A DNA stretch of 64,000 nucleotides. Origin: Fimbriimonadaceae bacterium (GTDB taxonomy: Bacteria; Armatimonadota; Fimbriimonadia; Fimbriimonadales; Fimbriimonadaceae). The notes under the pieces are model-generated. The model saw only the letters and a list, made by a program, of their open reading frames with translations. It ran no database searches and was not told where the DNA came from. Both the position numbers and the translations under genes were made by a program. Below, piece after piece: positions 1 to 64,000 of the stretch (positions are counted from its first letter, which is position 1; every line of letters begins with the position of its first letter). Location of the stretch: assembly GCA_019638775.1 (NCBI GenBank), contig JAHBTD010000001.1:372001-436000 (forward strand), written 5' to 3'.

Positions 1-1
1 A

Positions 2-586
2 CCTGCCGCAAATGCGTACCTGTACTGGACGCGACTGCAGCACATCGGTATGCCGGGACGAGCTGCTACCGCTGCTAACGCTACGGTTGTCGCTCAGAAC
101 TACTACCAGGGAACGCACGCCGGACAGAACGTCCGACACGAAGGCGTCGGCGGTTTTGTAAACCTCGACACGACCCTTCCGGACTGGCTTGGCCGTGCAG
201 TCGCTACGTCCTACAGCAACACTCAGGTTGACGACGTGTCCAACACGATCCTCTTTGCTGAGGGTTCCAACTGGGACAACTGGTTCCCGCTAATCCCCGG
301 CGATGGCGTCACCCTCGACCCGCTTCGCTACTGCATTCGCTGGATTCCGGTCGAATACAATGCGAACGGTGGCAACTACAGCGCCCCGATCACGACGACC
401 ACACGACCGCTCAACGGTTTGAACGGTCTCACAGCTGGATGCTTCATCCCGCAGGGCCGCTCCACAGCGACCATGACGGACAGCTCCGCTCGATCGGTTG
501 ACTTCCGAGGCCAAATCTACAACCCGTCACCCAGCAAGACTGCAGGCGTTTACGTCTCCAAGTTGCTGAACCCGATGGGCATCTAA
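2..586 (+). CDS. C-terminal part of a probable pilin-like (DUF1559/H-X9-DG type) secreted protein, 5' truncated
   Basis: The reading frame is open from base 2 of the window, so the gene starts upstream; an internal ATG at 50 is unlikely to be the start. About 194 residues are visible, ending in a TAA at 584-586 and followed by a strong terminator. The visible part is rich in Asn, Thr, Gly and aromatic residues and contains the stretch SNTILFAEGSNWDNW, which resembles the 'vlfaEg..' segment near the C-terminus of prepilin-type DUF1559 proteins. The diagnostic N-terminal methylation helix lies outside the window, so the family call is an inference. No catalytic motif is seen. Its role is probably extracellular or as a pilus-like subunit. 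Confidence 0.5.
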   Translation, partial: PAANAYLYWTRLQHIGMPGRAATAANATVVAQNYYQGTHAGQNVRHEGVGGFVNLDTTLPDWLGRAVATSYSNTQVDDVSNTILFAEGSNWDNWFPLIPGDGVTLDPLRYCIRWIPVEYNANGGNYSAPITTTTRPLNGLNGLTAGCFIPQGRSTATMTDSSARSVDFRGQIYNPSPSKTAGVYVSKLLNPMGI

Positions 587-637
587 AGTCAAAGAGACAG
601 CGCAGCGCAGCTATGCGGCGAAGCGTTACTCTCAAAG

Positions 638-670
638 AGCGGCCTGCCTCACTTGAGGCGGGCCGCTTTT
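638..670 (+). terminator. Rho-independent terminator
   Basis: An inverted repeat of about 14 bp (arms beginning AGCGGCC and ending GGCCGCT, loop CT) is followed by TTTT. It lies 52 nt after the stop of the pilin-like gene and separates it from nuoD. Confidence 0.85.
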
Positions 671-771
671 CTGTGACGATTGGTCTCTTCGTGAGCATGT
701 AGATGTCTCGGGTTCTTCTACCGAATGAACTCAACGGGTAACATGATTGGGTCTTTGATAGAAGGAAAGTA

Positions 772-1989
772 ATGAGTTCTCACACCTTCATGCCCACCAC
801 GGAAACCGTCTTTCAGAAGACGGGTGAAAGTACGATGGTCGTCAACATGGGTCCCCAACACCCGTCGACCCATGGCGTTCTTCGGCTCATTCTTGAGCTT
901 GAAGGGGAGACCATTATTCAGTGCAAAGCGGTGATTGGCTACCTGCACACCGGGATGGAAAAAGAGGCCGAATTCCAGAGCTATATGAAATGCGTCGTCA
1001 TGACTGACCGCATGGATTATCTCAATGCAAACGGAAACAATCTGGCTCACGCGCTCGCGGTGGAGAAGCTTCTGGGCTGCGAGATCCCCAAGCGGGGGCA
1101 GTATCTCCGTGTCATTTTGGCTGAGTTGAGCCGCGTTGCATCGCACTGTGTTTGGCTTGGAACAAGCGCACTCGACCTTGGCGCGATGACCCCGTTTTTC
1201 TACATCATGCAGCAACGCGAAAGCATTCTTGATATGTTCGAGATGTTCTCCGGTGTGCGAATGATGCCTAGCTGGATCGTTCCTGGAGGATTGCGGGGCG
1301 ACATGCCCGAGGGTTTTGACAAGAAGCTGAATGCATTCTTGATGGAGTTTCCGAAGGAGCTTGACGTTGTCGAAAATCTCCTGGTCGAGAACCCAATCTG
1401 GAAAGAGCGAACCTATGATGTTGGCGTATTAACTGGGGACGAGTGCCTGGAGCTTGGTTGCTCTGGACCGATTGCGCGGGCGTCGGGCATTGCTTGGGAT
1501 TTGCGCAAGAGTAACCCATATTGCAGCTACGAAGATTTCGACTTTATGATTCCTGTCGGCTCACGAGGCGACGTTTATGATCGATTCTTGGTGCGACTTG
1601 CCGAGATGAAGGAGAGTTGTAAGATCCTCCGGCAAGCGCTTGATGGACTTCCCGAAGGTCCGTTCCAGACTCTCGACCGCAAGATTGCTCCACCGCCTCG
1701 CGAAGAGCTTGATAGTTCTATGGAGTCACTTATCCACCATTTTAAGCTCTGGACAGAGGGGTTCCGACCACCGGTAGGCGAAGCCTATGCTGGAATTGAG
1801 GGGTCGAAGGGTGAGCTTGGATTCTATATTGTCAGCGATGGTACGAACACTCCTTACCGCTGGCACGAGCGTCCGTCATCCTTTATGAACCTAAAAGCGT
1901 TGGAAGTTTTGGCTCGAGGAAGATTGATCGCTGACCTTATCGCGATCATTGGTTCGGTGGATATTGTGCTTGGCGAAATTGATCGTTAG
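772..1989 (+). CDS. nuoD: NADH-quinone oxidoreductase subunit D
   Basis: This is the 49-kDa subunit of respiratory complex I, in the peripheral arm next to the quinone-binding site at the cytoplasmic membrane face. The 405-residue product shows the family signatures throughout: MGPQHPSTHGVLR near residue 27 with the quinone-pocket His residues, GYLHTGMEK, the segment around DRMDYLNANGNN, and the C-terminus GSVDIVLGEIDR typical of NuoD. Length matches the family (about 400). The ATG at 772 is preceded by a good Shine-Dalgarno (GAAGGAAAG). Unusually, the next complex I genes (nuoE, nuoF) come only after two unrelated secreted-protein genes, and nuoA-C are not immediately upstream. Identification is firm. 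Confidence 0.97.
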   Translation: MSSHTFMPTTETVFQKTGESTMVVNMGPQHPSTHGVLRLILELEGETIIQCKAVIGYLHTGMEKEAEFQSYMKCVVMTDRMDYLNANGNNLAHALAVEKLLGCEIPKRGQYLRVILAELSRVASHCVWLGTSALDLGAMTPFFYIMQQRESILDMFEMFSGVRMMPSWIVPGGLRGDMPEGFDKKLNAFLMEFPKELDVVENLLVENPIWKERTYDVGVLTGDECLELGCSGPIARASGIAWDLRKSNPYCSYEDFDFMIPVGSRGDVYDRFLVRLAEMKESCKILRQALDGLPEGPFQTLDRKIAPPPREELDSSMESLIHHFKLWTEGFRPPVGEAYAGIEGSKGELGFYIVSDGTNTPYRWHERPSSFMNLKALEVLARGRLIADLIAIIGSVDIVLGEIDR

Positions 1990-2104
1990 CAACTAGAGTA
2001 TCTCATCTTGTCAATACAATAGTTTGACTTGGGGAAGTCCATAGACACACAAAATCGTAAATGTTCTGAAACCGATTTCAAGTTGTACACGTTCTATTTC
2101 GTGT

Positions 2105-3391
2105 ATGAAACGCAACTTCAGATTCCTTTTTATTGTCGTTGGCCTGGTGTCGCTGAGCGCAATTTCGTTCGCCCAGAGAACTCCAGGCATCAAACTCGTT
2201 GAAAAAGATTACACTAACAATGTCACAGCTACCGATCGGTTTTGGTTTTATCTGAACTCTGACGGCTCGATTCAAAACCCGTTGACTGGCGGTGGAGCCT
2301 ATCCAGGCCTTGAAATGGATGGGAACCGGGCATTTCAGATCACTAAAGTCGTCTATGTTCGTGGCACAGATATTCAGGTCTCATTGAAGTTTCAGAATGA
2401 ATCAACAGTCGCCGCTGTCGGGAACCTTCACATAAATGCGGCTCGGCTCATCATTGATTTGCCTACAAACCCGCCGACTCAGCAACTCGTCAATCTTGGA
2501 GTGCCCAGCGCAAGTGCGATTTCCATTTCACCTTACCCGGGAACAACAACTGTTAATATCACACTGACGAATGTACCAAACTACGTAGCTAAGGGTCAGC
2601 TTCAAATCAACGCTGTAATCTATAGCAATGTCGGCGTGCAGCATGCAGGAGAGCCAGGAGCACGCAGTTGGGGAGGGCCGAGTTGGCAGGACTGGGAGAC
2701 GTTTTATTATACCGACGCTACCCCTGTAGGCTTACAATCTGTACCGTGGACAGATCTATTAGATTATTCATGCTTGTGGGCTTACGGCCAGACAGGAGAA
2801 GCTAACGTATGTCACGATTTAACTTTCGGGCTCTTTTGGTCAAAGAGGTGGATATACGATCCAAGCGGGAACTACTTCTGGCAAGACTGGATGTATGGTA
2901 GCAATCCACACGTCATCTATAACCTGTTCGATGCACTGAATTCAACATCAACGGTTAACATGGACTGTCGTGATGCAGCAGGATTCAATACATTGTGTAT
3001 GGCCTCACTTGGTCATTCGTCGACTCCAATTCGGTTAAAAGTGCAAATTTACCCTGTTTTTTGGACCAATCCGGTGTGTGGCATGGGGAACGACGCAAGT
3101 GTTGACTACAATCCGATCAGCGGTGCGCCAACATATGTTGAACATCCGTTTGGCTTCCACCAGGTAACCCGAATATCAAACGGTGTGTACGACGCAGCAG
3201 TAGCGCAAAAGTTTGACCTCACGGGTGCCACTTACCGAAATCCACCTGCACACTGGGTAACCGCTGGATATTGGCAAACTCAGCTAGGTGGATCATCGCT
3301 TGGCTTGGTTGCTGGGGCTCTTTCTCCTGCATTTGTTCCGCCGCCAAACTATCATAATGAAACTATCACGAATATCAATGAGATAGAATAG
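2105..3391 (+). CDS. Secreted protein with a possible divergent transglutaminase-like fold
   Basis: The 428-residue product begins with a clear signal peptide (MKRN, then a hydrophobic core, ending near SAISFAQ). The middle is beta-rich and Asn/Thr-rich. From about residue 285 there is a pattern reminiscent of transglutaminase-like cysteine proteins: Cys288 in MDCRDAAGF, a following hydrophobic helix and strand, His352 in FGFHQVT, then Asp363 or Asp371 (VYDA, FDLTG). That C-H-D spacing is seen in the sequence; the fold assignment is an inference and could be wrong. It is followed after 7 nt by the next gene, so the pair probably form one unit. Both sit between nuoD and nuoE without an obvious link to complex I. 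No confident family is recognised. Confidence 0.7.
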   Translation: MKRNFRFLFIVVGLVSLSAISFAQRTPGIKLVEKDYTNNVTATDRFWFYLNSDGSIQNPLTGGGAYPGLEMDGNRAFQITKVVYVRGTDIQVSLKFQNESTVAAVGNLHINAARLIIDLPTNPPTQQLVNLGVPSASAISISPYPGTTTVNITLTNVPNYVAKGQLQINAVIYSNVGVQHAGEPGARSWGGPSWQDWETFYYTDATPVGLQSVPWTDLLDYSCLWAYGQTGEANVCHDLTFGLFWSKRWIYDPSGNYFWQDWMYGSNPHVIYNLFDALNSTSTVNMDCRDAAGFNTLCMASLGHSSTPIRLKVQIYPVFWTNPVCGMGNDASVDYNPISGAPTYVEHPFGFHQVTRISNGVYDAAVAQKFDLTGATYRNPPAHWVTAGYWQTQLGGSSLGLVAGALSPAFVPPPNYHNETITNINEIE

Positions 3392-3398
3392 GTGTACA

Positions 3399-4172
3399 AT
3401 GATGATACTAACTTGTTCAGCCATAATCGCTCTCTACACGTCAAGCGGCGAGATGCCCTCGTGGACTCCCGAACTGCTGAGAGATAATTCTCGGTTCAAG
3501 TACATTGAATCGAACATCAGACAAGATTTTGTAGCTTTTGAGAGACTTGCCGATAACGCAGTCATCACGATTAGAGCACGTGAATATACGCCAGAGATGG
3601 CGAGCAGACGTCCTGAGTTTAACCAGGTCGATCACCCAGACGCTTGGAAGGGAGCACCTTCACAATACCCGTTTGGAAGACAGGTTAGGATCAGAAAGGA
3701 ACAATCACGGTCGTCAATTCTTTGTTTAAACAATTATGAAAGCATTGATGTCGATATCAGAGGTCGACTTATCGTACAAGGTAATTCAAAGGGCCTTTCG
3801 CTACTTGAGGACATAGATGGTGACCTTGCGGTTGCTGAAGGTTTCGCTCGTGAAGCACTTGGACGATTCGCTGCGCGGCGTCGAGATTTAAACTCGCACG
3901 TCAATATCGCCGGGCAGAACATCCCAAGCTTCTCCGCAAAGAAAACCGGTGCACGCTTCTTAGAGGTCACTGCCTGGGCCAAGGCAAGAAATGTCACGCT
4001 GAATCGCAACGACGAAGCTAAGCGGTTTTCCTTTACTTGGAAGGGAAAGAACTGCATTATGTGTTGGGGCACCGACCAGATCAAGATTGGCGACAGTTGG
4101 CGTGCGCTGCCTGACGTGGTCATGTATGACGAGGGCAAGCTCTGGATTCCGCTATCTGCAGTCGAAAGCTAA
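3399..4172 (+). CDS. Protein with C-terminal copper-amine-oxidase-like N-terminal (stalk) domain
   Basis: The 257-residue product has a short hydrophobic N-terminus (MMILTCSAIIALYTSS), which may be a weak export signal. The central part (about residues 20-180) is not recognised. The last 70 residues, from FLEVTAWAKARNVTLNRN to LWIPLSAVES, match the style of the copper amine oxidase N-terminal-like domain (PF07833), in which paired strands end in 'yvPlr.v' motifs. That domain is common in secreted or cell-wall proteins and does not imply amine oxidase activity. The start is 7 nt after the preceding stop, so co-expression is likely. A second protein with the same domain is encoded at 32242-33312. 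Function is unknown. Confidence 0.75.
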   Translation: MMILTCSAIIALYTSSGEMPSWTPELLRDNSRFKYIESNIRQDFVAFERLADNAVITIRAREYTPEMASRRPEFNQVDHPDAWKGAPSQYPFGRQVRIRKEQSRSSILCLNNYESIDVDIRGRLIVQGNSKGLSLLEDIDGDLAVAEGFAREALGRFAARRRDLNSHVNIAGQNIPSFSAKKTGARFLEVTAWAKARNVTLNRNDEAKRFSFTWKGKNCIMCWGTDQIKIGDSWRALPDVVMYDEGKLWIPLSAVES

Positions 4173-4242
4173 ATCTGACTGCGTAAAAGCAGCCGAGTTG
4201 GATGGGCCACAACGCAGTGGTTTCGAGTAAACTCTGCGTTCG

Positions 4243-4860
4243 ATGAGCGAACTCATCCAACTCGGCAGTCAAAACGAACGTCCACGTCCGCCCAGACCTG
4301 AAGAGGTCGAAATGCGGTTTTCTGACAAAGCGATCCACGAGTTGGAGGCGCTCAAAACCCACTACCCGGACTGGAAATCGTGCATCCTCCCCGCTTTATG
4401 GATCGCCCAGCGCGAATATGAAGGGATGCTCACCGGCCCTGCATTAGCTGAAGTTGCCATACGGCTTAAGCGCAGCTACGCCGAGATCGAAGGTGTTGCC
4501 ACGTTCTATTCGATGTACAACACGCAGCACAACCCCGGCAAACACAAGATTGAAGTTTGCACATGTTTGACCTGTGCGGTGTGCGGCGGCTACCGGATCA
4601 TAGATCTGCTCAAGAAAAAGCTTGGCGTGGAGGCTGGCGAAGTCACGTCCGATGGCATGTTCATGATCGAAGAGGTGGAGTGCCTGAACGCATGCGATCG
4701 AGCTCCGTTGATTCAGGTCGGCGATCAGTATTACGGCCCTGTGGATGAGACTTCGCTGGACCAGCTCTTGAGCGATTTGAGAGCAAGCAAGGAATCAACC
4801 GTCGTGAAGATGGCGGATGAGATTGTTCAGGTTCACATCATGGAGACAGAGAAGGCTTAA
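4243..4860 (+). CDS. nuoE: NADH-quinone oxidoreductase subunit E (24-kDa 2Fe-2S subunit)
   Basis: This thioredoxin-fold subunit of the complex I NADH-dehydrogenase module carries the N1a 2Fe-2S cluster. The 205-residue product shows the four expected ligands: Cys106-x4-Cys111 and Cys147-x3-Cys151 (ECLNACDRAP). Extra cysteines at 108 and 114 lie in the first loop. The family helix GVATFYSMY is present. A tail of about 30 residues after the core is longer than usual. It is followed by nuoF after 4 nt. No Shine-Dalgarno precedes the ATG; a TAAACT hexamer lies 9 nt upstream, suggesting its own promoter and a near-leaderless mRNA even though nuoD lies upstream on the same strand. Confidence 0.95.
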   Translation: MSELIQLGSQNERPRPPRPEEVEMRFSDKAIHELEALKTHYPDWKSCILPALWIAQREYEGMLTGPALAEVAIRLKRSYAEIEGVATFYSMYNTQHNPGKHKIEVCTCLTCAVCGGYRIIDLLKKKLGVEAGEVTSDGMFMIEEVECLNACDRAPLIQVGDQYYGPVDETSLDQLLSDLRASKESTVVKMADEIVQVHIMETEKA

Positions 4861-4864
4861 GATC

Positions 4865-6169
4865 ATGGGTGAATACAAACTCCTTTTTGAACACGCACAC
4901 GATCCAGCTTTTGCGACCCTCGCTGGCTATCAAGCCAAGGGCGGCTATGAGGGTCTGAAGAAGGCGATCAAGATGGACCGTCAGGCCGTTATCGACGAGG
5001 TGAAGGCTTCGGGTCTTCGCGGTCGTGGAGGAGCTGGCTTCCCTACCTGGATCAAATGGAACGGCATCCCCAAGGAAAAGACCAAAAAGCACTATATCCT
5101 TTGCAATGCCGACGAAGGCGAGCCTGGCACTTTTAAAGACAAGCAGTTGATGGAGCAAACTCCTTTTGAGCTGATCGAGGGCATGACCATCGCAGGTTGG
5201 GCGGCGCAGGGGGATGTAGGCTACATCTATATTCGCGGCGAATTTATCGATGCAGCTCGGGCCATGCGCAAGGCCATTGACGAGGCCTACAAGGCCGGAC
5301 TGCTTGGGAAGAACATACTCGGCTCAGGCTGGGAATTCGATCTGCACATCCACCTCGGCGCAGGTTCGTATGAGTGTGGCGAGGAGTCTGCGCTGATGAG
5401 CTCACTCATGGGCGAGCGCGGTATGCCTCGGCTGAAATTTCCCCACGCCCCGCTCCCGACCATTGCCGGATTGTGGGATTCTCCGACCGTCATCAACAAC
5501 GTCGAAACCTACTGCTGCGCTCCGTACATTATCAAGAACGGTGGAGAATGGTATGCGAGCATCGGTGCTTCCACCAAGAATTCGCGTGGAACAAAGCTCT
5601 TCTCAGTTTCCGGGCACGTGAACAAGCCAGGCAACTACGAGATCGAGTTTGGAACAACGCTTAAGGAGTTGCTTGAGCTTTCTGGGGGGATGAAGGGCGG
5701 CGCTCTCAAGGCCTGTGTGCCTGGTGGAAGCTCGGTGCCCATTATCGACGCTGACGCGACGAACAAAGCGATCATCGGCTACGAAGAGATGGGCGAGTAC
5801 AAGACGATGGTCGGTTCGGGGGGATGCATGTTCCTGAACGAGCACACCTGTATCGTCAACTTCATCTGGCGGACAGCTCTTTTCTATGCCAACGAAAGCT
5901 GCGGCAAGTGCACACCCTGTCGAGAAGGAACCCGCTGGCTGTTGCAGATCATGGATCGCATTCGGCGAGGTCTTGGGCAGCCCGGAGACATTGAGCTTCT
6001 CGAAGAGGTTTGCGCACAGATCGACGGTCGTTCATTCTGTGGTTTGGGGGACGCGGCCGCATGGCCTGTACAGGCAGCGATCCGTGTTTTCCGGAACGAA
6101 TTCGAGTACTTCATCGAGCACAAGCGCAGCATCGTCGAAGGTGCTGAGGCTCTTGCGATGGCTCCGTAG
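4865..6169 (+). CDS. nuoF: NADH-quinone oxidoreductase subunit F (51-kDa, FMN/NADH-binding)
   Basis: NuoF binds NADH and FMN and carries the N3 4Fe-4S cluster, the electron entry point of complex I. The 434-residue product has the FMN/NADH-binding segment GLRGRGGAGFPTW, the NADEGEPGTFKD motif and the cluster ligands Cys346, Cys349, Cys352 (SCGKCTPCREG) and Cys392 (FCGLGD). The ATG at 4865 is chosen over an in-frame upstream ATG inside nuoE because it has a Shine-Dalgarno (AGAAGG) and gives the normal N-terminus. It is the last complex I gene here: nuoG does not follow, and a tRNA comes next, so the nuo genes of this organism are scattered. Confidence 0.97.
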   Translation: MGEYKLLFEHAHDPAFATLAGYQAKGGYEGLKKAIKMDRQAVIDEVKASGLRGRGGAGFPTWIKWNGIPKEKTKKHYILCNADEGEPGTFKDKQLMEQTPFELIEGMTIAGWAAQGDVGYIYIRGEFIDAARAMRKAIDEAYKAGLLGKNILGSGWEFDLHIHLGAGSYECGEESALMSSLMGERGMPRLKFPHAPLPTIAGLWDSPTVINNVETYCCAPYIIKNGGEWYASIGASTKNSRGTKLFSVSGHVNKPGNYEIEFGTTLKELLELSGGMKGGALKACVPGGSSVPIIDADATNKAIIGYEEMGEYKTMVGSGGCMFLNEHTCIVNFIWRTALFYANESCGKCTPCREGTRWLLQIMDRIRRGLGQPGDIELLEEVCAQIDGRSFCGLGDAAAWPVQAAIRVFRNEFEYFIEHKRSIVEGAEALAMAP

Positions 6170-6202
6170 CAAGGCCCCAATCCTGTAGAATAGAGCTTGA
6201 AT

Positions 6203-6275
6203 GCGGCTGTAGCTCAGTGGATAGAGCGCTTCCCTCCGGAGGAAGAAGTCGGAGGTTCGAGTCCTCTCAGCCGCG
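6203..6275 (+). tRNA. tRNA-Arg (anticodon CCG)
   Basis: A 73-nt cloverleaf: acceptor GCGGCTG/CAGCCGC, D arm GCTC...GAGC, anticodon stem CTTCC/GGAAG with loop CTCCGGA (anticodon CCG, reading CGG), T arm GGAGG-TTCGAGT-CCTCT and discriminator G. The 3' CCA is not encoded (CGA follows), unlike the tRNA-Arg at 28221-28296. Confidence 0.95.
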
Positions 6276-6343
6276 CGATTTCACTCTGGCAGTTGGTTGC
6301 CTTTTCAGCGTGCATTGCCAACGGCAATGTGTTGTCGAGCCTG

Positions 6344-6799
6344 TCAGTCGAAGGCGGCAGCGATGTCGGGGATAGCCATCATTGACGCAAGTGGATCAGC
6401 TGTATCGTCGAGCGTCGAAAAGTCGAATGTCCACGAACCATGCTCAAGCGGTCGAAGCCGCGCTTGCAGGATGACGTTGCCCCAGGCTGACTGCCAGGGT
6501 TGGCTCGTTAGTTCCAAGGTATCACCGTTAAATTCGCCGTCGAGTATGAGAGGATCTACCGACATATTGCTCAGCATCACCCAGCGATATCGTTCTTTGT
6601 CGTTATCCCAGGTCACAAAGTCGTGCCGAGATTCGATGCCGTAGCCTGGAATCTTCGCGACGAATTGAAGTGACAGCCAGCGTTCGTCTTCGTGTTTTGA
6701 GCCAAAGCACAGGAACTCAAAGTTCACAGGCTGCTTGCCTGGAAACTTCAAATCTTGACTTCCAACAAACCGACCCATTAGGAAAGATAGTCGATTCAT
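6344..6799 (-). CDS. Uncharacterised protein, possibly DUF1579-like (lipocalin-type beta-barrel)
   Basis: A product of about 151 residues from the ATG at 6799 (MNRLSFLMGRFVGSQ). The frame stays open upstream to a TTG at 6859, but that extension lacks a ribosome site; a weak purine stretch (AAGAGA) precedes 6799. The pattern of an N-terminal 'lsfLmGrfvG' turn followed by alternating beta strands (VNFEFLCFGS, WLSLQFVAKIPGYG, WVMLSNM, TLELTSQ, DFSTLDD) resembles DUF1579/THAP4-like small beta-barrels. That is a loose similarity, not a firm match. There is no signal peptide. It stands alone between a tRNA and the L10 leader, transcribed away from both. Confidence 0.55.
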   Translation of the reverse strand: MNRLSFLMGRFVGSQDLKFPGKQPVNFEFLCFGSKHEDERWLSLQFVAKIPGYGIESRHDFVTWDNDKERYRWVMLSNMSVDPLILDGEFNGDTLELTSQPWQSAWGNVILQARLRPLEHGSWTFDFSTLDDTADPLASMMAIPDIAAAFD

Positions 6800-6980
6800 C
6801 TTGTCTCTTGGAACAGACTTAAAATACATCAGAACACTTGGCGCTAATCTAATAACCAAATAAGAAGCAATGTCGTTTCAATTTACCGAACGGGAAACGT
6901 CATCGGATAGTTCACACACATAAAAGATTCTAAACAGAGCGATAATGGCGGGTCCCATGACCGGCGAGCCGGAAATGTGC

Positions 6981-7104
6981 CATAATTTCACGTTCTCCGC
7001 AGACAGCAGGCGACAGAAGTCTTAATCGGCTCGAAAGAGCTGGCCAGCCGAGGGGCAAGAAACCGAATATCGATCTGTGTGCCTTGAGCGCATGGATGAT
7101 GGAT
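6981..7104 (+). promoter_or_regulatory. Ribosomal protein L10 leader with its promoter
   Basis: A CATAAT -10-like hexamer at 6981-6986 is followed from about 6995 by a sequence with the conserved features of the L10 leader (Rfam L10_leader): CCGCAGACAGCAGG, then CTTAAT, then the kink-turn-type GGCCAGCCGAGGGGCAAGAAA region. In this family the L10(L12)4 complex binds the leader and represses its own operon. Position directly upstream of rplJ supports the call. Confidence 0.85.
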
Positions 7105-7105
7105 G

Positions 7106-7137
7106 GACTTCTGCTCGGCTAGGCAGAGGTCTTTTTT
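7106..7137 (+). terminator. Attenuator-type terminator inside the rplJ leader
   Basis: GACTTCTGC and GCAGAGGTC form a 9-bp stem with an 8-nt loop, followed by TTTTTT (7132-7137). It sits between the L10 leader structure and the rplJ start, 41 nt before the ATG, so control is probably by transcription attenuation. Confidence 0.75.
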
Positions 7138-7178
7138 GTTTGTCAGCTTTCTACGGAGCGCAATCGTAGGTGAATTTT

Positions 7179-7931
7179 ATGCCCACCGCAGAAAAAGAAC
7201 AAGCCGTCGCGGCAGCGAAAGAGTGGTATTCAAAGTCTGTTGGCGTGGTCTTTACCGACTTCCGAGGCCTGAAGGTTAAGGAGATGCAGCAGCTGCGAAG
7301 TCAGCTGCAGGCAAAGGGCGGCGAGATCCACGTTATCAAGAACACCCTCTTCAGGCTCGCGTCTGGTGGAGACTACGAGAACATGCCCGCTGAGCTGCAC
7401 AACGGCCCAACGGCAGTAGCATTCCTTTATGAAAATGAAGCCGAATGCGCCAAGGTTCTTGTGGACTACGCCACATCGAGCAAGAAGCTCGCGGTTAAGG
7501 GCGGTTACTTTGCAGGCAAGGCCTTTACGACTCAGGAAGTCGAGAGTCTTTCCAAGCTCCCACCGAGGGATGTCCTCATTGCTCAGTTGATCGGCGTTAT
7601 CGCCGCTCCGCTGTCGAATCTCGTTGGCGTTGTCGAAGCGCTCTATGCCGATCCCATTCGGGTTATCGGTGCAGTCGCCGACAAGGTTGCCGAAGGTTCG
7701 CCAGTGCCTGAAGCAAAGGTTGAGGCCCCCGCAGTTGAGGAAGCCCCTGCTGCAGAAGAACCCGCACCCGAACCAGTAGCCGAGGCTGCTCCCACTGAGG
7801 AAGCCGCCGAAGCTGCATCCGAGCCTGCTGCTGAAGAAGCAAGCACAACCGATTCCGATTCGTCGTCCGAGGCGGAAACCGCCCCTGCCCCAGCCGAAAC
7901 CGCCGAAGCGGAAGGCGAAACCGAAGCTTAA
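7179..7931 (+). CDS. rplJ: 50S ribosomal protein L10 with long acidic Ala/Pro/Glu C-terminal extension
   Basis: L10 anchors L7/L12 dimers in the ribosomal stalk. Residues 1 to about 165 carry the family pattern: VGVVFTDFRGLKVKEMQQLR, then HVIKNTLFRLA, then GPTAVAF, then PRDVLIAQLIGVIAAPL. After about residue 170 the protein continues for some 80 residues made almost only of Ala, Glu, Pro, Val, Ser and Thr, so it is 250 residues long against the usual 165-180. The ATG at 7179 is preferred over the GTG at 7170 because TAGG lies 8 nt upstream of it. rplL follows after 15 nt. It is regulated by the L10 leader and attenuator upstream. Confidence 0.96.
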   Translation: MPTAEKEQAVAAAKEWYSKSVGVVFTDFRGLKVKEMQQLRSQLQAKGGEIHVIKNTLFRLASGGDYENMPAELHNGPTAVAFLYENEAECAKVLVDYATSSKKLAVKGGYFAGKAFTTQEVESLSKLPPRDVLIAQLIGVIAAPLSNLVGVVEALYADPIRVIGAVADKVAEGSPVPEAKVEAPAVEEAPAAEEPAPEPVAEAAPTEEAAEAASEPAAEEASTTDSDSSSEAETAPAPAETAEAEGETEA

Positions 7932-7946
7932 ATTAGGAGAACGATT

Positions 7947-8333
7947 ATGGCCAGCAACGTTGAGACCATCGTTGAACAGATTAGTGGAATGACAGCCCTC
8001 GAGCTCAGCGAGCTCAAGAAGGCTCTCGAAGAGAAGTTTGGCGTCACCGCCGCTGCCCCGATGATGGGCATGCCGATGATGATGGGCGGAGGCGGCGATG
8101 CCGCTCCTGCAGCCGAAGAGAAGACCGAATTTGATGTCGTGCTGACAGCCGCTGGCGATGCCAAGCTGAACGTCATCAAGGTCGTCCGCGAGATCACCGG
8201 ACTTGGACTGAAAGAAGCCAAGGACCTGGTCGATGGCGCGCCCCAGCCCGTCAAGCAAGGCGTTGGCAAGGACGAAGCCGACAAGATCAAGGCTCAGATC
8301 GAAGAAGCCGGTGGAAAGGTCGAACTCAAGTAG
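7947..8333 (+). CDS. rplL: 50S ribosomal protein L7/L12
   Basis: The 128-residue stalk protein recruits translation factors. The N-terminal dimerisation helix ([22 protein letters not shown]), a Met/Gly/Ala-rich hinge ([13 protein letters not shown]) and the C-terminal domain ([37 protein letters not shown]) are all in place. A good Shine-Dalgarno (TAGGAGAA) precedes the ATG. It is the second gene of the rplJ-rplL operon, closed by a strong terminator 18 nt downstream. Confidence 0.98.
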
Positions 8334-8350
8334 TTCCACTTTTCAGATTG

Positions 8351-8384
8351 AAAAGGCGTCCCGAAATATCGGGACGCCTTTTCT
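8351..8384 (+). terminator. Rho-independent terminator (probably bidirectional)
   Basis: A 14-bp perfect stem (AAAAGGCGTCCCGA / TCGGGACGCCTTTT) ends the rplJL operon. The A-rich left arm gives a T-run on the other strand, so it could also end the convergent RNHCP gene whose stop codon is at 8384. Confidence 0.92.
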
Positions 8385-8893
8385 TATGCCTCCTCATCAG
8401 ACCTCTGACCTTGGCGGTCCAATGGGAACGGGGGCATAGCGATCGGGCGCATCGCGAGCGAGACGAGCAGCACTTCGTTGTCGTCGGCAGCGATCCGATT
8501 TGACGATAATGCGCCGCAGTCGAGACAGCGATGAACGATCGCCCACTCTCCCTTACGCCGAACCCATACCGAAATCGGCTCCATGACCGCTCCACAATCA
8601 GCGGCGCGGTCACCCGGCTCAATGTCGAGATGGACCGAGTGCAGGCAGCTTGGGCAATGGTTGCGATGCTCGGTACCGCCGCCATCCCATGGTACTAACA
8701 TCCCACACTTACGGCAAGAGAAGCCAAGCAAGGCATCGGCCTTGCCTCCTGCCTCATTTACTCGCCTTTCCCAAACTCTTGAGGGTGTTATCGGTCCGCC
8801 TTCGCGACGCTCACGCGTGCGCAGCTTTGCGGCTTTCTTACGAATCTTTTTCTGTTTTTGGCGTTCAGAATCGTCTTGGGGACTCCAATTCAA
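8384..8893 (-). CDS. RNHCP domain-containing protein
   Basis: A 169-residue product. The N-terminal third is basic and rich in Gln/Lys/Arg (SERQKQKKIRKKAAKLRTRE). From about residue 75 it has the RNHCP family pattern: FSCRKCG, then the name-giving RNHCPSCLHSVHLD, then DRAADCGAVMEPI, then HRCLDCGALSSNRIAADDN, with three pairs of Cys that probably bind zinc. The function of RNHCP proteins is not established. The TTG at 8893 is taken as the start because AAGGAAGG lies 6 nt upstream; a frame extension to 8938 has no ribosome site. It converges on the rplL terminator. Confidence 0.85.
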   Translation of the reverse strand: MNWSPQDDSERQKQKKIRKKAAKLRTRERREGGPITPSRVWERRVNEAGGKADALLGFSCRKCGMLVPWDGGGTEHRNHCPSCLHSVHLDIEPGDRAADCGAVMEPISVWVRRKGEWAIVHRCLDCGALSSNRIAADDNEVLLVSLAMRPIAMPPFPLDRQGQRSDEEA

Positions 8894-9011
8894 GTGACCT
8901 TCCTTTTGGCCCCAAAAAGCGGGGCGGACAAGGCGCAATCATGCGCTCTTAAGAAGAATTAGGAAGTACCACGCCCGGCCACTCAAATGCCGGTGCTGGA
9001 GCCAATGGCTA

Positions 9012-9071
9012 TTAGCCGGCAAGAATGGACGAGGTGGCTGCGAATTCGGCGACTGATTTCTGTGTTGGCAT
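9012..9071 (-). other. Possible 19-codon mini-ORF upstream of the RNHCP gene
   Basis: In the 284-bp stretch between 8894 and the methyltransferase start, the minus strand has AGGAGAGGTT directly before ATG 9071 and a 19-codon frame that stops at 9012. The ribosome site is the best in the region. It could be a leader peptide for the RNHCP gene or chance. Nothing else is seen in this stretch. Confidence 0.25.
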
Positions 9072-9177
9072 AACCTCTCCTGTAAAGTAACGCTACTATA
9101 CCAAATCTTTTTGACTAGCGCCACCGTTTTGCCCCAGGTCGTGACAAAGGGGCCGAATGAACGAAGCCGCAATCTAA

Positions 9178-10158
9178 ATGCGGATGCGGTTCGTCCTTAG
9201 ACAAGAATTGATGCCCGACCATCTCTTGATTCAAGGCGACTCTCGTTCCATGCATGACTTGTCGGATGCATCGGTGCATCTGATCGTCACTTCCCCGCCG
9301 TACTGGCAGCTGAAGGACTACGGCCCGGACAATCAGATTGGATTCCACTCCGATTTTCACAGCTATATTGACGACTTGAATCAAGTCTGGTCGGAGTGCT
9401 TTCGCGTTCTACATGAAGGGTGTCGGATGTGCGTAAACATCGGCGACCAATTTGCACGATCTGTCTATTATGGACGGTATAAAATTATCTCTATCCAGAG
9501 CGAGATCATCCATTTTTGCGAGATGTTGGGCTTCGACTATATGGGCACAATCATCTGGCAAAAAGTTACTACTGTGAACACGACCGGTGGCGCGGTCGTG
9601 ATGGGTTCATTCCCCTATCCTCGAAACGGAATCGTGAAGATGGACTACGAGTACATCTTGCTTTTTAAGAAACCCGGGACAGCGCCAAGGCCGACGAAGG
9701 CGCAAAAGGAAGCTTCCGTACTCACCACGGAAGAGTGGAACAAGTACTTTTACGGCCACTGGAACTTCCCCGGAGTGCGTCATGCAAAGCACATTGCACC
9801 CTTCCCCGTTGAGCTGCCGAGGCGACTGATTAAGATGTTTTCTTTCGTTGGGGATACGGTGCTTGATCCGTTCGTGGGGAGTGGCACGACTTCGGTGGCG
9901 GCGGCTGAACTGGAGCGCGGGTCGGTTGGGTATGAGTTGAATCCTGAGTTTGTGGAGCAATGTCGGGAGCGCCTCGCCGACATGCAGAGCATAGAAATCC
10001 GGATTCAAGAGCCCCTAATTGAAAAGCCTGATCGACTTGTCCCCGAGAATGAAGCAAGCATAAAAATATCTAAGAAAAGGCAGAAAAATTTAGACAAAAC
10101 GAACGACCCTCGTCAAAACACTTACGGCTCTGTCATCACTTCCAAGACTCGAAAATAG
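9178..10158 (+). CDS. Site-specific DNA methyltransferase (beta class, probably N4-cytosine), orphan
   Basis: The 326-residue product carries the methyltransferase motifs in beta-class order: catalytic motif IV TSPPYWQLKDYG near residue 38 and the AdoMet-binding motif I DPFVGSGTTSVAAAELER near residue 228, with motif X-type residues at the end of the core. The SPPY form is typical of N4-cytosine enzymes, while N6-adenine enzymes usually have D/NPPY, so N4mC is an inference. The last 45 residues are Lys-rich and unlike the core. The start may instead be the ATG at 9211 (MPDHLLIQGDS). No endonuclease gene lies on either side. Role: genome marking or regulation rather than a complete restriction system. 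Confidence 0.9.
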   Translation: MRMRFVLRQELMPDHLLIQGDSRSMHDLSDASVHLIVTSPPYWQLKDYGPDNQIGFHSDFHSYIDDLNQVWSECFRVLHEGCRMCVNIGDQFARSVYYGRYKIISIQSEIIHFCEMLGFDYMGTIIWQKVTTVNTTGGAVVMGSFPYPRNGIVKMDYEYILLFKKPGTAPRPTKAQKEASVLTTEEWNKYFYGHWNFPGVRHAKHIAPFPVELPRRLIKMFSFVGDTVLDPFVGSGTTSVAAAELERGSVGYELNPEFVEQCRERLADMQSIEIRIQEPLIEKPDRLVPENEASIKISKKRQKNLDKTNDPRQNTYGSVITSKTRK

Positions 10159-10247
10159 GTTAACGCAGCTTTGAGACAATAGTGAAGGTGTGACTAAGGC
10201 AAAGCTGTTTAACCGCGAACGCGATGAATGACGTAATCTGGTGACCG

Positions 10248-11486
10248 ATGTCTCGACGAGAATGGCCTCTCCTATTCGCAATCTTCTTGGACCTTGTCGG
10301 GTTTGGGATGGCCTTTCCAGACATTCAACTGCGCGCCGAGCAGTTTGGACAAGAGCAAGGAGTTCGTGAGCCGATCCTCGGAATGATGATTGGCTTAGTT
10401 CTGGCGAGTTACTTTGGTGCCCAGATACTGGCCTCACCACGATGGGGCGTCCTCAGTGATCGGATAGGGCGTAAGCCAGTGCTTATCATCTGCACGGCGT
10501 TTTCTGCGCTCTCGATGCTTGTCTATGCTTTTGCTGGCTCGATCTGGATCATTCTGCTCAGCCGAGTTTTTGCCGGACTTGCCGCGGCAAACGTTGTGGT
10601 AGGGCAGGCTTACATCGCCGACGTCACCCCGGAAAAGGGGCGCGCCGCTGCTATGGGGCGTGTGGGGGCTGCAATTTCGGCTGGACTGATTGTTGGACCG
10701 GCGGTTGGTGGTTTTCTCGCTCATCTTGGCGGCAACTATCTAATGGGGTTAGTTGCCGCGAGTGCATCGACGCTGAGTCTCCTATGGATCTGGCTAGGCG
10801 TCCCCGGGCACAAGCCGACAGAAGAGCGAAGACCAGGCAAGAACCCGGTCATTGACCTTCGGCTTCTAAAAGAATTCCCCTCTCTCAAGGGCTTCATCGG
10901 TGTCATTGCCGTGAGCTGGTTTGCACTTGCGTGCTTGGAAGGGACATTTGGGCGCTTGATCAAAAGTAAGCTCGGTTATGGTCAGCAAGAGTTCGGCATC
11001 ATTTTTAGTTATGAGGCACTGCTCGGCGTTGTTGTAAGTGGACTGCTGCTTGGCTGGATTACCAGACGTTTCCCGAACGAGCGTGGGCTGCTAAGGTGGG
11101 GGTTTCTTGTGCAAGGGTTGGGGCTTGGGTTGATGCCCTTTGCTAAAGAGATCGCGGGTGACTGGAGCAGTTTGCCTATCCCTGGCCCCTTTATGTATTT
11201 GCTCCTGACGAGCACGGTCTACGGTCTTGGCATCGCCATTACAGGGCCGATGATCAATTCGATATGCAGTCATCTCACCCCCGACAACAGGCAAGGAGAG
11301 CTTTTTGGGCTGATGCAGGCGACACGCTCGATTGGATTCCTTCTTGGGCCGATCTTGGGAGGGATTCTCTTTGACATCGTCCACGAATCGCCCTACCTGC
11401 TCGCGGGTTTGGTGTGTGTGTTGGCGCTGATCATTCTGCCTGACCCCGTTAAGGCGAGGGCCAACCCAAGTCCCGATCCCGCCTAA
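10248..11486 (+). CDS. MFS transporter (TetA/Bmr-like multidrug efflux type)
   Basis: The 412-residue protein has about 12 hydrophobic helices. The cytoplasmic loop between helices 2 and 3 carries MFS motif A (GVLSDRIGRKPVL), and helix 5 carries the antiporter motif C (GPAVGGFLAHLG) typical of drug:H+ antiporters of the TetA/Bmr group. The substrate cannot be read from the sequence. No regulator lies beside it. There is no Shine-Dalgarno; TAATCT lies 8 nt before the ATG, consistent with a leaderless transcript. ubiX follows after 42 nt with its own -10-like element, so the two are probably transcribed separately. Confidence 0.92.
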   Translation: MSRREWPLLFAIFLDLVGFGMAFPDIQLRAEQFGQEQGVREPILGMMIGLVLASYFGAQILASPRWGVLSDRIGRKPVLIICTAFSALSMLVYAFAGSIWIILLSRVFAGLAAANVVVGQAYIADVTPEKGRAAAMGRVGAAISAGLIVGPAVGGFLAHLGGNYLMGLVAASASTLSLLWIWLGVPGHKPTEERRPGKNPVIDLRLLKEFPSLKGFIGVIAVSWFALACLEGTFGRLIKSKLGYGQQEFGIIFSYEALLGVVVSGLLLGWITRRFPNERGLLRWGFLVQGLGLGLMPFAKEIAGDWSSLPIPGPFMYLLLTSTVYGLGIAITGPMINSICSHLTPDNRQGELFGLMQATRSIGFLLGPILGGILFDIVHESPYLLAGLVCVLALIILPDPVKARANPSPDPA

Positions 11487-11528
11487 TTCTAAACCTGCCG
11501 TGCGTCGCAGGACGTACACTTATGCTGT

Positions 11529-12140
11529 ATGAGCACAGGTCGATTGGTGGTTGCAGTTACGGGCGGGAGTGGGGCGATTTATGCCCAACGGTTCTTGCAA
11601 CAGGTTGCGGAGTGCTATGAGCATATCTTTCTGATGTTGAGCGCTCAGGCTGTACAGGTTGCTCAGACCGAGCTTCGTATCAGCATTGATAAGGCAAATT
11701 TCAGCACCGAATCATGGTTGGGTAAAGAGTTTCCAAATATCACGCTCTGCGATGACAAAGACTATTTCACACCCCCGGCAAGTGGCTCGTTCCAGCATGA
11801 CGGCATGGTGATTGTGCCTTGTTCGATGGGAACGATCGGGCGGATTGCGAACGGGATCAGCGACAACCTGATCAGTCGGTCGGCAGATGTTTGCCTGAAG
11901 GAGGGCAGGAAGCTGATTGTGGTGCCGAGGGAGATGCCCTGGAACCTGATTATGCTGCGCAACCTCACCCAGCTTGCCGAGGCGGGCGGAACGGTGCTGC
12001 CGGCTTGTCCGGCTTGGTACACGAATCCGGGGTCGCTGGAGGAGTTGGCCGATACGGTGGTCGCGCGGATTCTTCAATCCTTGGGATTGAGGCAGGATTT
12101 GATGAAGGAGTGGATGGGGGAAGTAGGGATTGATGATTGA
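11529..12140 (+). CDS. ubiX: Flavin prenyltransferase UbiX
   Basis: UbiX makes prenylated FMN, the cofactor of UbiD-type decarboxylases. The 203-residue product has the flavoprotein fold signatures VVAVTGGSGAIYAQR at the N-terminus, VIVPCSMGTIGRIANGISDNL in the middle, and the LIVVPREMPWNLIMLRNL segment with the conserved PREMP motif. Length is normal. No ubiD lies in the window. There is no Shine-Dalgarno; TACACT lies 8 nt upstream of the ATG. The last codons (Gly-Ile-Asp-Asp) and the stop lie inside a GATTGAT tandem repeat, so the C-terminus has been shaped by repeat expansion. Confidence 0.94.
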   Translation: MSTGRLVVAVTGGSGAIYAQRFLQQVAECYEHIFLMLSAQAVQVAQTELRISIDKANFSTESWLGKEFPNITLCDDKDYFTPPASGSFQHDGMVIVPCSMGTIGRIANGISDNLISRSADVCLKEGRKLIVVPREMPWNLIMLRNLTQLAEAGGTVLPACPAWYTNPGSLEELADTVVARILQSLGLRQDLMKEWMGEVGIDD

Positions 12141-12162
12141 TGATTGATGATTGATGATTGAT
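12128..12162 (+). repeat. Heptanucleotide tandem repeat (GATTGAT) x5
   Basis: Five perfect head-to-tail copies of GATTGAT, then a decayed sixth. The array covers the ubiX stop codon (12138-12140) and runs into the intergenic gap. Confidence 0.97.
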
Positions 12163-12185
12163 GATTCTAGTGAGAAGTGTTCCCT

Positions 12186-12262
12186 CTGCAATCTGCAATC
12201 TGCAATCTGCAATCTGCAATCTGCAATCTGCAATCTGCAATCTGCAATCTGCAATCTGCAAT
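12186..12262 (+). repeat. Heptanucleotide tandem repeat (CTGCAAT) x11
   Basis: Eleven perfect head-to-tail copies of CTGCAAT (77 bp). On the minus strand the unit reads ATTGCAG, or GATTGCA when shifted, which shares GATTG with the neighbouring GATTGAT array. It abuts the stop codon (12263-12265) of the convergent SDR gene. Confidence 0.98.
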
Positions 12263-13183
12263 CTAAATGAGTTGCTCCAACGCCTGCCTAAGCGTTGGGA
12301 ACTGGAACCTGTAGCCTGCTTGGAGGGCCTTTTCTGCGCTGGCGCGAGTGCTGGCAACCGCTGGCTCTGTAGTCGGTCCGCCCAGCTTTTCCAAAAGCCG
12401 AACGGCAAACCAAGGCACCGGAGGAGACCACGGCCTTCTGGCGGCGCGCCGAAGCTCAAACATGAAGTCGCGGTTGCGTTCCGGGGCGGGGGCGACAGTG
12501 TTGATCGGGCCATGAATCTCAGGATTCTCCAACGACCAAAGGACGATGCCGGTCAGGTCGTCGATGTGAATCCAGCTGAGCCACTGCTTGCCGTCGCCGA
12601 GGTGTCCGCCGAGGAACCATCGGGTCAGCTTGAGGAGGAGGTCGAAAGCGCCTCCACCTTCGCCGAGGACCACGCCAATGCGGGGCTGGACGAGCCGCGT
12701 CGCAGGGAGCGAGAAATCGGTGGCGGCCTTTTCCCAGGCGATGGTGGTCATCGCCAGAAAGTCGTCGCCGAGCCTTGAGTCTTCGTTCTGAAGCTGGTCT
12801 CCTGCGTCTCCGTAGATGCCGACAGCACTGGCGTTGATCCACACAGGCGGCGAGGTCTTACAGGCCAGAATGGCTTCGCCGATCGCGCGGGTTGGGTCTA
12901 CGCGCGAACTGACGATCAATTCTCGATAAGCGAGAGTCCAGCGCTTGGCGACGGGCGCGCCGGAGAGATTGATGACGGCGGCGGCTCCTTCAAGTTCGCT
13001 CGCCCATTCGCCGACGGTCTTGCCATCCCAGCGGACCTCACGCGCTCCCGCAACGGGCTTATATTTACGGCTTAGCGCGACAACTTCGTAGCCAGATGCG
13101 TGTAGGTGTTTCGCAATAGCACGACCCAGAAAACCGGTTGCACCGGCGATCACGATTTTGCCTTTGGAAACCTCTTCGGACAT
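12263..13183 (-). CDS. TIGR01777-family SDR epimerase (YfcH-like NAD-dependent nucleotide-sugar epimerase family)
   Basis: The 306-residue extended short-chain dehydrogenase has an N-terminal NAD(P) Rossmann motif (IVIAGATGFLGRAIAKHL), then VINLSGAPVAKRW, which is the hallmark of the TIGR01777/YfcH group, then NASAVGIYGD with the catalytic Tyr, and PRIGVVLGEGGGAF. The substrate for this group is unknown. The ATG at 13183 (MSEEVSKGKIVIAG) is chosen because it gives the usual N-terminus and has AAGG 7 nt upstream. Its stop codon abuts the heptamer array shared with the convergent ubiX. Confidence 0.9.
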   Translation of the reverse strand: MSEEVSKGKIVIAGATGFLGRAIAKHLHASGYEVVALSRKYKPVAGAREVRWDGKTVGEWASELEGAAAVINLSGAPVAKRWTLAYRELIVSSRVDPTRAIGEAILACKTSPPVWINASAVGIYGDAGDQLQNEDSRLGDDFLAMTTIAWEKAATDFSLPATRLVQPRIGVVLGEGGGAFDLLLKLTRWFLGGHLGDGKQWLSWIHIDDLTGIVLWSLENPEIHGPINTVAPAPERNRDFMFELRRAARRPWSPPVPWFAVRLLEKLGGPTTEPAVASTRASAEKALQAGYRFQFPTLRQALEQLI

Positions 13184-13235
13184 AAGCAACCTTATTCTTG
13201 CATGAATGGAAGGCGACACAGCCTGTGGAAAGCAT

Positions 13236-15479
13236 CTACGAGTGAACCGTCAGCTTGGGCTTCAGCCGTGACCAGAGGGCTTCCATCAGTTCGGGATCGT
13301 CTTCGGGGATGTCTTCGAGGACGCCCTCCAGCCCTTGCAGGCTGGGATCGCGCAGCCGCTCTTGGGGGAAAAGGGCGATTCTCTCGCCGGCCGGGACCTC
13401 CTGACGGAAGGGCTGACCTTTCAGCCCCGCCATGAGAACCTCGCCAAAATTCAGCCCAAGCTGGCTGATGGCGGCGTGCATAGGCACGGGACGGCAGTTA
13501 AACTCCACGAAGAACGCTTCGCCATCTTCCCGCACGATCGCGCTGAATCCCGCAAAGCCGGAGTAGCGGACCTCGATGCAATACCGCTCCGCCATCCGTC
13601 GTAGCGTTGGATTGTCGACAATTAAGCCAACGGTAGAGGGCCCAAGCTCGGGGTTGCGACGCTCCTTGAGGAAGGTGAAACCTTCGATGACCCGGCCTTC
13701 GTAGGCGTAGAGCGTGAAGACCTGCTCCGGCCCGGCGATGTATTTGGACACGCACCATGCACCGGAGATGTTGGCAACAGCCCGCCTGATCTCTTCTTCG
13801 GAATGGCAGATGGCAACGCCTACGCCGCCACTGCCGAAGTCTGGCTTGACCACTACCGGGTAGCCGTGCTCAACCGTGAAGGCCAACGCATCTTTCACGC
13901 TGGTGCAGCTTGTCCAAGCCGGGAGCTGCACGCCCGCCCTGGCGGCAATAGACATCTGGCGAATCTTCCCTTCGAGGCCCGCGAAGGTGCTGGGAGCGCC
14001 GATTGATCGGCGGAGCAGCTCGATCTCCCAGCGCGATGCCCCTTCTCTCTCAGCGCGCACAGCATACTCGCGAAGCAGCCGGACGGTGCGGTCATCACCG
14101 GGGACCACCACATCCGGCAAAGACTCGCGGATTGCTTCGCTCAGCTCAAAGAAGGCGTTAGTCTGTCTGGGCGATGGCCTGGGGATAAAGCTATTCCGGA
14201 AGCGGCTCTTTGCCACCAGCGACGTGGGCGGAGCGCAGACATCAACCTCCCACCCGGATTTTTCAAACATCGCAGGCAGACGCGCGGCCCCATACCAATA
14301 TTCATCGACGCAGAAGAGCAGAAGCCTCTTCGGGTTCGCCTTGTCGAATGTGGGGGGATTGGGGATCGGCTTCTCCCATAGATTGACACCGGCAAGCTCC
14401 GGCGGCATGGGCGTGTCGATGGCCTGCCAAAACGAGCGGAGCAATTCGGGATCGTTCGTTGGCATAAACTCGGGAACACCCTCAAGTCCTTCAAGCTTGG
14501 GGTCTCGCTCGCGCTCTTGGGGAAAGAGCACGACCTTGCCGGTGATTCCACTGTTCGGGGCGACGCGCTCACCCCGAAGCGCTTTCGTCAGCGCACCTGG
14601 CAGGTCTATTCCGAGGAGACTCGCCGCCATGCCGACGGGAGTCGCCCGGCTGTTGACCTCCATGAAGCGTCCGACCCCTTTCTCGTCCAGGATGAAGCCC
14701 ATCGAGCCAAATCCCGTATAGCCAACCTCATTCACAAATCGTTCGATATGCTCGACCAATCGGGGCTGGTGGATGATCTCCGCGACCGTGGTCTTGCCGC
14801 GATTGTCACGGACACGGTCGAAGATGAAGGCCTCAAGCAACTCCCCTTCATAAGCGATGAAGGCGGAGGAGATGGACTTGCCTTTAGCGAATTCGCAAAC
14901 GTTCCAAGTCCCATTGAGGGTCTTCACTTCTCGGATGATGTCGTCTTCGCTGTAACAGAACTTGACGCCTCTGCCGCCTGTTCCGATGTCAGTTTTGAGC
15001 ACCACGGGGTATCCGTGTTCTTCGGCAAATTGGAGGGCATCGAGGGCAAGGTTTGCGGGCCGCCACGCCGGTGCAGGAATGCCGACCCTGTCGGCAATCT
15101 CCATTTGGGCTCTCTTGAGCTCAAGCTTGGCGTAGAATTCAGGGTTTCCGCAGGACCGACGGATCACGTCGAGCTCCCACTGGGGAGCTTTGTTCTGAAC
15201 TCCAAGCTCGTAGTAGACGTGAAGCAGCGAAGTCGAAGAATCGTCGCCGGGGATGATGAAGTCGGGTCGGGAATCGGCAAGCACGAGGCCAAACTGAGCG
15301 ATGGGACCCGGGTCAGGCTTTCTGATTCCTTGCGGCAGAAAACGATCCTTGTAGCGGGTGCGGGAGATATGCGTACCAATCGGGCTGGATACGTGAACCT
15401 CCCAGCCCAAGTTCTTGAGCAATCTCGGCATGTGCGCGATGCCCAGCCAACCTTCCATGCAGTAAACGAGGGCTTTCAT
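13236..15479 (-). CDS. Tandem ATP-grasp protein (two fused ATP-grasp modules)
   Basis: The 747-residue protein contains the same layout twice. Module 1 (about residues 1-365) starts MKALVYCMEGWLGIAHMPRLLKNLGWEV, has the ATP-grasp glycine loop VVLKTDIGTGGRGV and the metal-binding end FMEVNSRATPVGM. Module 2 (about 385-747) starts LLLFCVDEYWYGAARLPAMFEKSGWEV, has VVVKPDFGSGGVGV and FVEFNCRPVPMH. Both end with a matching block (KVVLFPQERERDPKLEGLEG and IALFPQERLRDPSLQGLEG). Lys and Glu/Asn residues used for ATP and Mg binding appear intact in both. ATP-grasp enzymes usually ligate a carboxylate to an amine or thiol; the substrate here is unknown. It stands alone, with no biosynthetic neighbours. 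Confidence 0.88.
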   Translation of the reverse strand: MKALVYCMEGWLGIAHMPRLLKNLGWEVHVSSPIGTHISRTRYKDRFLPQGIRKPDPGPIAQFGLVLADSRPDFIIPGDDSSTSLLHVYYELGVQNKAPQWELDVIRRSCGNPEFYAKLELKRAQMEIADRVGIPAPAWRPANLALDALQFAEEHGYPVVLKTDIGTGGRGVKFCYSEDDIIREVKTLNGTWNVCEFAKGKSISSAFIAYEGELLEAFIFDRVRDNRGKTTVAEIIHQPRLVEHIERFVNEVGYTGFGSMGFILDEKGVGRFMEVNSRATPVGMAASLLGIDLPGALTKALRGERVAPNSGITGKVVLFPQERERDPKLEGLEGVPEFMPTNDPELLRSFWQAIDTPMPPELAGVNLWEKPIPNPPTFDKANPKRLLLFCVDEYWYGAARLPAMFEKSGWEVDVCAPPTSLVAKSRFRNSFIPRPSPRQTNAFFELSEAIRESLPDVVVPGDDRTVRLLREYAVRAEREGASRWEIELLRRSIGAPSTFAGLEGKIRQMSIAARAGVQLPAWTSCTSVKDALAFTVEHGYPVVVKPDFGSGGVGVAICHSEEEIRRAVANISGAWCVSKYIAGPEQVFTLYAYEGRVIEGFTFLKERRNPELGPSTVGLIVDNPTLRRMAERYCIEVRYSGFAGFSAIVREDGEAFFVEFNCRPVPMHAAISQLGLNFGEVLMAGLKGQPFRQEVPAGERIALFPQERLRDPSLQGLEGVLEDIPEDDPELMEALWSRLKPKLTVHS

Positions 15480-15571
15480 GTTTGATGGGTTGTACTCGTC
15501 GGAGCCATGTTCCTAAGGCTACCAAGAAACATACGCATCGCACTCGCTCAAATTCCGCGTATTATCATTTC

Positions 15572-15931
15572 ATGCTTGGATATCTCTTTGGTTTTGGCTC
15601 CATTCCCCGCTACGAACCTACCGCAAATCCTACGCCTGGCAAGAATATTTTTCCCGACAGCAATGCGATTGAGATGGAGCGCAGGATTGAAAACCTGGAA
15701 CTCGCTTGTGCAGGGCTATGGCACCTTCTTAAGCATCATCACGGCTACACCGACGAGCAGCTTGTCCTTGCCGTGCAGGCCGTCGACGAAATGGATGGCG
15801 TTCGGGATGGAAAGATCACGAAGAGGCTCGCGAACTGCCCTCACTGCGGCAGACAACTGCTTACTCGGGCGCGCAACCGGTGTGCCTGGTGCGGCGCTGA
15901 TCTGCCAGCACAGCCCTTTACTGGAGCGTGA
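15572..15931 (+). CDS. Small zinc-ribbon protein
   Basis: A 119-residue product. The C-terminal 30 residues hold a double CxxC zinc ribbon (CPHCGRQLLTRARNRCAWCG). The preceding part has a probable helix (EMERRIENLELACAGLWHLL). The function is not recognised. The chosen ATG is preceded by TATTAT six bases upstream and by no Shine-Dalgarno, so the mRNA is probably leaderless; a longer frame to 15482 would overlap the divergent gene's 5' region and has no support. A small membrane protein gene follows after 11 nt. Confidence 0.75.
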   Translation: MLGYLFGFGSIPRYEPTANPTPGKNIFPDSNAIEMERRIENLELACAGLWHLLKHHHGYTDEQLVLAVQAVDEMDGVRDGKITKRLANCPHCGRQLLTRARNRCAWCGADLPAQPFTGA

Positions 15932-15942
15932 GAAGTGGTTCG

Positions 15943-16155
15943 ATGAGCGACAGTGATCGTATCAATCTGGCGCAGCTGATATTCTTTGTACTGTCTATTA
16001 TCTGCTTGTTCATGACGCTTTCACAATGGCGAACCTACCGTGACCAAGAGGATGAGATCCGGCGACATCGGCTGTTGCTGTTCTATTTCTGTTTGTCAGT
16101 CCTCTTCCTGTTTCTGATGATCTGGGTCAAGCCATTCTTCAGCGCTCTTGGCTAA
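15943..16155 (+). CDS. Small membrane protein with two transmembrane helices
   Basis: A 70-residue product. Two hydrophobic segments (LAQLIFFVLSIICLFMTL and LLLFYFCLSVLFLFLMIWV) are separated by a charged loop (RTYRDQEDEIRRHR). The ATG at 15943 has GAGAAG upstream; a GTG at 15928 overlapping the previous stop is an alternative. It probably forms a two-gene unit with the zinc-ribbon gene. It converges on trhO with a 5-nt gap. The function is unknown. Confidence 0.65.
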   Translation: MSDSDRINLAQLIFFVLSIICLFMTLSQWRTYRDQEDEIRRHRLLLFYFCLSVLFLFLMIWVKPFFSALG

Positions 16156-16160
16156 GCGGC

Positions 16161-16904
16161 TCAGCTCATATCCGCAGAGATGTCTTCAGCATCGGTAGCG
16201 GCTTCAAGCCCGTGGTCGACACCGCGACGCTCGTCGAAAACGAAGCAAGCGCCTTCAAAGAGGCTCTCCTCTGTCGGTACAACCTCCAGGTAACGAAGGA
16301 TTCCACCTCGGAGGTGATAGACCTCCTCGAACCCTCTGCTGAGCAGATACGCCGACGCCTTTTCGCACCGAATGCCGCCCGTACAGAACATCGCCACCTT
16401 GCGATCTTTTGTCGGATCCAGGCTTTCTTCGACGTACTTTTTGAACTGCGTGAAGGTGCGGGTCTGTGGGTCAAGCGCTCCTTTGAACGTGCCCATGTGA
16501 ACCTCGTAGCGGTTTCGTGTGTCAACCAGCTTGACGTCGCTGGATTCGATAAGCCTGTTCCAATCCTCAGGCTCAACATAGGTTCCAACCTGGATGCTTG
16601 GGTCGGCATCGGGCTCCCCAAAAGTGATGATTTCCGGTTTGATCTTCACTTTGATTCGCTTAAACGGAATCTCATCGTGCATCGACTCTTTGACATCCAA
16701 TCCCTCAAAGCGTGCATCCGCCTGCAGGTCCGCCAAAAAGCCGTCTACCGACTCCCGATCTCCGGCAAGCATCGCGTTAATCCCTTCATGAGCGAGAAGG
16801 ATTGTCCCTCGCAGGTTTCGTTCTATGCAGAGTTGTTGCAACCGATTTTTGAGAATCGGGCAGTCATCCAGCGAAACGAACTTGTAAAAACTGATAACAA
16901 CCAT
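16161..16904 (-). CDS. trhO: tRNA uridine(34) hydroxylase TrhO (rhodanese-domain)
   Basis: TrhO (YceA) installs 5-hydroxyuridine at the wobble base of certain tRNAs. The 247-residue product has the N-terminal domain (FYKFVSL, GTILLAHEGINAMLAG) and the rhodanese domain with the active-site Cys174 in FCTGGIRCEKAS. The family segment VLVDTRN-type (VKLVDTRNRYEV) and the GTFKGALDP loop are present. The ATG at 16904 gives the standard start MVVISFYKF; the open frame upstream to 17006 is not supported. The length is somewhat shorter than the E. coli protein, because the C-terminal extension is short. Confidence 0.93.
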   Translation of the reverse strand: MVVISFYKFVSLDDCPILKNRLQQLCIERNLRGTILLAHEGINAMLAGDRESVDGFLADLQADARFEGLDVKESMHDEIPFKRIKVKIKPEIITFGEPDADPSIQVGTYVEPEDWNRLIESSDVKLVDTRNRYEVHMGTFKGALDPQTRTFTQFKKYVEESLDPTKDRKVAMFCTGGIRCEKASAYLLSRGFEEVYHLRGGILRYLEVVPTEESLFEGACFVFDERRGVDHGLEAATDAEDISADMS

Positions 16905-16963
16905 AGACCTATGAAACGGGCGTAACGGAACTGCGGCTAAGAACGTCAGCGTACCGAACAACC

Positions 16964-17398
16964 ATGAACGTGCTCTCGCTTCTTCGAAATCTATTTGTCG
17001 GTGCACTGGCCCTTATCGGGGTTGGGCAAACCTCGACGAAGCAGACTGCGCCTGTTGCAAAACAGGATACGCCGGTCGCACGTCAGGCCATGGCAGCCGC
17101 TCCGGTACGGCCGACCCTTCCCAGCATCAGAACCGTTACGGACATGCGCCAAATCTTTGAGGATCGGAACCTTCGTCTGGCATTGAGGGAGAGTCCCATG
17201 CCAAACGTTTCCAATTCTATCGCAAGTTCGGCTCTGAAATCGGCCTTGTTGGGCTATAGCTCGAAGAATCTGGAATCACCGTTCAAAACGAAGGTCTTGC
17301 GATCACCCGACGGTTGCATCACGGTCGTCGAACATTCGAACGACGAGATCGTTTGTTTCATCACGACATCTTCGGCTAAGGGATCTTCCACGCAGTAA
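16964..17398 (+). CDS. Hypothetical exported or membrane-anchored protein
   Basis: A 144-residue frame beginning MNVLSLLRNLFVGALALIGVG, which looks like a signal anchor, followed by an Ala/Pro/Thr-rich stretch and no known domain. The last 145 bp overlap the 3' end of the convergent CBM9-like gene on the other strand. That gene's C-terminus looks genuine, so this frame may be shorter in reality or not a gene. No Shine-Dalgarno is seen before the ATG. It fills an otherwise empty 350-bp gap between trhO and the CBM9-like gene. Confidence 0.4.
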   Translation: MNVLSLLRNLFVGALALIGVGQTSTKQTAPVAKQDTPVARQAMAAAPVRPTLPSIRTVTDMRQIFEDRNLRLALRESPMPNVSNSIASSALKSALLGYSSKNLESPFKTKVLRSPDGCITVVEHSNDEIVCFITTSSAKGSSTQ

Positions 17399-18246
17399 GG
17401 CTTGAGATCGTCCAGGCTATCGGCATAGCGGCCCTTGTCTTTGCGGTGAGCCTGCTGAGCCCAGTACACCTTCATCAGCTTTCGGCTGGCTTGCCACCTT
17501 GCCAATTCTTCTTCAAAATTATGGATAGGTTTGTCAGAGCAAAATTGAACAATTCCCCAATGTTCCGGCCTGTGCATGTCGATGGCGAACTGGGGTGACC
17601 ACACCCAGTTGTCCTCCGGCTTCTTCGGGGTTTTCTTGTACTTTCCTTCGATGATCTGATGCTCCCACTGCACCCTTGAGAAGTTCACGCGCCAGCAGTC
17701 GCCGAGCTTGGGCGGGACGGGCTTGTGGGCGCATTCGCCGAGGGCCTTCCAGGGGAAGGCGATCTCGACGGTCCAGCCGTTGTCCACGTTGGTGGGGTCG
17801 TTGAGGGTCCCATGGACGAAGACGGCGGTCTTGAGCCCGGGAATCTCCCATCCGTTCACGGGGCTTCCCTGATCGCGGTAGGGCTTGGTGAGGAGCAGAT
17901 CCCAGTAGGTGCCCAGCGCGTTGATCTCGAACTCGTAGTACTCATGATTGTCGCCGTTCGGGTCGATGAAGACCTCGAAGTCGTTGTCGTGGAAGATCAC
18001 GGAATCGTGCTCGGTGAGGGTTCCCCACACATGCGGCTCCTCAAGCTCAGCCCCTATATAGAAGAACTCGTCGTCCCAGAGCATCTTGGCTCGGGTCATG
18101 AAGCGGGGCTTGGGCAGGGATTCTCCTTGGATGTCGAGGAAGTCGTCGGTCCAGGATGCTCTCTCCCATTGGGGATCGTCAAGCCGTCCGGTGAGATTGA
18201 GCGGGCGGTCAATCTTTCGGCAGAGATACGTTTTTGGGGGATGCAC
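17254..18246 (-). CDS. Carbohydrate-binding family 9 (CBM9)-like domain protein
   Basis: The 330-residue product has a CBM9-like beta-sandwich over about residues 10-230: LTGRLDDPQWERASWTDDF, FYIGAELEEPHVWGTL, DNDFEVFIDPNGDNHEYYEFEIN, and GWTVEIAFPWKALGE ending in WRVNFSRVQW. The C-terminal part contains KDKGRYADSLDDLKPY, a segment also seen in pseudopilin-type secreted proteins. No clear signal peptide is visible, so localisation is uncertain. It probably binds sugars or polysaccharide. The GTG at 18246 has TACACT 7 nt upstream and no Shine-Dalgarno, consistent with a leaderless GTG-start mRNA. Confidence 0.85.
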   Translation of the reverse strand: MHPPKTYLCRKIDRPLNLTGRLDDPQWERASWTDDFLDIQGESLPKPRFMTRAKMLWDDEFFYIGAELEEPHVWGTLTEHDSVIFHDNDFEVFIDPNGDNHEYYEFEINALGTYWDLLLTKPYRDQGSPVNGWEIPGLKTAVFVHGTLNDPTNVDNGWTVEIAFPWKALGECAHKPVPPKLGDCWRVNFSRVQWEHQIIEGKYKKTPKKPEDNWVWSPQFAIDMHRPEHWGIVQFCSDKPIHNFEEELARWQASRKLMKVYWAQQAHRKDKGRYADSLDDLKPYCVEDPLAEDVVMKQTISSFECSTTVMQPSGDRKTFVLNGDSRFFEL

Positions 18247-18288
18247 AGTCCGAAGTGTACATCCCTTGAGACTGCTGTCGGCTTGTCG

Positions 18289-19479
18289 CTACTCTTTGAT
18301 GACAGCTTTCAGCCCTTCAAGGAGGCGAGCGTTGGGAATGGCATAGCGTAAGCTTTTCCCCCTGCCACTCCAAAGCAGGCCTGACTTCGGATCAAATTTG
18401 GCTCGGATAATGAGGCGTCCGCGCTGAAGAGTGACCTCCTTCCCTTCGGTCGGAGGCTTACTGACCTTGGCGGTCGCGATCGCGTCTGCATCTATAACCG
18501 TCTGCGTTCTGCCGTTGTAAGCGATCCCAATTGTTCCGAGGCCGAGATCCCAGGAAAACGGGGCAGATACGCCTATGCTGCCTCCTCCGCCCATCCCTTC
18601 GGCACCTGCGGCGTCTATGCTGAGAATGCGACCTGTCTTGGCGTCAAGCTTGACATCGAACGCCATTCGAGGCTCGCCATGTGAATAGACGGTATCGTGA
18701 TAGTAAGCCCAGTAAACCAGAATTCCCTGCTTCCTCTGTCCGGCTTGAATGTGCTCGGGAAGGAGGTAATCGTGCTGCCAACCAAGTTTGCCTCGTGACC
18801 GGTCTTGCCCTCGCTCAAATGGATCCCAGATGGCAAGGCGAACGCGGTGCCTTTCAAAGAGGGTGTCCACTCTCACGTAGTTAGACAGGATCGATGCTGT
18901 CAGCTTAGCGCGAGCTTGCTCAACGGTTATCGCTGGAGATAGATCGGCAGGCGGCGTTGGCGGAAAGCTGCCGGTATAGCTCTTCAGAATGCCGTGCTTC
19001 CTCTCGATCTCTGCTGTAACTGCGGCCCCGTAGGTGAAGGAAACTCCTCTGTATGCAGGCAATAGATGGAAGAAAGCCGCATCCCCTCTGTCCTCTGCAA
19101 GGTAGAGATCGAAGGGCCATTCATAGCCGGACATCTCGGCGAACGGCTCCAGCATACTCAGCAGAGTCTCCTCTGAAAGGTCGGGGAGCGTGGGATCTAC
19201 GGCTTCCTGAGCGCCGTTAGAATATCCACGAATCAGATGGGTGCGCATGTCGACCGCGAAACCCTGCGTGCCGTATTCATATCGCGCGATTCGACGGTCA
19301 GTATCGTTGAACTCTCTGAAGCGGAGTTTAGGGGTGTATGCCATGGAAGGAGCGACTTCACGCACTCCCTTTCGGGCAAGGGCGTCCCACCGCACCATCT
19401 GCTCAAAAAGCTTCTGTGGCATTACCGGCGCTTCTTGCCTGAAATTTATCGCAGTCAATGCAATCACCGCACAGATCAC
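18289..19479 (-). CDS. Uncharacterised secreted or anchored protein, possibly with PepSY-like region
   Basis: A 396-residue product starting with a short hydrophobic segment (MICAVIALTAINF). The start is a GTG at 19479, supported by GAGAGGGA just upstream. The centre contains SPAITVEQARAKLTASIL and a later VKLDAKTGRILSIDAAG, the kind of paired elements seen in PepSY/YcdB-type domains; this similarity is tentative. The rest is not recognised. A Gly-rich turn (GAEGMGGGGSIG) follows. No catalytic motif is seen. It lies just upstream of the CBM9-like gene on the same strand with a 42-nt gap. Confidence 0.7.
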   Translation of the reverse strand: MICAVIALTAINFRQEAPVMPQKLFEQMVRWDALARKGVREVAPSMAYTPKLRFREFNDTDRRIARYEYGTQGFAVDMRTHLIRGYSNGAQEAVDPTLPDLSEETLLSMLEPFAEMSGYEWPFDLYLAEDRGDAAFFHLLPAYRGVSFTYGAAVTAEIERKHGILKSYTGSFPPTPPADLSPAITVEQARAKLTASILSNYVRVDTLFERHRVRLAIWDPFERGQDRSRGKLGWQHDYLLPEHIQAGQRKQGILVYWAYYHDTVYSHGEPRMAFDVKLDAKTGRILSIDAAGAEGMGGGGSIGVSAPFSWDLGLGTIGIAYNGRTQTVIDADAIATAKVSKPPTEGKEVTLQRGRLIIRAKFDPKSGLLWSGRGKSLRYAIPNARLLEGLKAVIKE

Positions 19480-19582
19480 AGTTCCCTCTCAATCCGCCGC
19501 ATCAATAAGCGGACGTATGAACATTACGCACGTGCTGACTGTTTGATCCCACGATACACAACAAGAAAGGTATACCCATCAC

Positions 19583-20077
19583 ATGAGCGAAATCCAAGGC
19601 ATTGCAAACGTATGGCAGTTCACACGCGTTCGGCTGGACAAGGCTATCGAGGACTTGACCGAAGAGCAATGGGCTTGGCGGGCGCATCCTCAGTCCCACA
19701 GCATCGCCGAACTCGTGATGCACATTGCCGGAGCTGAGTTCTACTGGTGGTCCCGCATCATCAACTTAAGACCGAGTTCGGGAGAGTATGACGAGCGCCT
19801 GGATCGAGCCGTGATTGATGGCTATTTACAGCCGACCGATTTCCCCTATCGGCCAGAGGAGTTAACGCCCGATTTTGTCCTTTCTACATTGCGGTCGATG
19901 TATGGGCGTATTGATGAGCTCTTTCGGCATGCCACTGACTCTCAACTGGCGATCACGATGACAAGCCCTGTAGGCGACACGCTTTCAGGATATGGGGGGC
20001 TCACTCGCCTATCACAACATGCTGGCTATCACACCGGGCAAATCTGGTTCATTCGGATGATGCCGGGATTTCCGTGA
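19583..20077 (+). CDS. DinB-family (DUF664-like) metal-dependent protein
   Basis: A 164-residue four-helix-bundle protein of the DinB/YfiT superfamily. The metal-binding histidines are visible: VMHIAGAEFYWW near residue 47 and LSQHAGYHTGQIWFIR near the C-terminus (H-x3-H). Members act as thiol transferases or are of unknown function; the substrate cannot be told here. It begins 103 nt from the divergent secreted-protein gene. There is a possible AAGAAAGG site 13 nt upstream, which is far from the ATG. Confidence 0.85.
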   Translation: MSEIQGIANVWQFTRVRLDKAIEDLTEEQWAWRAHPQSHSIAELVMHIAGAEFYWWSRIINLRPSSGEYDERLDRAVIDGYLQPTDFPYRPEELTPDFVLSTLRSMYGRIDELFRHATDSQLAITMTSPVGDTLSGYGGLTRLSQHAGYHTGQIWFIRMMPGFP

Positions 20078-20224
20078 TTTCCGCGATTGGGTGCTGAGCT
20101 TCTTGCGAAAATGGACCGAGTGTGCCTTAAGTGACCTAAGTCGAAACTCCCTTCGACTTACCCAAAGAGCCGCGTTCTGGGTCCTTCTGAAACGAGGGAC
20201 GGCCCCCTCCGTCTATCCTGATCT

Positions 20225-21178
20225 ATGCGTGCTGCCGTCTACCAACGCTTTGGACCGCCTGAGGTCGTTTCTGTCACCGATATCCCTACTCCGAGTCCGC
20301 GCGCTGGCGAAGTACAAGTACGCGTTGCATATGCCGCCGTCACGTCAGGAGATGCCCGCATCCGCGCGGCTCAATTCCCGAAGGGATTTGCACTGATTGC
20401 ACGACCCGCCGTTTTCGGCGTCTTCGGCCCTCGCCGAAAGGTACTCGGCATCTGCTTTTCTGGAACGGTGTCTGCGGTCGGCAGCGAAGTAACCAAGTTC
20501 AAGGTTGGCGACGAAGTGTGCGGAATGACCGGCATGAAGATGGGCGCCCACGCCGAGTTTCTTGTGATTCCCCAAGCCGGTGCGCTGGCGGCTAAGCCCG
20601 CAACAGTGAGCCTTGCCGATGCTGCCGCTATGGTCTTTGGCGGCACTGCCGCGCTGTACTTCTTGCGAGATCGGGCCAAGATTTCCTCTGGACAGCGCGT
20701 GCTCGTGAACGGCGCTTCGGGGGCCGTCGGGACGAACGCGGTTCAGATTGCGAAGCACCTAGGCGCAACCGTTACCGGAGTATGCAGCCAGGCCAATGAG
20801 GCGCTCGTGAGATCATTGGGGGCAGATGAGGTTGTAGCATATGACAAAAATCCCCTTGAGAAGCACACGGATACCTACGACCTGGTTCTCGATACCGTCG
20901 GAAACTTGAATCCATCCAATGGCAAGCGACTTCTCACCCCAAATGGCAAACTTGCGCTGATGGTCGCGACGTTAGCAGAACTGGTACTTCCCAAATCGTA
21001 CGTTTTGTCAGGTGTCGCTACCGACCGTGCAGAGAATCTAGAATTCCTCCTTAAACTCGTGGAGCAGGGCGATCTCACGCCGGTGATTGCCGAGGTGTAT
21101 CCCTTCGACCAGATTCAGAAAGCGCACGCACATGTCTCGACCGGCCACAAAGTTGGAAACGTCCTGGTGAAAATGTAA
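20225..21178 (+). CDS. NAD(P)-dependent quinone oxidoreductase-like medium-chain dehydrogenase
   Basis: The 317-residue product follows the zinc-independent quinone oxidoreductase pattern of the MDR superfamily: MRAAVYQRFGPPEVV, then AAVTSGDARIR, then GTVSAVGSEVTKFKVGDEVCG, then the nucleotide-binding loop VLVNGASGAVGTNAVQIAKHLGA, ending with DLTPVIAEVYPFDQIQKAHAHV and GKxGNVLVK-like HKVGNVLVKM. The usual Zn-binding Cys and His residues of alcohol dehydrogenases are missing. The substrate is unknown. TATCCT lies 5 nt before the ATG and there is no Shine-Dalgarno, suggesting a leaderless transcript. Confidence 0.92.
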   Translation: MRAAVYQRFGPPEVVSVTDIPTPSPRAGEVQVRVAYAAVTSGDARIRAAQFPKGFALIARPAVFGVFGPRRKVLGICFSGTVSAVGSEVTKFKVGDEVCGMTGMKMGAHAEFLVIPQAGALAAKPATVSLADAAAMVFGGTAALYFLRDRAKISSGQRVLVNGASGAVGTNAVQIAKHLGATVTGVCSQANEALVRSLGADEVVAYDKNPLEKHTDTYDLVLDTVGNLNPSNGKRLLTPNGKLALMVATLAELVLPKSYVLSGVATDRAENLEFLLKLVEQGDLTPVIAEVYPFDQIQKAHAHVSTGHKVGNVLVKM

Positions 21179-21206
21179 TCCGTTCTTCATACAACGGAGC
21201 ACACAT

Positions 21207-21365
21207 TCAGGCGGCCCTTTCTCTCACTGATGTCCGGGCATTGATCGAGAAGATCATATTCAGCGCACTCTCGTCATAGAACTCTGCAAACTTTGCAGGG
21301 CAAATTCTATAAATGTAGCTAATCAGGGCTGGCAATCGTTTGAAAGGCATCGCTTTCAATCGCAT
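21207..21365 (-). CDS. 52-residue small protein in the toxin position behind the antitoxin gene
   Basis: A short frame from ATG 21365 to TGA 21207 encodes a basic protein (MRLKAMPFKRLPALISYIYR...). It starts 13 nt after the antitoxin stop on the same strand, exactly where a RelE/ParE or Doc toxin would start, but is too short for either and shows no motif I recognise. Only a weak GAAGTAG precedes it. It may be a novel mini-toxin, a remnant of a deleted toxin, or chance. Confidence 0.35.
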   Translation of the reverse strand: MRLKAMPFKRLPALISYIYRICPAKFAEFYDESALNMIFSINARTSVRERAA

Positions 21366-21378
21366 GACAAGAACTACT

Positions 21379-21666
21379 TCACTCTTGATAAGATTCGAGC
21401 AGCGTTTTCACATCTTTTGACATGTTCTTACACTTCTTGAGATCACGCACGAATCTTTCAGCGGCGCGGAGTGCATCCAACATCTCTTGGTAAGTATCAG
21501 CATCCTGAACGACCACTTCAGCAACGCCGTTTACCGTCAATACGAGCGGCACTCGAGTTCCCTCAAGCTTTTGCAAATATGTCTTCGAATGTCGGTTGAA
21601 GTCCGTCAACGGAATAATACGACTGACATTAGGAGCATATGAATCACTGTAAATTTGCTGCTTCAT
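21379..21666 (-). CDS. Phd/YefM-family type II antitoxin
   Basis: The 95-residue product has the Phd/YefM N-terminal DNA-binding pattern: RIIPLTDFNRHSKTYLQKL, then PLVLTVNGVAEVVVQDADTYQEML, followed by a C-terminal helix that would bind the toxin. Such antitoxins repress their own promoter and neutralise a toxin encoded next door. No recognisable toxin follows; only a 52-codon frame does. TATTAT lies 7 nt before the ATG, in a near-palindromic GGTATAATACC that could also be an operator. No Shine-Dalgarno is present. Confidence 0.88.
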   Translation of the reverse strand: MKQQIYSDSYAPNVSRIIPLTDFNRHSKTYLQKLEGTRVPLVLTVNGVAEVVVQDADTYQEMLDALRAAERFVRDLKKCKNMSKDVKTLLESYQE

Positions 21667-21839
21667 ATGTGGTATAATACCGAATATTGACGCAACGGAT
21701 CATCTAATGCACCTCCAAAATGGGTCATTGGCCTGAATCGAAATAGCTCCTCTTCCGTGTGCGTCGTTGTTGAGACCGTAGGGCGGGGGAATGAAGATGA
21801 CTTCCTATGGTCAAGTTCGGGCTTGTGCGCGATTTCTGC

Positions 21840-22075
21840 GCTTAAAAGACTGAAGAGCCTTTCTCTTCGGACAGACTGCCCGGCCGGACAATTGCCGAGG
21901 TGGGACTGCGAGCGGTCCCTGGGCCGGGTTACATCCCGACCACTCGGCAACTTCACGATTAGGTGGGATCAAACCGGACGGTTTGACGATGCGACTTTCG
22001 TTTGAGTGCGAACGCAACATTGAGAGGCATCTGCCGGGCGACAGTATCCGGCTTTGATGCTTCTCCGTTGCGTTC
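21840..22075 (+). other. Highly structured non-coding region upstream of a mechanosensitive-channel gene
   Basis: The 467-bp gap between the antitoxin and the channel gene has no convincing gene. From 21840 it is dense with inverted repeats: GAAGAG/CTCTTC; a three-way junction closed by TTGCCGAG/CTCGGCAA (about 21892-21950) that holds GGGAC/GTCCC and CGGG/CCCG hairpins; and a long hairpin 22010-22075 made of GAACGCAAC/GTTGCGTTC, GAGA/TCTC, GCATC/GATGC and GCCGG/CCGGC. No match to a riboswitch class is recognised by eye. Confidence 0.55.
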
Positions 22076-22133
22076 ATGAGTCATTTCAGACTTGTCGCTT
22101 GTGAATCTGCCCAATCGCAGAGAGGAAAGCGTC

Positions 22134-23717
22134 ATGGAATCAATCAGAAATGGATTCAATACGGTACTTGAGCAGATAGCTGTGTGGGGTCCTCGCGTCT
22201 TGATCGGCTTAGTCTTACTATTTGTCGGCTGGGTTATCGCGAAGGTCAGCCAACGGGTCGTCCTGTCGACCTGCCGCCGGTTAGGTGCCGACAAGCCTTT
22301 TGAGTCATCACTCAAAGATATATCGGGCCTCGTCCCCGAGACAAAGCGTCCATCGGCCTTAGCCGGATTGGTCACGTTTTGGATACTCATGCTGCTGGTG
22401 TTCATCGGCTTCTTTTCTGCGATGAATCTGCAGATGGTCGCCGAGCCGCTGACCAACCTGCTCAATAAAGTCGGATCGGGAATACCGAACCTACTCGGAG
22501 CGATCGTTTTGCTCAGCGTCGGCTGGGTGGTCGCAACGTTGTTGAAGGGTCTTGTGTTGAAAGGGTTGGGGCGTATTGAGGCAGACAATCGACTGAAAGA
22601 CCTGGGATTGCTCACTCCAGAGATGACTGAGAAAAAACGGTTCTCTCAGGTGGTTGGGCTGTTCATTTACGGTCTAGTCATTTTGCTCTTTGCGCAATCT
22701 GCGCTTGAGCTCATCGGGCTTCAGTTGGTAGCTTCCACGGTTCAAGGTCTGGTGGATTCGGCAGCAAGCATTTTGCCAAACCTGCTGAGCGCCTCCGTGA
22801 TCCTATTTGCCGCATTCCTTATCGCTTCGGTGGTTCGGACCATTGTTAAGAGCGGATTGGAATCGACGAATATCGACAAGTACGGCTCACACGTTGGATT
22901 TACTAATGGAGAGCCTGCATCCGAAGAGGGGGTTCCCACTCCTCCGAAACGAACGTTATCAGGAGTCATCTCGCACCTTTGCTTCTGGCTGATCATGCTC
23001 TTTGCCTTCCCGGCAGTGCTGGATCATCTTGAGCTCACGCCAATGGTAGAGCCGCTGCGAGAGGTTTGGAGCAAGGTCTTCGCTGCGCTTCCGAATATAG
23101 GAGCAGCGTTCCTCATCGTGCTGGCGACCTACTTCGCCGTACGCATCTTCGCACCGATCCTTCGAGGTCTGCTTGAAGGACTTGGCGTAGACAATCTGCT
23201 TGGCAAGGTTGGGCTGGTCAAGATGCAGGAGACGGTCGATTCCGATAGGGTTCGATTGTCGCCCTCTGAGATCGTGACCCGCACGGTTATCGTGGTTGTT
23301 GCGTTGATCGTCACTCAGGAGGTGCTGCATACGCTGCAGATGGTTTACCTGGCGGACATGGTCCAAAACGTGGTCAACTACTTGCCGAACGTGTTGGTCG
23401 CCGTGGTAGTTCTTGGCGTTGCCATGCGGCTTGGAGCGATCGCTGGAGAACTTGCTGAAAACGCAGCAAGTGGCCTGGAAGATTCCGTTGCGAAGACGTT
23501 GGGCGTCGTCACCCGCGCTTCGGTCTTTGTCTTCGGAATCACCATGGCTTTGACGCAGCTTGGCGTTGGAGGCCAGGTCGTCGAAGGTTCGGTGCTGCTC
23601 ATCATTGGCGGTGTCTCCTTGGCCTTCGCGATCAGCGTTGGCTTGGGTGCGAAGCCGGTTGTTGAAAAGATGCTTGAGCGCAAGTTAGCGCCAAAATCGA
23701 ACGAGCGTGCCGGCTAA
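22134..23717 (+). CDS. CmpX-type integral membrane protein with repeated mechanosensitive-channel TM-helix units
   Basis: The 527-residue protein is built of repeated hydrophobic units of the 'conserved TM helix' type (PF05552) found in MscS-like CmpX proteins. Similar blocks recur, each with a long helix ending in a proline-Asn pair: GSGIPNLLGAIVLLSVGWVVA, DSAASILPNLLSASVILFAAF, FAALPNIGAAFLIVLATYF and VVNYLPNVLVAVVVLGVAM. The MscS beta domain is not seen, so gating is uncertain. The ATG at 22134 has AGAGGAAAG upstream and is preferred to an earlier ATG at 22092. It is preceded by the structured region and followed by a strong hairpin, then by a true MscS gene. Confidence 0.85.
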   Translation: MESIRNGFNTVLEQIAVWGPRVLIGLVLLFVGWVIAKVSQRVVLSTCRRLGADKPFESSLKDISGLVPETKRPSALAGLVTFWILMLLVFIGFFSAMNLQMVAEPLTNLLNKVGSGIPNLLGAIVLLSVGWVVATLLKGLVLKGLGRIEADNRLKDLGLLTPEMTEKKRFSQVVGLFIYGLVILLFAQSALELIGLQLVASTVQGLVDSAASILPNLLSASVILFAAFLIASVVRTIVKSGLESTNIDKYGSHVGFTNGEPASEEGVPTPPKRTLSGVISHLCFWLIMLFAFPAVLDHLELTPMVEPLREVWSKVFAALPNIGAAFLIVLATYFAVRIFAPILRGLLEGLGVDNLLGKVGLVKMQETVDSDRVRLSPSEIVTRTVIVVVALIVTQEVLHTLQMVYLADMVQNVVNYLPNVLVAVVVLGVAMRLGAIAGELAENAASGLEDSVAKTLGVVTRASVFVFGITMALTQLGVGGQVVEGSVLLIIGGVSLAFAISVGLGAKPVVEKMLERKLAPKSNERAG

Positions 23718-23721
23718 CAGA

Positions 23722-23751
23722 GAAGCCCCGGGTTGTTGAACCCGGGGCTTC
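23722..23751 (+). terminator. GC-rich terminator hairpin
   Basis: A 13-bp perfect stem (GAAGCCCCGGGTT / AACCCGGGGCTTC) starts 4 nt after the stop at 23717. The following T-run is short (ACTTATCTTTCT), and the -10-like TATCTT of the next gene lies directly behind it. Confidence 0.75.
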
Positions 23752-23766
23752 ACTTATCTTTCTCTC

Positions 23767-24660
23767 ATGGAACTTTTGAAAAACCCGCTGCTTCTGCAAG
23801 GAGCCGGAGTACTGGCTTTTGCCATCGTGGTACTCATTGTGTCTCGTGTTGCAGCAAGCGCTGTTGGAAGAATTGTCCGAGACAACAGTTCCCAGTACCG
23901 CCTTCGAAAGGCGATCAGCGCGGGAGCATTTGGGGCTATTCTGATCGCCTCAGTTGTTGTGTATGGACACAATATCGCTGGACTTGGCGTTGCCATCGGT
24001 GTTGCGGGCGCCGGCATTGCGTTTGCCCTGCAAGAGGTGATTACGTCCTTTGCCGGGTGGGTTGCGATCACACTTGGAAACTTTTACAAGCCGGGTGATC
24101 GTGTTCAGCTCGGAGGTATCGCCGGCGATGTGATCGACATCGGCGTGTTGAGAACCACGATCATGGAGACTGGCGGATGGGTGAAGGGCGACCTATACAA
24201 CGGACGCATTGTACGCGTGGCCAACAGCTTTGTCTTCAAGGAGCCCGTTTACAACTATTCTGGTGAATTCCCGTTTCTTTGGGATGAGATAGTCATTCCG
24301 ATCAGGCAAGGGTCGGACCACAAGCTGGCCCGTCAAATCCTGGTCGATGCGTGCAATGAGACCGTTGCCTCCCTGTCCACCGAAGCTCGAAAGAATTGGC
24401 AGGAGCTTCGTTCTGGCTATCGTCTTGAAGATGCAAATGTTGACCCTTATGTATCGCTCATCGTCAACGACAACTGGCTAGAGTACACCGTACGATACGT
24501 GGTCGAGTACAAAATTCGACGCATGACCAAGGATCGGTTATTCGAACGTATTCTGGACGACGTTGCGGCTACCGGCGGAAGAGTGCAGTTTGGCAGCGCG
24601 ACAATGGAGATCACGAATCTTGATCGCCTGACTCCGTCTGAACACGGAACGGCGCAGTAG
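23767..24660 (+). CDS. MscS-family mechanosensitive ion channel
   Basis: The 297-residue channel has two N-terminal helices, the glycine/alanine-rich pore helix (GVAIGVAGAGIAFALQEVI) and the MscS beta domain (FYKPGDRVQLGGIAGDVIDIGVLRTTI, then RIVRVANSFVF), with an alpha/beta C-terminal domain. Such channels open on membrane tension to release solutes on osmotic downshock. TATCTT lies 6 nt before the ATG and there is no Shine-Dalgarno. Its last 50 bp overlap the 3' end of another MscS-type gene on the opposite strand. Confidence 0.92.
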   Translation: MELLKNPLLLQGAGVLAFAIVVLIVSRVAASAVGRIVRDNSSQYRLRKAISAGAFGAILIASVVVYGHNIAGLGVAIGVAGAGIAFALQEVITSFAGWVAITLGNFYKPGDRVQLGGIAGDVIDIGVLRTTIMETGGWVKGDLYNGRIVRVANSFVFKEPVYNYSGEFPFLWDEIVIPIRQGSDHKLARQILVDACNETVASLSTEARKNWQELRSGYRLEDANVDPYVSLIVNDNWLEYTVRYVVEYKIRRMTKDRLFERILDDVAATGGRVQFGSATMEITNLDRLTPSEHGTAQ

Positions 24661-26224
24661 GCGGCAATCCGTCGGCAGCTTCAGGCGGCAGTGCATACGA
24701 ACTTCCATCCCGGATTGCACTGTAATGCGGAGACATGATCTCGATGCCAGCCTCGGCAAAGGCATCCTGGATGTTCTGAAGAAGTTGGGAGTAGATCAGC
24801 GCCATCCGCTGCGGAGAGCGTGTATAGCCGTTGATTTGATACTCCACGTAGAAGTCGCTGAGGGCGGTTTGCAGTACGAACGGAGCTGGATACAGAACGA
24901 TCCCACTTGTCTTCTTCGCCGCCGAAATCAAGAGTTCGTGTACCTTCTGCCAAGGAACGTCGTAACCGATGGTCACGCTTGTGTGGAGAATCAGGCCGTT
25001 TGTATGGGCTGCAGCTGAATAGTTCTCGATGTGCGCACCGAGGAGAACCGAGTTCGGGACAGTGATCTCGACGTTTTTGATCGTTCGGATGCGGGTGATG
25101 AGCAGGTTTCGTTCGATGACATCCCCGATCGTCTCCCCGACCTTGATTCGGTCACCAAGCCGGAATGGACGCATGTAGGTCAGCACGATCCCCGCCACCA
25201 TGTTTGACACAGCCCCGGAAGAGCCGAGGGATAAGAGAACACCCGCGAACACAGATATCCCTTGAAATGCGGGCGAAGCCGACCCTGGAAGATAGGGAAA
25301 GATGGCTATTGCAGCGGCAGCGATCACGACGAGGCGAATCAGTTTGAACGTCGGCATGGCCCAGTCGCGCTCAAAGCCGGGCCACGACAACTGACCCGTT
25401 TCCAAACCTCGGAACAGCAATCGTAACCCACGGATGATTGGCCATGCAATCAACAAGATTGTGGCAATCGCCAAGAAGTTAGGAATTTGGGCGACAAAGC
25501 CCTTACCTATTTTGGAGACCTCTACGCCGACCAGGCCGAGTAACTGATCGCTGTACTCCCGGGTCCAAGGGTAAAGGCCGAGAATATAGGACAGCCCAAA
25601 GAAGCTGACAACGAGGTATCCCACTCGCTTAATGAATTGGATGAGTTTTCGGAAGAGGCGCTTGAAACTCTTACGATTGATTAGGACCGTGTCGCGAAGC
25701 TTGACTTGAAGCGGGAACGACCTGGGGATGCGATACAACTTGCGGCAAAGGAAGTCGAGCAGGATCTTGATCAGCCGACACGACGCGAGTATGAGCAGGA
25801 TAGCAACCAGCGACAATGCGGCGGCTCGGGTCAGTGCAGATGTCGAGCGGCTTTCTCTGTAGCTCCTTATCGCCGCTACCGTGTTTGTCAAAGCCTCGGT
25901 CCCGTACTCATTCAGCGGTTTTCCGGCGATATCGGCGTCGGCTTGACCAAGACTGACAAGCAGCTCTTGGCCGATATAGATGTCCTGTTGGGTAGGGGTG
26001 TCTTCGACCCGCAGTAGGTTAATGTCGTAGCGGGGATCGTCGGCGATTTTTTGGAAACGCTGCTCAATGATTCGGGCTCTTTCTGCTGGGGAGAATGAGC
26101 CCACCCGGACGTAGACGGAGAAAACGGGACGACCGTCGATCTGAACTGGGGCACCAACGCCCTTCGCTTGGGCGATGGCCAAACCCGCAGCAAGCGCCAA
26201 AACTATTGAGAACAGCCATCTCAT
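24611..26224 (-). CDS. MscS-family channel with N-terminal signal peptide and periplasmic domain
   Basis: The 537-residue protein begins with a signal peptide (MRWLFSIVLALAAGLAIAQA) and a periplasmic domain of about 120 residues (RIIEQRFQKIADDPRYDIN, then DIYIGQELLVSLGQADA). It then has about five membrane helices, the pore region (ISVFAGVLLSLGSSGAVSNMVAG) and the MscS beta domain (RPFRLGDRIKVGETIGDVIERNLL, ITVPNSVLLGAHIENYS). The layout resembles larger MscS/MscK-like channels. The ATG at 26224 is preferred because it gives the signal peptide; the upstream open frame to 26305 lacks one. It converges on the previous MscS gene with a 50-bp overlap. Confidence 0.9.
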   Translation of the reverse strand: MRWLFSIVLALAAGLAIAQAKGVGAPVQIDGRPVFSVYVRVGSFSPAERARIIEQRFQKIADDPRYDINLLRVEDTPTQQDIYIGQELLVSLGQADADIAGKPLNEYGTEALTNTVAAIRSYRESRSTSALTRAAALSLVAILLILASCRLIKILLDFLCRKLYRIPRSFPLQVKLRDTVLINRKSFKRLFRKLIQFIKRVGYLVVSFFGLSYILGLYPWTREYSDQLLGLVGVEVSKIGKGFVAQIPNFLAIATILLIAWPIIRGLRLLFRGLETGQLSWPGFERDWAMPTFKLIRLVVIAAAAIAIFPYLPGSASPAFQGISVFAGVLLSLGSSGAVSNMVAGIVLTYMRPFRLGDRIKVGETIGDVIERNLLITRIRTIKNVEITVPNSVLLGAHIENYSAAAHTNGLILHTSVTIGYDVPWQKVHELLISAAKKTSGIVLYPAPFVLQTALSDFYVEYQINGYTRSPQRMALIYSQLLQNIQDAFAEAGIEIMSPHYSAIRDGSSYALPPEAADGLPPTAPFRVQTESGDQDS

Positions 26225-26377
26225 GCTCGGATTCTGGCACACGGGGGCGCCATCTCCCGCCTGTTTTGGGCAGTTCACTCTGCGAGGCCAATTACCAGCC
26301 GCCATGAGCTAACTTCATACTTCACCTTGTCACTATCCACGCCACTTCGGAACCAATCCTACATGTCACTATCGAGA

Positions 26378-27124
26378 TCAATCGGGATACCGTGACCTCA
26401 AGATCTTGCCCGGTGTTGTTCCAAATTGTTTGCGAAAAGACTGGATGAAGCCGCTTGATGTTTCGAACCCCGACTCCGTCGCGGCTTCCAGCACGGTAGA
26501 ACCAGTGGCAAGGCAACGCAGTCCGATGAGGGCACGGGCTTGCTGACACCACTGCCCGAGCGTGAGGCTTGTTTCCTTGATAATGTGACGCTCTATTGTT
26601 CGCCGCGAAGTCCCTGCATCCGGTACGACGGACGGATCGCGAAAGAAGTCATCAGCCCATGTCCGAAGCCATTCAGATTGTGGCATCGGGATGCTTGTCG
26701 GAATCGCTGGAGCAGTTTGTGCTTCGTGTTGAATCAGAGTCGCAAAGGCAGTAGCGAAAGGCTGTCCCAAGATTACGGGACCAACTCGACAGATTTCCGT
26801 GATCAACTCCCGCAAGAATGGGCGGACCTCCAGCGGGCCATTCTCGCGATCAATCTCAAGCTCTGGTGCAAAGTAGAGTGTGCGCACTCTGGCCTTGCCC
26901 AAAGTCTTGCCGGGGTGCGGTTCGCCTGCTCGAACCCACAATGCACGATTGGCAGGCAGAATGTGCAGTCCTTGCGAAGTTTCCACTTGGATCGCTCCCT
27001 CCACGGCAAAGACCAGCTTTGCCCACGGGCTTACAGGCCAAAGAATCGGCTCGGAGCGATGATGATCGAGTGACCAAAAACGGATCAATACGCCAGAATC
27101 AGCAGCTTGTCGTGATTGCGACAT
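26378..27124 (-). CDS. AraC-family transcriptional regulator
   Basis: The 248-residue product has a cupin-like N-terminal sensor half (residues about 15-100, including VFAVEGAIQVETSQGLHILPANRALWVRAGEPH) and a C-terminal AraC DNA-binding domain with two helix-turn-helix units (SRRTIERHIIKETSLTLGQW and LEAATESGFETSSGFIQSFRKQFGTTPGK). It is divergently arranged to the VOC/DUF1801 pair, which it may control. TATAAT lies 9 nt before the ATG with no Shine-Dalgarno, so the transcript has almost no leader. Confidence 0.9.
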   Translation of the reverse strand: MSQSRQAADSGVLIRFWSLDHHRSEPILWPVSPWAKLVFAVEGAIQVETSQGLHILPANRALWVRAGEPHPGKTLGKARVRTLYFAPELEIDRENGPLEVRPFLRELITEICRVGPVILGQPFATAFATLIQHEAQTAPAIPTSIPMPQSEWLRTWADDFFRDPSVVPDAGTSRRTIERHIIKETSLTLGQWCQQARALIGLRCLATGSTVLEAATESGFETSSGFIQSFRKQFGTTPGKILRSRYPD

Positions 27125-27133
27125 TTAATGTCT

Positions 27134-27172
27134 ATTATAGTGAATCACGCCAAAGATTGAAGCCTCTATAAT
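27134..27172. promoter_or_regulatory. Divergent promoters with -10 boxes almost touching the start codons
   Basis: TATAAT on the minus strand (27134-27139) lies 9 nt before the araC-type ATG, and TATAAT on the plus strand (27167-27172) lies 6 nt before the VOC-gene ATG at 27179. Neither start has a Shine-Dalgarno. No clear TTGACA -35 box is seen for either. A transcript from either box would be essentially leaderless. Confidence 0.65.
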
Positions 27173-27178
27173 CAGAGA

Positions 27179-27550
27179 ATGTCTACCGCGAGTCAACCCA
27201 ACACCCTTTCCCACTTCGCGATTAACGTTGAAGATTGCGACCGAGCGATTGCTTTCTACAAAGCCGTGTTCGGATGGCAGTTCTCGGCATGGGGGCCACC
27301 CGGGTTCTTTCTCACCAACGTCGGCGACCTTCATGCTGCGATTCAAAAACGCCAAGACGAGCCGTTCCCGACTCACATCGGCAACTTTGAATGTACGATC
27401 GCGGTGGATGATGTTGATCGGGTCGCCGCGCTCATTGAGAAGAGCGGTGGGAGCATCACGATGCCGAAGGTCACCATCCCCTCGGTTTGCGATATCGCCC
27501 GAGTCGTTGACTGTGAAGGAAATACCTTCAGCATTGCGAAGTATCTGTAA
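27179..27550 (+). CDS. VOC-superfamily (glyoxalase/bleomycin-resistance type) protein
   Basis: The 123-residue product has the paired beta-alpha-beta-beta-beta units of the VOC fold: LSHFAINVEDCDRAIAFYKAVFGW in the first half and CTIAVDDVDRVAALIEKSGG with VVDCEGNTFSIAKY in the second. The pattern 'D.EGN.f.i' is typical of the group of small glyoxalase-like proteins. A metal site is possible (His12, Glu in CEGN). The substrate is unknown. A DUF1801 gene follows after 13 nt, and the AraC regulator lies divergently upstream. Confidence 0.9.
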   Translation: MSTASQPNTLSHFAINVEDCDRAIAFYKAVFGWQFSAWGPPGFFLTNVGDLHAAIQKRQDEPFPTHIGNFECTIAVDDVDRVAALIEKSGGSITMPKVTIPSVCDIARVVDCEGNTFSIAKYL

Positions 27551-27563
27551 GGAAGATGGATTG

Positions 27564-28028
27564 ATGAACTCGAAATCATTGCCCGAGTCGCCTGAATACG
27601 TCGAGTTTCTGTCGCCTTATCCAGAACCCACAAGGATCCTTGCAAGGGGGTTGCGAAAGCGGCTTCTTGAACTTCTTCCCTCGTGTATCGAGACCGTTTG
27701 GGATGCAACGAATGCAGTTGGGGTTGCTTTCGGATTTACTGAACACAATGCAGACCACTTCATTCATCTGCCTGTCTATACGAAGCATGTGAATATCGGC
27801 TTTTCACACGGGGCACAGTTCAATGACCCCGAAGGCAGGCTGTGCGGCAATGGAAGCAGAATCCGTCATATTCGACTTAACCGGCTCGAAGACCTCGACG
27901 ATCCTTACCTGCACGACTTGATTCGCCAAGCGCACGAAAGTGCGGTGCAAAGCGACGAACCGGTCCAACCACGCACTATTATTCGGGTGATGGAGGGTCC
28001 AAAACGCAGGCCGAGGCCTGAAAAGTAG
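27564..28028 (+). CDS. DUF1801 domain-containing protein
   Basis: The 154-residue product shows a YdhG/DUF1801-like pattern: an N-terminal helix pair (EYVEFLSPYPEPTRILARGLRKRLLELLP), then CIETVWDATNAVGVAFGFTE, then FIHLPVYTKHVNIGFSHGAQFNDPEGRLCGNG, which contains the family's 'v.lgF..Ga.L.DP.g.L.G.G' signature, and a closing IRHIRL strand. The function of the family is unknown. The ATG at 27564 has TAAGGAAG upstream and lies 13 nt after the VOC stop, so the two form an operon. Confidence 0.85.
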   Translation: MNSKSLPESPEYVEFLSPYPEPTRILARGLRKRLLELLPSCIETVWDATNAVGVAFGFTEHNADHFIHLPVYTKHVNIGFSHGAQFNDPEGRLCGNGSRIRHIRLNRLEDLDDPYLHDLIRQAHESAVQSDEPVQPRTIIRVMEGPKRRPRPEK

Positions 28029-28161
28029 GCTAATGCTCGAGTGACTCGAAATTAGTGAATCCCTGGTGTGATGTCAAACACTTGGATTCATGTGATACGG
28101 CGTCTTGCAGGTACTTACCGACCCGCAGTGCGCGCCTCCCCCGATTCGCAGTCGGCTGGGT

Positions 28162-28205
28162 GTAACCTATGTGTCCGGAACGTTTTGTAACCCATGTGTC
28201 CGGAA
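28162..28205. repeat. Two direct repeats resembling an insertion-sequence terminal region (IS481-like), remnant
   Basis: GTAACCTATGTGTCCGGAA at 28162-28180 recurs as GTAACCCATGTGTCCGGAA at 28187-28205 (one mismatch, 25-nt period). Paired 'GTnACCCATGTGTCCGG' motifs of this kind are familiar from the ends of IS481-type elements, where several transposase sites repeat. No transposase gene or second end is found, so this would be a solo end. It lies 15 bp beyond the CCA end of the tRNA-Arg gene. The rest of 28029-28220 shows nothing else. Confidence 0.5.
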
Positions 28206-28220
28206 TGGACATAAGTGAAA

Positions 28221-28296
28221 TGGCGGCCCCGGAGGGACTCGAACCCCCGACGCCCTCCTTAGGACGGAGGCGCTCTATCCACTGAGCTACGGAGCC
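28221..28296 (-). tRNA. tRNA-Arg (anticodon CCT)
   Basis: A 76-nt gene including an encoded CCA. Acceptor GGCTCCG/CGGGGCC (one G-T pair), D arm GCTC/GAGC, anticodon stem CCTCC/GGAGG with loop GTCCTAA (anticodon CCT, reading AGG), T arm GGGGG-TTCGAGT-CCCTC and discriminator G. The 159 bp up to the next gene (28297-28455) hold nothing recognisable. Confidence 0.95.
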
Positions 28297-28455
28297 GCAT
28301 TGAACTCTGGCGCACTCAAAAAATGCCAAATTGCACTTCATGACGGGCCAGCAGGACGATCTATTCTACCTTGGCATATCACGACAACACGGCAGGTCTA
28401 AGACACGTAAATGTGTACGTAGGGCGGGGTTGCCAATCTCGGCGAAAACCGAATC

Positions 28456-29304
28456 TTAGCCGATGCCAGGCCGTGTGTTGACGATGGCTCGCGCGTTCTG
28501 CGGAGGAACGAAGTTGAACGTGCCTGCGGGAATGTTGGGGCTCTCCGTCACATCAATGCGGAAAGAGTTGAATCGAAACGGCGACTGAGATTGAATGTCT
28601 CGGTGCTCAATAGCCTTCAAGTGCCGAACGTTGTTGTTATCGATGTCCAAAAAGAAGACGACACAACGATGGGCAAGCTGGTTTTGAGCCGCAGCCCAAA
28701 AAAGTGCGATCTCTTGATTCGGTCCGGTGACGAAGTCGGCGTTCGGGTCGTTTGGATTCATGGGGTCTGACGTACGGCTACTGGGCCCGACGAGTCGAGA
28801 ATTTCCAGAGTCGGCGATCACCCACGGGCGATAGGCAGCCTGAGCACCAGCGTAGACCTCTTGGATCATTCGCGCCAAGAACGATTCCGATCCACGGGTC
28901 GCCCGAGAGAACGCCTGCATCAGTTGAGACTGATAGGTTGCTGGCTGCGACGAGCCTTCTTTCCAGTAGATCTCGGTCCAATAGGTATTGGAGGGTGCCT
29001 CGTAGACCCAAAAAGTACGACTATCTCCGACGATCCGGCGGATCATGCCACTCGCATCGCTCGAAACCGACTCGAGTTGGTAGACGACATCACCAGTCTT
29101 TGTGACTCCTCGGAGCCAGCTTAAGTCGATGTTGTAGGTGTAAACCTTCTTGCCGATCTCGTTTCGAGCGTTCATACGCAGGAGAAGAGAATCGTTCGAG
29201 CGGAGATTAACAAAGCTGTCTTGCACCGTTTGGAAGGCAGGGGTTTGCGCACATGCAAAGATACATGCCGAACCCATCATGACGGTAGCAAGCAGACGCT
29301 TCAT
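28456..29304 (-). CDS. Uncharacterised secreted protein, possibly LolA/outer-membrane-lipoprotein-sorting-like
   Basis: The 282-residue product starts with a signal peptide (MKRLLATVMMGSACIFACAQ). The mature part has alternating beta strands (SLLLRMNARNEIGKKVYTYNIDLSW, VVYQLESVSS, TFWVYEAPSNTYWTEIY) that resemble half-barrel LolA/DUF-type lipoprotein-sorting proteins; this is a loose structural impression only. Its C-terminal strand pair VRHLKAIEHRDI and FNSFRIDVTESPNIPAGTFNFVPP, especially 'ip.g.F.f.pP', is again the LolA-type ending. The function is unknown. It stands alone between a tRNA and kdsD. Confidence 0.7.
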   Translation of the reverse strand: MKRLLATVMMGSACIFACAQTPAFQTVQDSFVNLRSNDSLLLRMNARNEIGKKVYTYNIDLSWLRGVTKTGDVVYQLESVSSDASGMIRRIVGDSRTFWVYEAPSNTYWTEIYWKEGSSQPATYQSQLMQAFSRATRGSESFLARMIQEVYAGAQAAYRPWVIADSGNSRLVGPSSRTSDPMNPNDPNADFVTGPNQEIALFWAAAQNQLAHRCVVFFLDIDNNNVRHLKAIEHRDIQSQSPFRFNSFRIDVTESPNIPAGTFNFVPPQNARAIVNTRPGIG

Positions 29305-29392
29305 TACGTTTGTTAGACCCCTGAACCTTCAGGAATGTTCTCTCTAATCATCGGTTTTACCCGGACACGGCCTTAGGAGGACGGAATTGACG

Positions 29393-30361
29393 TCAGACAA
29401 TGCCGGAGCGCATAAGGTCTTTGAGCATCAAAAGCCCAACGACTTTTTTGCCATCAAGCACCGGAATCTCACCGATCTTCTTGGGTACGGGCAGATTTTG
29501 GAAGACCTCAAGGGCTTCAACAGCCAGCAGCTCTGGCGTGATGGTCGAAGCGGTAATCGTCATCAGCTCCCACGCTTTGGCTTCAAAGGGGTCAGTGGCC
29601 TTGATAAAGTGTCTTCGCAGGTCGCCATCGCTGATGATCCCCTCAAATTTGCCCTCTTCGTTCACAACACAAGCCGCACCGGCCCCTGCTTTGGTAATGG
29701 CTTGCATCACCTCAAGGATCGGGGTTTCGGGCTGGACGAGAGCCAGATCGTGGCCCGTTCGCATGACATCGCAGACTCGCAGCAATAGCCGTTTTCCGAG
29801 CGTTCCCGATGGGTGGAACTTTGCGAAGTCTTCGGCTGTGAACTGTCGTTCCTTCATCACCGCGACGGCAAGGGCATCGCTGAGGGCCATCATCGCGGTT
29901 GTGCTGGTGGTCGGGGCGAGGTTGTTTGGGCAAGCCTCTTCAGTGACGAGCGTGCTGATGGCCAGATCGGCCTGTCGCCCGCAACTGCTGTCTGGCCTTC
30001 CGGTGATCAAGATCGTTTTCGCGCCGATAGCCTTGAGGGGCACAAAAAGATCAAGAATTTCGCCGGTCTCGCCACTGTGGCTGTAGAGCAGGACGACATC
30101 GTTGGCTGTGACCATGCCGAGGTCGCCATGCACGGCCTCGGAGGCGTGAAGAAAGAGGCTGGGGGTTCCTGTGCTGCTGAGCGTCCCGGCTGTCTTTCGA
30201 GCGATGTGCCCAGACTTCCCTACCCCGCACGTGATCACGCGGCCTGTGCAGGTGAGAATCCACTCGACGGCTTTGGCGTGGGTTTCGTCGAGATGCTCGG
30301 CGAGGTAGCGGATCGCATCCGCTTCTTGCACCAGCGCACCGCGCATCACTTCCAGGCTCAT
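29393..30361 (-). CDS. kdsD: Arabinose-5-phosphate isomerase (KpsF/GutQ/KdsD family)
   Basis: The enzyme interconverts ribulose-5-phosphate and arabinose-5-phosphate, the first step to KDO for lipopolysaccharide. The 322-residue product has a SIS sugar-isomerase domain (RVITCGVGKSGHIARKTAGTLSSTGTPS, then FLHASEAVHGDLGM with the catalytic His, then LLYSHSGETGEIL) over residues 1-190, and two CBS domains after about residue 205 (VCDVMRTGHDLALV and IISDGDLRRHF). It lies 17 nt after the arginase gene. TAGACT lies 8 nt before the ATG and no Shine-Dalgarno is seen, so it may have its own start site. Its presence supports an LPS-containing outer membrane. Confidence 0.95.
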   Translation of the reverse strand: MSLEVMRGALVQEADAIRYLAEHLDETHAKAVEWILTCTGRVITCGVGKSGHIARKTAGTLSSTGTPSLFLHASEAVHGDLGMVTANDVVLLYSHSGETGEILDLFVPLKAIGAKTILITGRPDSSCGRQADLAISTLVTEEACPNNLAPTTSTTAMMALSDALAVAVMKERQFTAEDFAKFHPSGTLGKRLLLRVCDVMRTGHDLALVQPETPILEVMQAITKAGAGAACVVNEEGKFEGIISDGDLRRHFIKATDPFEAKAWELMTITASTITPELLAVEALEVFQNLPVPKKIGEIPVLDGKKVVGLLMLKDLMRSGIV

Positions 30362-30378
30362 GGTATTCGAGTCTACCG

Positions 30379-31341
30379 TTACTGCAGGATTCGCTTGCCG
30401 AAAAGGGACCCCAGGAATTCGACGGCGGTGATCGCGGTCACATTGTTGGAGTCGATCAAGGGGTTCACTTCAACGAGCTCAACTCCAGCGAGTTGGTAAG
30501 TGGTTTTTGGGCTGCCGAGGAACGCGCAAAGCAGTTCGGCCATCAGGTGCATCTCTCGATAGTTCAGGCCACCGCGGACTGCTGTTCCTGTTCCAGGGGC
30601 GAGGATTGGGTCAAGCACGTCGACGTCGAAACTGATCCAAAGCTTCTTGGCTTTGCGTTTTGCCATCCACCCGTGAAACTCTTCCAACACGGTGACAAGC
30701 CCACGCGAGTCGATGTCGAACATCGTGGCCGTATAGCCACCCTTTAAGGATTTCAAGGCCTCTTTTTCGGCCTTGTCTACGTCGCGCAGTCCCACCCAAG
30801 CGACGTGATCTTGACAAAGGCGGTTTGCGGGGACGATCTCCTTGGTCAGCTTGGACCATTGGCGATCACGGAGCCCGGTTGCTCCGGATTCCATCCCAAA
30901 CAAAGCTCCAAACGGCATGCCATGTAGGCTGCCACTCCAAGAAGTACCGATGGTGTTTAGGTCGGCGTGGGCATCTACCCAAAGCACGGCGAGGTCATCA
31001 CCGTACGCCTCCATCGCACCAGAAACCGAACCGATTGCGATTGAGTGGTCTCCGCCGATGACGATGGGCAACGCCCCTCTCTTGATTGACGACGAAACCT
31101 CCGACTTGAGCTTCTCATAGCACTTCATCGCAGGATCGAAATTGCGAATTCCTCCCTTGGCTGTCGCCTCGCTTCCAACCTTGATGTTGCCTCTATCCTT
31201 CACAGTCTTCCCGAGAGAGGTGAGGCTTTGCGAAAGTCCCGCAAGGCGGACAGCATCCGGGCCAAGACGACTGCCCAAACGCTTTCCGCAGAGGTCGAAT
31301 GGTGCGCCAATGATTTCGATCACGGGGGGAAGTGTACTCAC
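30379..31341 (-). CDS. rocF: Arginase (ureohydrolase family)
   Basis: The 320-residue ureohydrolase has all the Mn-binding motifs: IVIGGDHSIAIG, VLWVDAHADLNT, SGSLHGMPFG, and ISFDVDVLDP with the family's late Glu (GVELVEVNP). The combination 'DAHaDlNT...SGslHGMP' is that of arginases (L-arginine to ornithine plus urea) rather than agmatinases; this choice is based on motif style. The internal stretch between residues 145 and 200 is somewhat longer than usual. Initiation is at a GTG (31341); no Shine-Dalgarno is seen. It is divergent from pdxT and probably co-transcribed with kdsD. Confidence 0.9.
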   Translation of the reverse strand: MSTLPPVIEIIGAPFDLCGKRLGSRLGPDAVRLAGLSQSLTSLGKTVKDRGNIKVGSEATAKGGIRNFDPAMKCYEKLKSEVSSSIKRGALPIVIGGDHSIAIGSVSGAMEAYGDDLAVLWVDAHADLNTIGTSWSGSLHGMPFGALFGMESGATGLRDRQWSKLTKEIVPANRLCQDHVAWVGLRDVDKAEKEALKSLKGGYTATMFDIDSRGLVTVLEEFHGWMAKRKAKKLWISFDVDVLDPILAPGTGTAVRGGLNYREMHLMAELLCAFLGSPKTTYQLAGVELVEVNPLIDSNNVTAITAVEFLGSLFGKRILQ

Positions 31342-31448
31342 GATTGCCGATTGCTGTTGGACTGGAGTCAGACCTTGATTCCGTGTTGCAGCCCTTCAGC
31401 CTCAGCAGGTCCGCCCGCTGCCTGACTGAGCAAAGTACACTCATTACC

Positions 31449-32018
31449 ATGCCCACAGCGGTCGGCGTTCTTGCCGTTCAAGGCGACTATGACAAGCATG
31501 TCAACGCCATCCGAAGGTGCGACCCGGACATCGAGATCCTTGAAGTCCGCTCGACCGAGGATCTCGCTCAAGTCGGCCGGCTGATCATCCCTGGCGGTGA
31601 ATCTACAACGGTCGGTCTGTTGCTTGAGCGCTTCGGCCTTGGACAAGCCATCCGAGAAGCCGCAAGTGACGGAATGCCTATTTGGGGCACTTGTATGGGG
31701 ATGATTCTGATGGCCGAGAGTGTGGCTGGAAGGGACCAATACCGGCTTGGCTTGCTTGATATCACCGTTGAGAGAAATGCCTTCGGCGCACAGGTCCACA
31801 GTTTTGAGGCGCCGGTTGAGATGTCGGGATTTGACGAACCTGTCTTAGGAGTGTTTATCCGCGCCCCAATCGTGACCCGGCTGGGTGGTGGGGTTGAGGA
31901 GCTTGCACGAATGGACGATAAGGTCGTTGCAGTTCGGCACGGACGGCTACTCGGAACCTCGTTCCATCCTGAGCTAACCGACGACATCCGTCTCCATGAG
32001 TGGTTCTTGGGATTCTAG
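31449..32018 (+). CDS. pdxT: Pyridoxal 5'-phosphate synthase glutaminase subunit
   Basis: PdxT releases ammonia from glutamine for PLP synthesis by PdxS. The 189-residue product has the class I glutaminase pattern: VGVLAVQGDYDKHVNAIRR, LIIPGGESTTVGLLLE, the nucleophile Cys82 in WGTCMGM and the His173/Glu175 pair in FHPELTDD. pdxS is not in the window, which is unusual because the two genes are often paired. The ATG at 31449 is chosen because it gives the standard N-terminus. TACACT lies 7 nt upstream, with no Shine-Dalgarno. Confidence 0.95.
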   Translation: MPTAVGVLAVQGDYDKHVNAIRRCDPDIEILEVRSTEDLAQVGRLIIPGGESTTVGLLLERFGLGQAIREAASDGMPIWGTCMGMILMAESVAGRDQYRLGLLDITVERNAFGAQVHSFEAPVEMSGFDEPVLGVFIRAPIVTRLGGGVEELARMDDKVVAVRHGRLLGTSFHPELTDDIRLHEWFLGF

Positions 32019-32165
32019 GGCAGATCGACGATCTAGCGAGAAGTAATTTCATCCGCTGTTTCTGGGTGAGGGGCCGTAAGGCGTAAGCGCTGCCAAGCAG
32101 GTTTTTGAGGTTTGAGATCGCCTAACTGAAAGTCACAATATGCAGTCAGGATTCGCAAATAAAGT

Positions 32166-32196
32166 AGCCCCGCTCTGAGGGCACGGAGACGGGGCT
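32166..32196. terminator. Bidirectional terminator between convergent genes
   Basis: AGCCCCG...CGGGGCT with an added inner CTC/GAG pairing. On the minus strand the stem is followed by TACTTTATTT, which suits termination of the gene ending at 32242. It also lies downstream of pdxT on the plus strand. Confidence 0.65.
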
Positions 32197-32241
32197 TTCT
32201 GGGGGGAGGAAGGAAGATTTATGAAGTGCTTGCTGATCTCA

Positions 32242-33312
32242 TCAGCCGCTAACTTTTTTATCGTCGAGATAGATGGACTTTTCTAACAGTTCTCCGATCA
32301 CTTTGACGGGTACATAGACCACGCCATCTTTCTCGGTAACACGTTGGTCCATTTCTCTCGACTTACCATTCAGACGGTATTTCTTGGAGTCTTGTTCCAA
32401 CACCAGATCACGGTCCTGGGTAAAAACGTAGATTCTGCCAGATCGGGGCGACTGGTCGTAATCCAGTTCCAACTGTCGGGCGGCGTCTACAATGGGGACC
32501 ATCAGAGTCTTGCCTTCGTAGTAAGGGGTTCCGTAGCGAGAATTGAACCGAAGTGATTGGTCGCCAACTCGAATCTCACCGATTTGTCGGCTGTCCCTTT
32601 GGTCTCTTGGCAGCCTTTCGTCAGCGGCCTCTCGATCTCGATCGTTCGAGCGATCTCGCCTTGCCAGCTCCCACCGATCGTCGTCATCGCGCGAAGCACC
32701 GTAGTAGGGAGAATCGCGTCGTGGCTCATATTCTAATTCAACGTACTCTTGAATATATGCGCCCATCTTAGCGTCTTTTCGGATGACTAGGTTCCCACGC
32801 TCTCCACGTTCGGTTTCGTTGATGATTACTCCCGCTAATGCGCCGATAATTACGCCTTCAAACGGCTTCTTTATCAATGAACCAAGAAGACCCCCTATCG
32901 CGATACCGTTAAATACAGATTTGCCATCATCTTTGCCCTGCTTGGCATCAAACTTCCCATCGTCCTCGTAGCGGTCTTTGCCATCCCATTTCACGGGCAC
33001 AGCATGGATGCGTGCGCGAGTGCCATCGGGCAGGACGATCTCATCAAACGCGAGCTTGAGCGACTCTTTGTTTTTCTTCTTGTCGATGTTCAGGATGCGA
33101 CCACGGAAGTAGGTACCGGGTGGAAGATCGCGATTCTTGTCGACGGTAGCCGTAAACCGGTCGCCCTCTCGGCTACCCTTGATGCTAAGTTCCTGATCGA
33201 ACTTGACGGGGATCACCATGTTGCGATCCAGTTCAATTCTGTCAGCGGCAGCGCCAAGAGCGGTAAGGCCAGCAGCGGCGAGTGTCATGGTCAGTCGTTG
33301 TATGCCCTTCAT
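32242..33312 (-). CDS. Secreted protein with glycine-zipper segment and copper-amine-oxidase-like C-terminal domain
   Basis: A 356-residue product from an ATG with a strong Shine-Dalgarno (GGAGGAA). A signal peptide (MKGIQRLTMTLAAAGLTALGAAA) is followed by a beta-rich domain (ELSIKGSREGDRFTATVDK, YFRGRILNIDKK). A glycine-zipper helix pair lies near residues 135-165 (GIAIGGLLGSLIKK and GVIIGALAGVII). A highly charged, Arg/Asp-rich linker follows, and then the copper amine oxidase N-terminal-like domain (TLMVPIVDAARQL to VVYVPVKVIGELL). The zipper suggests contact with, or insertion into, a membrane. The function is unknown. Confidence 0.8.
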   Translation of the reverse strand: MKGIQRLTMTLAAAGLTALGAAADRIELDRNMVIPVKFDQELSIKGSREGDRFTATVDKNRDLPPGTYFRGRILNIDKKKNKESLKLAFDEIVLPDGTRARIHAVPVKWDGKDRYEDDGKFDAKQGKDDGKSVFNGIAIGGLLGSLIKKPFEGVIIGALAGVIINETERGERGNLVIRKDAKMGAYIQEYVELEYEPRRDSPYYGASRDDDDRWELARRDRSNDRDREAADERLPRDQRDSRQIGEIRVGDQSLRFNSRYGTPYYEGKTLMVPIVDAARQLELDYDQSPRSGRIYVFTQDRDLVLEQDSKKYRLNGKSREMDQRVTEKDGVVYVPVKVIGELLEKSIYLDDKKVSG

Positions 33313-33424
33313 AAGTTCCTCCAACGTTGCAAGAGTAGGTTTGGAACGTGTGAGTCTATCGGGGGTTTTGCCCTTTGGGACCAATTGGCTATGGCCTTGG
33401 TTCTGTTCAACGCGGCATGGCGCG

Positions 33425-34477
33425 TTAGGCAGGAAAAGCCCGCAGGAAGAGGTCAGGGCCTATCCGCTCTATAGATTCGATTTTGAGGTTCGGCACGTCA
33501 GCAAGCTGTTTCGTGATCGAACCTTCGATCCAAGCGGGACCGCTTCCAAAGACCTTTGGAGCAATAAAAAGGGCTATCTCATCAAAGAGTTTGGCCTGAA
33601 CGAACGAAGCGATTGTCTTCGCGCCACCTTCAACCAAGATCGAAGTTACACCCAATCCCCACAGATGCCGCAACACCTTGGTAAGGTCAAATTGTCCACT
33701 CACCGCTTCAAAACCGATTTGGCGCTCGTTTGCGGGCTCGCCTGCTACCACCCAGCATACTTTTGCGTCAGCAGCAGAAAAGACGCTCTCCGTGCCGTTT
33801 AGAGCCCTTTCTGGGTCTAACACGATCCGTGCAGGCTGGTTCACAACACCTTCTATCCGAGCCGTGAGTTTGGGATTGTCGGCAAGCACGGTGCCACTGC
33901 CGACTAAAACAGCTCCCATCTCTGCGCGAAGCCGGTGCGCGGCAGCCCTCGACTCCTCAGATGTGATCCACTGGCTCTCGCCACTTGGAAGGGCGATCCG
34001 TCCATCGAGGGTCATGGCCGCTTTGAGACAAACATATGGTCGCTGAAGTCGCATTGCTGTCAACCACACACGGTTTGCTTCAGCAGCTTCCATTTGCAAT
34101 AGGCCGACCGACGTTTCGATTCCAGCTTCACGTAAGCGCGCAGATCCTCCCTGCGCCTTTGGGTTGGGGTCTGGACATGCAAAAGAGACCCGTTTGACGC
34201 CTGCTGAGATGAGAGCTTCGGAACATGGTCCCGTACGGCCCACGTGATTGCAGGGTTCCAGCGTGACATAAGCTTCTGCGCCATGGGCTCGACCACCTGC
34301 TTGCTGAAGCGCGACAGCTTCGGCATGCGGGCCGCCAGCGAAATCGTGCCATCCCTCGCCTACGCATTCGCCCTGCCGAACGATCACACAGCCGACGTGG
34401 GGATTTGGCGCGGGAAATCCTCGGCGGGAGAGTTCAACCGCGCGAGCCATCCAGAATTCAGGCGTCTTTTCGCTCAT
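33425..34477 (-). CDS. ribD: Bifunctional riboflavin biosynthesis deaminase/reductase
   Basis: RibD carries out the second and third steps of riboflavin synthesis. The 350-residue product has the N-terminal deaminase domain with zinc ligands His51 (GPHAEAVAL), Cys76 and Cys85 (LEPCNHVGRTGPC) and the catalytic Glu53, then the C-terminal reductase domain (LKAAMTLDGRIAL, then MGAVLVGSGTVLADNPKLTAR, then ILVEGGAKTIASFV). Both halves look complete. It is the last gene of a seven-gene overlapping run and overlaps the preceding small membrane protein gene by 20 bp. No other rib genes are near. Confidence 0.96.
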   Translation of the reverse strand: MSEKTPEFWMARAVELSRRGFPAPNPHVGCVIVRQGECVGEGWHDFAGGPHAEAVALQQAGGRAHGAEAYVTLEPCNHVGRTGPCSEALISAGVKRVSFACPDPNPKAQGGSARLREAGIETSVGLLQMEAAEANRVWLTAMRLQRPYVCLKAAMTLDGRIALPSGESQWITSEESRAAAHRLRAEMGAVLVGSGTVLADNPKLTARIEGVVNQPARIVLDPERALNGTESVFSAADAKVCWVVAGEPANERQIGFEAVSGQFDLTKVLRHLWGLGVTSILVEGGAKTIASFVQAKLFDEIALFIAPKVFGSGPAWIEGSITKQLADVPNLKIESIERIGPDLFLRAFPA

Positions 34478-34748
34478 GGTCCTTGAGCGTCCCTTCGATC
34501 AGCTCTTTCAGATTCTCCTTGGCCTCTTCGCGAAACTGTGCGCGCTGGCGCCGCAAGAGCCAAAGTGACAAGGCGCAGGTGAGAACAAACACAAACAGAA
34601 CGGCGAGAAGATAGTAACCGTATCTCAGGGCGTAGCGCTTGAGTTCATCGCCGGTTCCTTCTGGTTTCGCACCCACAACCCATGGCCAGAGCGCAAGCAT
34701 CAGTAGCCCTGTGACAAAGCTGATGGTCGTTGCGATCTTCAGCCACAT
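34458..34748 (-). CDS. Small membrane protein with two transmembrane helices
   Basis: A 96-residue product: helix 1 (IATTISFVTGLLMLALWPWVVG), a short outside loop, helix 2 (YYLLAVLFVFVLTCALSLWLL), then a basic-acidic cytoplasmic helix (RRQRAQFREEAKENLKELIEG) that could form a coiled coil. The function is unknown. It overlaps rpe by 10 bp and ribD by 20 bp, so translation is coupled to both. Confidence 0.75.
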   Translation of the reverse strand: MWLKIATTISFVTGLLMLALWPWVVGAKPEGTGDELKRYALRYGYYLLAVLFVFVLTCALSLWLLRRQRAQFREEAKENLKELIEGTLKDHERKDA

Positions 34749-35386
34749 GCCCGGCGCAACTCCTCCAACCCCTGTGCATAGCTGGATTGCTTCACGAGAT
34801 AGCTTCCTGAGACGAACACATTTGCGCCTGCAATCCGCGCCGCCCCAATCGTCGAAGGGTCGATCCCACCGTCGACCTCAATATCGAGCTCTGGATAAGC
34901 CTTGTGGATGGCGGTCACCTTCTCCAACGCCTTACCGATAAATTTTTGTCCTCCCCAACCTGGATTGACAGTCATGACCAGAGCAAGGTCGATTTCGCCG
35001 AGCACTTCTTCAATCGCATCAACAGGTGTTGCAGGATTGATCGCGATACCGGGCCGTATCCCCATGTTTCGCAATTGCCCAATCAGGCGATGTGCATGGA
35101 CTGTGGCTTCGGCATGGAAGATGATCACATCGGCCCCGGCATCAGCGAAGGCTTGGAAATGGGCCTCAGGGGTCTGTGTCATGAGATGGGCTTCAAAACA
35201 GAGGTCACCGTAGTTGCGCAGATTCTCGACCATTTGCGCGCCAAAGGTAATCGGGGGCACGAACTGACCGTCCATGACATCAAAGTGGATGCGGTCGGTG
35301 CCCGCGTCGATCATCGCCCTTACGGCCTCGCCTACACGAGAAAAGTCGCACGAGAGAATCGATGGAGCAATTTCAACTCTATTCAT
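34739..35386 (-). CDS. rpe: Ribulose-phosphate 3-epimerase
   Basis: The TIM-barrel enzyme interconverts ribulose-5-phosphate and xylulose-5-phosphate. The 215-residue product shows IAPSILSCDFSRV, the metal-binding HFDVMDGQFVPPITFG, EAHLMTQTPE, LVMTVNPGWGGQKFI and EVDGGIDPST. All are canonical. Its start codon overlaps the stop of the PASTA pseudokinase gene as ATGA. Coupling of rpe with a PASTA-kinase-type gene is often seen in Firmicutes (prkC-rsgA-rpe), which supports a conserved linkage. Confidence 0.97.
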   Translation of the reverse strand: MNRVEIAPSILSCDFSRVGEAVRAMIDAGTDRIHFDVMDGQFVPPITFGAQMVENLRNYGDLCFEAHLMTQTPEAHFQAFADAGADVIIFHAEATVHAHRLIGQLRNMGIRPGIAINPATPVDAIEEVLGEIDLALVMTVNPGWGGQKFIGKALEKVTAIHKAYPELDIEVDGGIDPSTIGAARIAGANVFVSGSYLVKQSSYAQGLEELRRACG

Positions 35387-37218
35387 TGACCGCCCCCTCC
35401 TGCCGTGTCCGCATTTCTATCACGCCCCGGCGGTGAAACCTGCTCTTCGTCCGTGTCAGGTGTCAGGCTTTCCGCATCGGCTTTCTTCGTGACCTGCTTG
35501 ACTAGTTCACCATCGTAGAAGATTCTGAAAACCGCCTCGGCGCCGTAGCCTTCTGCGGTGATCTCCACGAGATTATCTGGATCGTGAAAATCTTCGTGGA
35601 CCGTTCTAGTTCCCCGGGCATCGGTCATATCAACCCGCAATCCGACTGATGCGGTGAGACCGGTGAGTCGTATCCGGATCGTGTAGAGGTACTTGGTTTC
35701 GTCTGCCCGATCTGAACGCCCGCTCGTCTGGCTGGAGACTCTGAACCGCACCTTTGTGCCTCTCTCCACCCTCTTTCGACTCTCTGGAACATGCGACACG
35801 ACCAAGCCAGGTTCGAGTTGGCGATCACGCACCTCGTCAACGCGATCATCGCCAACCAAGCCAATCTCTTGCAACGTAATCTTTGCCTTGTCCACACTGA
35901 GCCCGCGAAGATCGGGGACCTCGACAAATCGACTGCCATCGCTAACAACCACTCCGATGACGCTGCCGACGTAGGAATCGTTGCTTGGTGGAGGGTCCAT
36001 CTCGATGACCGTATTGGTCGCAAACTCCTCACTGGTTTCTCTGCGCATGATGCGCATCTTGAGGTCAAGCTGCTTCAGGCGAGACTCGGCTTCTGTAACC
36101 GTCAGGCGGCGAATATCGGGAACCTTGACGATCTTGGGTCGGGTCATGTTGAACATGACGAACCCCCCGATGGTGAAGATCACGAGGGCAGCGACGAAGA
36201 TCATGACCATTTTCAACCAAGAAGGGACCCCATCGTCGTAGTCTTCATCGTCGACTTTGGTAGGTTTGGGCTTTGCTTTGGTCTCTTCCTTGATCGCTGA
36301 CATTTTGGGAGCAACGCCCGCTGGCTCCTTGGTGAAACCAGCGGCTCCGCTTCGAGCGGGGGCGACACTTGCGGGAGCCGCAGCTGACCTTCCAAATCGA
36401 AGGGCGTCTTGAACGAATCTGAGCTCGCTCAGGAGTTCGCCTGCGTCGTTGTATCTTTCTTTGGGGTCTTTGCTGAGTGTTTTCGAGACGATCTCATTGA
36501 GGGCATTGGGGACTGCGGCGTTGAAATTCTTTACAAATGGCGGCGTGTCCGTGGCATGCTTGATCGCCATTGCAACGGGTTGATCGGCGACAAACGGCTT
36601 TCTGCCAGTAAGCAGCTCAAAAAGGATGACACCCATTCCATACACATCGGAAGGCGCCGTTGGCATATCGCCCTTGCTCACTTCGGGGGCGAGGTAGGGC
36701 GCCATGTTTGGCAGAACGACCGAACCCGCTGTCATGCTCGCGGAATAGCTCGGCCAAAACGCACTGAGCTTAATCTTTGCGTTCCCTTCTGGATCGACGA
36801 TCACATTATGCGAGCCAATGTCTCCGTGAGTGAGGCCGACTCTGTGGAGGGCGGTCAGACCTTCGCAAATTGAAATGGCGATGGATAGCGAGACGGGAGC
36901 AGAGAATGGCGCGAGCCGTTTAATTCGGTCGGAAAGCAAAGTGCCCTTGCTGAGCTCGCAGACGAGAAACGTATGTTTCTCGTCTCGGTCAATTTCAAGC
37001 ACACGCTCAAGGGATGGGCTCTGAACATCTTTCAGACGCGCGATGATTTCGCCGAGAGCCGTGACAAACTTGGTTTCCGAGGCATAGGGTTGTTTCAGGA
37101 TGCGGATACATACATCGCGCGCAGAAACTTTGTCTCTTGCCGCATAAACGTCGAAAAGCGGTTCATCGTGCAGATTCTCAAGGAGCTCGTACCGAAGACG
37201 CAGGATGTTTCCTATCAC
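35383..37218 (-). CDS. Membrane PASTA-domain protein with degenerate kinase domain (pseudokinase)
   Basis: A 611-residue protein with the PknB/PrkC layout: a cytoplasmic kinase-like domain (residues 9-275), an Ala/Lys-rich linker, one membrane helix (MVMIFVAALVIFTIGGFVMF), two PASTA domains (VPDIRRLTVTEAESRLKQ... and VPDLRGLSVDKAKITLQE...) and a beta-rich extracellular end. The kinase core is damaged. The glycine loop reads LHDEPLFDVY, the VAIK lysine is Arg39, HRDxKxxN reads HGDIGSHN and DFG is replaced by Ser152-Ala-Phe. The C-lobe (YLAPEVSKGD, SDVYGMGVILFELLTGRKPF) is intact. It is therefore probably a sensor or scaffold. The GTG start overlaps the previous stop as GTGA with GGGAG upstream. 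Confidence 0.9.
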   Translation of the reverse strand: MIGNILRLRYELLENLHDEPLFDVYAARDKVSARDVCIRILKQPYASETKFVTALGEIIARLKDVQSPSLERVLEIDRDEKHTFLVCELSKGTLLSDRIKRLAPFSAPVSLSIAISICEGLTALHRVGLTHGDIGSHNVIVDPEGNAKIKLSAFWPSYSASMTAGSVVLPNMAPYLAPEVSKGDMPTAPSDVYGMGVILFELLTGRKPFVADQPVAMAIKHATDTPPFVKNFNAAVPNALNEIVSKTLSKDPKERYNDAGELLSELRFVQDALRFGRSAAAPASVAPARSGAAGFTKEPAGVAPKMSAIKEETKAKPKPTKVDDEDYDDGVPSWLKMVMIFVAALVIFTIGGFVMFNMTRPKIVKVPDIRRLTVTEAESRLKQLDLKMRIMRRETSEEFATNTVIEMDPPPSNDSYVGSVIGVVVSDGSRFVEVPDLRGLSVDKAKITLQEIGLVGDDRVDEVRDRQLEPGLVVSHVPESRKRVERGTKVRFRVSSQTSGRSDRADETKYLYTIRIRLTGLTASVGLRVDMTDARGTRTVHEDFHDPDNLVEITAEGYGAEAVFRIFYDGELVKQVTKKADAESLTPDTDEEQVSPPGRDRNADTAGGGGQ

Positions 37219-37418
37219 GACGACTCCCGATCTTTGACAAATGACAGAACAATGGCTACGAGCAGTAAAGCCAACGAAAGTCGCCAAACCGGCTGTTGGT
37301 CAACCCGGGCAGCATATGTCGCGGCCTGGCCCGTGAAGTAGGCGTATTGGCTAGCGAAGTAGCCACCTACAAGGCCAAGCACGGCAAACACGGATAGGGC
37401 AAACCGTAAGGCTTTCAT
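37215..37418 (-). CDS. Small membrane protein with two hydrophobic segments
   Basis: A 67-residue product: helix 1 (LRFALSVFAVLGLVGGYFAS), a short polar loop with a Tyr-rich stretch, and helix 2 (WRLSLALLLVAIVLSFV) ending in KDRESS. The function is unknown. Its ATG overlaps the aroB stop (ATGA) and its own stop overlaps the pseudokinase start (GTGA), so it lies inside a translationally coupled run. Confidence 0.75.
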   Translation of the reverse strand: MKALRFALSVFAVLGLVGGYFASQYAYFTGQAATYAARVDQQPVWRLSLALLLVAIVLSFVKDRESS

Positions 37419-38443
37419 GCCGATAACAACGCCTCCCGCACGGCATCGGCGGGTACGTTCTCAACGAGTTTACACGTTCCCAAGCCTTCGAGGAGGCTAA
37501 AGCTAAGACCCTTGCCGGTGGCTTTTTTATCGCGGCCCATAAACTCAAGAAGCTCGTCGGCGCGGGTGAGATCATCGGAAGAGGTGGGGAGGTTGGACAA
37601 CTTTAAGACATCAACAATCTCGCGTGTCGTGCCTGCTTCCGTGATGCCGATAATCTCGCCGAGCTTAGCCTCGACGGCCATGCCCACCGCCACAGCTTCG
37701 CCATGAAGCAGCCCTTCATAGTTTTGGATACCTTCCAGCGCGTGACCCACGGTGTGACCGAAGTTAAGGATGGCGCGTCTGCCGCTAAGATCGAACTCGT
37801 CAGCAGCGACGACGCTCTCTTTGAGCTTAATACAGCGTAAGGCAATCTGACTGAAATCTCGTTTCGTATCGTCCGTTTCCCGCTTCAACTCGTCTACGAA
37901 CTCAGAATCCATGATGAAGCCGTACTTCCAGACTTCTGCCAGGCCATTTCTAAGCTGTCGTATGTCAAGGGTCGTCAGAGTTTCGGCGGCGATGAGAATC
38001 TTCTTCGGATGATAGAACGAGCCCAGCAGATTCTTGCCTTGCGCAAGGTCGATGCCCACTTTTCCGCCCACCGAGGAATCTACCTGTGCAAGGAGTGTGG
38101 TGGGGAATTGGATGAGGGGTACTCCGCGCATATAAGTCGCGGCGACGAATCCAGCAAGATCACCGATTACTCCTCCGCCAAGTGCGACCAGAGTCGTCGA
38201 TCTTTTAACCCCTTCGTTTGCGACCCGGTCTATTGTGCGCTCGAAGTACTCGAACGATTTTGTTTTCTCTCCGGGCGGGAGCGTTAATATTGACCAGTCG
38301 GAGAAGGCGTGACCCCAGTGCTGAAAGACGTTTTCGTCTGTGATGATCAAGGAATCCGTCGGTATCTCGCGGATGAGTTCCGCAACGCCGCCGAAGGTGA
38401 CCACGGAGCCCCCGCAACCAAGGTCATGCCTAAGCATGTTCAA
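37415..38443 (-). CDS. aroB: 3-dehydroquinate synthase
   Basis: AroB converts DAHP to 3-dehydroquinate, step two of the shikimate pathway. The 342-residue product shows the NAD-binding GGGVIGDLAGFVAATYMRG, FPTTLLAQVDSSVGGKVGIDL, the KNLLGSFYHPK loop and the metal-binding histidines in ILNFGHTVGHALE with the later LLHGEAVAVGM. It overlaps aroK by 14 bp (or 8 bp if ATG 38437 is used). The arrangement aroK-aroB is common. Confidence 0.96.
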   Translation of the reverse strand: MNMLRHDLGCGGSVVTFGGVAELIREIPTDSLIITDENVFQHWGHAFSDWSILTLPPGEKTKSFEYFERTIDRVANEGVKRSTTLVALGGGVIGDLAGFVAATYMRGVPLIQFPTTLLAQVDSSVGGKVGIDLAQGKNLLGSFYHPKKILIAAETLTTLDIRQLRNGLAEVWKYGFIMDSEFVDELKRETDDTKRDFSQIALRCIKLKESVVAADEFDLSGRRAILNFGHTVGHALEGIQNYEGLLHGEAVAVGMAVEAKLGEIIGITEAGTTREIVDVLKLSNLPTSSDDLTRADELLEFMGRDKKATGKGLSFSLLEGLGTCKLVENVPADAVREALLSA

Positions 38444-38960
38444 GCCTCTGTTCGTACTCCTCTATCAAGAGCTTAATTTTAGCAGCGACCTCAAAGACGG
38501 GTGAGTCTTCGGTGTCGAAGACAATGTCGGCCTTTTCGTAGAGGTGGGCGCGTTGATCGATGAGGTCGCTAAGCTTCCCTTCCCAGTCTTCGACCATGAG
38601 TAATGGTCGCTTGCGTTTACTTTGTTCGAGACGGTTCGTAAGTCTGCTAAGGTCGGCGCGGAGGTAGATGACAGTGCCAAGACGTCGCATCTCGTCCCAG
38701 TTCGCATCTCGCATCACAATTCCCCCACCGGTAGCGAGGACACAGTCCTGCGGAGTCAGGGATTTGAGGACGCTCGTCTCGTGTCCGCGGAAGGCCTCCT
38801 CACCGTAGACCTTGAAAATTTGGGAAACGGTTCTTCCAAAGCGTCTTTCCAGCAACATGTCGGTATCTTCAAACGGGCGGCCCGATATCTCAGCAAGTTG
38901 CCTGCCTACGGAGCTCTTTCCGCTTCCCATCATGCCGATTAGTATCCAACACCGCGCCAT
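38430..38960 (-). CDS. aroK: Shikimate kinase
   Basis: AroK phosphorylates shikimate at the 3-hydroxyl. The 176-residue product has the P-loop GMMGSGKSS at residues 9-17, the shikimate-binding DTDMLLERRFGRTVSQIF and FRGHETSVL, and the lid GGGIVMRDANW. The ATG at 38960 gives the normal short N-terminus; no Shine-Dalgarno is visible, and the start lies only 10 nt after the T-run of the pilQ terminator. Transcription therefore comes either from read-through or from a promoter hidden in the terminator region. It is the first gene of the overlapping aroK-ribD run. Confidence 0.93.
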   Translation of the reverse strand: MARCWILIGMMGSGKSSVGRQLAEISGRPFEDTDMLLERRFGRTVSQIFKVYGEEAFRGHETSVLKSLTPQDCVLATGGGIVMRDANWDEMRRLGTVIYLRADLSRLTNRLEQSKRKRPLLMVEDWEGKLSDLIDQRAHLYEKADIVFDTEDSPVFEVAAKIKLLIEEYEQRLEHA

Positions 38961-38970
38961 GGCTTTATGA

Positions 38971-39003
38971 AAGAAAAGCGGTGGATCTAGAGGACCCACC
39001 GCT
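38971..39003 (-). terminator. Rho-independent terminator after pilQ
   Basis: On the minus strand, AGCGGTGG and CCACCGCT form an 8-bp stem followed by TTTTCTTT. It begins 24 nt after the pilQ stop (39028) and marks the end of the pilMNOPQ unit. Confidence 0.8.
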
Positions 39004-39027
39004 TGACAGGATAAGGAGACTTAGAGT

Positions 39028-40668
39028 CTACGGGAACCCGGGACCGAAGTCGTCCTCAAGAACAGTCGGAGTCACAAAGATGATGAGCTCGGTATGGTTC
39101 TTGTCCTGAGACTTTGACCGGAAGAACTGCCCGACGATCGGAAGGTCAGCAAGGATCGGGAATCGGGATTCTGAACCCGTATCCGACTTACGTGTCAGAC
39201 CACCCAATGCAATCGTCTCGCCGCTGCGAACGCGCGCTACAACAGCGATGGTTTGCGATAGGATGTCTGGAACTTCCTGACCGTCTGGGCCTCGGCGAAT
39301 CTGGCCGAAGTCCTGAACCGGTACGTTGATGAAACAAGTGACGGTGCCGTCTTCATTGATACGCGGCGCAACTGCCAGACCCGTAGTAATCGTGAACTGG
39401 ACTAGCTGAGGAGCGTTGATGACCTGGCCGTTACCGACGCTGATCACCTGGTTGATGAAGAGGCTCGTCTGAACCTGCTGCTGGATGGAGGCGGGCTGGT
39501 TGTTGAGCGTTCGGATAACCGGAGCTTGGACAACCTTACCTGTGCCTGTTTGCAACAGCGCTCGCATTCGCGAAGTGATGTTGCCCGTAGCATAGTTCAA
39601 GAAGATCGGATCGCCTGAGCGAGCGAATGTTCCCGGGCGGTTACCCGTGATCATCGTTCCGCGCTCGTAGAGCCAGTCAAAGCCGAGCGATTTTGCAAAG
39701 CTTGAGCTGGTCGTCACGAACTCGACCTTAATCTGCACCTGTTTTGGGGCTACGTCGAACAGGTTAATGTTGCGTTGGAGGTCAGCAATATCCTCTTCCG
39801 AACCACGGACGATAATCGAGTTATCGGTCGGGTCGTAGCTGATAAAGTCGATCGATCCACCAACGAGGCCTTGTCCAGGTGTTAGCTGAGCGCCTCCGCC
39901 CTGGCCACCACCGCCGAAGCCACCTTGACCGCCGCCGCCGAAGCCGCCGCCACCTTGACCACCGCCGCCGAAGCCGCCGCCGCCTTGGCCGCCACCGCCA
40001 CCGCCGCGTCCGCCAACCTGGTTAGCCGACTCACCGGGGAGTCGAATGTCGCCGCCGCTTTCCGCTGCTCCAATCTTATCGATGGGAACGGGCGTATAGT
40101 TGCCGCTGCTGTTTGCCAGGATTGGCATCTTGCCGTAGAACTTGGCGCCAAACGGGTCCGTAACGCGGAGGAACTCTTGGATCTTTTCAAATCCAGCATT
40201 CGGGTCCACGCCAGGGCTACCGCCGAGCTTCATGTAGATATCAAGTGCGTCAGCCTTTTGAAGTTTGATCTTCTTAAGCACGCGCTTGATCGGCTTAGCC
40301 GGGGCTGCTTCAACAGGTCCGACGTCCGTCTTGCCCACATTGTGGCCAATGATATACACGCCATTTGCATCACGGCGGAAGCTTGCGCCCGCTGCATTGC
40401 AAATATAGCGAATAGCATCGTCAGCCGAGATGTTTTTCAGCTGCAGAGTGACCGGATGGAACTCCTTTTCGGTCGGTTCGAGAACGAACGTTAGACCTGT
40501 GAGCTGAGTCAGCGTCTGGATAACCGCCGTCATATTGGCATCTTCCAGTCGCAGATTCGAAATCCGAATCTCCTCCGGAGCCTTTTGGGCTACGGCGCTC
40601 ATCGGAGCGCAAACGCCAACCGCTAAAAGCGCTCCGGTGAGCATACATCGTACGAACTTATTACGCAT
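39028..40668 (-). CDS. pilQ: Type IV pilus / type II secretion secretin (PilQ-like)
   Basis: The outer-membrane pore through which the pilus passes. The 546-residue product has a signal peptide (MRNKFVRCMLTGALLAVGVCAPMSAVAQ), an STN-type N-terminal domain (LRLEDANMTAVIQTLTQLTGLTF), an N1-type domain (NSIIVRGSEEDIADLQRNI) and the secretin domain (VQIKVEFVTTSS, then GLTRKSDTGSESRFPILADLPIVGQFF, then ELIIFVTP). Between residues about 217 and 260 there is an insert made almost wholly of Gly with Gln and Phe, longer than any linker expected there. It has a good Shine-Dalgarno (AAGGAGAA) and is the last gene of the pil unit. Confidence 0.95.
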   Translation of the reverse strand: MRNKFVRCMLTGALLAVGVCAPMSAVAQKAPEEIRISNLRLEDANMTAVIQTLTQLTGLTFVLEPTEKEFHPVTLQLKNISADDAIRYICNAAGASFRRDANGVYIIGHNVGKTDVGPVEAAPAKPIKRVLKKIKLQKADALDIYMKLGGSPGVDPNAGFEKIQEFLRVTDPFGAKFYGKMPILANSSGNYTPVPIDKIGAAESGGDIRLPGESANQVGGRGGGGGGQGGGGFGGGGQGGGGFGGGGQGGFGGGGQGGGAQLTPGQGLVGGSIDFISYDPTDNSIIVRGSEEDIADLQRNINLFDVAPKQVQIKVEFVTTSSSFAKSLGFDWLYERGTMITGNRPGTFARSGDPIFLNYATGNITSRMRALLQTGTGKVVQAPVIRTLNNQPASIQQQVQTSLFINQVISVGNGQVINAPQLVQFTITTGLAVAPRINEDGTVTCFINVPVQDFGQIRRGPDGQEVPDILSQTIAVVARVRSGETIALGGLTRKSDTGSESRFPILADLPIVGQFFRSKSQDKNHTELIIFVTPTVLEDDFGPGFP

Positions 40669-40704
40669 CGTAATTCTCCTTACCCTCCTTGAATTCAGAC
40701 AGGC

Positions 40705-41388
40705 TTACCGGCCGATGCCACCACCGCCGCCGCCACCAAAGCCGCCGCCACCGCCGCCGAAGCCGCCGCCGCCACCAAGGCCGCCGCCGCCACCGCCGAA
40801 GCCGCCGCCACCGCCAAGACCGCCGCCGCCGCCGCCGAAGCCGCCGCCACCGCCGCCAAAGCCGCCGCCACCGCCACCACCACCGATGTTCTGGGTGTTA
40901 AAGATGGTGCTCATCTCGGGCCAGGTCGAGGTTGATTGCGAACCCGAAAGCATACGCATGATAAACAGCGGGTCTGCGCTTCGGATTTTGAGTCGCCGAA
41001 TAGGAAGCTTAGCGCTTGCTACGGGACCCGGGTCGGTGCCGCCGCCGGGGGTGATATTGTCCGGTGGGCGCTTGATGATCTGGTAGATGCCGCCTTCGAC
41101 GCGGTACGTTGCATCAACCTGCTTCAAGATAGCCTGAAGCGCGGTCTCGAATGTAACGTTCCTAACGCTGAGCGTAATCGTTCCTTGAACATCCGGTGCA
41201 ATGCTGTAGGAAACGCCAACGTTCTTGAAAAGCGCCTTAAGAGCTTCTCGAACGTCTGCCTCCTGCAGTTCAAGTGACGGAATGATTGTTTGGCTAGGAT
41301 CGCTCTGGGCATGAGCATTGGCGATACCGCCAGCCCAAATCCCGATTGCGAGGATAGCCGCAATAATCGTTTTTTGCGCGTTCTTCAT
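40705..41388 (-). CDS. Secreted STN-domain protein with polyglycine tail (separate secretin N-domain)
   Basis: A 227-residue product from the ATG at 41388 (Shine-Dalgarno CGGAGA). A signal peptide (MKNAQKTIIAAILAIGIWAGGIANAHA) is followed by an STN/secretin-type domain (LELQEADVREALKALFKNVGVSYSI, then TLSVRNVTFETALQAILKQV, then YRVEGGIYQIIKRP). After about residue 167 it consists of about 55 residues of near-pure Gly with single Phe or Leu every five to eight residues. It has no secretin pore domain. Its place between pilP and pilQ suggests it forms part of, or docks to, the PilQ periplasmic vestibule. The tail gene segment is a GC-rich repeat prone to slippage. Confidence 0.88.
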   Translation of the reverse strand: MKNAQKTIIAAILAIGIWAGGIANAHAQSDPSQTIIPSLELQEADVREALKALFKNVGVSYSIAPDVQGTITLSVRNVTFETALQAILKQVDATYRVEGGIYQIIKRPPDNITPGGGTDPGPVASAKLPIRRLKIRSADPLFIMRMLSGSQSTSTWPEMSTIFNTQNIGGGGGGGGFGGGGGGFGGGGGGLGGGGGFGGGGGGLGGGGGFGGGGGGFGGGGGGGIGR

Positions 41389-41449
41389 AAAGATTCTCCG
41401 TACCTTATGATGGATGAACCTGTCGGTCGTTTCATCAAATCTACTATTC

Positions 41450-42154
41450 TTAGCCGCCACTGGTTCCTAGTCCAGGGCCACCTTGTCGTCCGCCACGGCC
41501 TCCACGTCCGCCTGCGTTTCCACCGGCGTTGCCGCCAGAGTTTCTACCGCCAGCGCCGGGAGGTGCGCTTTCGAGGTTGACAATGATATCGTTCGGCTTC
41601 ACATTACCACCCCGTCGTAGGATGGCTTTGTTCTCGTCGATGGAGATAACGGTCCACGGGCTGTTGGGAATCTGCATTCCGGGGTGAATTTGAACTGCCC
41701 GTCCGTCCTCCATGATAATGATCGCCGTAACTGTGTCCCCAATAATCACGCCAGCGAGCCTGCGATAAGGCTGAGGCTGCGGGCGCTCTTGGACTGTCAC
41801 TTCGGGCTCTGGCTCAAATCGCTGATCCCAGCCGAAGTCGCTGGTTAGCCTTTCGGTAAGCTGTGCGTAATCGTAAGCTACTTCGTTTGGCTTGAGCGCA
41901 AACGGATCTCGTCGCGAGCCACCGAAGTTTCTGTTGCTCCACAGCATCGCATAGCGCTGCTCGTCGGGCTTCACTTCAAAGCCAACGCCAGCGTCAGCAT
42001 TGGGCTTCTCGACGGGTCTCGTGCCTGCATTGCCTGAAGCTCCAGGCATCGTGACACCGGAGCCTGCGGCTCCGCTACCGTCTCCGCACCCGGCCAAGAC
42101 CAGGGCAAGAGCCGCCATCGTTAAAATCGTTCTCACGTCTTTCATATCGGTCAT
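41450..42154 (-). CDS. pilP: PilP-like pilus assembly lipoprotein
   Basis: The 234-residue product has a lipoprotein signal with lipobox (LALVLAGCGDG), then a disordered Gly/Pro/Ala stretch, then the PilP-type core RRDPFALKPNEV and a beta-domain YRRLAGVIIGDTVTAIIIMEDGRAVQIHPGMQI with WTVISIDENKAILRR (the 'G.vi..g..a..v....g......G..i' pattern of PilP/GspC-type HR domains). The last 45 residues are Gly/Asn/Arg-rich. PilP links the PilNO inner-membrane complex to PilQ. The ATG at 42154 has AAAGGTG upstream; 42145 is an alternative. Confidence 0.82.
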   Translation of the reverse strand: MTDMKDVRTILTMAALALVLAGCGDGSGAAGSGVTMPGASGNAGTRPVEKPNADAGVGFEVKPDEQRYAMLWSNRNFGGSRRDPFALKPNEVAYDYAQLTERLTSDFGWDQRFEPEPEVTVQERPQPQPYRRLAGVIIGDTVTAIIIMEDGRAVQIHPGMQIPNSPWTVISIDENKAILRRGGNVKPNDIIVNLESAPPGAGGRNSGGNAGGNAGGRGGRGGRQGGPGLGTSGG

Positions 42155-42189
42155 TACACCTTTAGGTTCCAATTTGACGAACGAGATCG

Positions 42190-43002
42190 TTATCCGCCCG
42201 ACACGCCCAGCGAGGGCCTGCTTCGTCCTCCAGCTGCACCACCAGCTCCGGGAGCTCCACCGCCGGGCGCTCCGCCTGCTGGCTGTGTGTTGCCTCCGCC
42301 TGACCCGCCACCACCGGTGAGATCCTGGTCTGGCACGGGCGGGAAGATATCTTTCCCACGAATGTAGCCAACGATGGTTACATTATACGTACCGGTTAGA
42401 TTCGGCGATGTTCCTGATAACTGTAGACCGTCTGCGACGGCCAGATAGTTTGGCATTCTCGCCCAGGAACGCATGTTTGCTGTAATTTGCTCATATGTGC
42501 CGGTCACTGTGACCTGGCCAAGATCAAAAAGAACAATCGGGAACCCAGCTGCCGGATAGTTGTAGTAGCTCGACAGAATCTGGTTCGCGTTGTATACCGG
42601 ACGGGGCACTTCAGGACCGTTCACAACGTGAACGCCACCCTGTCGCACCTGCGCATTCACTGCGCGTTGAATATCGTTTCCAAAACCTTGGGAATCGATC
42701 ACGAGCTGATAGGGGTTGACAGACAGATCAATTCCTCGACCTTGTCGGGATGCCTGAGGAGTATTGGTCAAAATCGTAGCCCGCCAAGCTGCTGCTTTGG
42801 CTTCGACCATCTCTTTGGCTATCTCCACACGTCGCTTGGCTTTTGCAAGCTTATCGGCTTCCGTTTGCTGGAGTTGCCTGTTCTCGATCCAATAGTCCGT
42901 TTCTTGCTTATTGGGCATCGTCACAAAGAACAGAGACCAGGCCATCACGATCATGAAGACCGCGACGCCAATCGAGAGTATCGGTATTACGCCTAATTTC
43001 AT
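42190..43002 (-). CDS. pilO: PilO-like inner-membrane pilus assembly protein
   Basis: The 270-residue product has one N-terminal membrane helix (IPILSIGVAVFMIVMAWSLFFV), a long periplasmic coiled coil (ENRQLQQTEADKLAKAKRRVEIAKEMVEAKAAAW), and a ferredoxin-like beta/alpha domain (IVLFDLGQVTVTGTYEQITANMRSWARMPNYLAVADGLQL, VTIVGYIRG), as in PilO. The C-terminal 45 residues are Gly/Pro/Ala-rich. Position between pilN and pilP supports the call; sequence similarity alone would be weak. It probably pairs with PilN in the alignment complex. Confidence 0.82.
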   Translation of the reverse strand: MKLGVIPILSIGVAVFMIVMAWSLFFVTMPNKQETDYWIENRQLQQTEADKLAKAKRRVEIAKEMVEAKAAAWRATILTNTPQASRQGRGIDLSVNPYQLVIDSQGFGNDIQRAVNAQVRQGGVHVVNGPEVPRPVYNANQILSSYYNYPAAGFPIVLFDLGQVTVTGTYEQITANMRSWARMPNYLAVADGLQLSGTSPNLTGTYNVTIVGYIRGKDIFPPVPDQDLTGGGGSGGGNTQPAGGAPGGGAPGAGGAAGGRSRPSLGVSGG

Positions 43003-43025
43003 CCTTTTTTCCTCAATCCTTTAAG

Positions 43026-43895
43026 TTAGCGATCTTCCGCAGCGGGCACTCCCGGACCGCCACCGCCTACATTCGGGCCACCAGGGCCGCCGCCAGGGCC
43101 TCCCGGACCCGTACCCGCGCTGCCTACTCCAGAAAGGCTTGCTCGCGGATTAGGCGTCTGAATATTCCTGGGGATCGTAATTGTCACCGTTACCTGATGC
43201 TCGTTCGGCATCGCTCCTCGAACTCCAGGCACTCCCGATCCAAAACCACCGGCCCCTTCATATCCCGAAGCGCTACCCTTGGCTAAGAAGTAGTCCATTC
43301 GCTCAAGGGGATCGTCCGGTACGGGCGCATCGCTGCGCAGGCGCGGGTCTGCGTTCTGATCGTTATCCGTAATCGGCGGTACGAACATTTCGTTGTACTG
43401 ATATCCGGAACGAGTTACGAGAACCTGCCCGTTATTAATTCGTCGCAGAGCGAACATCATGTCCGCGTACTGCTGCTGTGTTCTCAGATAGCCCACGAGG
43501 GTCACCGTGCATGAATCTGGCCCATTCGCAGCCGCACTCATGCTTACCACTCGGTAGAAGCCCGGAATATAGGGTCGAACCTCGTCGTAAAGGTCGGGAT
43601 AGACGGCCGAGTGCTTCTTCATGGCTTCAGCCAAGTTGATGTTCAAAATAACCTGTTTGGCCTCTGACATCACCTTGTCAGCATAAAGCGACTCGTCGAG
43701 AGCTTCTTTTGCGGTCGGAACAACCTTGAGCGCTTCTTCTCTAGCATCGGTCAGGTCCTTGCTCGACTTTGCGGCCATCCCTATACCGATAACAAATCCG
43801 GCGGCAGCGATAAGTACCGCTCCGACGATAGCCGCACGGGTTTTCTTCCCTTCGTTTACAGTTTGTGGAATTAAGTTCAGTTTCATCCGTGTCAC
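43026..43895 (-). CDS. pilN: PilN-like inner-membrane pilus assembly protein
   Basis: The 289-residue product has the PilN cytoplasmic start MKLNLIPQTVNEG (the conserved 'nLnP' type motif that binds PilM), one membrane helix (AAIVGAVLIAAAGFVIGIGMAA), a periplasmic coiled coil and a beta/alpha domain (VVSMSAAANGPDSCTVTLVGYLRTQQQYADMMFALRR). The last 40 residues are Gly/Pro-rich. It abuts pilM with no gap. The NLIP motif and the order M-N-O-P-Q make the identification good. Confidence 0.87.
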   Translation of the reverse strand: MTRMKLNLIPQTVNEGKKTRAAIVGAVLIAAAGFVIGIGMAAKSSKDLTDAREEALKVVPTAKEALDESLYADKVMSEAKQVILNINLAEAMKKHSAVYPDLYDEVRPYIPGFYRVVSMSAAANGPDSCTVTLVGYLRTQQQYADMMFALRRINNGQVLVTRSGYQYNEMFVPPITDNDQNADPRLRSDAPVPDDPLERMDYFLAKGSASGYEGAGGFGSGVPGVRGAMPNEHQVTVTITIPRNIQTPNPRASLSGVGSAGTGPGGPGGGPGGPNVGGGGPGVPAAEDR

Positions 43896-45095
43896 CTATT
43901 CGAAGCAGATATGCAGACCGTTTCCAACGGCTACCGCGAACTCTTCGCGATGTTCGTCGACATATGCCGGCGGAACTTTCCGAATGTTTAAGTTCAGACG
44001 CCTCATCGGGTCGTAATTGTCACAGGTCTGCCCCGTGCTCTTCGTTAAATACGTTCCCAAACCGCGAAGTTTGGCACCGCCTCCACAGAGGGCGATCACA
44101 TCGACGTTGCTGCCTCGGCTGCGGTAGTAGTCAAGCGAACGCTTGATTTCAGCAGCGAACTCTTCGGCTACGCCAGCGAGCGCCTTGTTCACACCGTCGT
44201 TGCCTGCATCGGCAACCGGCGCGATTTCGGCAGGCGCTTCGGCTGCTGTCGGCGCGCTGCCCGCATCGTCAGCTGGGGTTTCATCGGCAAATGGATTGTA
44301 GGGAGTGAACGCTTGCGTTGCAACTCCGCCAACACCAGCAGCCACATCGACTCTGTCGAGGTCTGCGGTCTCTTGCTTAAGCCGTTCTGCCTCTTCGTTG
44401 GAAACGCCCATCGCATCGGCAATTGCCTGCGTGAACATCTCACCGCCCATTGGAACTTGGCGCGGCAGGAGAAGCTTACCGTTGCGGTAGATATTGATTG
44501 AAGTTGTTTTGTGGCCGATCTCGACGAGGCAAACCGTTTTGCCAACGTGTTGATCGTCATAGCTCGTGACCAGCGACCGTGCTAAACCGAGCGGCTCAAC
44601 GTCAATGGCGGCTGTATTGCGTCCGGCCTTCTTCAGACATGCCATGACGGTGTCAATCGCTGACTGCGGGCTGATTGCCATCACGACTTCCATATTCTGA
44701 GAAGTCGGATCCTCGTCTGCGAGAGGCTTAAAGTCGCTCACGACCGTGCTCTCTGAGAAGGGGATATTCCGGTTGATCTCCCACTGCATATGCTCTTTGA
44801 GCTCAGCAGGGTTCATCCGCGGCACTTCGAGCGTGCGCACCAGAACGGAGGCTTGCCCTGCAATCGACACGACTGCATTGGGGTTTGAGATGCCGCTTGC
44901 AGACAGCACTTGCTTAAGCGCTCCTGCAACTGCTTCTGCATTGTAAATACCTGTATGGTCGACGGCACCTTCCGGTGTGTCAATCATGCCAAGACCCGTA
45001 ACCGAGGCTTCCTTCCCGGCGTTACGAATTTCGGCGACTTTGATAGACCGACTCCCGATGTCGATTCCAACGACGCTGCTTAGCTTTTTCGCCAT
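43896..45095 (-). CDS. pilM: Type IV pilus assembly ATPase-fold protein PilM
   Basis: PilM is an actin-like cytoplasmic protein that binds the PilN tail. The 399-residue product has the family motifs VVGIDIGSRSIKVAEI, VRTLEVPRMNPAELKEHMQWEINRNIPF, CLVEIGHKTTSINIYRNGKLLLPRQVPMGGEMFTQAI and VIALCGGGAKLRGLGTYLT. An Ala/Pro/Asp-rich insert (about residues 255-300) separates subdomains and is longer than in most PilM. It is first in the pil unit, 35 nt after a promoter-like element, with a fair Shine-Dalgarno (GCGGGA). Confidence 0.96.
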   Translation of the reverse strand: MAKKLSSVVGIDIGSRSIKVAEIRNAGKEASVTGLGMIDTPEGAVDHTGIYNAEAVAGALKQVLSASGISNPNAVVSIAGQASVLVRTLEVPRMNPAELKEHMQWEINRNIPFSESTVVSDFKPLADEDPTSQNMEVVMAISPQSAIDTVMACLKKAGRNTAAIDVEPLGLARSLVTSYDDQHVGKTVCLVEIGHKTTSINIYRNGKLLLPRQVPMGGEMFTQAIADAMGVSNEEAERLKQETADLDRVDVAAGVGGVATQAFTPYNPFADETPADDAGSAPTAAEAPAEIAPVADAGNDGVNKALAGVAEEFAAEIKRSLDYYRSRGSNVDVIALCGGGAKLRGLGTYLTKSTGQTCDNYDPMRRLNLNIRKVPPAYVDEHREEFAVAVGNGLHICFE

Positions 45096-45129
45096 ATGTC
45101 GAGATCCCGCTCCGTGGCTGAGCTGAGTT

Positions 45130-45159
45130 ATGTTATCACCCTGGTCGAACCTATGTCAA
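45130..45159 (-). promoter_or_regulatory. Sigma70-type promoter for pilMNOPQ
   Basis: On the minus strand, TTGACA (45154-45159) and TAACAT (45130-45135) are separated by 18 nt. They lie in the 172-bp gap between the terminator of the upstream giant-protein operon and pilM, giving a leader of about 28 nt. Confidence 0.6.
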
Positions 45160-45215
45160 CTTCGTGTTGCTTCTACAGAGACGAACTTCAGCCCTTGATG
45201 AGTTCAACCTATGTA

Positions 45216-45244
45216 GAAAAAGGCAGGAACTGTGTCCCTGCCTT
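45216..45244 (-). terminator. Rho-independent terminator of the giant pilus-tip operon
   Basis: On the minus strand, AAGGCAGG(G) and (T)CCTGCCTT form a 9-bp stem followed by TTT and a T/C run. It begins 24 nt after the stop of the 2181-residue gene. Confidence 0.85.
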
Positions 45245-45267
45245 ATCTATTTTGTGCTTTTTGAGAA

Positions 45268-48200
45268 TTATTGACCTGCTGCCTTCGGGGCAAATTTCGG
45301 TGCAATTGTCTGGAAGAACAGGTCTGGCGTGCCGCCTCGCGTACTGGTCCAGAACATCCAAACCAGTCCTGCGCGTCGGTTTGCCGCATTCGGGAAGTCG
45401 AACGGATCGATAAATGTGGTCATTTGCGATTCGTTCACTGCCTGATCGAGTGGCACAGGCGCCTCTCCTCTCTCTTCGATCATCGTGACCGGAGCCTGTA
45501 CCTGGATTCCTGGAATTGGAGTCCCTGTTGTGGCATCAAGCCCGGTGTAGGTGATCGTGACCGTCCGGTTCTCGTCGTCCGTTGTGAAATAGATTCGGCC
45601 ATTTGCCGGATCGATTTGGTAGAACGACGTGTTACCTGCAACGTTGATCGACGTAACCGTTCCGTTCGGCTGCGTGTGGACCGGCAACGGAAGCTCAACG
45701 CCAAGCCGCATTGTTCGCATGAACGGACGCGTGGCTTGACCGTTACCCGAAGCTGCTCGCGTGAACGAGAACAGATACCGGCCACTTCTGACTTGCTGAT
45801 TCGGCGTAATGCCTGTGTTGCCCGGCTGAGCCCAGTAATCGAATTCGCCGATCAATCGGTTGTCGAACAGGCCAGACGGGTTCGTATAGGCGACATTCTG
45901 TGCCGTGCTCACACGCAACAGTCGCGGTGTGTAGCTGAGCATGATAATCGCATTTCGATTCGGCGAGGTGCCGCTGAACCGGACCTTTCCAAGAGCAGGG
46001 TCAAGATAAACCTTGCCGCCGAGTGTCGACGTAAAGGAGATCAGCCCCGTTGCAGGATCAGTGGTTCGCGTTCCCGCAACCTCGATATTGGTCGTAGCGC
46101 CATTAAACGTCTGGAAGAGCTGAGTCGTCGCTCCGGTGTTCCACTGGATGCCCAGGGATCGGTAAGCGCCAGGCTCGCCGTCCGGAATCAATCGCTCAGT
46201 AGTTCGAGCAGGCAAGTTCACAAAGGCTCCATTCCCTGCTGGCGCTCCCGAGCGACCGGCAACCATGCGTCCATAAAACGCTTCGGTCAGGTTTCGTCCC
46301 TTGAGTTTGCCAGAGAAGGTCAGCTCGATAATTCCACTGCCGCTGCCCAGTCCGGGGACTGAGGCGCCGCTGTAAATACGAGCCGAGGAGCTTACTGAAC
46401 CGATCTGCTCGAAGCCGTTGCCAACCTGTGCCTGTCGGACCGGTCCCCAGTTTGTGCCGTCGAACGTCGCGTAGAAGAAGCTCTGCTGTCCAGGGCCCTC
46501 TCCGCTGAAAAAGACGGTTGCTGTGCTGCCGACTTGAATAACGGTCGGGCGGAACTTCCGCATTTCGGGGTTGTAGTCAAGTCCGATCGGGTTCGAGACG
46601 CCGACCGGGTTTCCGTTGGGCGTCATCGTGACGTTGGCGATGAATACGCGGGAATCGCTTATACGACCCTGCGAAGTCTGCTTCTGGGCTTCGCCGACGA
46701 AGACGATGTAGGTCGCCCTTCGCGCTGGCCCGCCAAACGGATCGAAACTGCCTAAGACCGGATACGACGGTGAGCCGTAGCGCACTGTCTCAGGAATCAG
46801 GGTCTCACCCGGTTGAACATTAAACAAGCCAGCATCGCTCGCAGCGGGCGGGTACGCGGCCCCGTCTTGGCTGAACCAGCGGGTGTTCACATTGATCGGC
46901 GAGAAGCTATTCAAGTCGTTCAATGGACTGTTGCCCGGGTTCGAGGGGTTTGGACCCGTCGTTGGGGCAACGCCGTTCATCGTTGCAAAGTAGAGCCGCC
47001 AGTTATCCTGATTCGGCGTCGATGCAAAGATGTTGGTCGTGAAGTTGGGACGGTTCGATGCCCAAACCACGCTGAGACGTCCGCTGCCGGATCGCATTGC
47101 CGCAGGCTGAGCGTTTGACGAAATAAAGTTCTCTGCGCCGCTGAGCTGGTTGTCGATGAAGGGTCCGTTGCGCTCATTGCCGGTCTGATAGATTCGGGTT
47201 GAGTCGTTTGTCAAACGGGCTTCACGAACTTTGAAGGTCAGCGTGAAGGTCGGGTCGGAGTAAATCTCCAAAGCGCGCCCCGAAACGTCCATCGCGAGTG
47301 ACTCGTCGAGGTTGGGGTCCTCAATGACGTGCATCGTTGTGACGTATGTTCCGACGGGTGTACCGATCGGAATCGAAACCGCGATTCGCGGCGGTCCGGG
47401 CGGGAAGGCCGCTGTATTAAGAAGCGGTCCGCCGGGTGCGCCAAGGTTCGCGTTCGGACGCTGCTCGGGGTTTGCCGAGAGCGCTGTTCCCACTCGGTCA
47501 CCGACGCGAGCCTTTTGAAGGCCGACGGCGTTGCTGCCACCGAAAACAGGAGCAAATCGGCTGTCGATATCGCTCCAAAGATGGATATCGCCGTCGAGCC
47601 AGCTTCGCTCGTGATTCGCGGGAGCCATAAGCTGCCAAGGATCGCGAGCTCCGCCGACGTTTGTCGCCTTGGCGATGCGCAGGTCAAGCAGGTTAACGTT
47701 TCCTTCGTTCAACGTGTTGAACGGACGGAACATCGGCTGATAGATGCCGCCCCACGGCGAGAAGATCGAGGCCGGATCCCATGGCTGTCGTGGCGTGTAG
47801 CCGTTTCCAGGTACCAGCGAACTCAGATCGACGTTCGGCGTGGTGACGGTAATTCTTTCGTCGACCGGGATTCCCACCGAGATCAAGAACCTTCGATAAG
47901 CTTCGCGGCGGCCTCTGCCAGTGAACTGGCTGTTGCCGTCGCTATCGACGTAGACCAAAGCTCCTGTCAGGTAACCGCCTGGGTTAGAAGCGCCTGCCGA
48001 GTCGATAGTTGTGGAAAGATTTGCCGATTGGAATCGCGGAACGTTAAGATCAAGATCAAATGGCGTGATGTTAAGCGTTCGGTTGTTCCTCGGATCGGAC
48101 GGATCGGTGATCGTCGGTGGAAGAAGTCCAACCCCGGTGATCAGCGGATTCTCCGCGTTTGCAAACTTATCCTTTGTGACAAATAGATTCTGCCTTCCGA

Positions 48201-51200
48201 TATTCGAATAGTCGAGGCTGTTGTTCGGGAAGTTTACAGGCATCTCTTCGAACAATGGGTATCGAAGCTGATTCAGCGGTTTGATTACCGCACCAGCGCC
48301 GCCCTGCCAGGCCAGATCATAGCGCTCGACGCGGACATTGTCGAGACCCTGTCCAGGACGTCGCAGCAGCGTCATCAGGCTTCGGTCAACCACACCAACG
48401 ATATAGTTTCCTGTTTGGTTGTGTGGGACCAATCCCATGCTGGCGAGCATCCGCTCTTCAAGCTTGGGTGTCGCATTGATCGGTTGTGAACCGTTCATCA
48501 ATGCTTCAGCATCGTTGGGGTCAATGGTGTAGCCCAGCGAACGATTGAGGTCCGGCAGACCACCAATTTGTGCCATCACAAGTGCGATGGGATTGGCCAC
48601 TTGGAAGGTCCGACGAGAGGTCGCGGGATCCAAGGTGACATTGCTCAACGTTGCGTCGTTTGGCGGAGGATTGCCGTTTGGAATCCACGCATTCATGCCG
48701 ATGGAGACTTGTCCGTTTCCGGGCGGCATCGCATTTGAACCCGAGCCTTGGATCGGGAACTGATAGATTGCATAGCCATCACGATCTGGCGGTGACGAAG
48801 CTGCCAGCTTCGCACGTAGTGTGACGTTGCGGAAAGCCGCACCCTCGGCGCTAAATCTGAATTCGATCTGGGCTTCGCGTCCGGGCTGAGCGCTTTCGTT
48901 TCCTGGGAAATCGTAAGCCATCACGTAGATGGTTTCGCCCCACTCAAAAGCGGTTCCGTTCACCCAGTTAGCGGCGTTCGTCAACTGAGCATACGTTGCC
49001 GTACCGTTTCGATAAGCCTCATACAGAGTCTTGTTGACGAATCGAATCTTTGCATTTCGGTAAACCTGACCCGCAGGATCATCTGGGGCGATTTGGGGTC
49101 TTCCGGGAGGATTCCCTATCGACGTACCGAAGGGCGCGTTATCTGCGAAAGCATATAGGACGCCACCCGTATCGCCGATGTACATGAAGTTTCGACCCAC
49201 AGAAGCAGAGGCTTCGAATCGGCTATCCGTGTCGTAGCCCCATACCAATCGTGGCGAAAGAGGTCCGCCGCCTCCGAAAGAGTTGAATTCGTCGTCGCGG
49301 GCGTATAGCGCGGTGATGCGCCCGTCCGCAGTGGGGACAATGACGACCCGGCGTGGATTCAATATTCCACCCGGAGTGTAAACTGTCATCTGCGTGAACG
49401 ACAGGTTCGCCAGGACATTTGAGCCAAGCTCATTTGTCGTCCAACGAATAGCTCCTGTGTCTGCATTCAGACCGCTAATCCAGCCGTTTTCGTTCGCTAC
49501 AAAAACCATGTTGGGCATTCCGAGCCCCATGGTCGCGGCGTCCGCAACTGCTGGACCACTAATGAAACTATCAGCAAGGACCGGTGTAACGCCGAGCGGA
49601 TCCCAAAGAGTCGTATTGTCGAAGGTCCATTGGGGGGTACCCGAGGAGTTCAAGCAGTAGAAGGTTCCTCTGTCTCCAAGCGCCTCCGTACCGAAGTACA
49701 GATTCCCGTTCATGAATGCTGGAGTCGAGCTGATCGCACCGATTGTTGGTTGATTCAGTTGCGGGAAGGCCCAAGTGACAGTTGTCCTCTTGTTCGCCGT
49801 TCCGTCCGCGTCGAGTGCATAGAGGCGACCCTGTGTGGAGGGAACGATAACCGTTGGAACTCCCGCTACGGGGATAACCAGCGGCGAGCCGATGAACGGT
49901 CCAAGGTTAGAGGACTTGCGCGGGGCCGGATAGTCGTCGGGGTAAGTCCAACGACGGGTTGTGGTACCCGGCTTTCGCAGGGTGAAATCCATATCACCTC
50001 GACCAGACATGTTGATCGCATAGATGCGTCCGTTCGTTCCGCACAGGTAAAGGACATCTTCGCCCGCTACGTCGGCAATGATCGACGAACTCAGATTGAA
50101 CCCTGTGGGCATCTCCGCGACGCCACCGTCTTCTCCAGCAACGGCGTTCGGGTCGGTCCAACCCGCGTTGTCGTTATCTGGCGTGCTCGGATAGGTCCAC
50201 AACACATTGGTTTCACGGCGGGTCACGTCGCCTTCAGCGTCGAGACAATAAATTCGTCCGTTCTCAGCGGCAGCAACGACAACCGGGCGAGCGACAAGCG
50301 GTCCGCCAGGGGAGAGCCGTACACGAGCGACGGCATGAATCGGAGTTGAGGTAATGGCTGAGTTTGTCGGTCCGACTACTCGGATGGCATCGGCATAAAC
50401 ATCTCGACCCAAATCGAGCGCACCAACCTCGTTCGTCACGACGACGCGCATTGGGTTCGCTGCAGTGTGCGAGAACCGGCGGGTTCCGATTCGGATCCAG
50501 CCTGCCTGATTGTCCTGGTCAAGGATCGGAGTCTCGGCGAGAATTCCGTTCTCCCAAATCTCGTATCGAACCGTGCGCCCGAAAGTACCCGAACCCGAGC
50601 CAAATGTCCAAACGTAAACGTCGTACACGCCATCGTTGACGTTCGGTGAATATTCGACGGTCGTGAGCGCTGGGGAGCCGAGGCTCAAATCAGTCGCGGC
50701 TGTCCGTAAATAGTCCACACCACGGAATCCGGCGGGTGCGGCTGTAACCGCCCATCCTATTCCGATAAACGAAGCGGCTACATTGTCTGTTTGGATCGCC
50801 TGTTCCGACTCAATTGCGGGATTGTATTCCCAGCGAGTGTTGTTGAGCTGGCCTGCGTTCGCGATATCGTGCAGCAAAGAGCGCACGACACCGACCAGTC
50901 GGGAGGTGATGCTGCCGTCGGTTTCTACCGTGCTTTCATAGCGATTCATCGCGTCGACGGTGTGAATAACGTTCGGGCCACCACCCGGAGGTGTGAACTG
51001 GCTGACGATGGGCGATGCTTGGTAGGTTCCAACCGCCGGTACTGCCAAGACGGCATCGGCATAGACGACAGAATCGGCTGGCGGGGAGGTCAGATTCCCA
51101 AACTGATCGCGAGGAATGATATTGTGGAGCCTAATTCGGATGGGGTTGATGCCATCGTAGGCAAACTGGATTGTGGTTGGGCGTCCGCCGTTTCCAAGCT

Positions 51201-51813
51201 GAACCCAGCCTGTACCGGCTTGATATGTGTCGACCGTGTCGATGTAAGTTAAGCCGTTTGCATAGATGATCTCATACGTAAAATATCGCTGCGGATAGAA
51301 CGGAATACCGCCCACGTAGGTCGGGCCAATCGGAAGCCAAGCATGAAGTGAGTAGGCTCGCGCGATTCCGTCGCCGGGATCGACTGTCCACTGCCATACC
51401 GCATGATTCCCTGCGTTCTGAGGAACGATGTTGCTAGCGTTTGAGAGAGCGGGTTCGCTAGCGGCGAGTCGGTAAGGAGCAGCGCCGGGAATCGTGTCGT
51501 AAGGTGCGGGGACGAGCGAATTCTGAGCCTCATCGGCGAGGGTAGCTGGCTGAGCCCAACCGCCGCTAATCGCAGCAGCAGCAGCATCCATATTGTCGAT
51601 CACGCGATTGATAATCGCGAAATCGGCACCCGTATTGGGTCTCCACCATCTCAGGAAACCACGACCAGGTCCGCTGGTTAACGGCGCACCGTTCTCACCG
51701 GTACGCGAGGCATTTCCTTTAAGTGCTGGGAAGTCTTGCCCGAGGGCAGCGGTCATTAGACTCGCTACGATCACGCAAGAAATCCACAACAAGAATCTTC
51801 GACTGCTTCGCAT
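45268..51813 (-). CDS. Giant secreted protein with PQQ-like propeller and golvesin/Xly CBD-like modules
   Basis: A 2181-residue exported protein: signal peptide MRSSRRFLLWISCVIVASLMTAALGQ, then PALKGNASRTGENG, a PQQ-propeller opening. Two modules resembling golvesin/Xly CBD-like domains lie near residues 140-260 (GWVQLGNGGRPTTIQF... YADAVLAV) and 390-490 (VYDVYVWTFGSG... GWIRIGTRRFS... YADAIRVV). A PQQ-like beta-propeller follows to about residue 920, with blades such as GRIYCLDAEGDV, GRIYAINMSGRGD, GRLYALDADGT, GWISGLNADTG and GVLYAFAD. The remainder is long, beta-rich and unrecognised. The ATG at 51813 has GGAGAGA upstream. It is last in the pseudopilin operon; a PilY1-like tip or adhesin role is inferred. 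Confidence 0.85.
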   Translation of the reverse strand: MRSSRRFLLWISCVIVASLMTAALGQDFPALKGNASRTGENGAPLTSGPGRGFLRWWRPNTGADFAIINRVIDNMDAAAAAISGGWAQPATLADEAQNSLVPAPYDTIPGAAPYRLAASEPALSNASNIVPQNAGNHAVWQWTVDPGDGIARAYSLHAWLPIGPTYVGGIPFYPQRYFTYEIIYANGLTYIDTVDTYQAGTGWVQLGNGGRPTTIQFAYDGINPIRIRLHNIIPRDQFGNLTSPPADSVVYADAVLAVPAVGTYQASPIVSQFTPPGGGPNVIHTVDAMNRYESTVETDGSITSRLVGVVRSLLHDIANAGQLNNTRWEYNPAIESEQAIQTDNVAASFIGIGWAVTAAPAGFRGVDYLRTAATDLSLGSPALTTVEYSPNVNDGVYDVYVWTFGSGSGTFGRTVRYEIWENGILAETPILDQDNQAGWIRIGTRRFSHTAANPMRVVVTNEVGALDLGRDVYADAIRVVGPTNSAITSTPIHAVARVRLSPGGPLVARPVVVAAAENGRIYCLDAEGDVTRRETNVLWTYPSTPDNDNAGWTDPNAVAGEDGGVAEMPTGFNLSSSIIADVAGEDVLYLCGTNGRIYAINMSGRGDMDFTLRKPGTTTRRWTYPDDYPAPRKSSNLGPFIGSPLVIPVAGVPTVIVPSTQGRLYALDADGTANKRTTVTWAFPQLNQPTIGAISSTPAFMNGNLYFGTEALGDRGTFYCLNSSGTPQWTFDNTTLWDPLGVTPVLADSFISGPAVADAATMGLGMPNMVFVANENGWISGLNADTGAIRWTTNELGSNVLANLSFTQMTVYTPGGILNPRRVVIVPTADGRITALYARDDEFNSFGGGGPLSPRLVWGYDTDSRFEASASVGRNFMYIGDTGGVLYAFADNAPFGTSIGNPPGRPQIAPDDPAGQVYRNAKIRFVNKTLYEAYRNGTATYAQLTNAANWVNGTAFEWGETIYVMAYDFPGNESAQPGREAQIEFRFSAEGAAFRNVTLRAKLAASSPPDRDGYAIYQFPIQGSGSNAMPPGNGQVSIGMNAWIPNGNPPPNDATLSNVTLDPATSRRTFQVANPIALVMAQIGGLPDLNRSLGYTIDPNDAEALMNGSQPINATPKLEERMLASMGLVPHNQTGNYIVGVVDRSLMTLLRRPGQGLDNVRVERYDLAWQGGAGAVIKPLNQLRYPLFEEMPVNFPNNSLDYSNIGRQNLFVTKDKFANAENPLITGVGLLPPTITDPSDPRNNRTLNITPFDLDLNVPRFQSANLSTTIDSAGASNPGGYLTGALVYVDSDGNSQFTGRGRREAYRRFLISVGIPVDERITVTTPNVDLSSLVPGNGYTPRQPWDPASIFSPWGGIYQPMFRPFNTLNEGNVNLLDLRIAKATNVGGARDPWQLMAPANHERSWLDGDIHLWSDIDSRFAPVFGGSNAVGLQKARVGDRVGTALSANPEQRPNANLGAPGGPLLNTAAFPPGPPRIAVSIPIGTPVGTYVTTMHVIEDPNLDESLAMDVSGRALEIYSDPTFTLTFKVREARLTNDSTRIYQTGNERNGPFIDNQLSGAENFISSNAQPAAMRSGSGRLSVVWASNRPNFTTNIFASTPNQDNWRLYFATMNGVAPTTGPNPSNPGNSPLNDLNSFSPINVNTRWFSQDGAAYPPAASDAGLFNVQPGETLIPETVRYGSPSYPVLGSFDPFGGPARRATYIVFVGEAQKQTSQGRISDSRVFIANVTMTPNGNPVGVSNPIGLDYNPEMRKFRPTVIQVGSTATVFFSGEGPGQQSFFYATFDGTNWGPVRQAQVGNGFEQIGSVSSSARIYSGASVPGLGSGSGIIELTFSGKLKGRNLTEAFYGRMVAGRSGAPAGNGAFVNLPARTTERLIPDGEPGAYRSLGIQWNTGATTQLFQTFNGATTNIEVAGTRTTDPATGLISFTSTLGGKVYLDPALGKVRFSGTSPNRNAIIMLSYTPRLLRVSTAQNVAYTNPSGLFDNRLIGEFDYWAQPGNTGITPNQQVRSGRYLFSFTRAASGNGQATRPFMRTMRLGVELPLPVHTQPNGTVTSINVAGNTSFYQIDPANGRIYFTTDDENRTVTITYTGLDATTGTPIPGIQVQAPVTMIEERGEAPVPLDQAVNESQMTTFIDPFDFPNAANRRAGLVWMFWTSTRGGTPDLFFQTIAPKFAPKAAGQ

Positions 51814-51831
51814 TGCTCTCTCCAATCCGCC

Positions 51832-54800
51832 CTATCTCCGGTCGCTAAACACCGGCAGTACCAATCCTCGAGCGCCCTGAATCGGGGGCAGCTCAAATTT
51901 AATGCTGAGTGCGTTAAATCCAAAATTACGCTTTGTAAACCAGAATCCTGATGACGCCACACCAGATCCGTCGATCAATCCATCAAGCTGGATTACTTCG
52001 CCTGAGACGGGATCGCCGTTTAAGCGTCTACCCAGATATCCGTTGACCAGCAAAACCTCACCCGAATCCAAACGACGTGCATACATTGGACGGAAGTCGG
52101 TTGGGTTGAATCCGATGGGGACGTCCGTTACCGTATCACGCCGCATGAACTTGAATGCCTCTCGGGTAATCATCCATCGAACCTGCCATCCGGCGGTGGG
52201 ATCGAGGTTGCCTGAAGCAACTGCGGGTTGGATGATCTCGAAAACGCCCTCGTCATCGGTGAACATGATGGCAAGGCGCTGTCCAAAGTTGGGATCAATA
52301 ACGTTTCGCATCGTGACCGAGCTCACGTTGCCAATTCGCTTTTGATATTGATTTTTAAGGGGCGAATTCCAGCTTGCCGTAGTCGGGTTCCAGAAAATGT
52401 CGGCTGGGTTGCCAGGCACTGTGACTTCGTTGATCACGAAGGAACCATTTGCATCAAAGACGACAACTCCACCATTTCCAGCAACCGATTCACGGATTGA
52501 TGTCGGAGTTGGAACATCCAGGCCGAAATCAACGCGTGCTGGCAAAGCCGAGCCGATGCCTGCGGCAAAGACCCACTGCCCAGAACCAGCGGTCGGTTCT
52601 GACCAGACCCTGGCGACGCTGTTATAGTCGAACTGCTTACCGGAGAGGTTGGATGGACTATGCCAAATCAACACTCCAAGCGCCCTCTGGTTGTTCGCCG
52701 TGTAAAGCACGGGATCACCTCGGCGCAAAGTCACCGGATCAGCCTCATATCTATCGACCAATTCGATAAGCCGCTTGTTGCCTGTATCGGCGATCAGATA
52801 GTGCACCCAGTATTCGAGCGGCTTTGCGTCGGCAAATCCAGCTGGGCTCGCCTCAAATGAGACATAAGAGACAACATCCCTCGGCTGGCTCAAATTGGTG
52901 GGGCCGTTGGTCTTGAAACCATCTGGCGCTCCAAATGTAGGATCAAGCTGCAAGCCTGTGATGGACCGGCTTTCCCGACCATTGATATCCATCCGCACAA
53001 TTCGATCCGCGCCGGTATCCACGATGAGATACTCGCGTGAGTTCATTGCGTATGCCTTCGTCGGTCGTACGAGCGGCTTGGTGCTGTTCGAGTTGCCACC
53101 ATCGACGGTTGGAGAGGTCAGTACGCTGCTGTCGCTCGACCAAAGCGGATTACCCGCCGGATCGAAGCGAGCGACGCGCCCCTCGTCAACGACAACAAAA
53201 TCTGCCTTATTGAACCCAAACAGTCCAGCCGGGCTCCAGCTAAACAAACTGCCATCGCCACCGACCACACCAAACGCCGTGTTTGAGTTGTCCAGAACGG
53301 TCTGGAACAGCCTCGTTCGCCACTGTGTGAAGTTCGTCACTCCCGTGAATTGCGGCCAGCGCAAGGACGGATTCGGTGAGAAGACGCCTGGGGCCGGGAA
53401 CTGAAGGTGATTTAGCTGCTGCAACCAGGGCCGAGTGTTGTCTGCCTTAAGGAAAGCGTTATTCGGGCTCACATCCGCGTCAAGTGCGCTCAAAAGGCCA
53501 CTCTCTGACCAAGAGCCAAAAGGAACTCCACTGACGATGTCTGGGAGGGCGCTACGCGACGCGAAGAAGACCGTATTGCCGGTGACCAGCGGTGGCGAAT
53601 CGTTCTGATAGCCGTGATACACGGTGTACCAAAGAAGCGTATTCCACTTGCTGCCGTTTCGGTCCGGCTCGATCAGGACATCTGGCTGTCCATTTCGACG
53701 CAGGATGACAGGCTGACTTCTGCTCAGCGCGTTTTGTACTGGACCGCGTGAGGTTGTCATCAAGTTGTCGATTCGAATTCGACCGGCGTCTGCCTCATAG
53801 TTCACCTGCGAGGATTGAACAGTGTTGAAAGCCGTGGGCTGAGTCTTGGTATCGCTTCGCGCGAAATCGGGTTGGATCAATGAGAACCCAGAGGTAAGCC
53901 CCTCGAACTTAATTTCGGCAGGCTCGGGGTCCGCATCAAACGCCATGACGATCGAAGTGGGCACAAAGCCAACCGAGGCGCCCGCCATGACATAAGCGAC
54001 GTCGCCAAGAACTGTCGGACCGCTCTTGAACGCGAGGTTCGCAAATCGTCCGCTTCCGAGAACAATCGCTGGAATCAAGGACTTCAGCGGGTCGTTGTCC
54101 GTTAGTGTCTCGGGGTAAGTCGTCGTCACCGTCTGATTAAGCGTGAAGCGATGCTCAGGATACAGCTCGTATCGATTCAACAGCCGGAACGTTCCACGTC
54201 CATTCTCTTCACGGATTGCGAAGTAGGTGCCTCCACTGGTCTGGTTGCCGAGAACGGCATGAATGGTTCCATGCGAGGACAGCGCAAGATTGTGAAGTAC
54301 TCGGCGCGATCGCGAGGAGTCATCCGGGAAGTTTACGGTTCCTCGTACGAGTTGGGCATTGGTTGCCGGCGAGCCGGTGCCCCAATCAAGCGTGTAATCG
54401 ATCCTTACTCCGATGTTTGCCGGGAGAACCACGGCAGGTTTGAGAGTAAAGGTGACTAATCCACTCGTCTGAGTGACCGCACCCGTGAACCAAGTATCTA
54501 GCTGTGCTGTCGAGTAGGGCACACCGCTGGGATCGAGAATCGTGAGTTTCACTCCAAGCGGACTTGGGCTAGCGGGCGGGAGATAAACGTCAAGACCTTG
54601 GAGATTCGCACGGGTTTGTACGTTCAGCAGGGTTCCCGATTGCCCAAAGCTCACGGGCTTCTCGCCTCGAGCGCCAAGCCAAATACTGATCATTCCTGCG
54701 GTCGGTCCGCCGGGAGGGCCAGGTCGGGTTGGGATATAAAGAACACGATCAAGGCCACCCGAATTATCGTAAATTGGGATGTATCCCACCGTTGCAGAAC

Positions 54801-56451
54801 CCGAAGCACGCTGGAAAATCGGATTTGTGGGACCTCCCACCAGCCAGTCGTTCGCCGAGGTCACTTTAGCGAGCGAGTCGGCGCTTGCAACCCAAACACG
54901 ACCATTGTTGGTGAAGCCGGAAGGCGTTTCATCAACGACGAAATAGAGCCCATCGTGATACGTGGCCGAGTAAGGGCCGCGGCCCGTCAAACTCGTGTCG
55001 AACGGTGTGAAGTTTGCAGGGGGCGCTATCGTGGCAACCGGGGCCATATTAAGCGCCGGAGTGTTCGGCAAGGCATTGAAAATGCGCAAATTACCGGAAA
55101 AGTCTACGACGGCAAGCTGATTGACCGTTCCGCCAGCGCTCGGCACTTCAACGACGATTGGCGCTGAGATTGGCCCAGGCAAAGCTTGACTGCTCCAAAC
55201 GAGGTCCTCATTTGCACCAAAAACGAAATCCTGGATTCCATCGTCAGGGTTACCATCGCCATTCAGGTCTTGGCTTGGTCGACTGTCGAAAGCAAAAATG
55301 CGGTTGTCGTTAACGACAAAAACGAGACCTTTGTATACGGCAGGCGGAACATAGTTCAAGTTGCCTGGGGCCAGCACCAACGATCCAAAGAAAGACTTGA
55401 GCAGCGGGGCTCCAAGGTCGATGGGGCTGCTGTTCTGTCGATGGCTACCTTTGGAGGATTGGTTAAACCCGCTCGCCAGATTGACGATATTCACGGCGAG
55501 ATTACAAGCCGCGTCTCCAGAACGCCGATAAAACTCTTTCGCAGAAGTTACGCCGATATTCGGAACATACGGACCACCGCCAAAACCGGAGTTGTTTGCG
55601 TTCACCGCCGTCGATCCACTGATCGCATTGGCAATGCCACGAATCGTAACGACCATATGGCCGTCGCCGACGCTACCGACGGCTATAAATGCTCCGCCCG
55701 GGTCCTCGGCGATTGGGCTTAATCGGAAGGAGTCCGCCACCAAGGGAGACTGAATAGGTACAAGGCCGCCGTAGCCCGCCGCGGCAAGATCGGCATAGGT
55801 GATTCCGCGAGCGGCAGGAGCGATGCGATCCTCTTGCATCGTGCGAAGCTGATCGGCTCCAATCTGGTTCGGGAAGTTTAGAATCGGGTGCGTGTAGTCA
55901 GCAACAAGATTCGGTACGCCGCCGATATTTGCAGTTGACACTGAAAACGCGATGGGCATCGCGTTCACGAGGTCCATCGGGCTGGCATCACCATAGGCTT
56001 CGACCCAAAGCACGCCACCGTTTTCCATAAATCGACGCAGCTTCTCACGCTCGTTTGAGTTCAGAGAAAATGCCCGACCTATGCCAAGGTGCAGCACATC
56101 AAACGACGCCATTTGCGAATCGCTTGCGCCGTCTAAATCGAGTTCCCAGTAAGGCGCATCACGCTTGGTCACCGGGGCGTTGAGGGCTAAGCCAGGCCAG
56201 CGCGCATTGACAGCCGGGGTCACACGCGTCGGAGCGGCTGGGTTGTAAAAATTCCAACCTGCCGGTTTCGAGCGTCGGTTCAGGTCCAAGAGGTACCAAA
56301 CATAGGGGTTAAAGTTCTGCCCCGAGTAGCTCCTTGTGATGACAATGCCCGCGCGAATGTCAACCGATTTTTGAGCTTGAGAAACCTGGCCCGCGGAGAA
56401 CGCGGTCACCAGGCCTATCATCACAGCCAGCGTAAGAATTCTGCGAATCAT
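51832..56451 (-). CDS. Large secreted protein with DUF4159/GATase-like N-terminal domain and propeller-like body
   Basis: A 1539-residue exported protein with signal peptide MIRRILTLAVMIGLVTAFSAGQVSQAQ. Residues about 30-290 resemble the DUF4159-type fold (RAGIVITRSYSGQNFNP, then FDVLHLGIGRAFSLNSNEREKLRRFMENGGVLWVEAYGD). The body has propeller-like repeats (GLVFVVNDNRIFAFDSRP, GNLRIFNALPNTP, LLSALDADVSPNN, DFVVVDEGRVARFDPAGNPLWS, EYLIVDTGADRIVRMDINGRESR), the last two in NHL style. Its ATG overlaps the stop of the PilX-like gene (TAATG), so translation is coupled. It is probably surface-exposed and a partner of the 2181-residue protein. Confidence 0.82.
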   Translation of the reverse strand: MIRRILTLAVMIGLVTAFSAGQVSQAQKSVDIRAGIVITRSYSGQNFNPYVWYLLDLNRRSKPAGWNFYNPAAPTRVTPAVNARWPGLALNAPVTKRDAPYWELDLDGASDSQMASFDVLHLGIGRAFSLNSNEREKLRRFMENGGVLWVEAYGDASPMDLVNAMPIAFSVSTANIGGVPNLVADYTHPILNFPNQIGADQLRTMQEDRIAPAARGITYADLAAAGYGGLVPIQSPLVADSFRLSPIAEDPGGAFIAVGSVGDGHMVVTIRGIANAISGSTAVNANNSGFGGGPYVPNIGVTSAKEFYRRSGDAACNLAVNIVNLASGFNQSSKGSHRQNSSPIDLGAPLLKSFFGSLVLAPGNLNYVPPAVYKGLVFVVNDNRIFAFDSRPSQDLNGDGNPDDGIQDFVFGANEDLVWSSQALPGPISAPIVVEVPSAGGTVNQLAVVDFSGNLRIFNALPNTPALNMAPVATIAPPANFTPFDTSLTGRGPYSATYHDGLYFVVDETPSGFTNNGRVWVASADSLAKVTSANDWLVGGPTNPIFQRASGSATVGYIPIYDNSGGLDRVLYIPTRPGPPGGPTAGMISIWLGARGEKPVSFGQSGTLLNVQTRANLQGLDVYLPPASPSPLGVKLTILDPSGVPYSTAQLDTWFTGAVTQTSGLVTFTLKPAVVLPANIGVRIDYTLDWGTGSPATNAQLVRGTVNFPDDSSRSRRVLHNLALSSHGTIHAVLGNQTSGGTYFAIREENGRGTFRLLNRYELYPEHRFTLNQTVTTTYPETLTDNDPLKSLIPAIVLGSGRFANLAFKSGPTVLGDVAYVMAGASVGFVPTSIVMAFDADPEPAEIKFEGLTSGFSLIQPDFARSDTKTQPTAFNTVQSSQVNYEADAGRIRIDNLMTTSRGPVQNALSRSQPVILRRNGQPDVLIEPDRNGSKWNTLLWYTVYHGYQNDSPPLVTGNTVFFASRSALPDIVSGVPFGSWSESGLLSALDADVSPNNAFLKADNTRPWLQQLNHLQFPAPGVFSPNPSLRWPQFTGVTNFTQWRTRLFQTVLDNSNTAFGVVGGDGSLFSWSPAGLFGFNKADFVVVDEGRVARFDPAGNPLWSSDSSVLTSPTVDGGNSNSTKPLVRPTKAYAMNSREYLIVDTGADRIVRMDINGRESRSITGLQLDPTFGAPDGFKTNGPTNLSQPRDVVSYVSFEASPAGFADAKPLEYWVHYLIADTGNKRLIELVDRYEADPVTLRRGDPVLYTANNQRALGVLIWHSPSNLSGKQFDYNSVARVWSEPTAGSGQWVFAAGIGSALPARVDFGLDVPTPTSIRESVAGNGGVVVFDANGSFVINEVTVPGNPADIFWNPTTASWNSPLKNQYQKRIGNVSSVTMRNVIDPNFGQRLAIMFTDDEGVFEIIQPAVASGNLDPTAGWQVRWMITREAFKFMRRDTVTDVPIGFNPTDFRPMYARRLDSGEVLLVNGYLGRRLNGDPVSGEVIQLDGLIDGSGVASSGFWFTKRNFGFNALSIKFELPPIQGARGLVLPVFSDRR

Positions 56452-59400
56452 TATCGACGTACCTCTCCAAAGTAAACCAACTTCGGCCCGACGGGCAGCC
56501 TTGGCATGGGCGGCAACGCCCTGCCATAAACATCCGTTCGTATGTATCGGTTTGGAACCGAGTTGTCAAATCCAGCCCAACTTGCTGTCGCCAGAGCCGG
56601 GTCGTATGCAATGGTCAAATTCGGAACGTACAGGTCCGGCCCAGTGATGTCAAATCCACTCGGCACATGCGACCAAGGGATAAGAGTGGGTGTGTTGCCT
56701 GGGGTGTTGAAGCTTCCACCAAGCTGCCGGGGGATCCAGCCCCACTTTCTCAGCCACTCTGCCTGATAGCTCATCGGCAACGGCATGTTTTCGCTAACCG
56801 AACCGATGATCTGTACTCGGACATCAATCGGCTCACCGTAGAAGGGCGCTTCTGGGAACGAGCCATAGTTCGTCAGACGATCCTGCTGTGCGGCCTGGAT
56901 AGCCTGGGCAAGCGGAAGGTTGTTCGGTGCGCCCTGATAAGCCGCAACCGCGTTGTTGAAAGCATCTCGCGAATCGTTCGGGTTGACGTTAAACCAATTG
57001 CCTGGCACGACGGCAAAGGAGCCTTCCTCGGCATAAATCGCAGCCTCGATGCGGATATCTCCAGGAACGACGGCAGCTCTGGACATAAGCCAGTTGTTCG
57101 TCGGACCAAAGGCAACGGCATTGTGGCGGAAACGGATATCGTTCGTCGTCCCTGCGATCAACCTGTAGAGGCCTTCACCTTGGTTATTCGTCATGCTCAA
57201 GAACGGATAAGCGTAGTTCAGCGTATTGTCTGCGGGGACGATTGGGAAAGCTATCGTTTCAAACTTTGCGAAGCGCTGCCAAGGCTCGGCGCCAAGACCA
57301 TAAATCGGCGCAAAGTTCGGCTGTGTATACCCGGGCTCAATGTAGCCTGCGTTATAGCCTGCGATGCCAGAAGCCGAGTTAGAAATCGACAACGGCGCGA
57401 TCGGCCAAAGATAAGTCGTCGGGTTCCCAGGGGTGCCGATTCCAAAGTTGACATCGCCTCCAACAAACGTATAGGGAGCCTGCCCATCCTCCATCGTGTG
57501 GCTCACGATAAGGTTAGCGGGCAGTCGAAGCCCCGTGTTGTTTGCTGCGTTTGAAAACTGCCTATAACCCTGGTCGGGGTTTGGTCCCCACGAGAAGAGT
57601 CCCCATGTCGACGGGTTTAGTGGATTGGTTCCCGGCCCATTGGGGTCGAGAAGCATATCCATCGCTAAGCTGATCGTGCCACCGCCTGTATTCATCCGGA
57701 TGAGATCTCGCCCCGGATCGACATTGTTGGCAACCTTGGGCCCGTAGAACATCGTCGTGTTAACGGCAACGTAATCCTTTGCCATCAGAGCCAGCATCGA
57801 ACTGCTCGGCTGGTTGATACGGGCTCCACCAATGTCCACACCTTTCGTGATGCTTCCTTCGATGTAGATGGTTCCATTGGAGACGATGCTGAGCTGTCGG
57901 TTCGTGGGGATAATCCCACGGATTCGGATATTGCCTTCGAAGTAAAGAACACCGTTAAAAACTCGACCAAGCGTAAAGTTCGGAGCCGGATCGTTGATGT
58001 TCACACCAGGCGTAAAGGAGTTGATAATGTACGTCACGCCGCCGACAGTTCCAATCCGATATCGAATTGCGCTGCTGCCGGTATCGGTGCCATCGGGCCG
58101 TCGCCAGTGCCTTTCAGCTTGAGGAGCCGCAGCGTTGCGCGTGATACGGAAACCATCGCTCAAAAGCTCAACGTATGCGCCGGGCGGAATGTAGTACTGC
58201 CCTTGCCAGCTGGTTGTACCACCACCACTTGTGGCGGTTGGCGGGTTGAACCACTCGTAAACGAGCGAGTTGTTTGATCCCTGTGTTTCGCGAGCCGTCT
58301 CATCGCTGCCAAGCTGACTGTCGTTGAAGTTGTTGACATAAACGCCGCTGCCGTGCCCAAATCGACCGTCGTTTCCTCGCGGGCCGATAATGCCGCTGTC
58401 GGCTGTAAGCAAGTGATAGCGGTTGCTGCCGTTATCCGGGTCGGTAACCTGGATAGACGGGGGTTCCTTTCTGCCAACGCTTCTCGGATAGCCGCTTTGA
58501 TCGTTGCCATCCGCATTGTCGCGCAGGATTCCAGAATTCGTGAAGAAGTTCGGGTTGGTGCTGTCGAAACTCAGCACACCGGCATTGCTCAGCGTCGATG
58601 TATTGGTGATCCAGTTGCCGCCAACTGCATCCCACTCTGAGACGTTCATCCTCAGAAAAGCGCTGTTGTCTGCTCCACGCATCTTTCCGGCGATGTACCA
58701 TCCATCGCCGAGCGTTTTGTTCATGTTTGCTTCCAACTGCCCGTCAATCACGACATCGGTGTTGCAATACAGGCTTGCTCCAAACGGTTGGGCGAGCGGG
58801 GCAAACGGACCAGGGGTCGGGCTAAAAAGCAAGACCTGCTGGTTATTTCCCATCACCTGTACGGGTTGGACGGGAGCTCCCTCATAACTTGCTCCGAGTG
58901 GATTGGGAATTCCAAACTCAGCGGCACGGCTCGTGTGATCCTTGTCCGTGACAAATCGCGCCGTTTCAATAATGCCGATCGAGGCAAAGGCGATGAGCTT
59001 TCGCGACTCACGCTTGTCCTGAATGTTGACCGTGGTTGGGTCGTTCGGGTTAATGGCTCCGTAACGGCCAATCGACTCGATAATCGTGAAGTACCGCGCA
59101 CGGCCTGGGTTACGAAGCGGCCCCGACTGCGTGGTCGAAAAGAGGTAGGCATCACTCGGCGCATATCGAACTCGGATTAGAGCTCGACCTTGAGTAAAGC
59201 TAACCCTTGCGTATTCGCCAAGACCATCGGGTCCGCCCGGCTGCAGATAGTCGTTATCCGGGTCTTCGATCCCTGGGGTCAAGGGGATGTCGATGGGAGC
59301 TGTCGGCGTCGGACGCCAGTCAGCGCCACTTGCCGAGTACAGCATTTGTGAGTGTGCGAAACGGACACCCGCTTCTGCGAGATCGTCCACGACAGACCGC

Positions 59401-59546
59401 TGCTGGCTCCTCGCCGATTGGATGATGTTCCGGTTGATAATCCCGGCGAAGATAAACCCGAGGATCAGCAAGATCGCGAGAACCGCCAGGGCAATGATCA
59501 GCGTCTGGCCTTTTTGTATAATTCGTCGATAGCGTCTCAAACTCAT
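56451..59546 (-). CDS. PilX-like large pseudopilin-type protein
   Basis: A 1031-residue product whose N-terminus fits PilX-type minor pilins (PF14341): basic leader MSLRRYRRIIQKG, then QTLIIALAVLAILLILGFIFAGIINRN, with G before the putative cleavage site and no Glu at +5, as in PilX/GspK-type proteins. The remaining 980 residues are Asn/Gly/Pro-rich beta structure; strands such as LSIVSNGTIYIEGSITKGVDI and GVLYFEGNIRIRGI suggest a beta-helix section near residues 540-600. A typical PilX is about 200 residues, so this is an extreme case. It starts 7 nt after the PilW-like stop and overlaps the next start. Confidence 0.82.
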   Translation of the reverse strand: MSLRRYRRIIQKGQTLIIALAVLAILLILGFIFAGIINRNIIQSARSQQRSVVDDLAEAGVRFAHSQMLYSASGADWRPTPTAPIDIPLTPGIEDPDNDYLQPGGPDGLGEYARVSFTQGRALIRVRYAPSDAYLFSTTQSGPLRNPGRARYFTIIESIGRYGAINPNDPTTVNIQDKRESRKLIAFASIGIIETARFVTDKDHTSRAAEFGIPNPLGASYEGAPVQPVQVMGNNQQVLLFSPTPGPFAPLAQPFGASLYCNTDVVIDGQLEANMNKTLGDGWYIAGKMRGADNSAFLRMNVSEWDAVGGNWITNTSTLSNAGVLSFDSTNPNFFTNSGILRDNADGNDQSGYPRSVGRKEPPSIQVTDPDNGSNRYHLLTADSGIIGPRGNDGRFGHGSGVYVNNFNDSQLGSDETARETQGSNNSLVYEWFNPPTATSGGGTTSWQGQYYIPPGAYVELLSDGFRITRNAAAPQAERHWRRPDGTDTGSSAIRYRIGTVGGVTYIINSFTPGVNINDPAPNFTLGRVFNGVLYFEGNIRIRGIIPTNRQLSIVSNGTIYIEGSITKGVDIGGARINQPSSSMLALMAKDYVAVNTTMFYGPKVANNVDPGRDLIRMNTGGGTISLAMDMLLDPNGPGTNPLNPSTWGLFSWGPNPDQGYRQFSNAANNTGLRLPANLIVSHTMEDGQAPYTFVGGDVNFGIGTPGNPTTYLWPIAPLSISNSASGIAGYNAGYIEPGYTQPNFAPIYGLGAEPWQRFAKFETIAFPIVPADNTLNYAYPFLSMTNNQGEGLYRLIAGTTNDIRFRHNAVAFGPTNNWLMSRAAVVPGDIRIEAAIYAEEGSFAVVPGNWFNVNPNDSRDAFNNAVAAYQGAPNNLPLAQAIQAAQQDRLTNYGSFPEAPFYGEPIDVRVQIIGSVSENMPLPMSYQAEWLRKWGWIPRQLGGSFNTPGNTPTLIPWSHVPSGFDITGPDLYVPNLTIAYDPALATASWAGFDNSVPNRYIRTDVYGRALPPMPRLPVGPKLVYFGEVRR

Positions 59547-59553
59547 GATTTTC

Positions 59554-61671
59554 TCACCGGATGACGTTGCGCACGTTCGGCGTAGCCTTCAATGTGATCG
59601 TCTGCGGGTTAGGCAGATTGCTCTGCGTATAGTTGCGAATCGTGAGCAGCACGTCGATAAGCTCGCGTGTGTCGTAATCCACGGCAAAGGTATCTCCCAC
59701 CCCAGTGAATTGGAAGCGATAACTGACTGTAATGTTCCCCAGGGCCAGCGTGTTTGGAAGTGGCACGTTCGGGTCGGAATACAGTTGGACGTATCCTGCC
59801 TTATACCGAGGCTGAATGACAGCCGAAACGATATCCGAAGGCGTATAAACCGGCGGAGGGTTCGGCAAGCCAAGCAGAGCATAGTTCGGTTCGGGCTGGT
59901 TTACGTAGTTGATTCGATATTGGTTCGCGCTCGGCTCTCGCGTCGTTCTTGTGTAACGAACGGGATTGCCGTAGTTCGGCCCTGGGCGCTGATCCGGTCC
60001 GGTCACGATTTCGCTGCCGGGCACCATGCGCGCCTTGGCAAATCCGGTCAACGGATCAGGGTGGAGCGGACTCGGTGTACCGTCGGGCGCAGGCAGAACT
60101 CTTAAGTCGATAAATCGATGGATATTCGGGCGAAGGCCCGGATTCTCAATCCAAATCTTGTTAAACAGCTTATTGATCTGATACAGCGAATTGCTAGGCG
60201 CATAGATTGGATCAGCAATTGTCCCACCCGTGTTCGTATCGTTCGAGGGTGTGAGCTCCGGTCCGGTCTCAGCTGTCGGGCGATTCCTGTCGGCGCGGAA
60301 AATCGTTTGTGTGGGGTCTCCAACCTCTTCTATTGAGAAGCTCGCGGTGATGCGTCCCGACTTCATGTTGACCGCATATGGAGTGAAGAAGCCGCGCTGT
60401 GCAATCGTCGAGAGATTGGCTGGGATCAGCGATTTGCTGAACGGATATGGGTGATTCGCTGCAACGACCAAATCGTAGTAGGTGGAGTCAAACTGCTGTA
60501 GGCCACCTGTTAGTTCGGGTTGGCCGGAAAGCGGGTCATATAGGAAGATGATGAACCTTGGTCCGTTTGGTGTCGTCTCCCATCGCCCAAGCAGATAGGG
60601 GTTATTGCCACTCCATCCGGAGGGCCACATTCGCACCAAGCTCGAAGTCCACGAGTGGTATTTGGTTTGCAGAACGTCCGGAGCCAACTCCTGGCGGTTG
60701 TCGGTTTCTTCCGAGATACGCACGGCTGCCATCGCGGTAGCAGGCTCATTGCCGATGCTAGCTGGCTTAAACTGAATCAAGCTCAACAGCCTGGGAACAT
60801 CGCCGTCGTAAATCGGCTGACGTGTTCGCCGCTCGAAGACGGCCTGGATCATATCGTAGCGACTCACCTCGGTCATGTTCGTGCTGGCATCCAGCCAGGC
60901 TTGAACTCGCGCCTGCTTTGCTGCGAGCGCAGCACCGCCAAGGATTGTGCCGGTGGAGTCACGGTCAGGAATCAAGAAATACGGATCATCCAGGATCGGC
61001 TTTGCGGTAAGTGGGTCGCCGCCGATGATCGTTCCGGGATCAGTTTCAAAAAGCGTAGTGTTGGCGACGTAACGTCCACCTTGCCAAATATAGGGGCGTA
61101 CCTCGAATCGGTAAAGGACAAATAGGTTGTCGCGATCACCGTTTCGCGCCATCAGGATGCCATCGTAGGGGTTGTTATAGGGTCGAAATGGATCACGTAG
61201 GCCGACAGCGTATCGAATAATCGTAGAGCCTGGGGCTACGGGAAGAACAATCTGCCCGATTGGACTTTGTTGAGTTGGGTCCTCCTTGCCAATATTCGGA
61301 TTCCAAAGTCCACCACCCGGACCGAAAATCGGTTCGCCTTCAGCGGCCTTGATAATGTCAAGCTTCGTGTTCTCTAAGATAATCGGAGCGATGGCAACGC
61401 CATTGCGTCCTGGCACCTGAAATGCCAACTCGCCACGTCGCTCAGAGTTATCTCGAATGTCCGATGCGTTGCCAATCTCGCGTGAAATCCGTTCAATGAG
61501 CCGGCGTCCTTTTTCTTGAGCGTCGGAAAAGCCTTCCGCTGCGCGAGTGAAATTGAAGCTTTGGATGACCGGCACAATGATCAGCGTCAGCAGAACTGCC
61601 GTGATCGCAATAACCGTCAGCATTTCAACGAGCGTAAACGCGCGCTGTGTCTTATGAACTCGGGCTTTCAT
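59554..61671 (-). CDS. PilW-like large pseudopilin (prepilin-type N-terminal methylation domain)
   Basis: A 705-residue product with a class III/IV prepilin signal: MKARVHKTQRA followed by FTLVEMLTVIAITAVLLTLIIVPVIQSF. Ala sits at -1 instead of the usual Gly, and Glu is at +5. A coiled-coil-like stretch (EGFSDAQEKGRRLIERISREIGNASDIRDN) follows, as in PilW/GspJ proteins. The rest is a large extracellular domain with many Pro/Asn-rich strands and no known motif. The start lies 1 nt after the PilV-like stop (TGATATG) with GAGG upstream; the frame open to 61821 is not used. Confidence 0.85.
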   Translation of the reverse strand: MKARVHKTQRAFTLVEMLTVIAITAVLLTLIIVPVIQSFNFTRAAEGFSDAQEKGRRLIERISREIGNASDIRDNSERRGELAFQVPGRNGVAIAPIILENTKLDIIKAAEGEPIFGPGGGLWNPNIGKEDPTQQSPIGQIVLPVAPGSTIIRYAVGLRDPFRPYNNPYDGILMARNGDRDNLFVLYRFEVRPYIWQGGRYVANTTLFETDPGTIIGGDPLTAKPILDDPYFLIPDRDSTGTILGGAALAAKQARVQAWLDASTNMTEVSRYDMIQAVFERRTRQPIYDGDVPRLLSLIQFKPASIGNEPATAMAAVRISEETDNRQELAPDVLQTKYHSWTSSLVRMWPSGWSGNNPYLLGRWETTPNGPRFIIFLYDPLSGQPELTGGLQQFDSTYYDLVVAANHPYPFSKSLIPANLSTIAQRGFFTPYAVNMKSGRITASFSIEEVGDPTQTIFRADRNRPTAETGPELTPSNDTNTGGTIADPIYAPSNSLYQINKLFNKIWIENPGLRPNIHRFIDLRVLPAPDGTPSPLHPDPLTGFAKARMVPGSEIVTGPDQRPGPNYGNPVRYTRTTREPSANQYRINYVNQPEPNYALLGLPNPPPVYTPSDIVSAVIQPRYKAGYVQLYSDPNVPLPNTLALGNITVSYRFQFTGVGDTFAVDYDTRELIDVLLTIRNYTQSNLPNPQTITLKATPNVRNVIR

Positions 61672-61672
61672 A

Positions 61673-63652
61673 TCAGTCCTCACCCCGTTGCAGATAGGTT
61701 TCGACAGTGTATCGACGCCAGTTGCGTCCCCATCGCTCAATCGCTTGGAGGTTTGCAGTTGGGTCCGGACCCAAGGTGAAACTTGAAGGGTTCCAGAGGA
61801 CACGCACCGATACGGACGCACCCTTTACCCGCTTCACGGGGGCGCCAACCGACCAATCAAAGGTCGTAGCGCCAGGGTCGATCTCCGTGATCTCCGCAAA
61901 TGCACCTACCGGATCGCCTGCGGCGGGTCGGATCGTGAATTCTTGATCGCGCATCACTTGTTGGGTTCCACCGGAGATGTAGTGAATCTCACCGATGACA
62001 ACCTTCTTGCCAACGTCCATTCCTGGGAAGTAGATGCGTGTCGCCGAGCCGGGTCCAACTCCTCCGGGAGGATTTGGGAGCGGCGTCTGCCCGACGTAGA
62101 ATTGAGCAACGCTGGGCGTGCCATAGGCTCGATTAAACGTTGCTGGAGCCTTGAGGACCTGCACCGACCACTCACCGTTCGCTCGATACAGAGCGCGGAG
62201 CAGTCTGCCGGAAGCATTAACGATTGTCGGTACCGTATCGCCAGGATAGATAATGCGAATTTGAAGGCCAGGTGTCGTTCGATCTGCATCGATGAAGCGA
62301 ACCAAACCGATAGATTTGTCAACTACAAAAGAGGATCGAGTGGGATCGACCGACATGTAGTCGCTTGTCGTGCCTACCGGCGGGGTGGGATCAGGCGGAT
62401 TATTCGGGTCATGAAGGACAATTGCGCCCGTCTCAACGTCAAGTAAAATCACGTCGGATTGACGTGTTCCACCAACACCGTCCGGGATTGGAATCGGCAT
62501 ACCCAGATATGTGGTGTTGTCGGCTTCAAATCCGTTAATGACCTTGATGTTGCGCAGAGTGAGCTTGGCTTGGTAGGGGTCCTCATCAACAACTCGGAAG
62601 TCGTCTCGGATGATTCGCCAGTCGTACACGTCGTAGTCAACGCGTGAGACAAGGGGCACTCGCCGGTTGCCTGGCCGACGCTCTTGATGGTCATACGCAT
62701 TCGGCGGGAAAAGCAGGACTCCGAGGTTCGCGTCGAGCAACTGGTACTCATAAACTTCGGATCCGCCGGTAAATGTTGGAACCTCGTCAAAGACGTGCTG
62801 AACGCGTACAGTATCCCAGTCTGCGCCTACGAACGTTTCACCGCCGCCTAGTCCGGCAAGGGTCGAAAGATCGAACGCCTGCCAGCCTCCGCCAACGACA
62901 AAGGGGACATTGGCAGTCTGACCGATGACATCACGACGGAAGGTATTTGCACCATCGCTGACCCAACAGGTCATCTGAACGCGGTACACCCATCGTCCGT
63001 TGAAATTATTGATTGCAGGGCGAGGCAGATACAATCGACCGTTCGGCTCGTCGGCATCTTCCAAGAAGTACTGCCAAGGCCGTGCTGGTCGGAAGCCTGG
63101 ATCGCCATATCCGCGAACCATTTCGTTGCCGTATACGATGAATAGGTTGCTGTACTGGGCGTTGTAAACGATCGGAGCAAACTGCAGAACCATCAGGCCA
63201 CCGAAAGTGGCTGGGCCAACCTGTCGGGGGGCGGGGACTCGACCACCCTCACCGATGATACGGCGCATGATATTTGCCGCGCCAAGGTACTGCCACTGCC
63301 CAAGCTGATTGTTCATGGCGTCAATCACTTCGCCGTTCTGAGCAACGCCACCACCCGCAATACTGAAGTCGTTGTTGTTACGACTCGGGTCGGTCACAAT
63401 CGTCACGTTACTGCCATTCCAAAGGTAGATAACGGGGACGATCATCTCCGGAAGCTGCTCGGAATGGCTCTTGAGCGTGTCAATCATCGTGCCTGCAAGC
63501 TGGGTTGCCTCTGTGGCCTTTGCACGATCGCGAAGGACACCAAAGCCACCGGGGAAGACCTGGACAACGCCAAGAATCCCGATCAGCAAGATCACAATCA
63601 CGACAAGCAGCTCAATGAGCGACGTACCTCTTTCAAGCCTGCTTCGGTTCAT
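61673..63652 (-). CDS. PilV-like large pseudopilin
   Basis: A 659-residue product with prepilin signal MNRSRLERG followed by TSLIELLVVIVILLIGILGVVQVFPGGF. Thr replaces Phe at +1 and Glu is at +5, like PilV/GspI proteins. The following helix (LRDRAKATEATQLAGTMIDTLKSHSEQL) is the usual pilin coiled stem. The remaining 600 residues are beta-rich, Asp/Pro-containing and not recognised. Start ATG at 63652 with GGAGAA upstream. A usual PilV is about 150-200 residues, so the head is strongly enlarged. Confidence 0.85.
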   Translation of the reverse strand: MNRSRLERGTSLIELLVVIVILLIGILGVVQVFPGGFGVLRDRAKATEATQLAGTMIDTLKSHSEQLPEMIVPVIYLWNGSNVTIVTDPSRNNNDFSIAGGGVAQNGEVIDAMNNQLGQWQYLGAANIMRRIIGEGGRVPAPRQVGPATFGGLMVLQFAPIVYNAQYSNLFIVYGNEMVRGYGDPGFRPARPWQYFLEDADEPNGRLYLPRPAINNFNGRWVYRVQMTCWVSDGANTFRRDVIGQTANVPFVVGGGWQAFDLSTLAGLGGGETFVGADWDTVRVQHVFDEVPTFTGGSEVYEYQLLDANLGVLLFPPNAYDHQERRPGNRRVPLVSRVDYDVYDWRIIRDDFRVVDEDPYQAKLTLRNIKVINGFEADNTTYLGMPIPIPDGVGGTRQSDVILLDVETGAIVLHDPNNPPDPTPPVGTTSDYMSVDPTRSSFVVDKSIGLVRFIDADRTTPGLQIRIIYPGDTVPTIVNASGRLLRALYRANGEWSVQVLKAPATFNRAYGTPSVAQFYVGQTPLPNPPGGVGPGSATRIYFPGMDVGKKVVIGEIHYISGGTQQVMRDQEFTIRPAAGDPVGAFAEITEIDPGATTFDWSVGAPVKRVKGASVSVRVLWNPSSFTLGPDPTANLQAIERWGRNWRRYTVETYLQRGED

Positions 63653-63689
63653 TATTTTCTCCAAATCCTATCCATCCGCACGCCAAGCG

Positions 63690-64000
63690 TTACGGTCCGA
63701 CTCTCCAGTTCAGGTCATAAACAGCGCGCGAATCCATCGGGCGGGCGGCTCCACCAAGGAAAAGGACGATATCGCGTTTGATCCGCAGCGGAACGCGGAC
63801 ACCTGATTCGACTGTCCATTCTCGGAAGAAGCTATCCCAAGTCACGACAGTGTCCTCGGGAGGCTCTGCGTAGCCAAGCTGCCTTGGGCTATCCATAGCG
63901 CTTCCTCGCTCGTTGGGTTGAATGTTGCAAGGATCGGCAGGAGTAGCAAGCTCGGACCAGAAAAGCGCATATCTCAGTTCAGTACGATTCGGCTGCGTCG
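63690..64000 (-). CDS. C-terminal part of a pseudopilin-like protein, truncated by the window end
   Basis: The frame is open to the window edge and ends at 63690, 37 nt before the PilV-like start. The 103 visible residues run ...RTELRYALFWSELATP, then GSAMDSPRQLGYAEPPEDTVVTWDSFFREW, then VPLRIKRDIVLFLGGAARPMD and a WRVGP end. The 'RYALFW' and 'W.s.fr.w' segments look like the C-terminus of a GspH/FimT- or other minor-pilin head; without the N-terminus this is a weak call. It belongs to the same minus-strand operon as the genes that follow it. Confidence 0.6.
   Translation of the reverse strand, partial: TQPNRTELRYALFWSELATPADPCNIQPNERGSAMDSPRQLGYAEPPEDTVVTWDSFFREWTVESGVRVPLRIKRDIVLFLGGAARPMDSRAVYDLNWRVGP

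Follow-up and report, generated by a model that had tools for sequence, protein, structure and literature searches.

PASTA kinases are regulators of peptidoglycan synthesis, and the gene lying ahead of rpe in the 64,000-nucleotide stretch of the Fimbriimonadaceae contig analyzed here (the window) raises the question of what such a receptor does once most of its catalytic residues are gone. The open reading frame runs from a GTG at 37218 to a TGA at 35383 on the minus strand and encodes 611 amino acids, in which Pfam recognizes a Pkinase domain at residues 24 to 257 (95.6 bits; cut-off, 31.7 bits) and two PASTA domains (67.8 bits). An AlphaFold2 model built with 23 orthologs (mean pLDDT = 84) has a confident kinase fold (residues ~1 to 280), a disordered linker, a helix at residues 333 to 358, two PASTA folds, and a C-terminal beta domain. 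The nearest solved folds of the modeled kinase-like domain are those of PknA and PknB (Z scores of 30 to 36), the closest being PknA structure 4ow8 (Z = 35.7; rmsd = 1.6 over 268 residues), and Foldseek also matched the model to the whole Staphylococcus aureus PrkC ectodomain (3py9). By sequence, the closest solved kinases are StkP, PknB, and S. aureus PknB, and when named genomes were scanned with this protein, only distant PknB loci of Actinobacteria matched. Judged by sequence and model, the protein is an intact single-pass membrane protein comprising a kinase-like domain, a helix, two PASTA repeats, and a C-terminal Ig-like domain. One ortholog (L059) is 1219 residues long, some 600 of which form charged, coiled-coil-like repeats between the kinase-like domain and the membrane helix.

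We use the term pseudokinase in its sequence sense, for a protein with a kinase fold that is missing at least one of the VAIK Lys, the HRD Asp, and the DFG Asp. With the fold retained according to the structure match and both the Lys and the DFG Asp missing, the window protein is by this definition a PASTA pseudokinase, as the initial annotation had proposed. Alignment also bears out that annotation's reading of a P-loop devoid of glycine, of Arg in place of the β3 Lys, and of HGD in place of HRD with Asn138 kept. The DFG Asp is indeed lost, and the residue at its position is Leu151, not Ser152 as first assigned. The more general claim that the residues for ATP binding and catalysis are lost holds for the P-loop glycines, the Lys, and the DFG Asp (the αC Glu is absent as well, with Ile58 at its position), but of the set Lys, αC Glu, HRD Asp, Asn, and DFG Asp the protein retains two members, the catalytic Asp133 and the metal-binding Asn138. 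A relocated Lys of the WNK type was sought by eye in the family alignment, and no conserved Lys was found in the β2/P-loop region. A helix in the activation segment (residues 162 to 175), which is ordered in the model, was considered as a mark of a pseudokinase and dropped; this helix also appears in the model of a control protein with the full set of five catalytic residues (L114), and it is therefore no evidence for or against catalysis.

Features of the pseudokinase gene and its neighbors (window coordinates)
Feature	Position	Strand	Basis or remark
aroK, shikimate kinase-like	38430..38999	-	Profile search; no model over its cut-off
aroB, 3-dehydroquinate synthase	37415..38443	-	Profile search
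Small membrane protein, 67 aa, two hydrophobic segments	37215..37418	-	Unlisted ORF; 4-bp overlaps with aroB and pseudokinase
PASTA pseudokinase gene, 611 aa, GTG start	35383..37218	-	GTG overlaps stop of upstream ORF by 4 bp
Kinase-like domain, residues 8-276	36391..37197	-	Pfam Pkinase; structure match to PknA/PknB
Former glycine loop LHDEPLFDVY, residues 16-25, without glycine	37144..37173	-	Sequence and alignment
Arg39 at β3 (VAIK) Lys position	37102..37104	-	Alignment; Arg in 39/43 f1 and f5 loci
HGD (His131-Gly132-Asp133) where HRD is expected	36820..36828	-	Alignment; Asp133 kept, Asn138 kept further on
Leu151-Ser152-Ala153 where DFG is expected	36760..36768	-	Alignment
Trp155, derived	36754..36756	-	Alignment; 43/43 f1 and f5 loci
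Transmembrane helix, residues 333-358	36145..36222	-	AlphaFold2 model helix
PASTA 1, residues 364-427	35938..36129	-	Pfam
PASTA 2, residues 431-497	35728..35928	-	Pfam and AlphaFold2 model
C-terminal all-beta (Ig-like) domain, residues 509-580	35479..35694	-	Model strands; Foldseek match to 3py9
rpe, ribulose-phosphate 3-epimerase	34739..35386	-	Profile search; ATG overlaps pseudokinase stop (ATGA)
Membrane protein, 96 aa, between rpe and ribD	34458..34748	-	In most family loci; no curated family
ribD	33425..34477	-	Profile search

The losses are shared far beyond this one genome. Orthologs were recovered from nearly all of 61 related genomes, mostly as one long frame; 60 gave a match, and G049 has only a distant kinase. 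Within the family of the window protein, the DFG Asp and the αC Glu are missing from all 36 loci and the β3 Lys from 33, so that the possibility that this copy alone is mutated, raised in the initial annotation, does not hold; because loss of the same kind is found in all 36 family loci, neither chance nor a sequencing fault can account for it. Across the order, none of the 58 loci keeps all five residues, and the Asp at the HRD position survives in 55. The pattern differs among families: in f5 the DFG Asp is still there, with the Lys replaced by Arg and the Asn mostly by His; in f2 the Lys survives and the DFG Asp does not; and f3 no longer has the HRD Asp. The replacement residues are themselves fixed or nearly so in the sister families f1 and f5 (Gly132 and Trp155 in 43/43 loci; Arg39 in 39/43), and Trp155 sits two places past the former DFG motif, where other families mostly have small residues. 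Mean pairwise identity is highest in the kinase C-lobe (47%), compared with 32 to 38% in the PASTA and Ig-like domains and 25% in the linker, a pattern pointing to selection on the fold. Selection on a noncatalytic role had been suggested at the outset, and it is the fixation of Trp155 and Arg39 alongside the losses that argues for it. Taken at the sequence level, the new residues and the conserved C-lobe fit a retained protein-binding domain better than they fit decay.

Comparison across the phylum indicates how these losses came about. At the locus between aroB and rpe, HGD replaces HRD almost without exception throughout the phylum, and the HGD clade stands apart (support, 99/96) from the HRD-type PASTA kinases, in which all motifs are intact. 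Outside the order, 12 of 52 same-locus members keep all five catalytic residues (families f6, f7, f10, f16, f20, f22, f39, and f40), most of them with the Lys of the catalytic loop replaced by Arg (HGDLRPxN), and their sequences suggest that they may be active kinases. These twelve branch outside a 25-row clade (support, 98/94) that holds the order. On a larger tree, computed with the motif columns removed, the Lys, the Glu, and the DFG Asp each require at least 8 state changes, the HRD Asp at least 6, and the Asn at least 18, indicating that loss was stepwise and repeated. The comparison with orthologs that had been suggested for dating the losses shows them to be old within the HGD clade. 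The upstream flanks of six HRD-type loci were scanned; an FtsW/RodA-family gene is present in four, and a PBP transpeptidase gene was also seen in two of those four. One PASTA kinase of the HRD clade (L097) reads HGDVKPQN with its other motifs kept; the change from Arg to Gly arose there a second time.

The initial annotation had regarded the gene as a PrkC ortholog that lost its activity. Clade-wide degeneration agrees with that view in part, but the loss is old and stepwise within a phylum-wide HGD clade rather than recent. The Firmicutes PrkC locus has the order prpC-prkC-rsgA-rpe, and adjacency to rpe is the one pointer that hints at shared descent with it, the tree having been computed without Firmicutes sequences. 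Profile scores are graded. The best NCBIfam model of the window protein is NF033483 (Stk1/PknB family PASTA Ser/Thr kinase, an equivalog model), against which it scores 295 bits, below the curated cut-off of 450 bits, while its domain order of kinase, membrane helix, and PASTA is that of the Stk1/PknB family. One HRD-type protein of the phylum scores 525 bits, one actinobacterial kinase scores 678 bits, and the HGD members with all five residues score 385 to 460 bits, so that scores fall smoothly from canonical kinases through these HGD members to this order.

The gene block aroK-aroB-[small membrane ORF]-PK-rpe-ribD, with PK the kinase or pseudokinase gene, recurs across the phylum, with rpe found beside 103 and aroB beside 81 of 110 locus-clade sequences within the fetched stretches. 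Three 4-bp overlaps link aroB, the 67-amino-acid ORF, the pseudokinase gene, and rpe. Of the 43 f1 and f5 loci, 40 have an equivalent of the small ORF in this position, 36 of them with an unchanged offset, and its identities at codon positions 1, 2, and 3 are 0.44, 0.53, and 0.32. With its protein pattern conserved and its third codon position varying most, this ORF is very probably a real gene. Its product has no Pfam or NCBIfam family above cut-off; Pfam matches to CLC and DUF6520 were all below cut-off and were taken as matches of composition. Many further families of the phylum also have small hydrophobic ORFs ahead of the corresponding gene. Position and conservation make this translationally coupled membrane protein, overlooked in the initial annotation, the best candidate for a partner of the pseudokinase. 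On the far side of the block, adjoining aroK, the window encodes a secretin-like protein and an upstream neighbor with long glycine-rich runs (39028 to 41460, minus strand).

We therefore favor, with moderate confidence, a reading in which the window protein is a membrane-spanning PASTA pseudokinase that acts by docking or switching without transferring phosphate, in complex with the small protein and by stepwise descent from an HGD kinase. The outer PASTA and Ig-like part would sense or bind cell wall material as in PknB and PrkC, and the inner kinase-like domain, presumably no longer able to transfer phosphate, could offer partner proteins a docking platform or act on them as a conformational switch. 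The overlapping genes imply that the pseudokinase is made together with the two-helix membrane protein encoded upstream, and the two may well form a complex. The ancestor would have been an HGD-type PASTA kinase at the same locus that shed its catalytic residues step by step, while the HRD-type PASTA kinase carried by other families of the phylum was presumably not kept in this lineage. As far as sequence can tell, the protein probably signals through physical contact with its partners, holding them or touching them, and not through phosphorylation.

Whether a second, active PASTA kinase exists elsewhere in the genome was an early question, and the answer is that there is none: the Pfam search of the source genome returned a single PASTA gene, that of the window. 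Among the 88 genomes of the order that are at least 90% complete, 86 have PASTA matches, two per genome and three in G009 and G022, while G253 and G049 have none; the two repeats belong to one protein in nearly all cases, giving nearly always exactly one PASTA gene per genome. The canonical HRD-type PASTA kinase that occurs elsewhere in the phylum is absent from this order. The source genome has two other Pfam kinases, both with intact Lys, HRD, and DFG and neither with PASTA. One of them, with a TPR-like tail, is L001 (G000:C3:271277-271975); besides the pseudokinase it is the kinase conserved in the order, and members of its type are present in the order's other genomes; its P-loop, IARSNDIVYEA, carries no glycine.

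These remaining kinases allow for a pseudokinase that is a regulatory subunit, one that binds, is phosphorylated by, or allosterically switches an active kinase, so that sensing is split from phosphotransfer. Inactive and active kinases sharing a fold often pair, and the best candidate here would be the L001-type kinase, with an FHA-PP2C pair reading and erasing the signal. The genes for an FHA protein and a PP2C phosphatase do adjoin each other with no kinase beside them (L179, 4139 to 5880), as if the cluster had lost one, and Ser161 of the activation segment is conserved in 38 of 43 f1 and f5 loci. However, Thr163 is poorly conserved (19/34), and the L001-type gene is unlinked to the pseudokinase locus. 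We consider such a division of labor unlikely, if worth keeping in view.

The retention of Asp133 and Asn138 counts against our preferred reading, as these residues could support some remaining activity or a different chemistry. Proteins labeled pseudokinases from their sequences have in some cases proved active, and Asp133 and Asn138 are kept in 34 and 26 of 36 family loci, respectively; together with Arg39, they might support weak phosphotransfer or another nucleotide transfer. A parallel is offered by the DLHK proteins, which keep the HRD Asp despite degraded ATP- and metal-binding motifs and whose activity was left open in a 2025 review (PMC12599244). Against this, the window protein is without glycine loop, Lys, αC Glu, and DFG Asp, and the HRD Asp itself has been lost from some members at the locus (HGE, HGH, FGR, HGG, and HGA) whose genes are still intact, making an atypical enzyme distinctly improbable. 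A decaying pseudogene or local error, which the disappearance of many motifs at once might suggest, is refuted by intact orthologs throughout the family and order and by the conservation of the operon, its overlaps, and the new residues, and we give it practically no weight.

A docking or switching pseudokinase would resemble known systems in part. PknB, PrkC, StkP, and Stk1 share with the window protein a kinase domain, one membrane helix, PASTA repeats, and a C-terminal Ig-like domain, whereas the window protein has lost ATP- and metal-binding residues, has HGD for HRD, and has only two PASTA repeats. The pseudokinase domain of Mycobacterium tuberculosis MviN (ActPs3 family) cannot bind ATP and is tied to cell wall synthesis (PMC12599244), a tie that the domains of the window protein also suggest; in contrast, MviN is an actinobacterial membrane protein without PASTA. 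EssB/YukC of type VII secretion is a membrane-anchored pseudokinase working through protein contacts (PMC12599244) but has another architecture, belongs to another system, and lacks PASTA. As MviN and EssB indicate, a bacterial pseudokinase can play an important structural part (PMC12599244). Cells with StkP-K42M, a kinase-dead protein from which the β3 Lys was removed, show a specific, DivIVA-dependent elongation phenotype (PMC3983041); that protein is a laboratory mutant, whereas the Lys loss described here is natural and fixed in the lineage. The text of the 2025 review of bacterial pseudokinases, which describes the families ActPs1-3, GLW, CP1, DYD, and DLHK, names neither a PASTA pseudokinase family nor an armatimonad (PMC12599244). 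Our literature search of open-license papers found no other PASTA pseudokinase family and no paper on Armatimonadetes Ser/Thr kinases.

We see about an even chance that these proteins constitute a new pseudokinase family through which the order carries out PASTA-based wall sensing without phosphotransfer, by way of a two-protein membrane complex, with a single syntenic locus preserving the series from kinase to scaffold. Such a family would join a still short list of pseudokinases from bacteria, and the locus points to a small membrane partner possibly missed by standard annotation. How much of the work of PASTA kinases needs phosphotransfer is an open question, and here the only PASTA receptor of a lineage has lost catalytic residues while keeping the receptor and the fold. 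As the intermediate stages survive in relatives at this locus, that question may be approached by comparison and by domain swaps.
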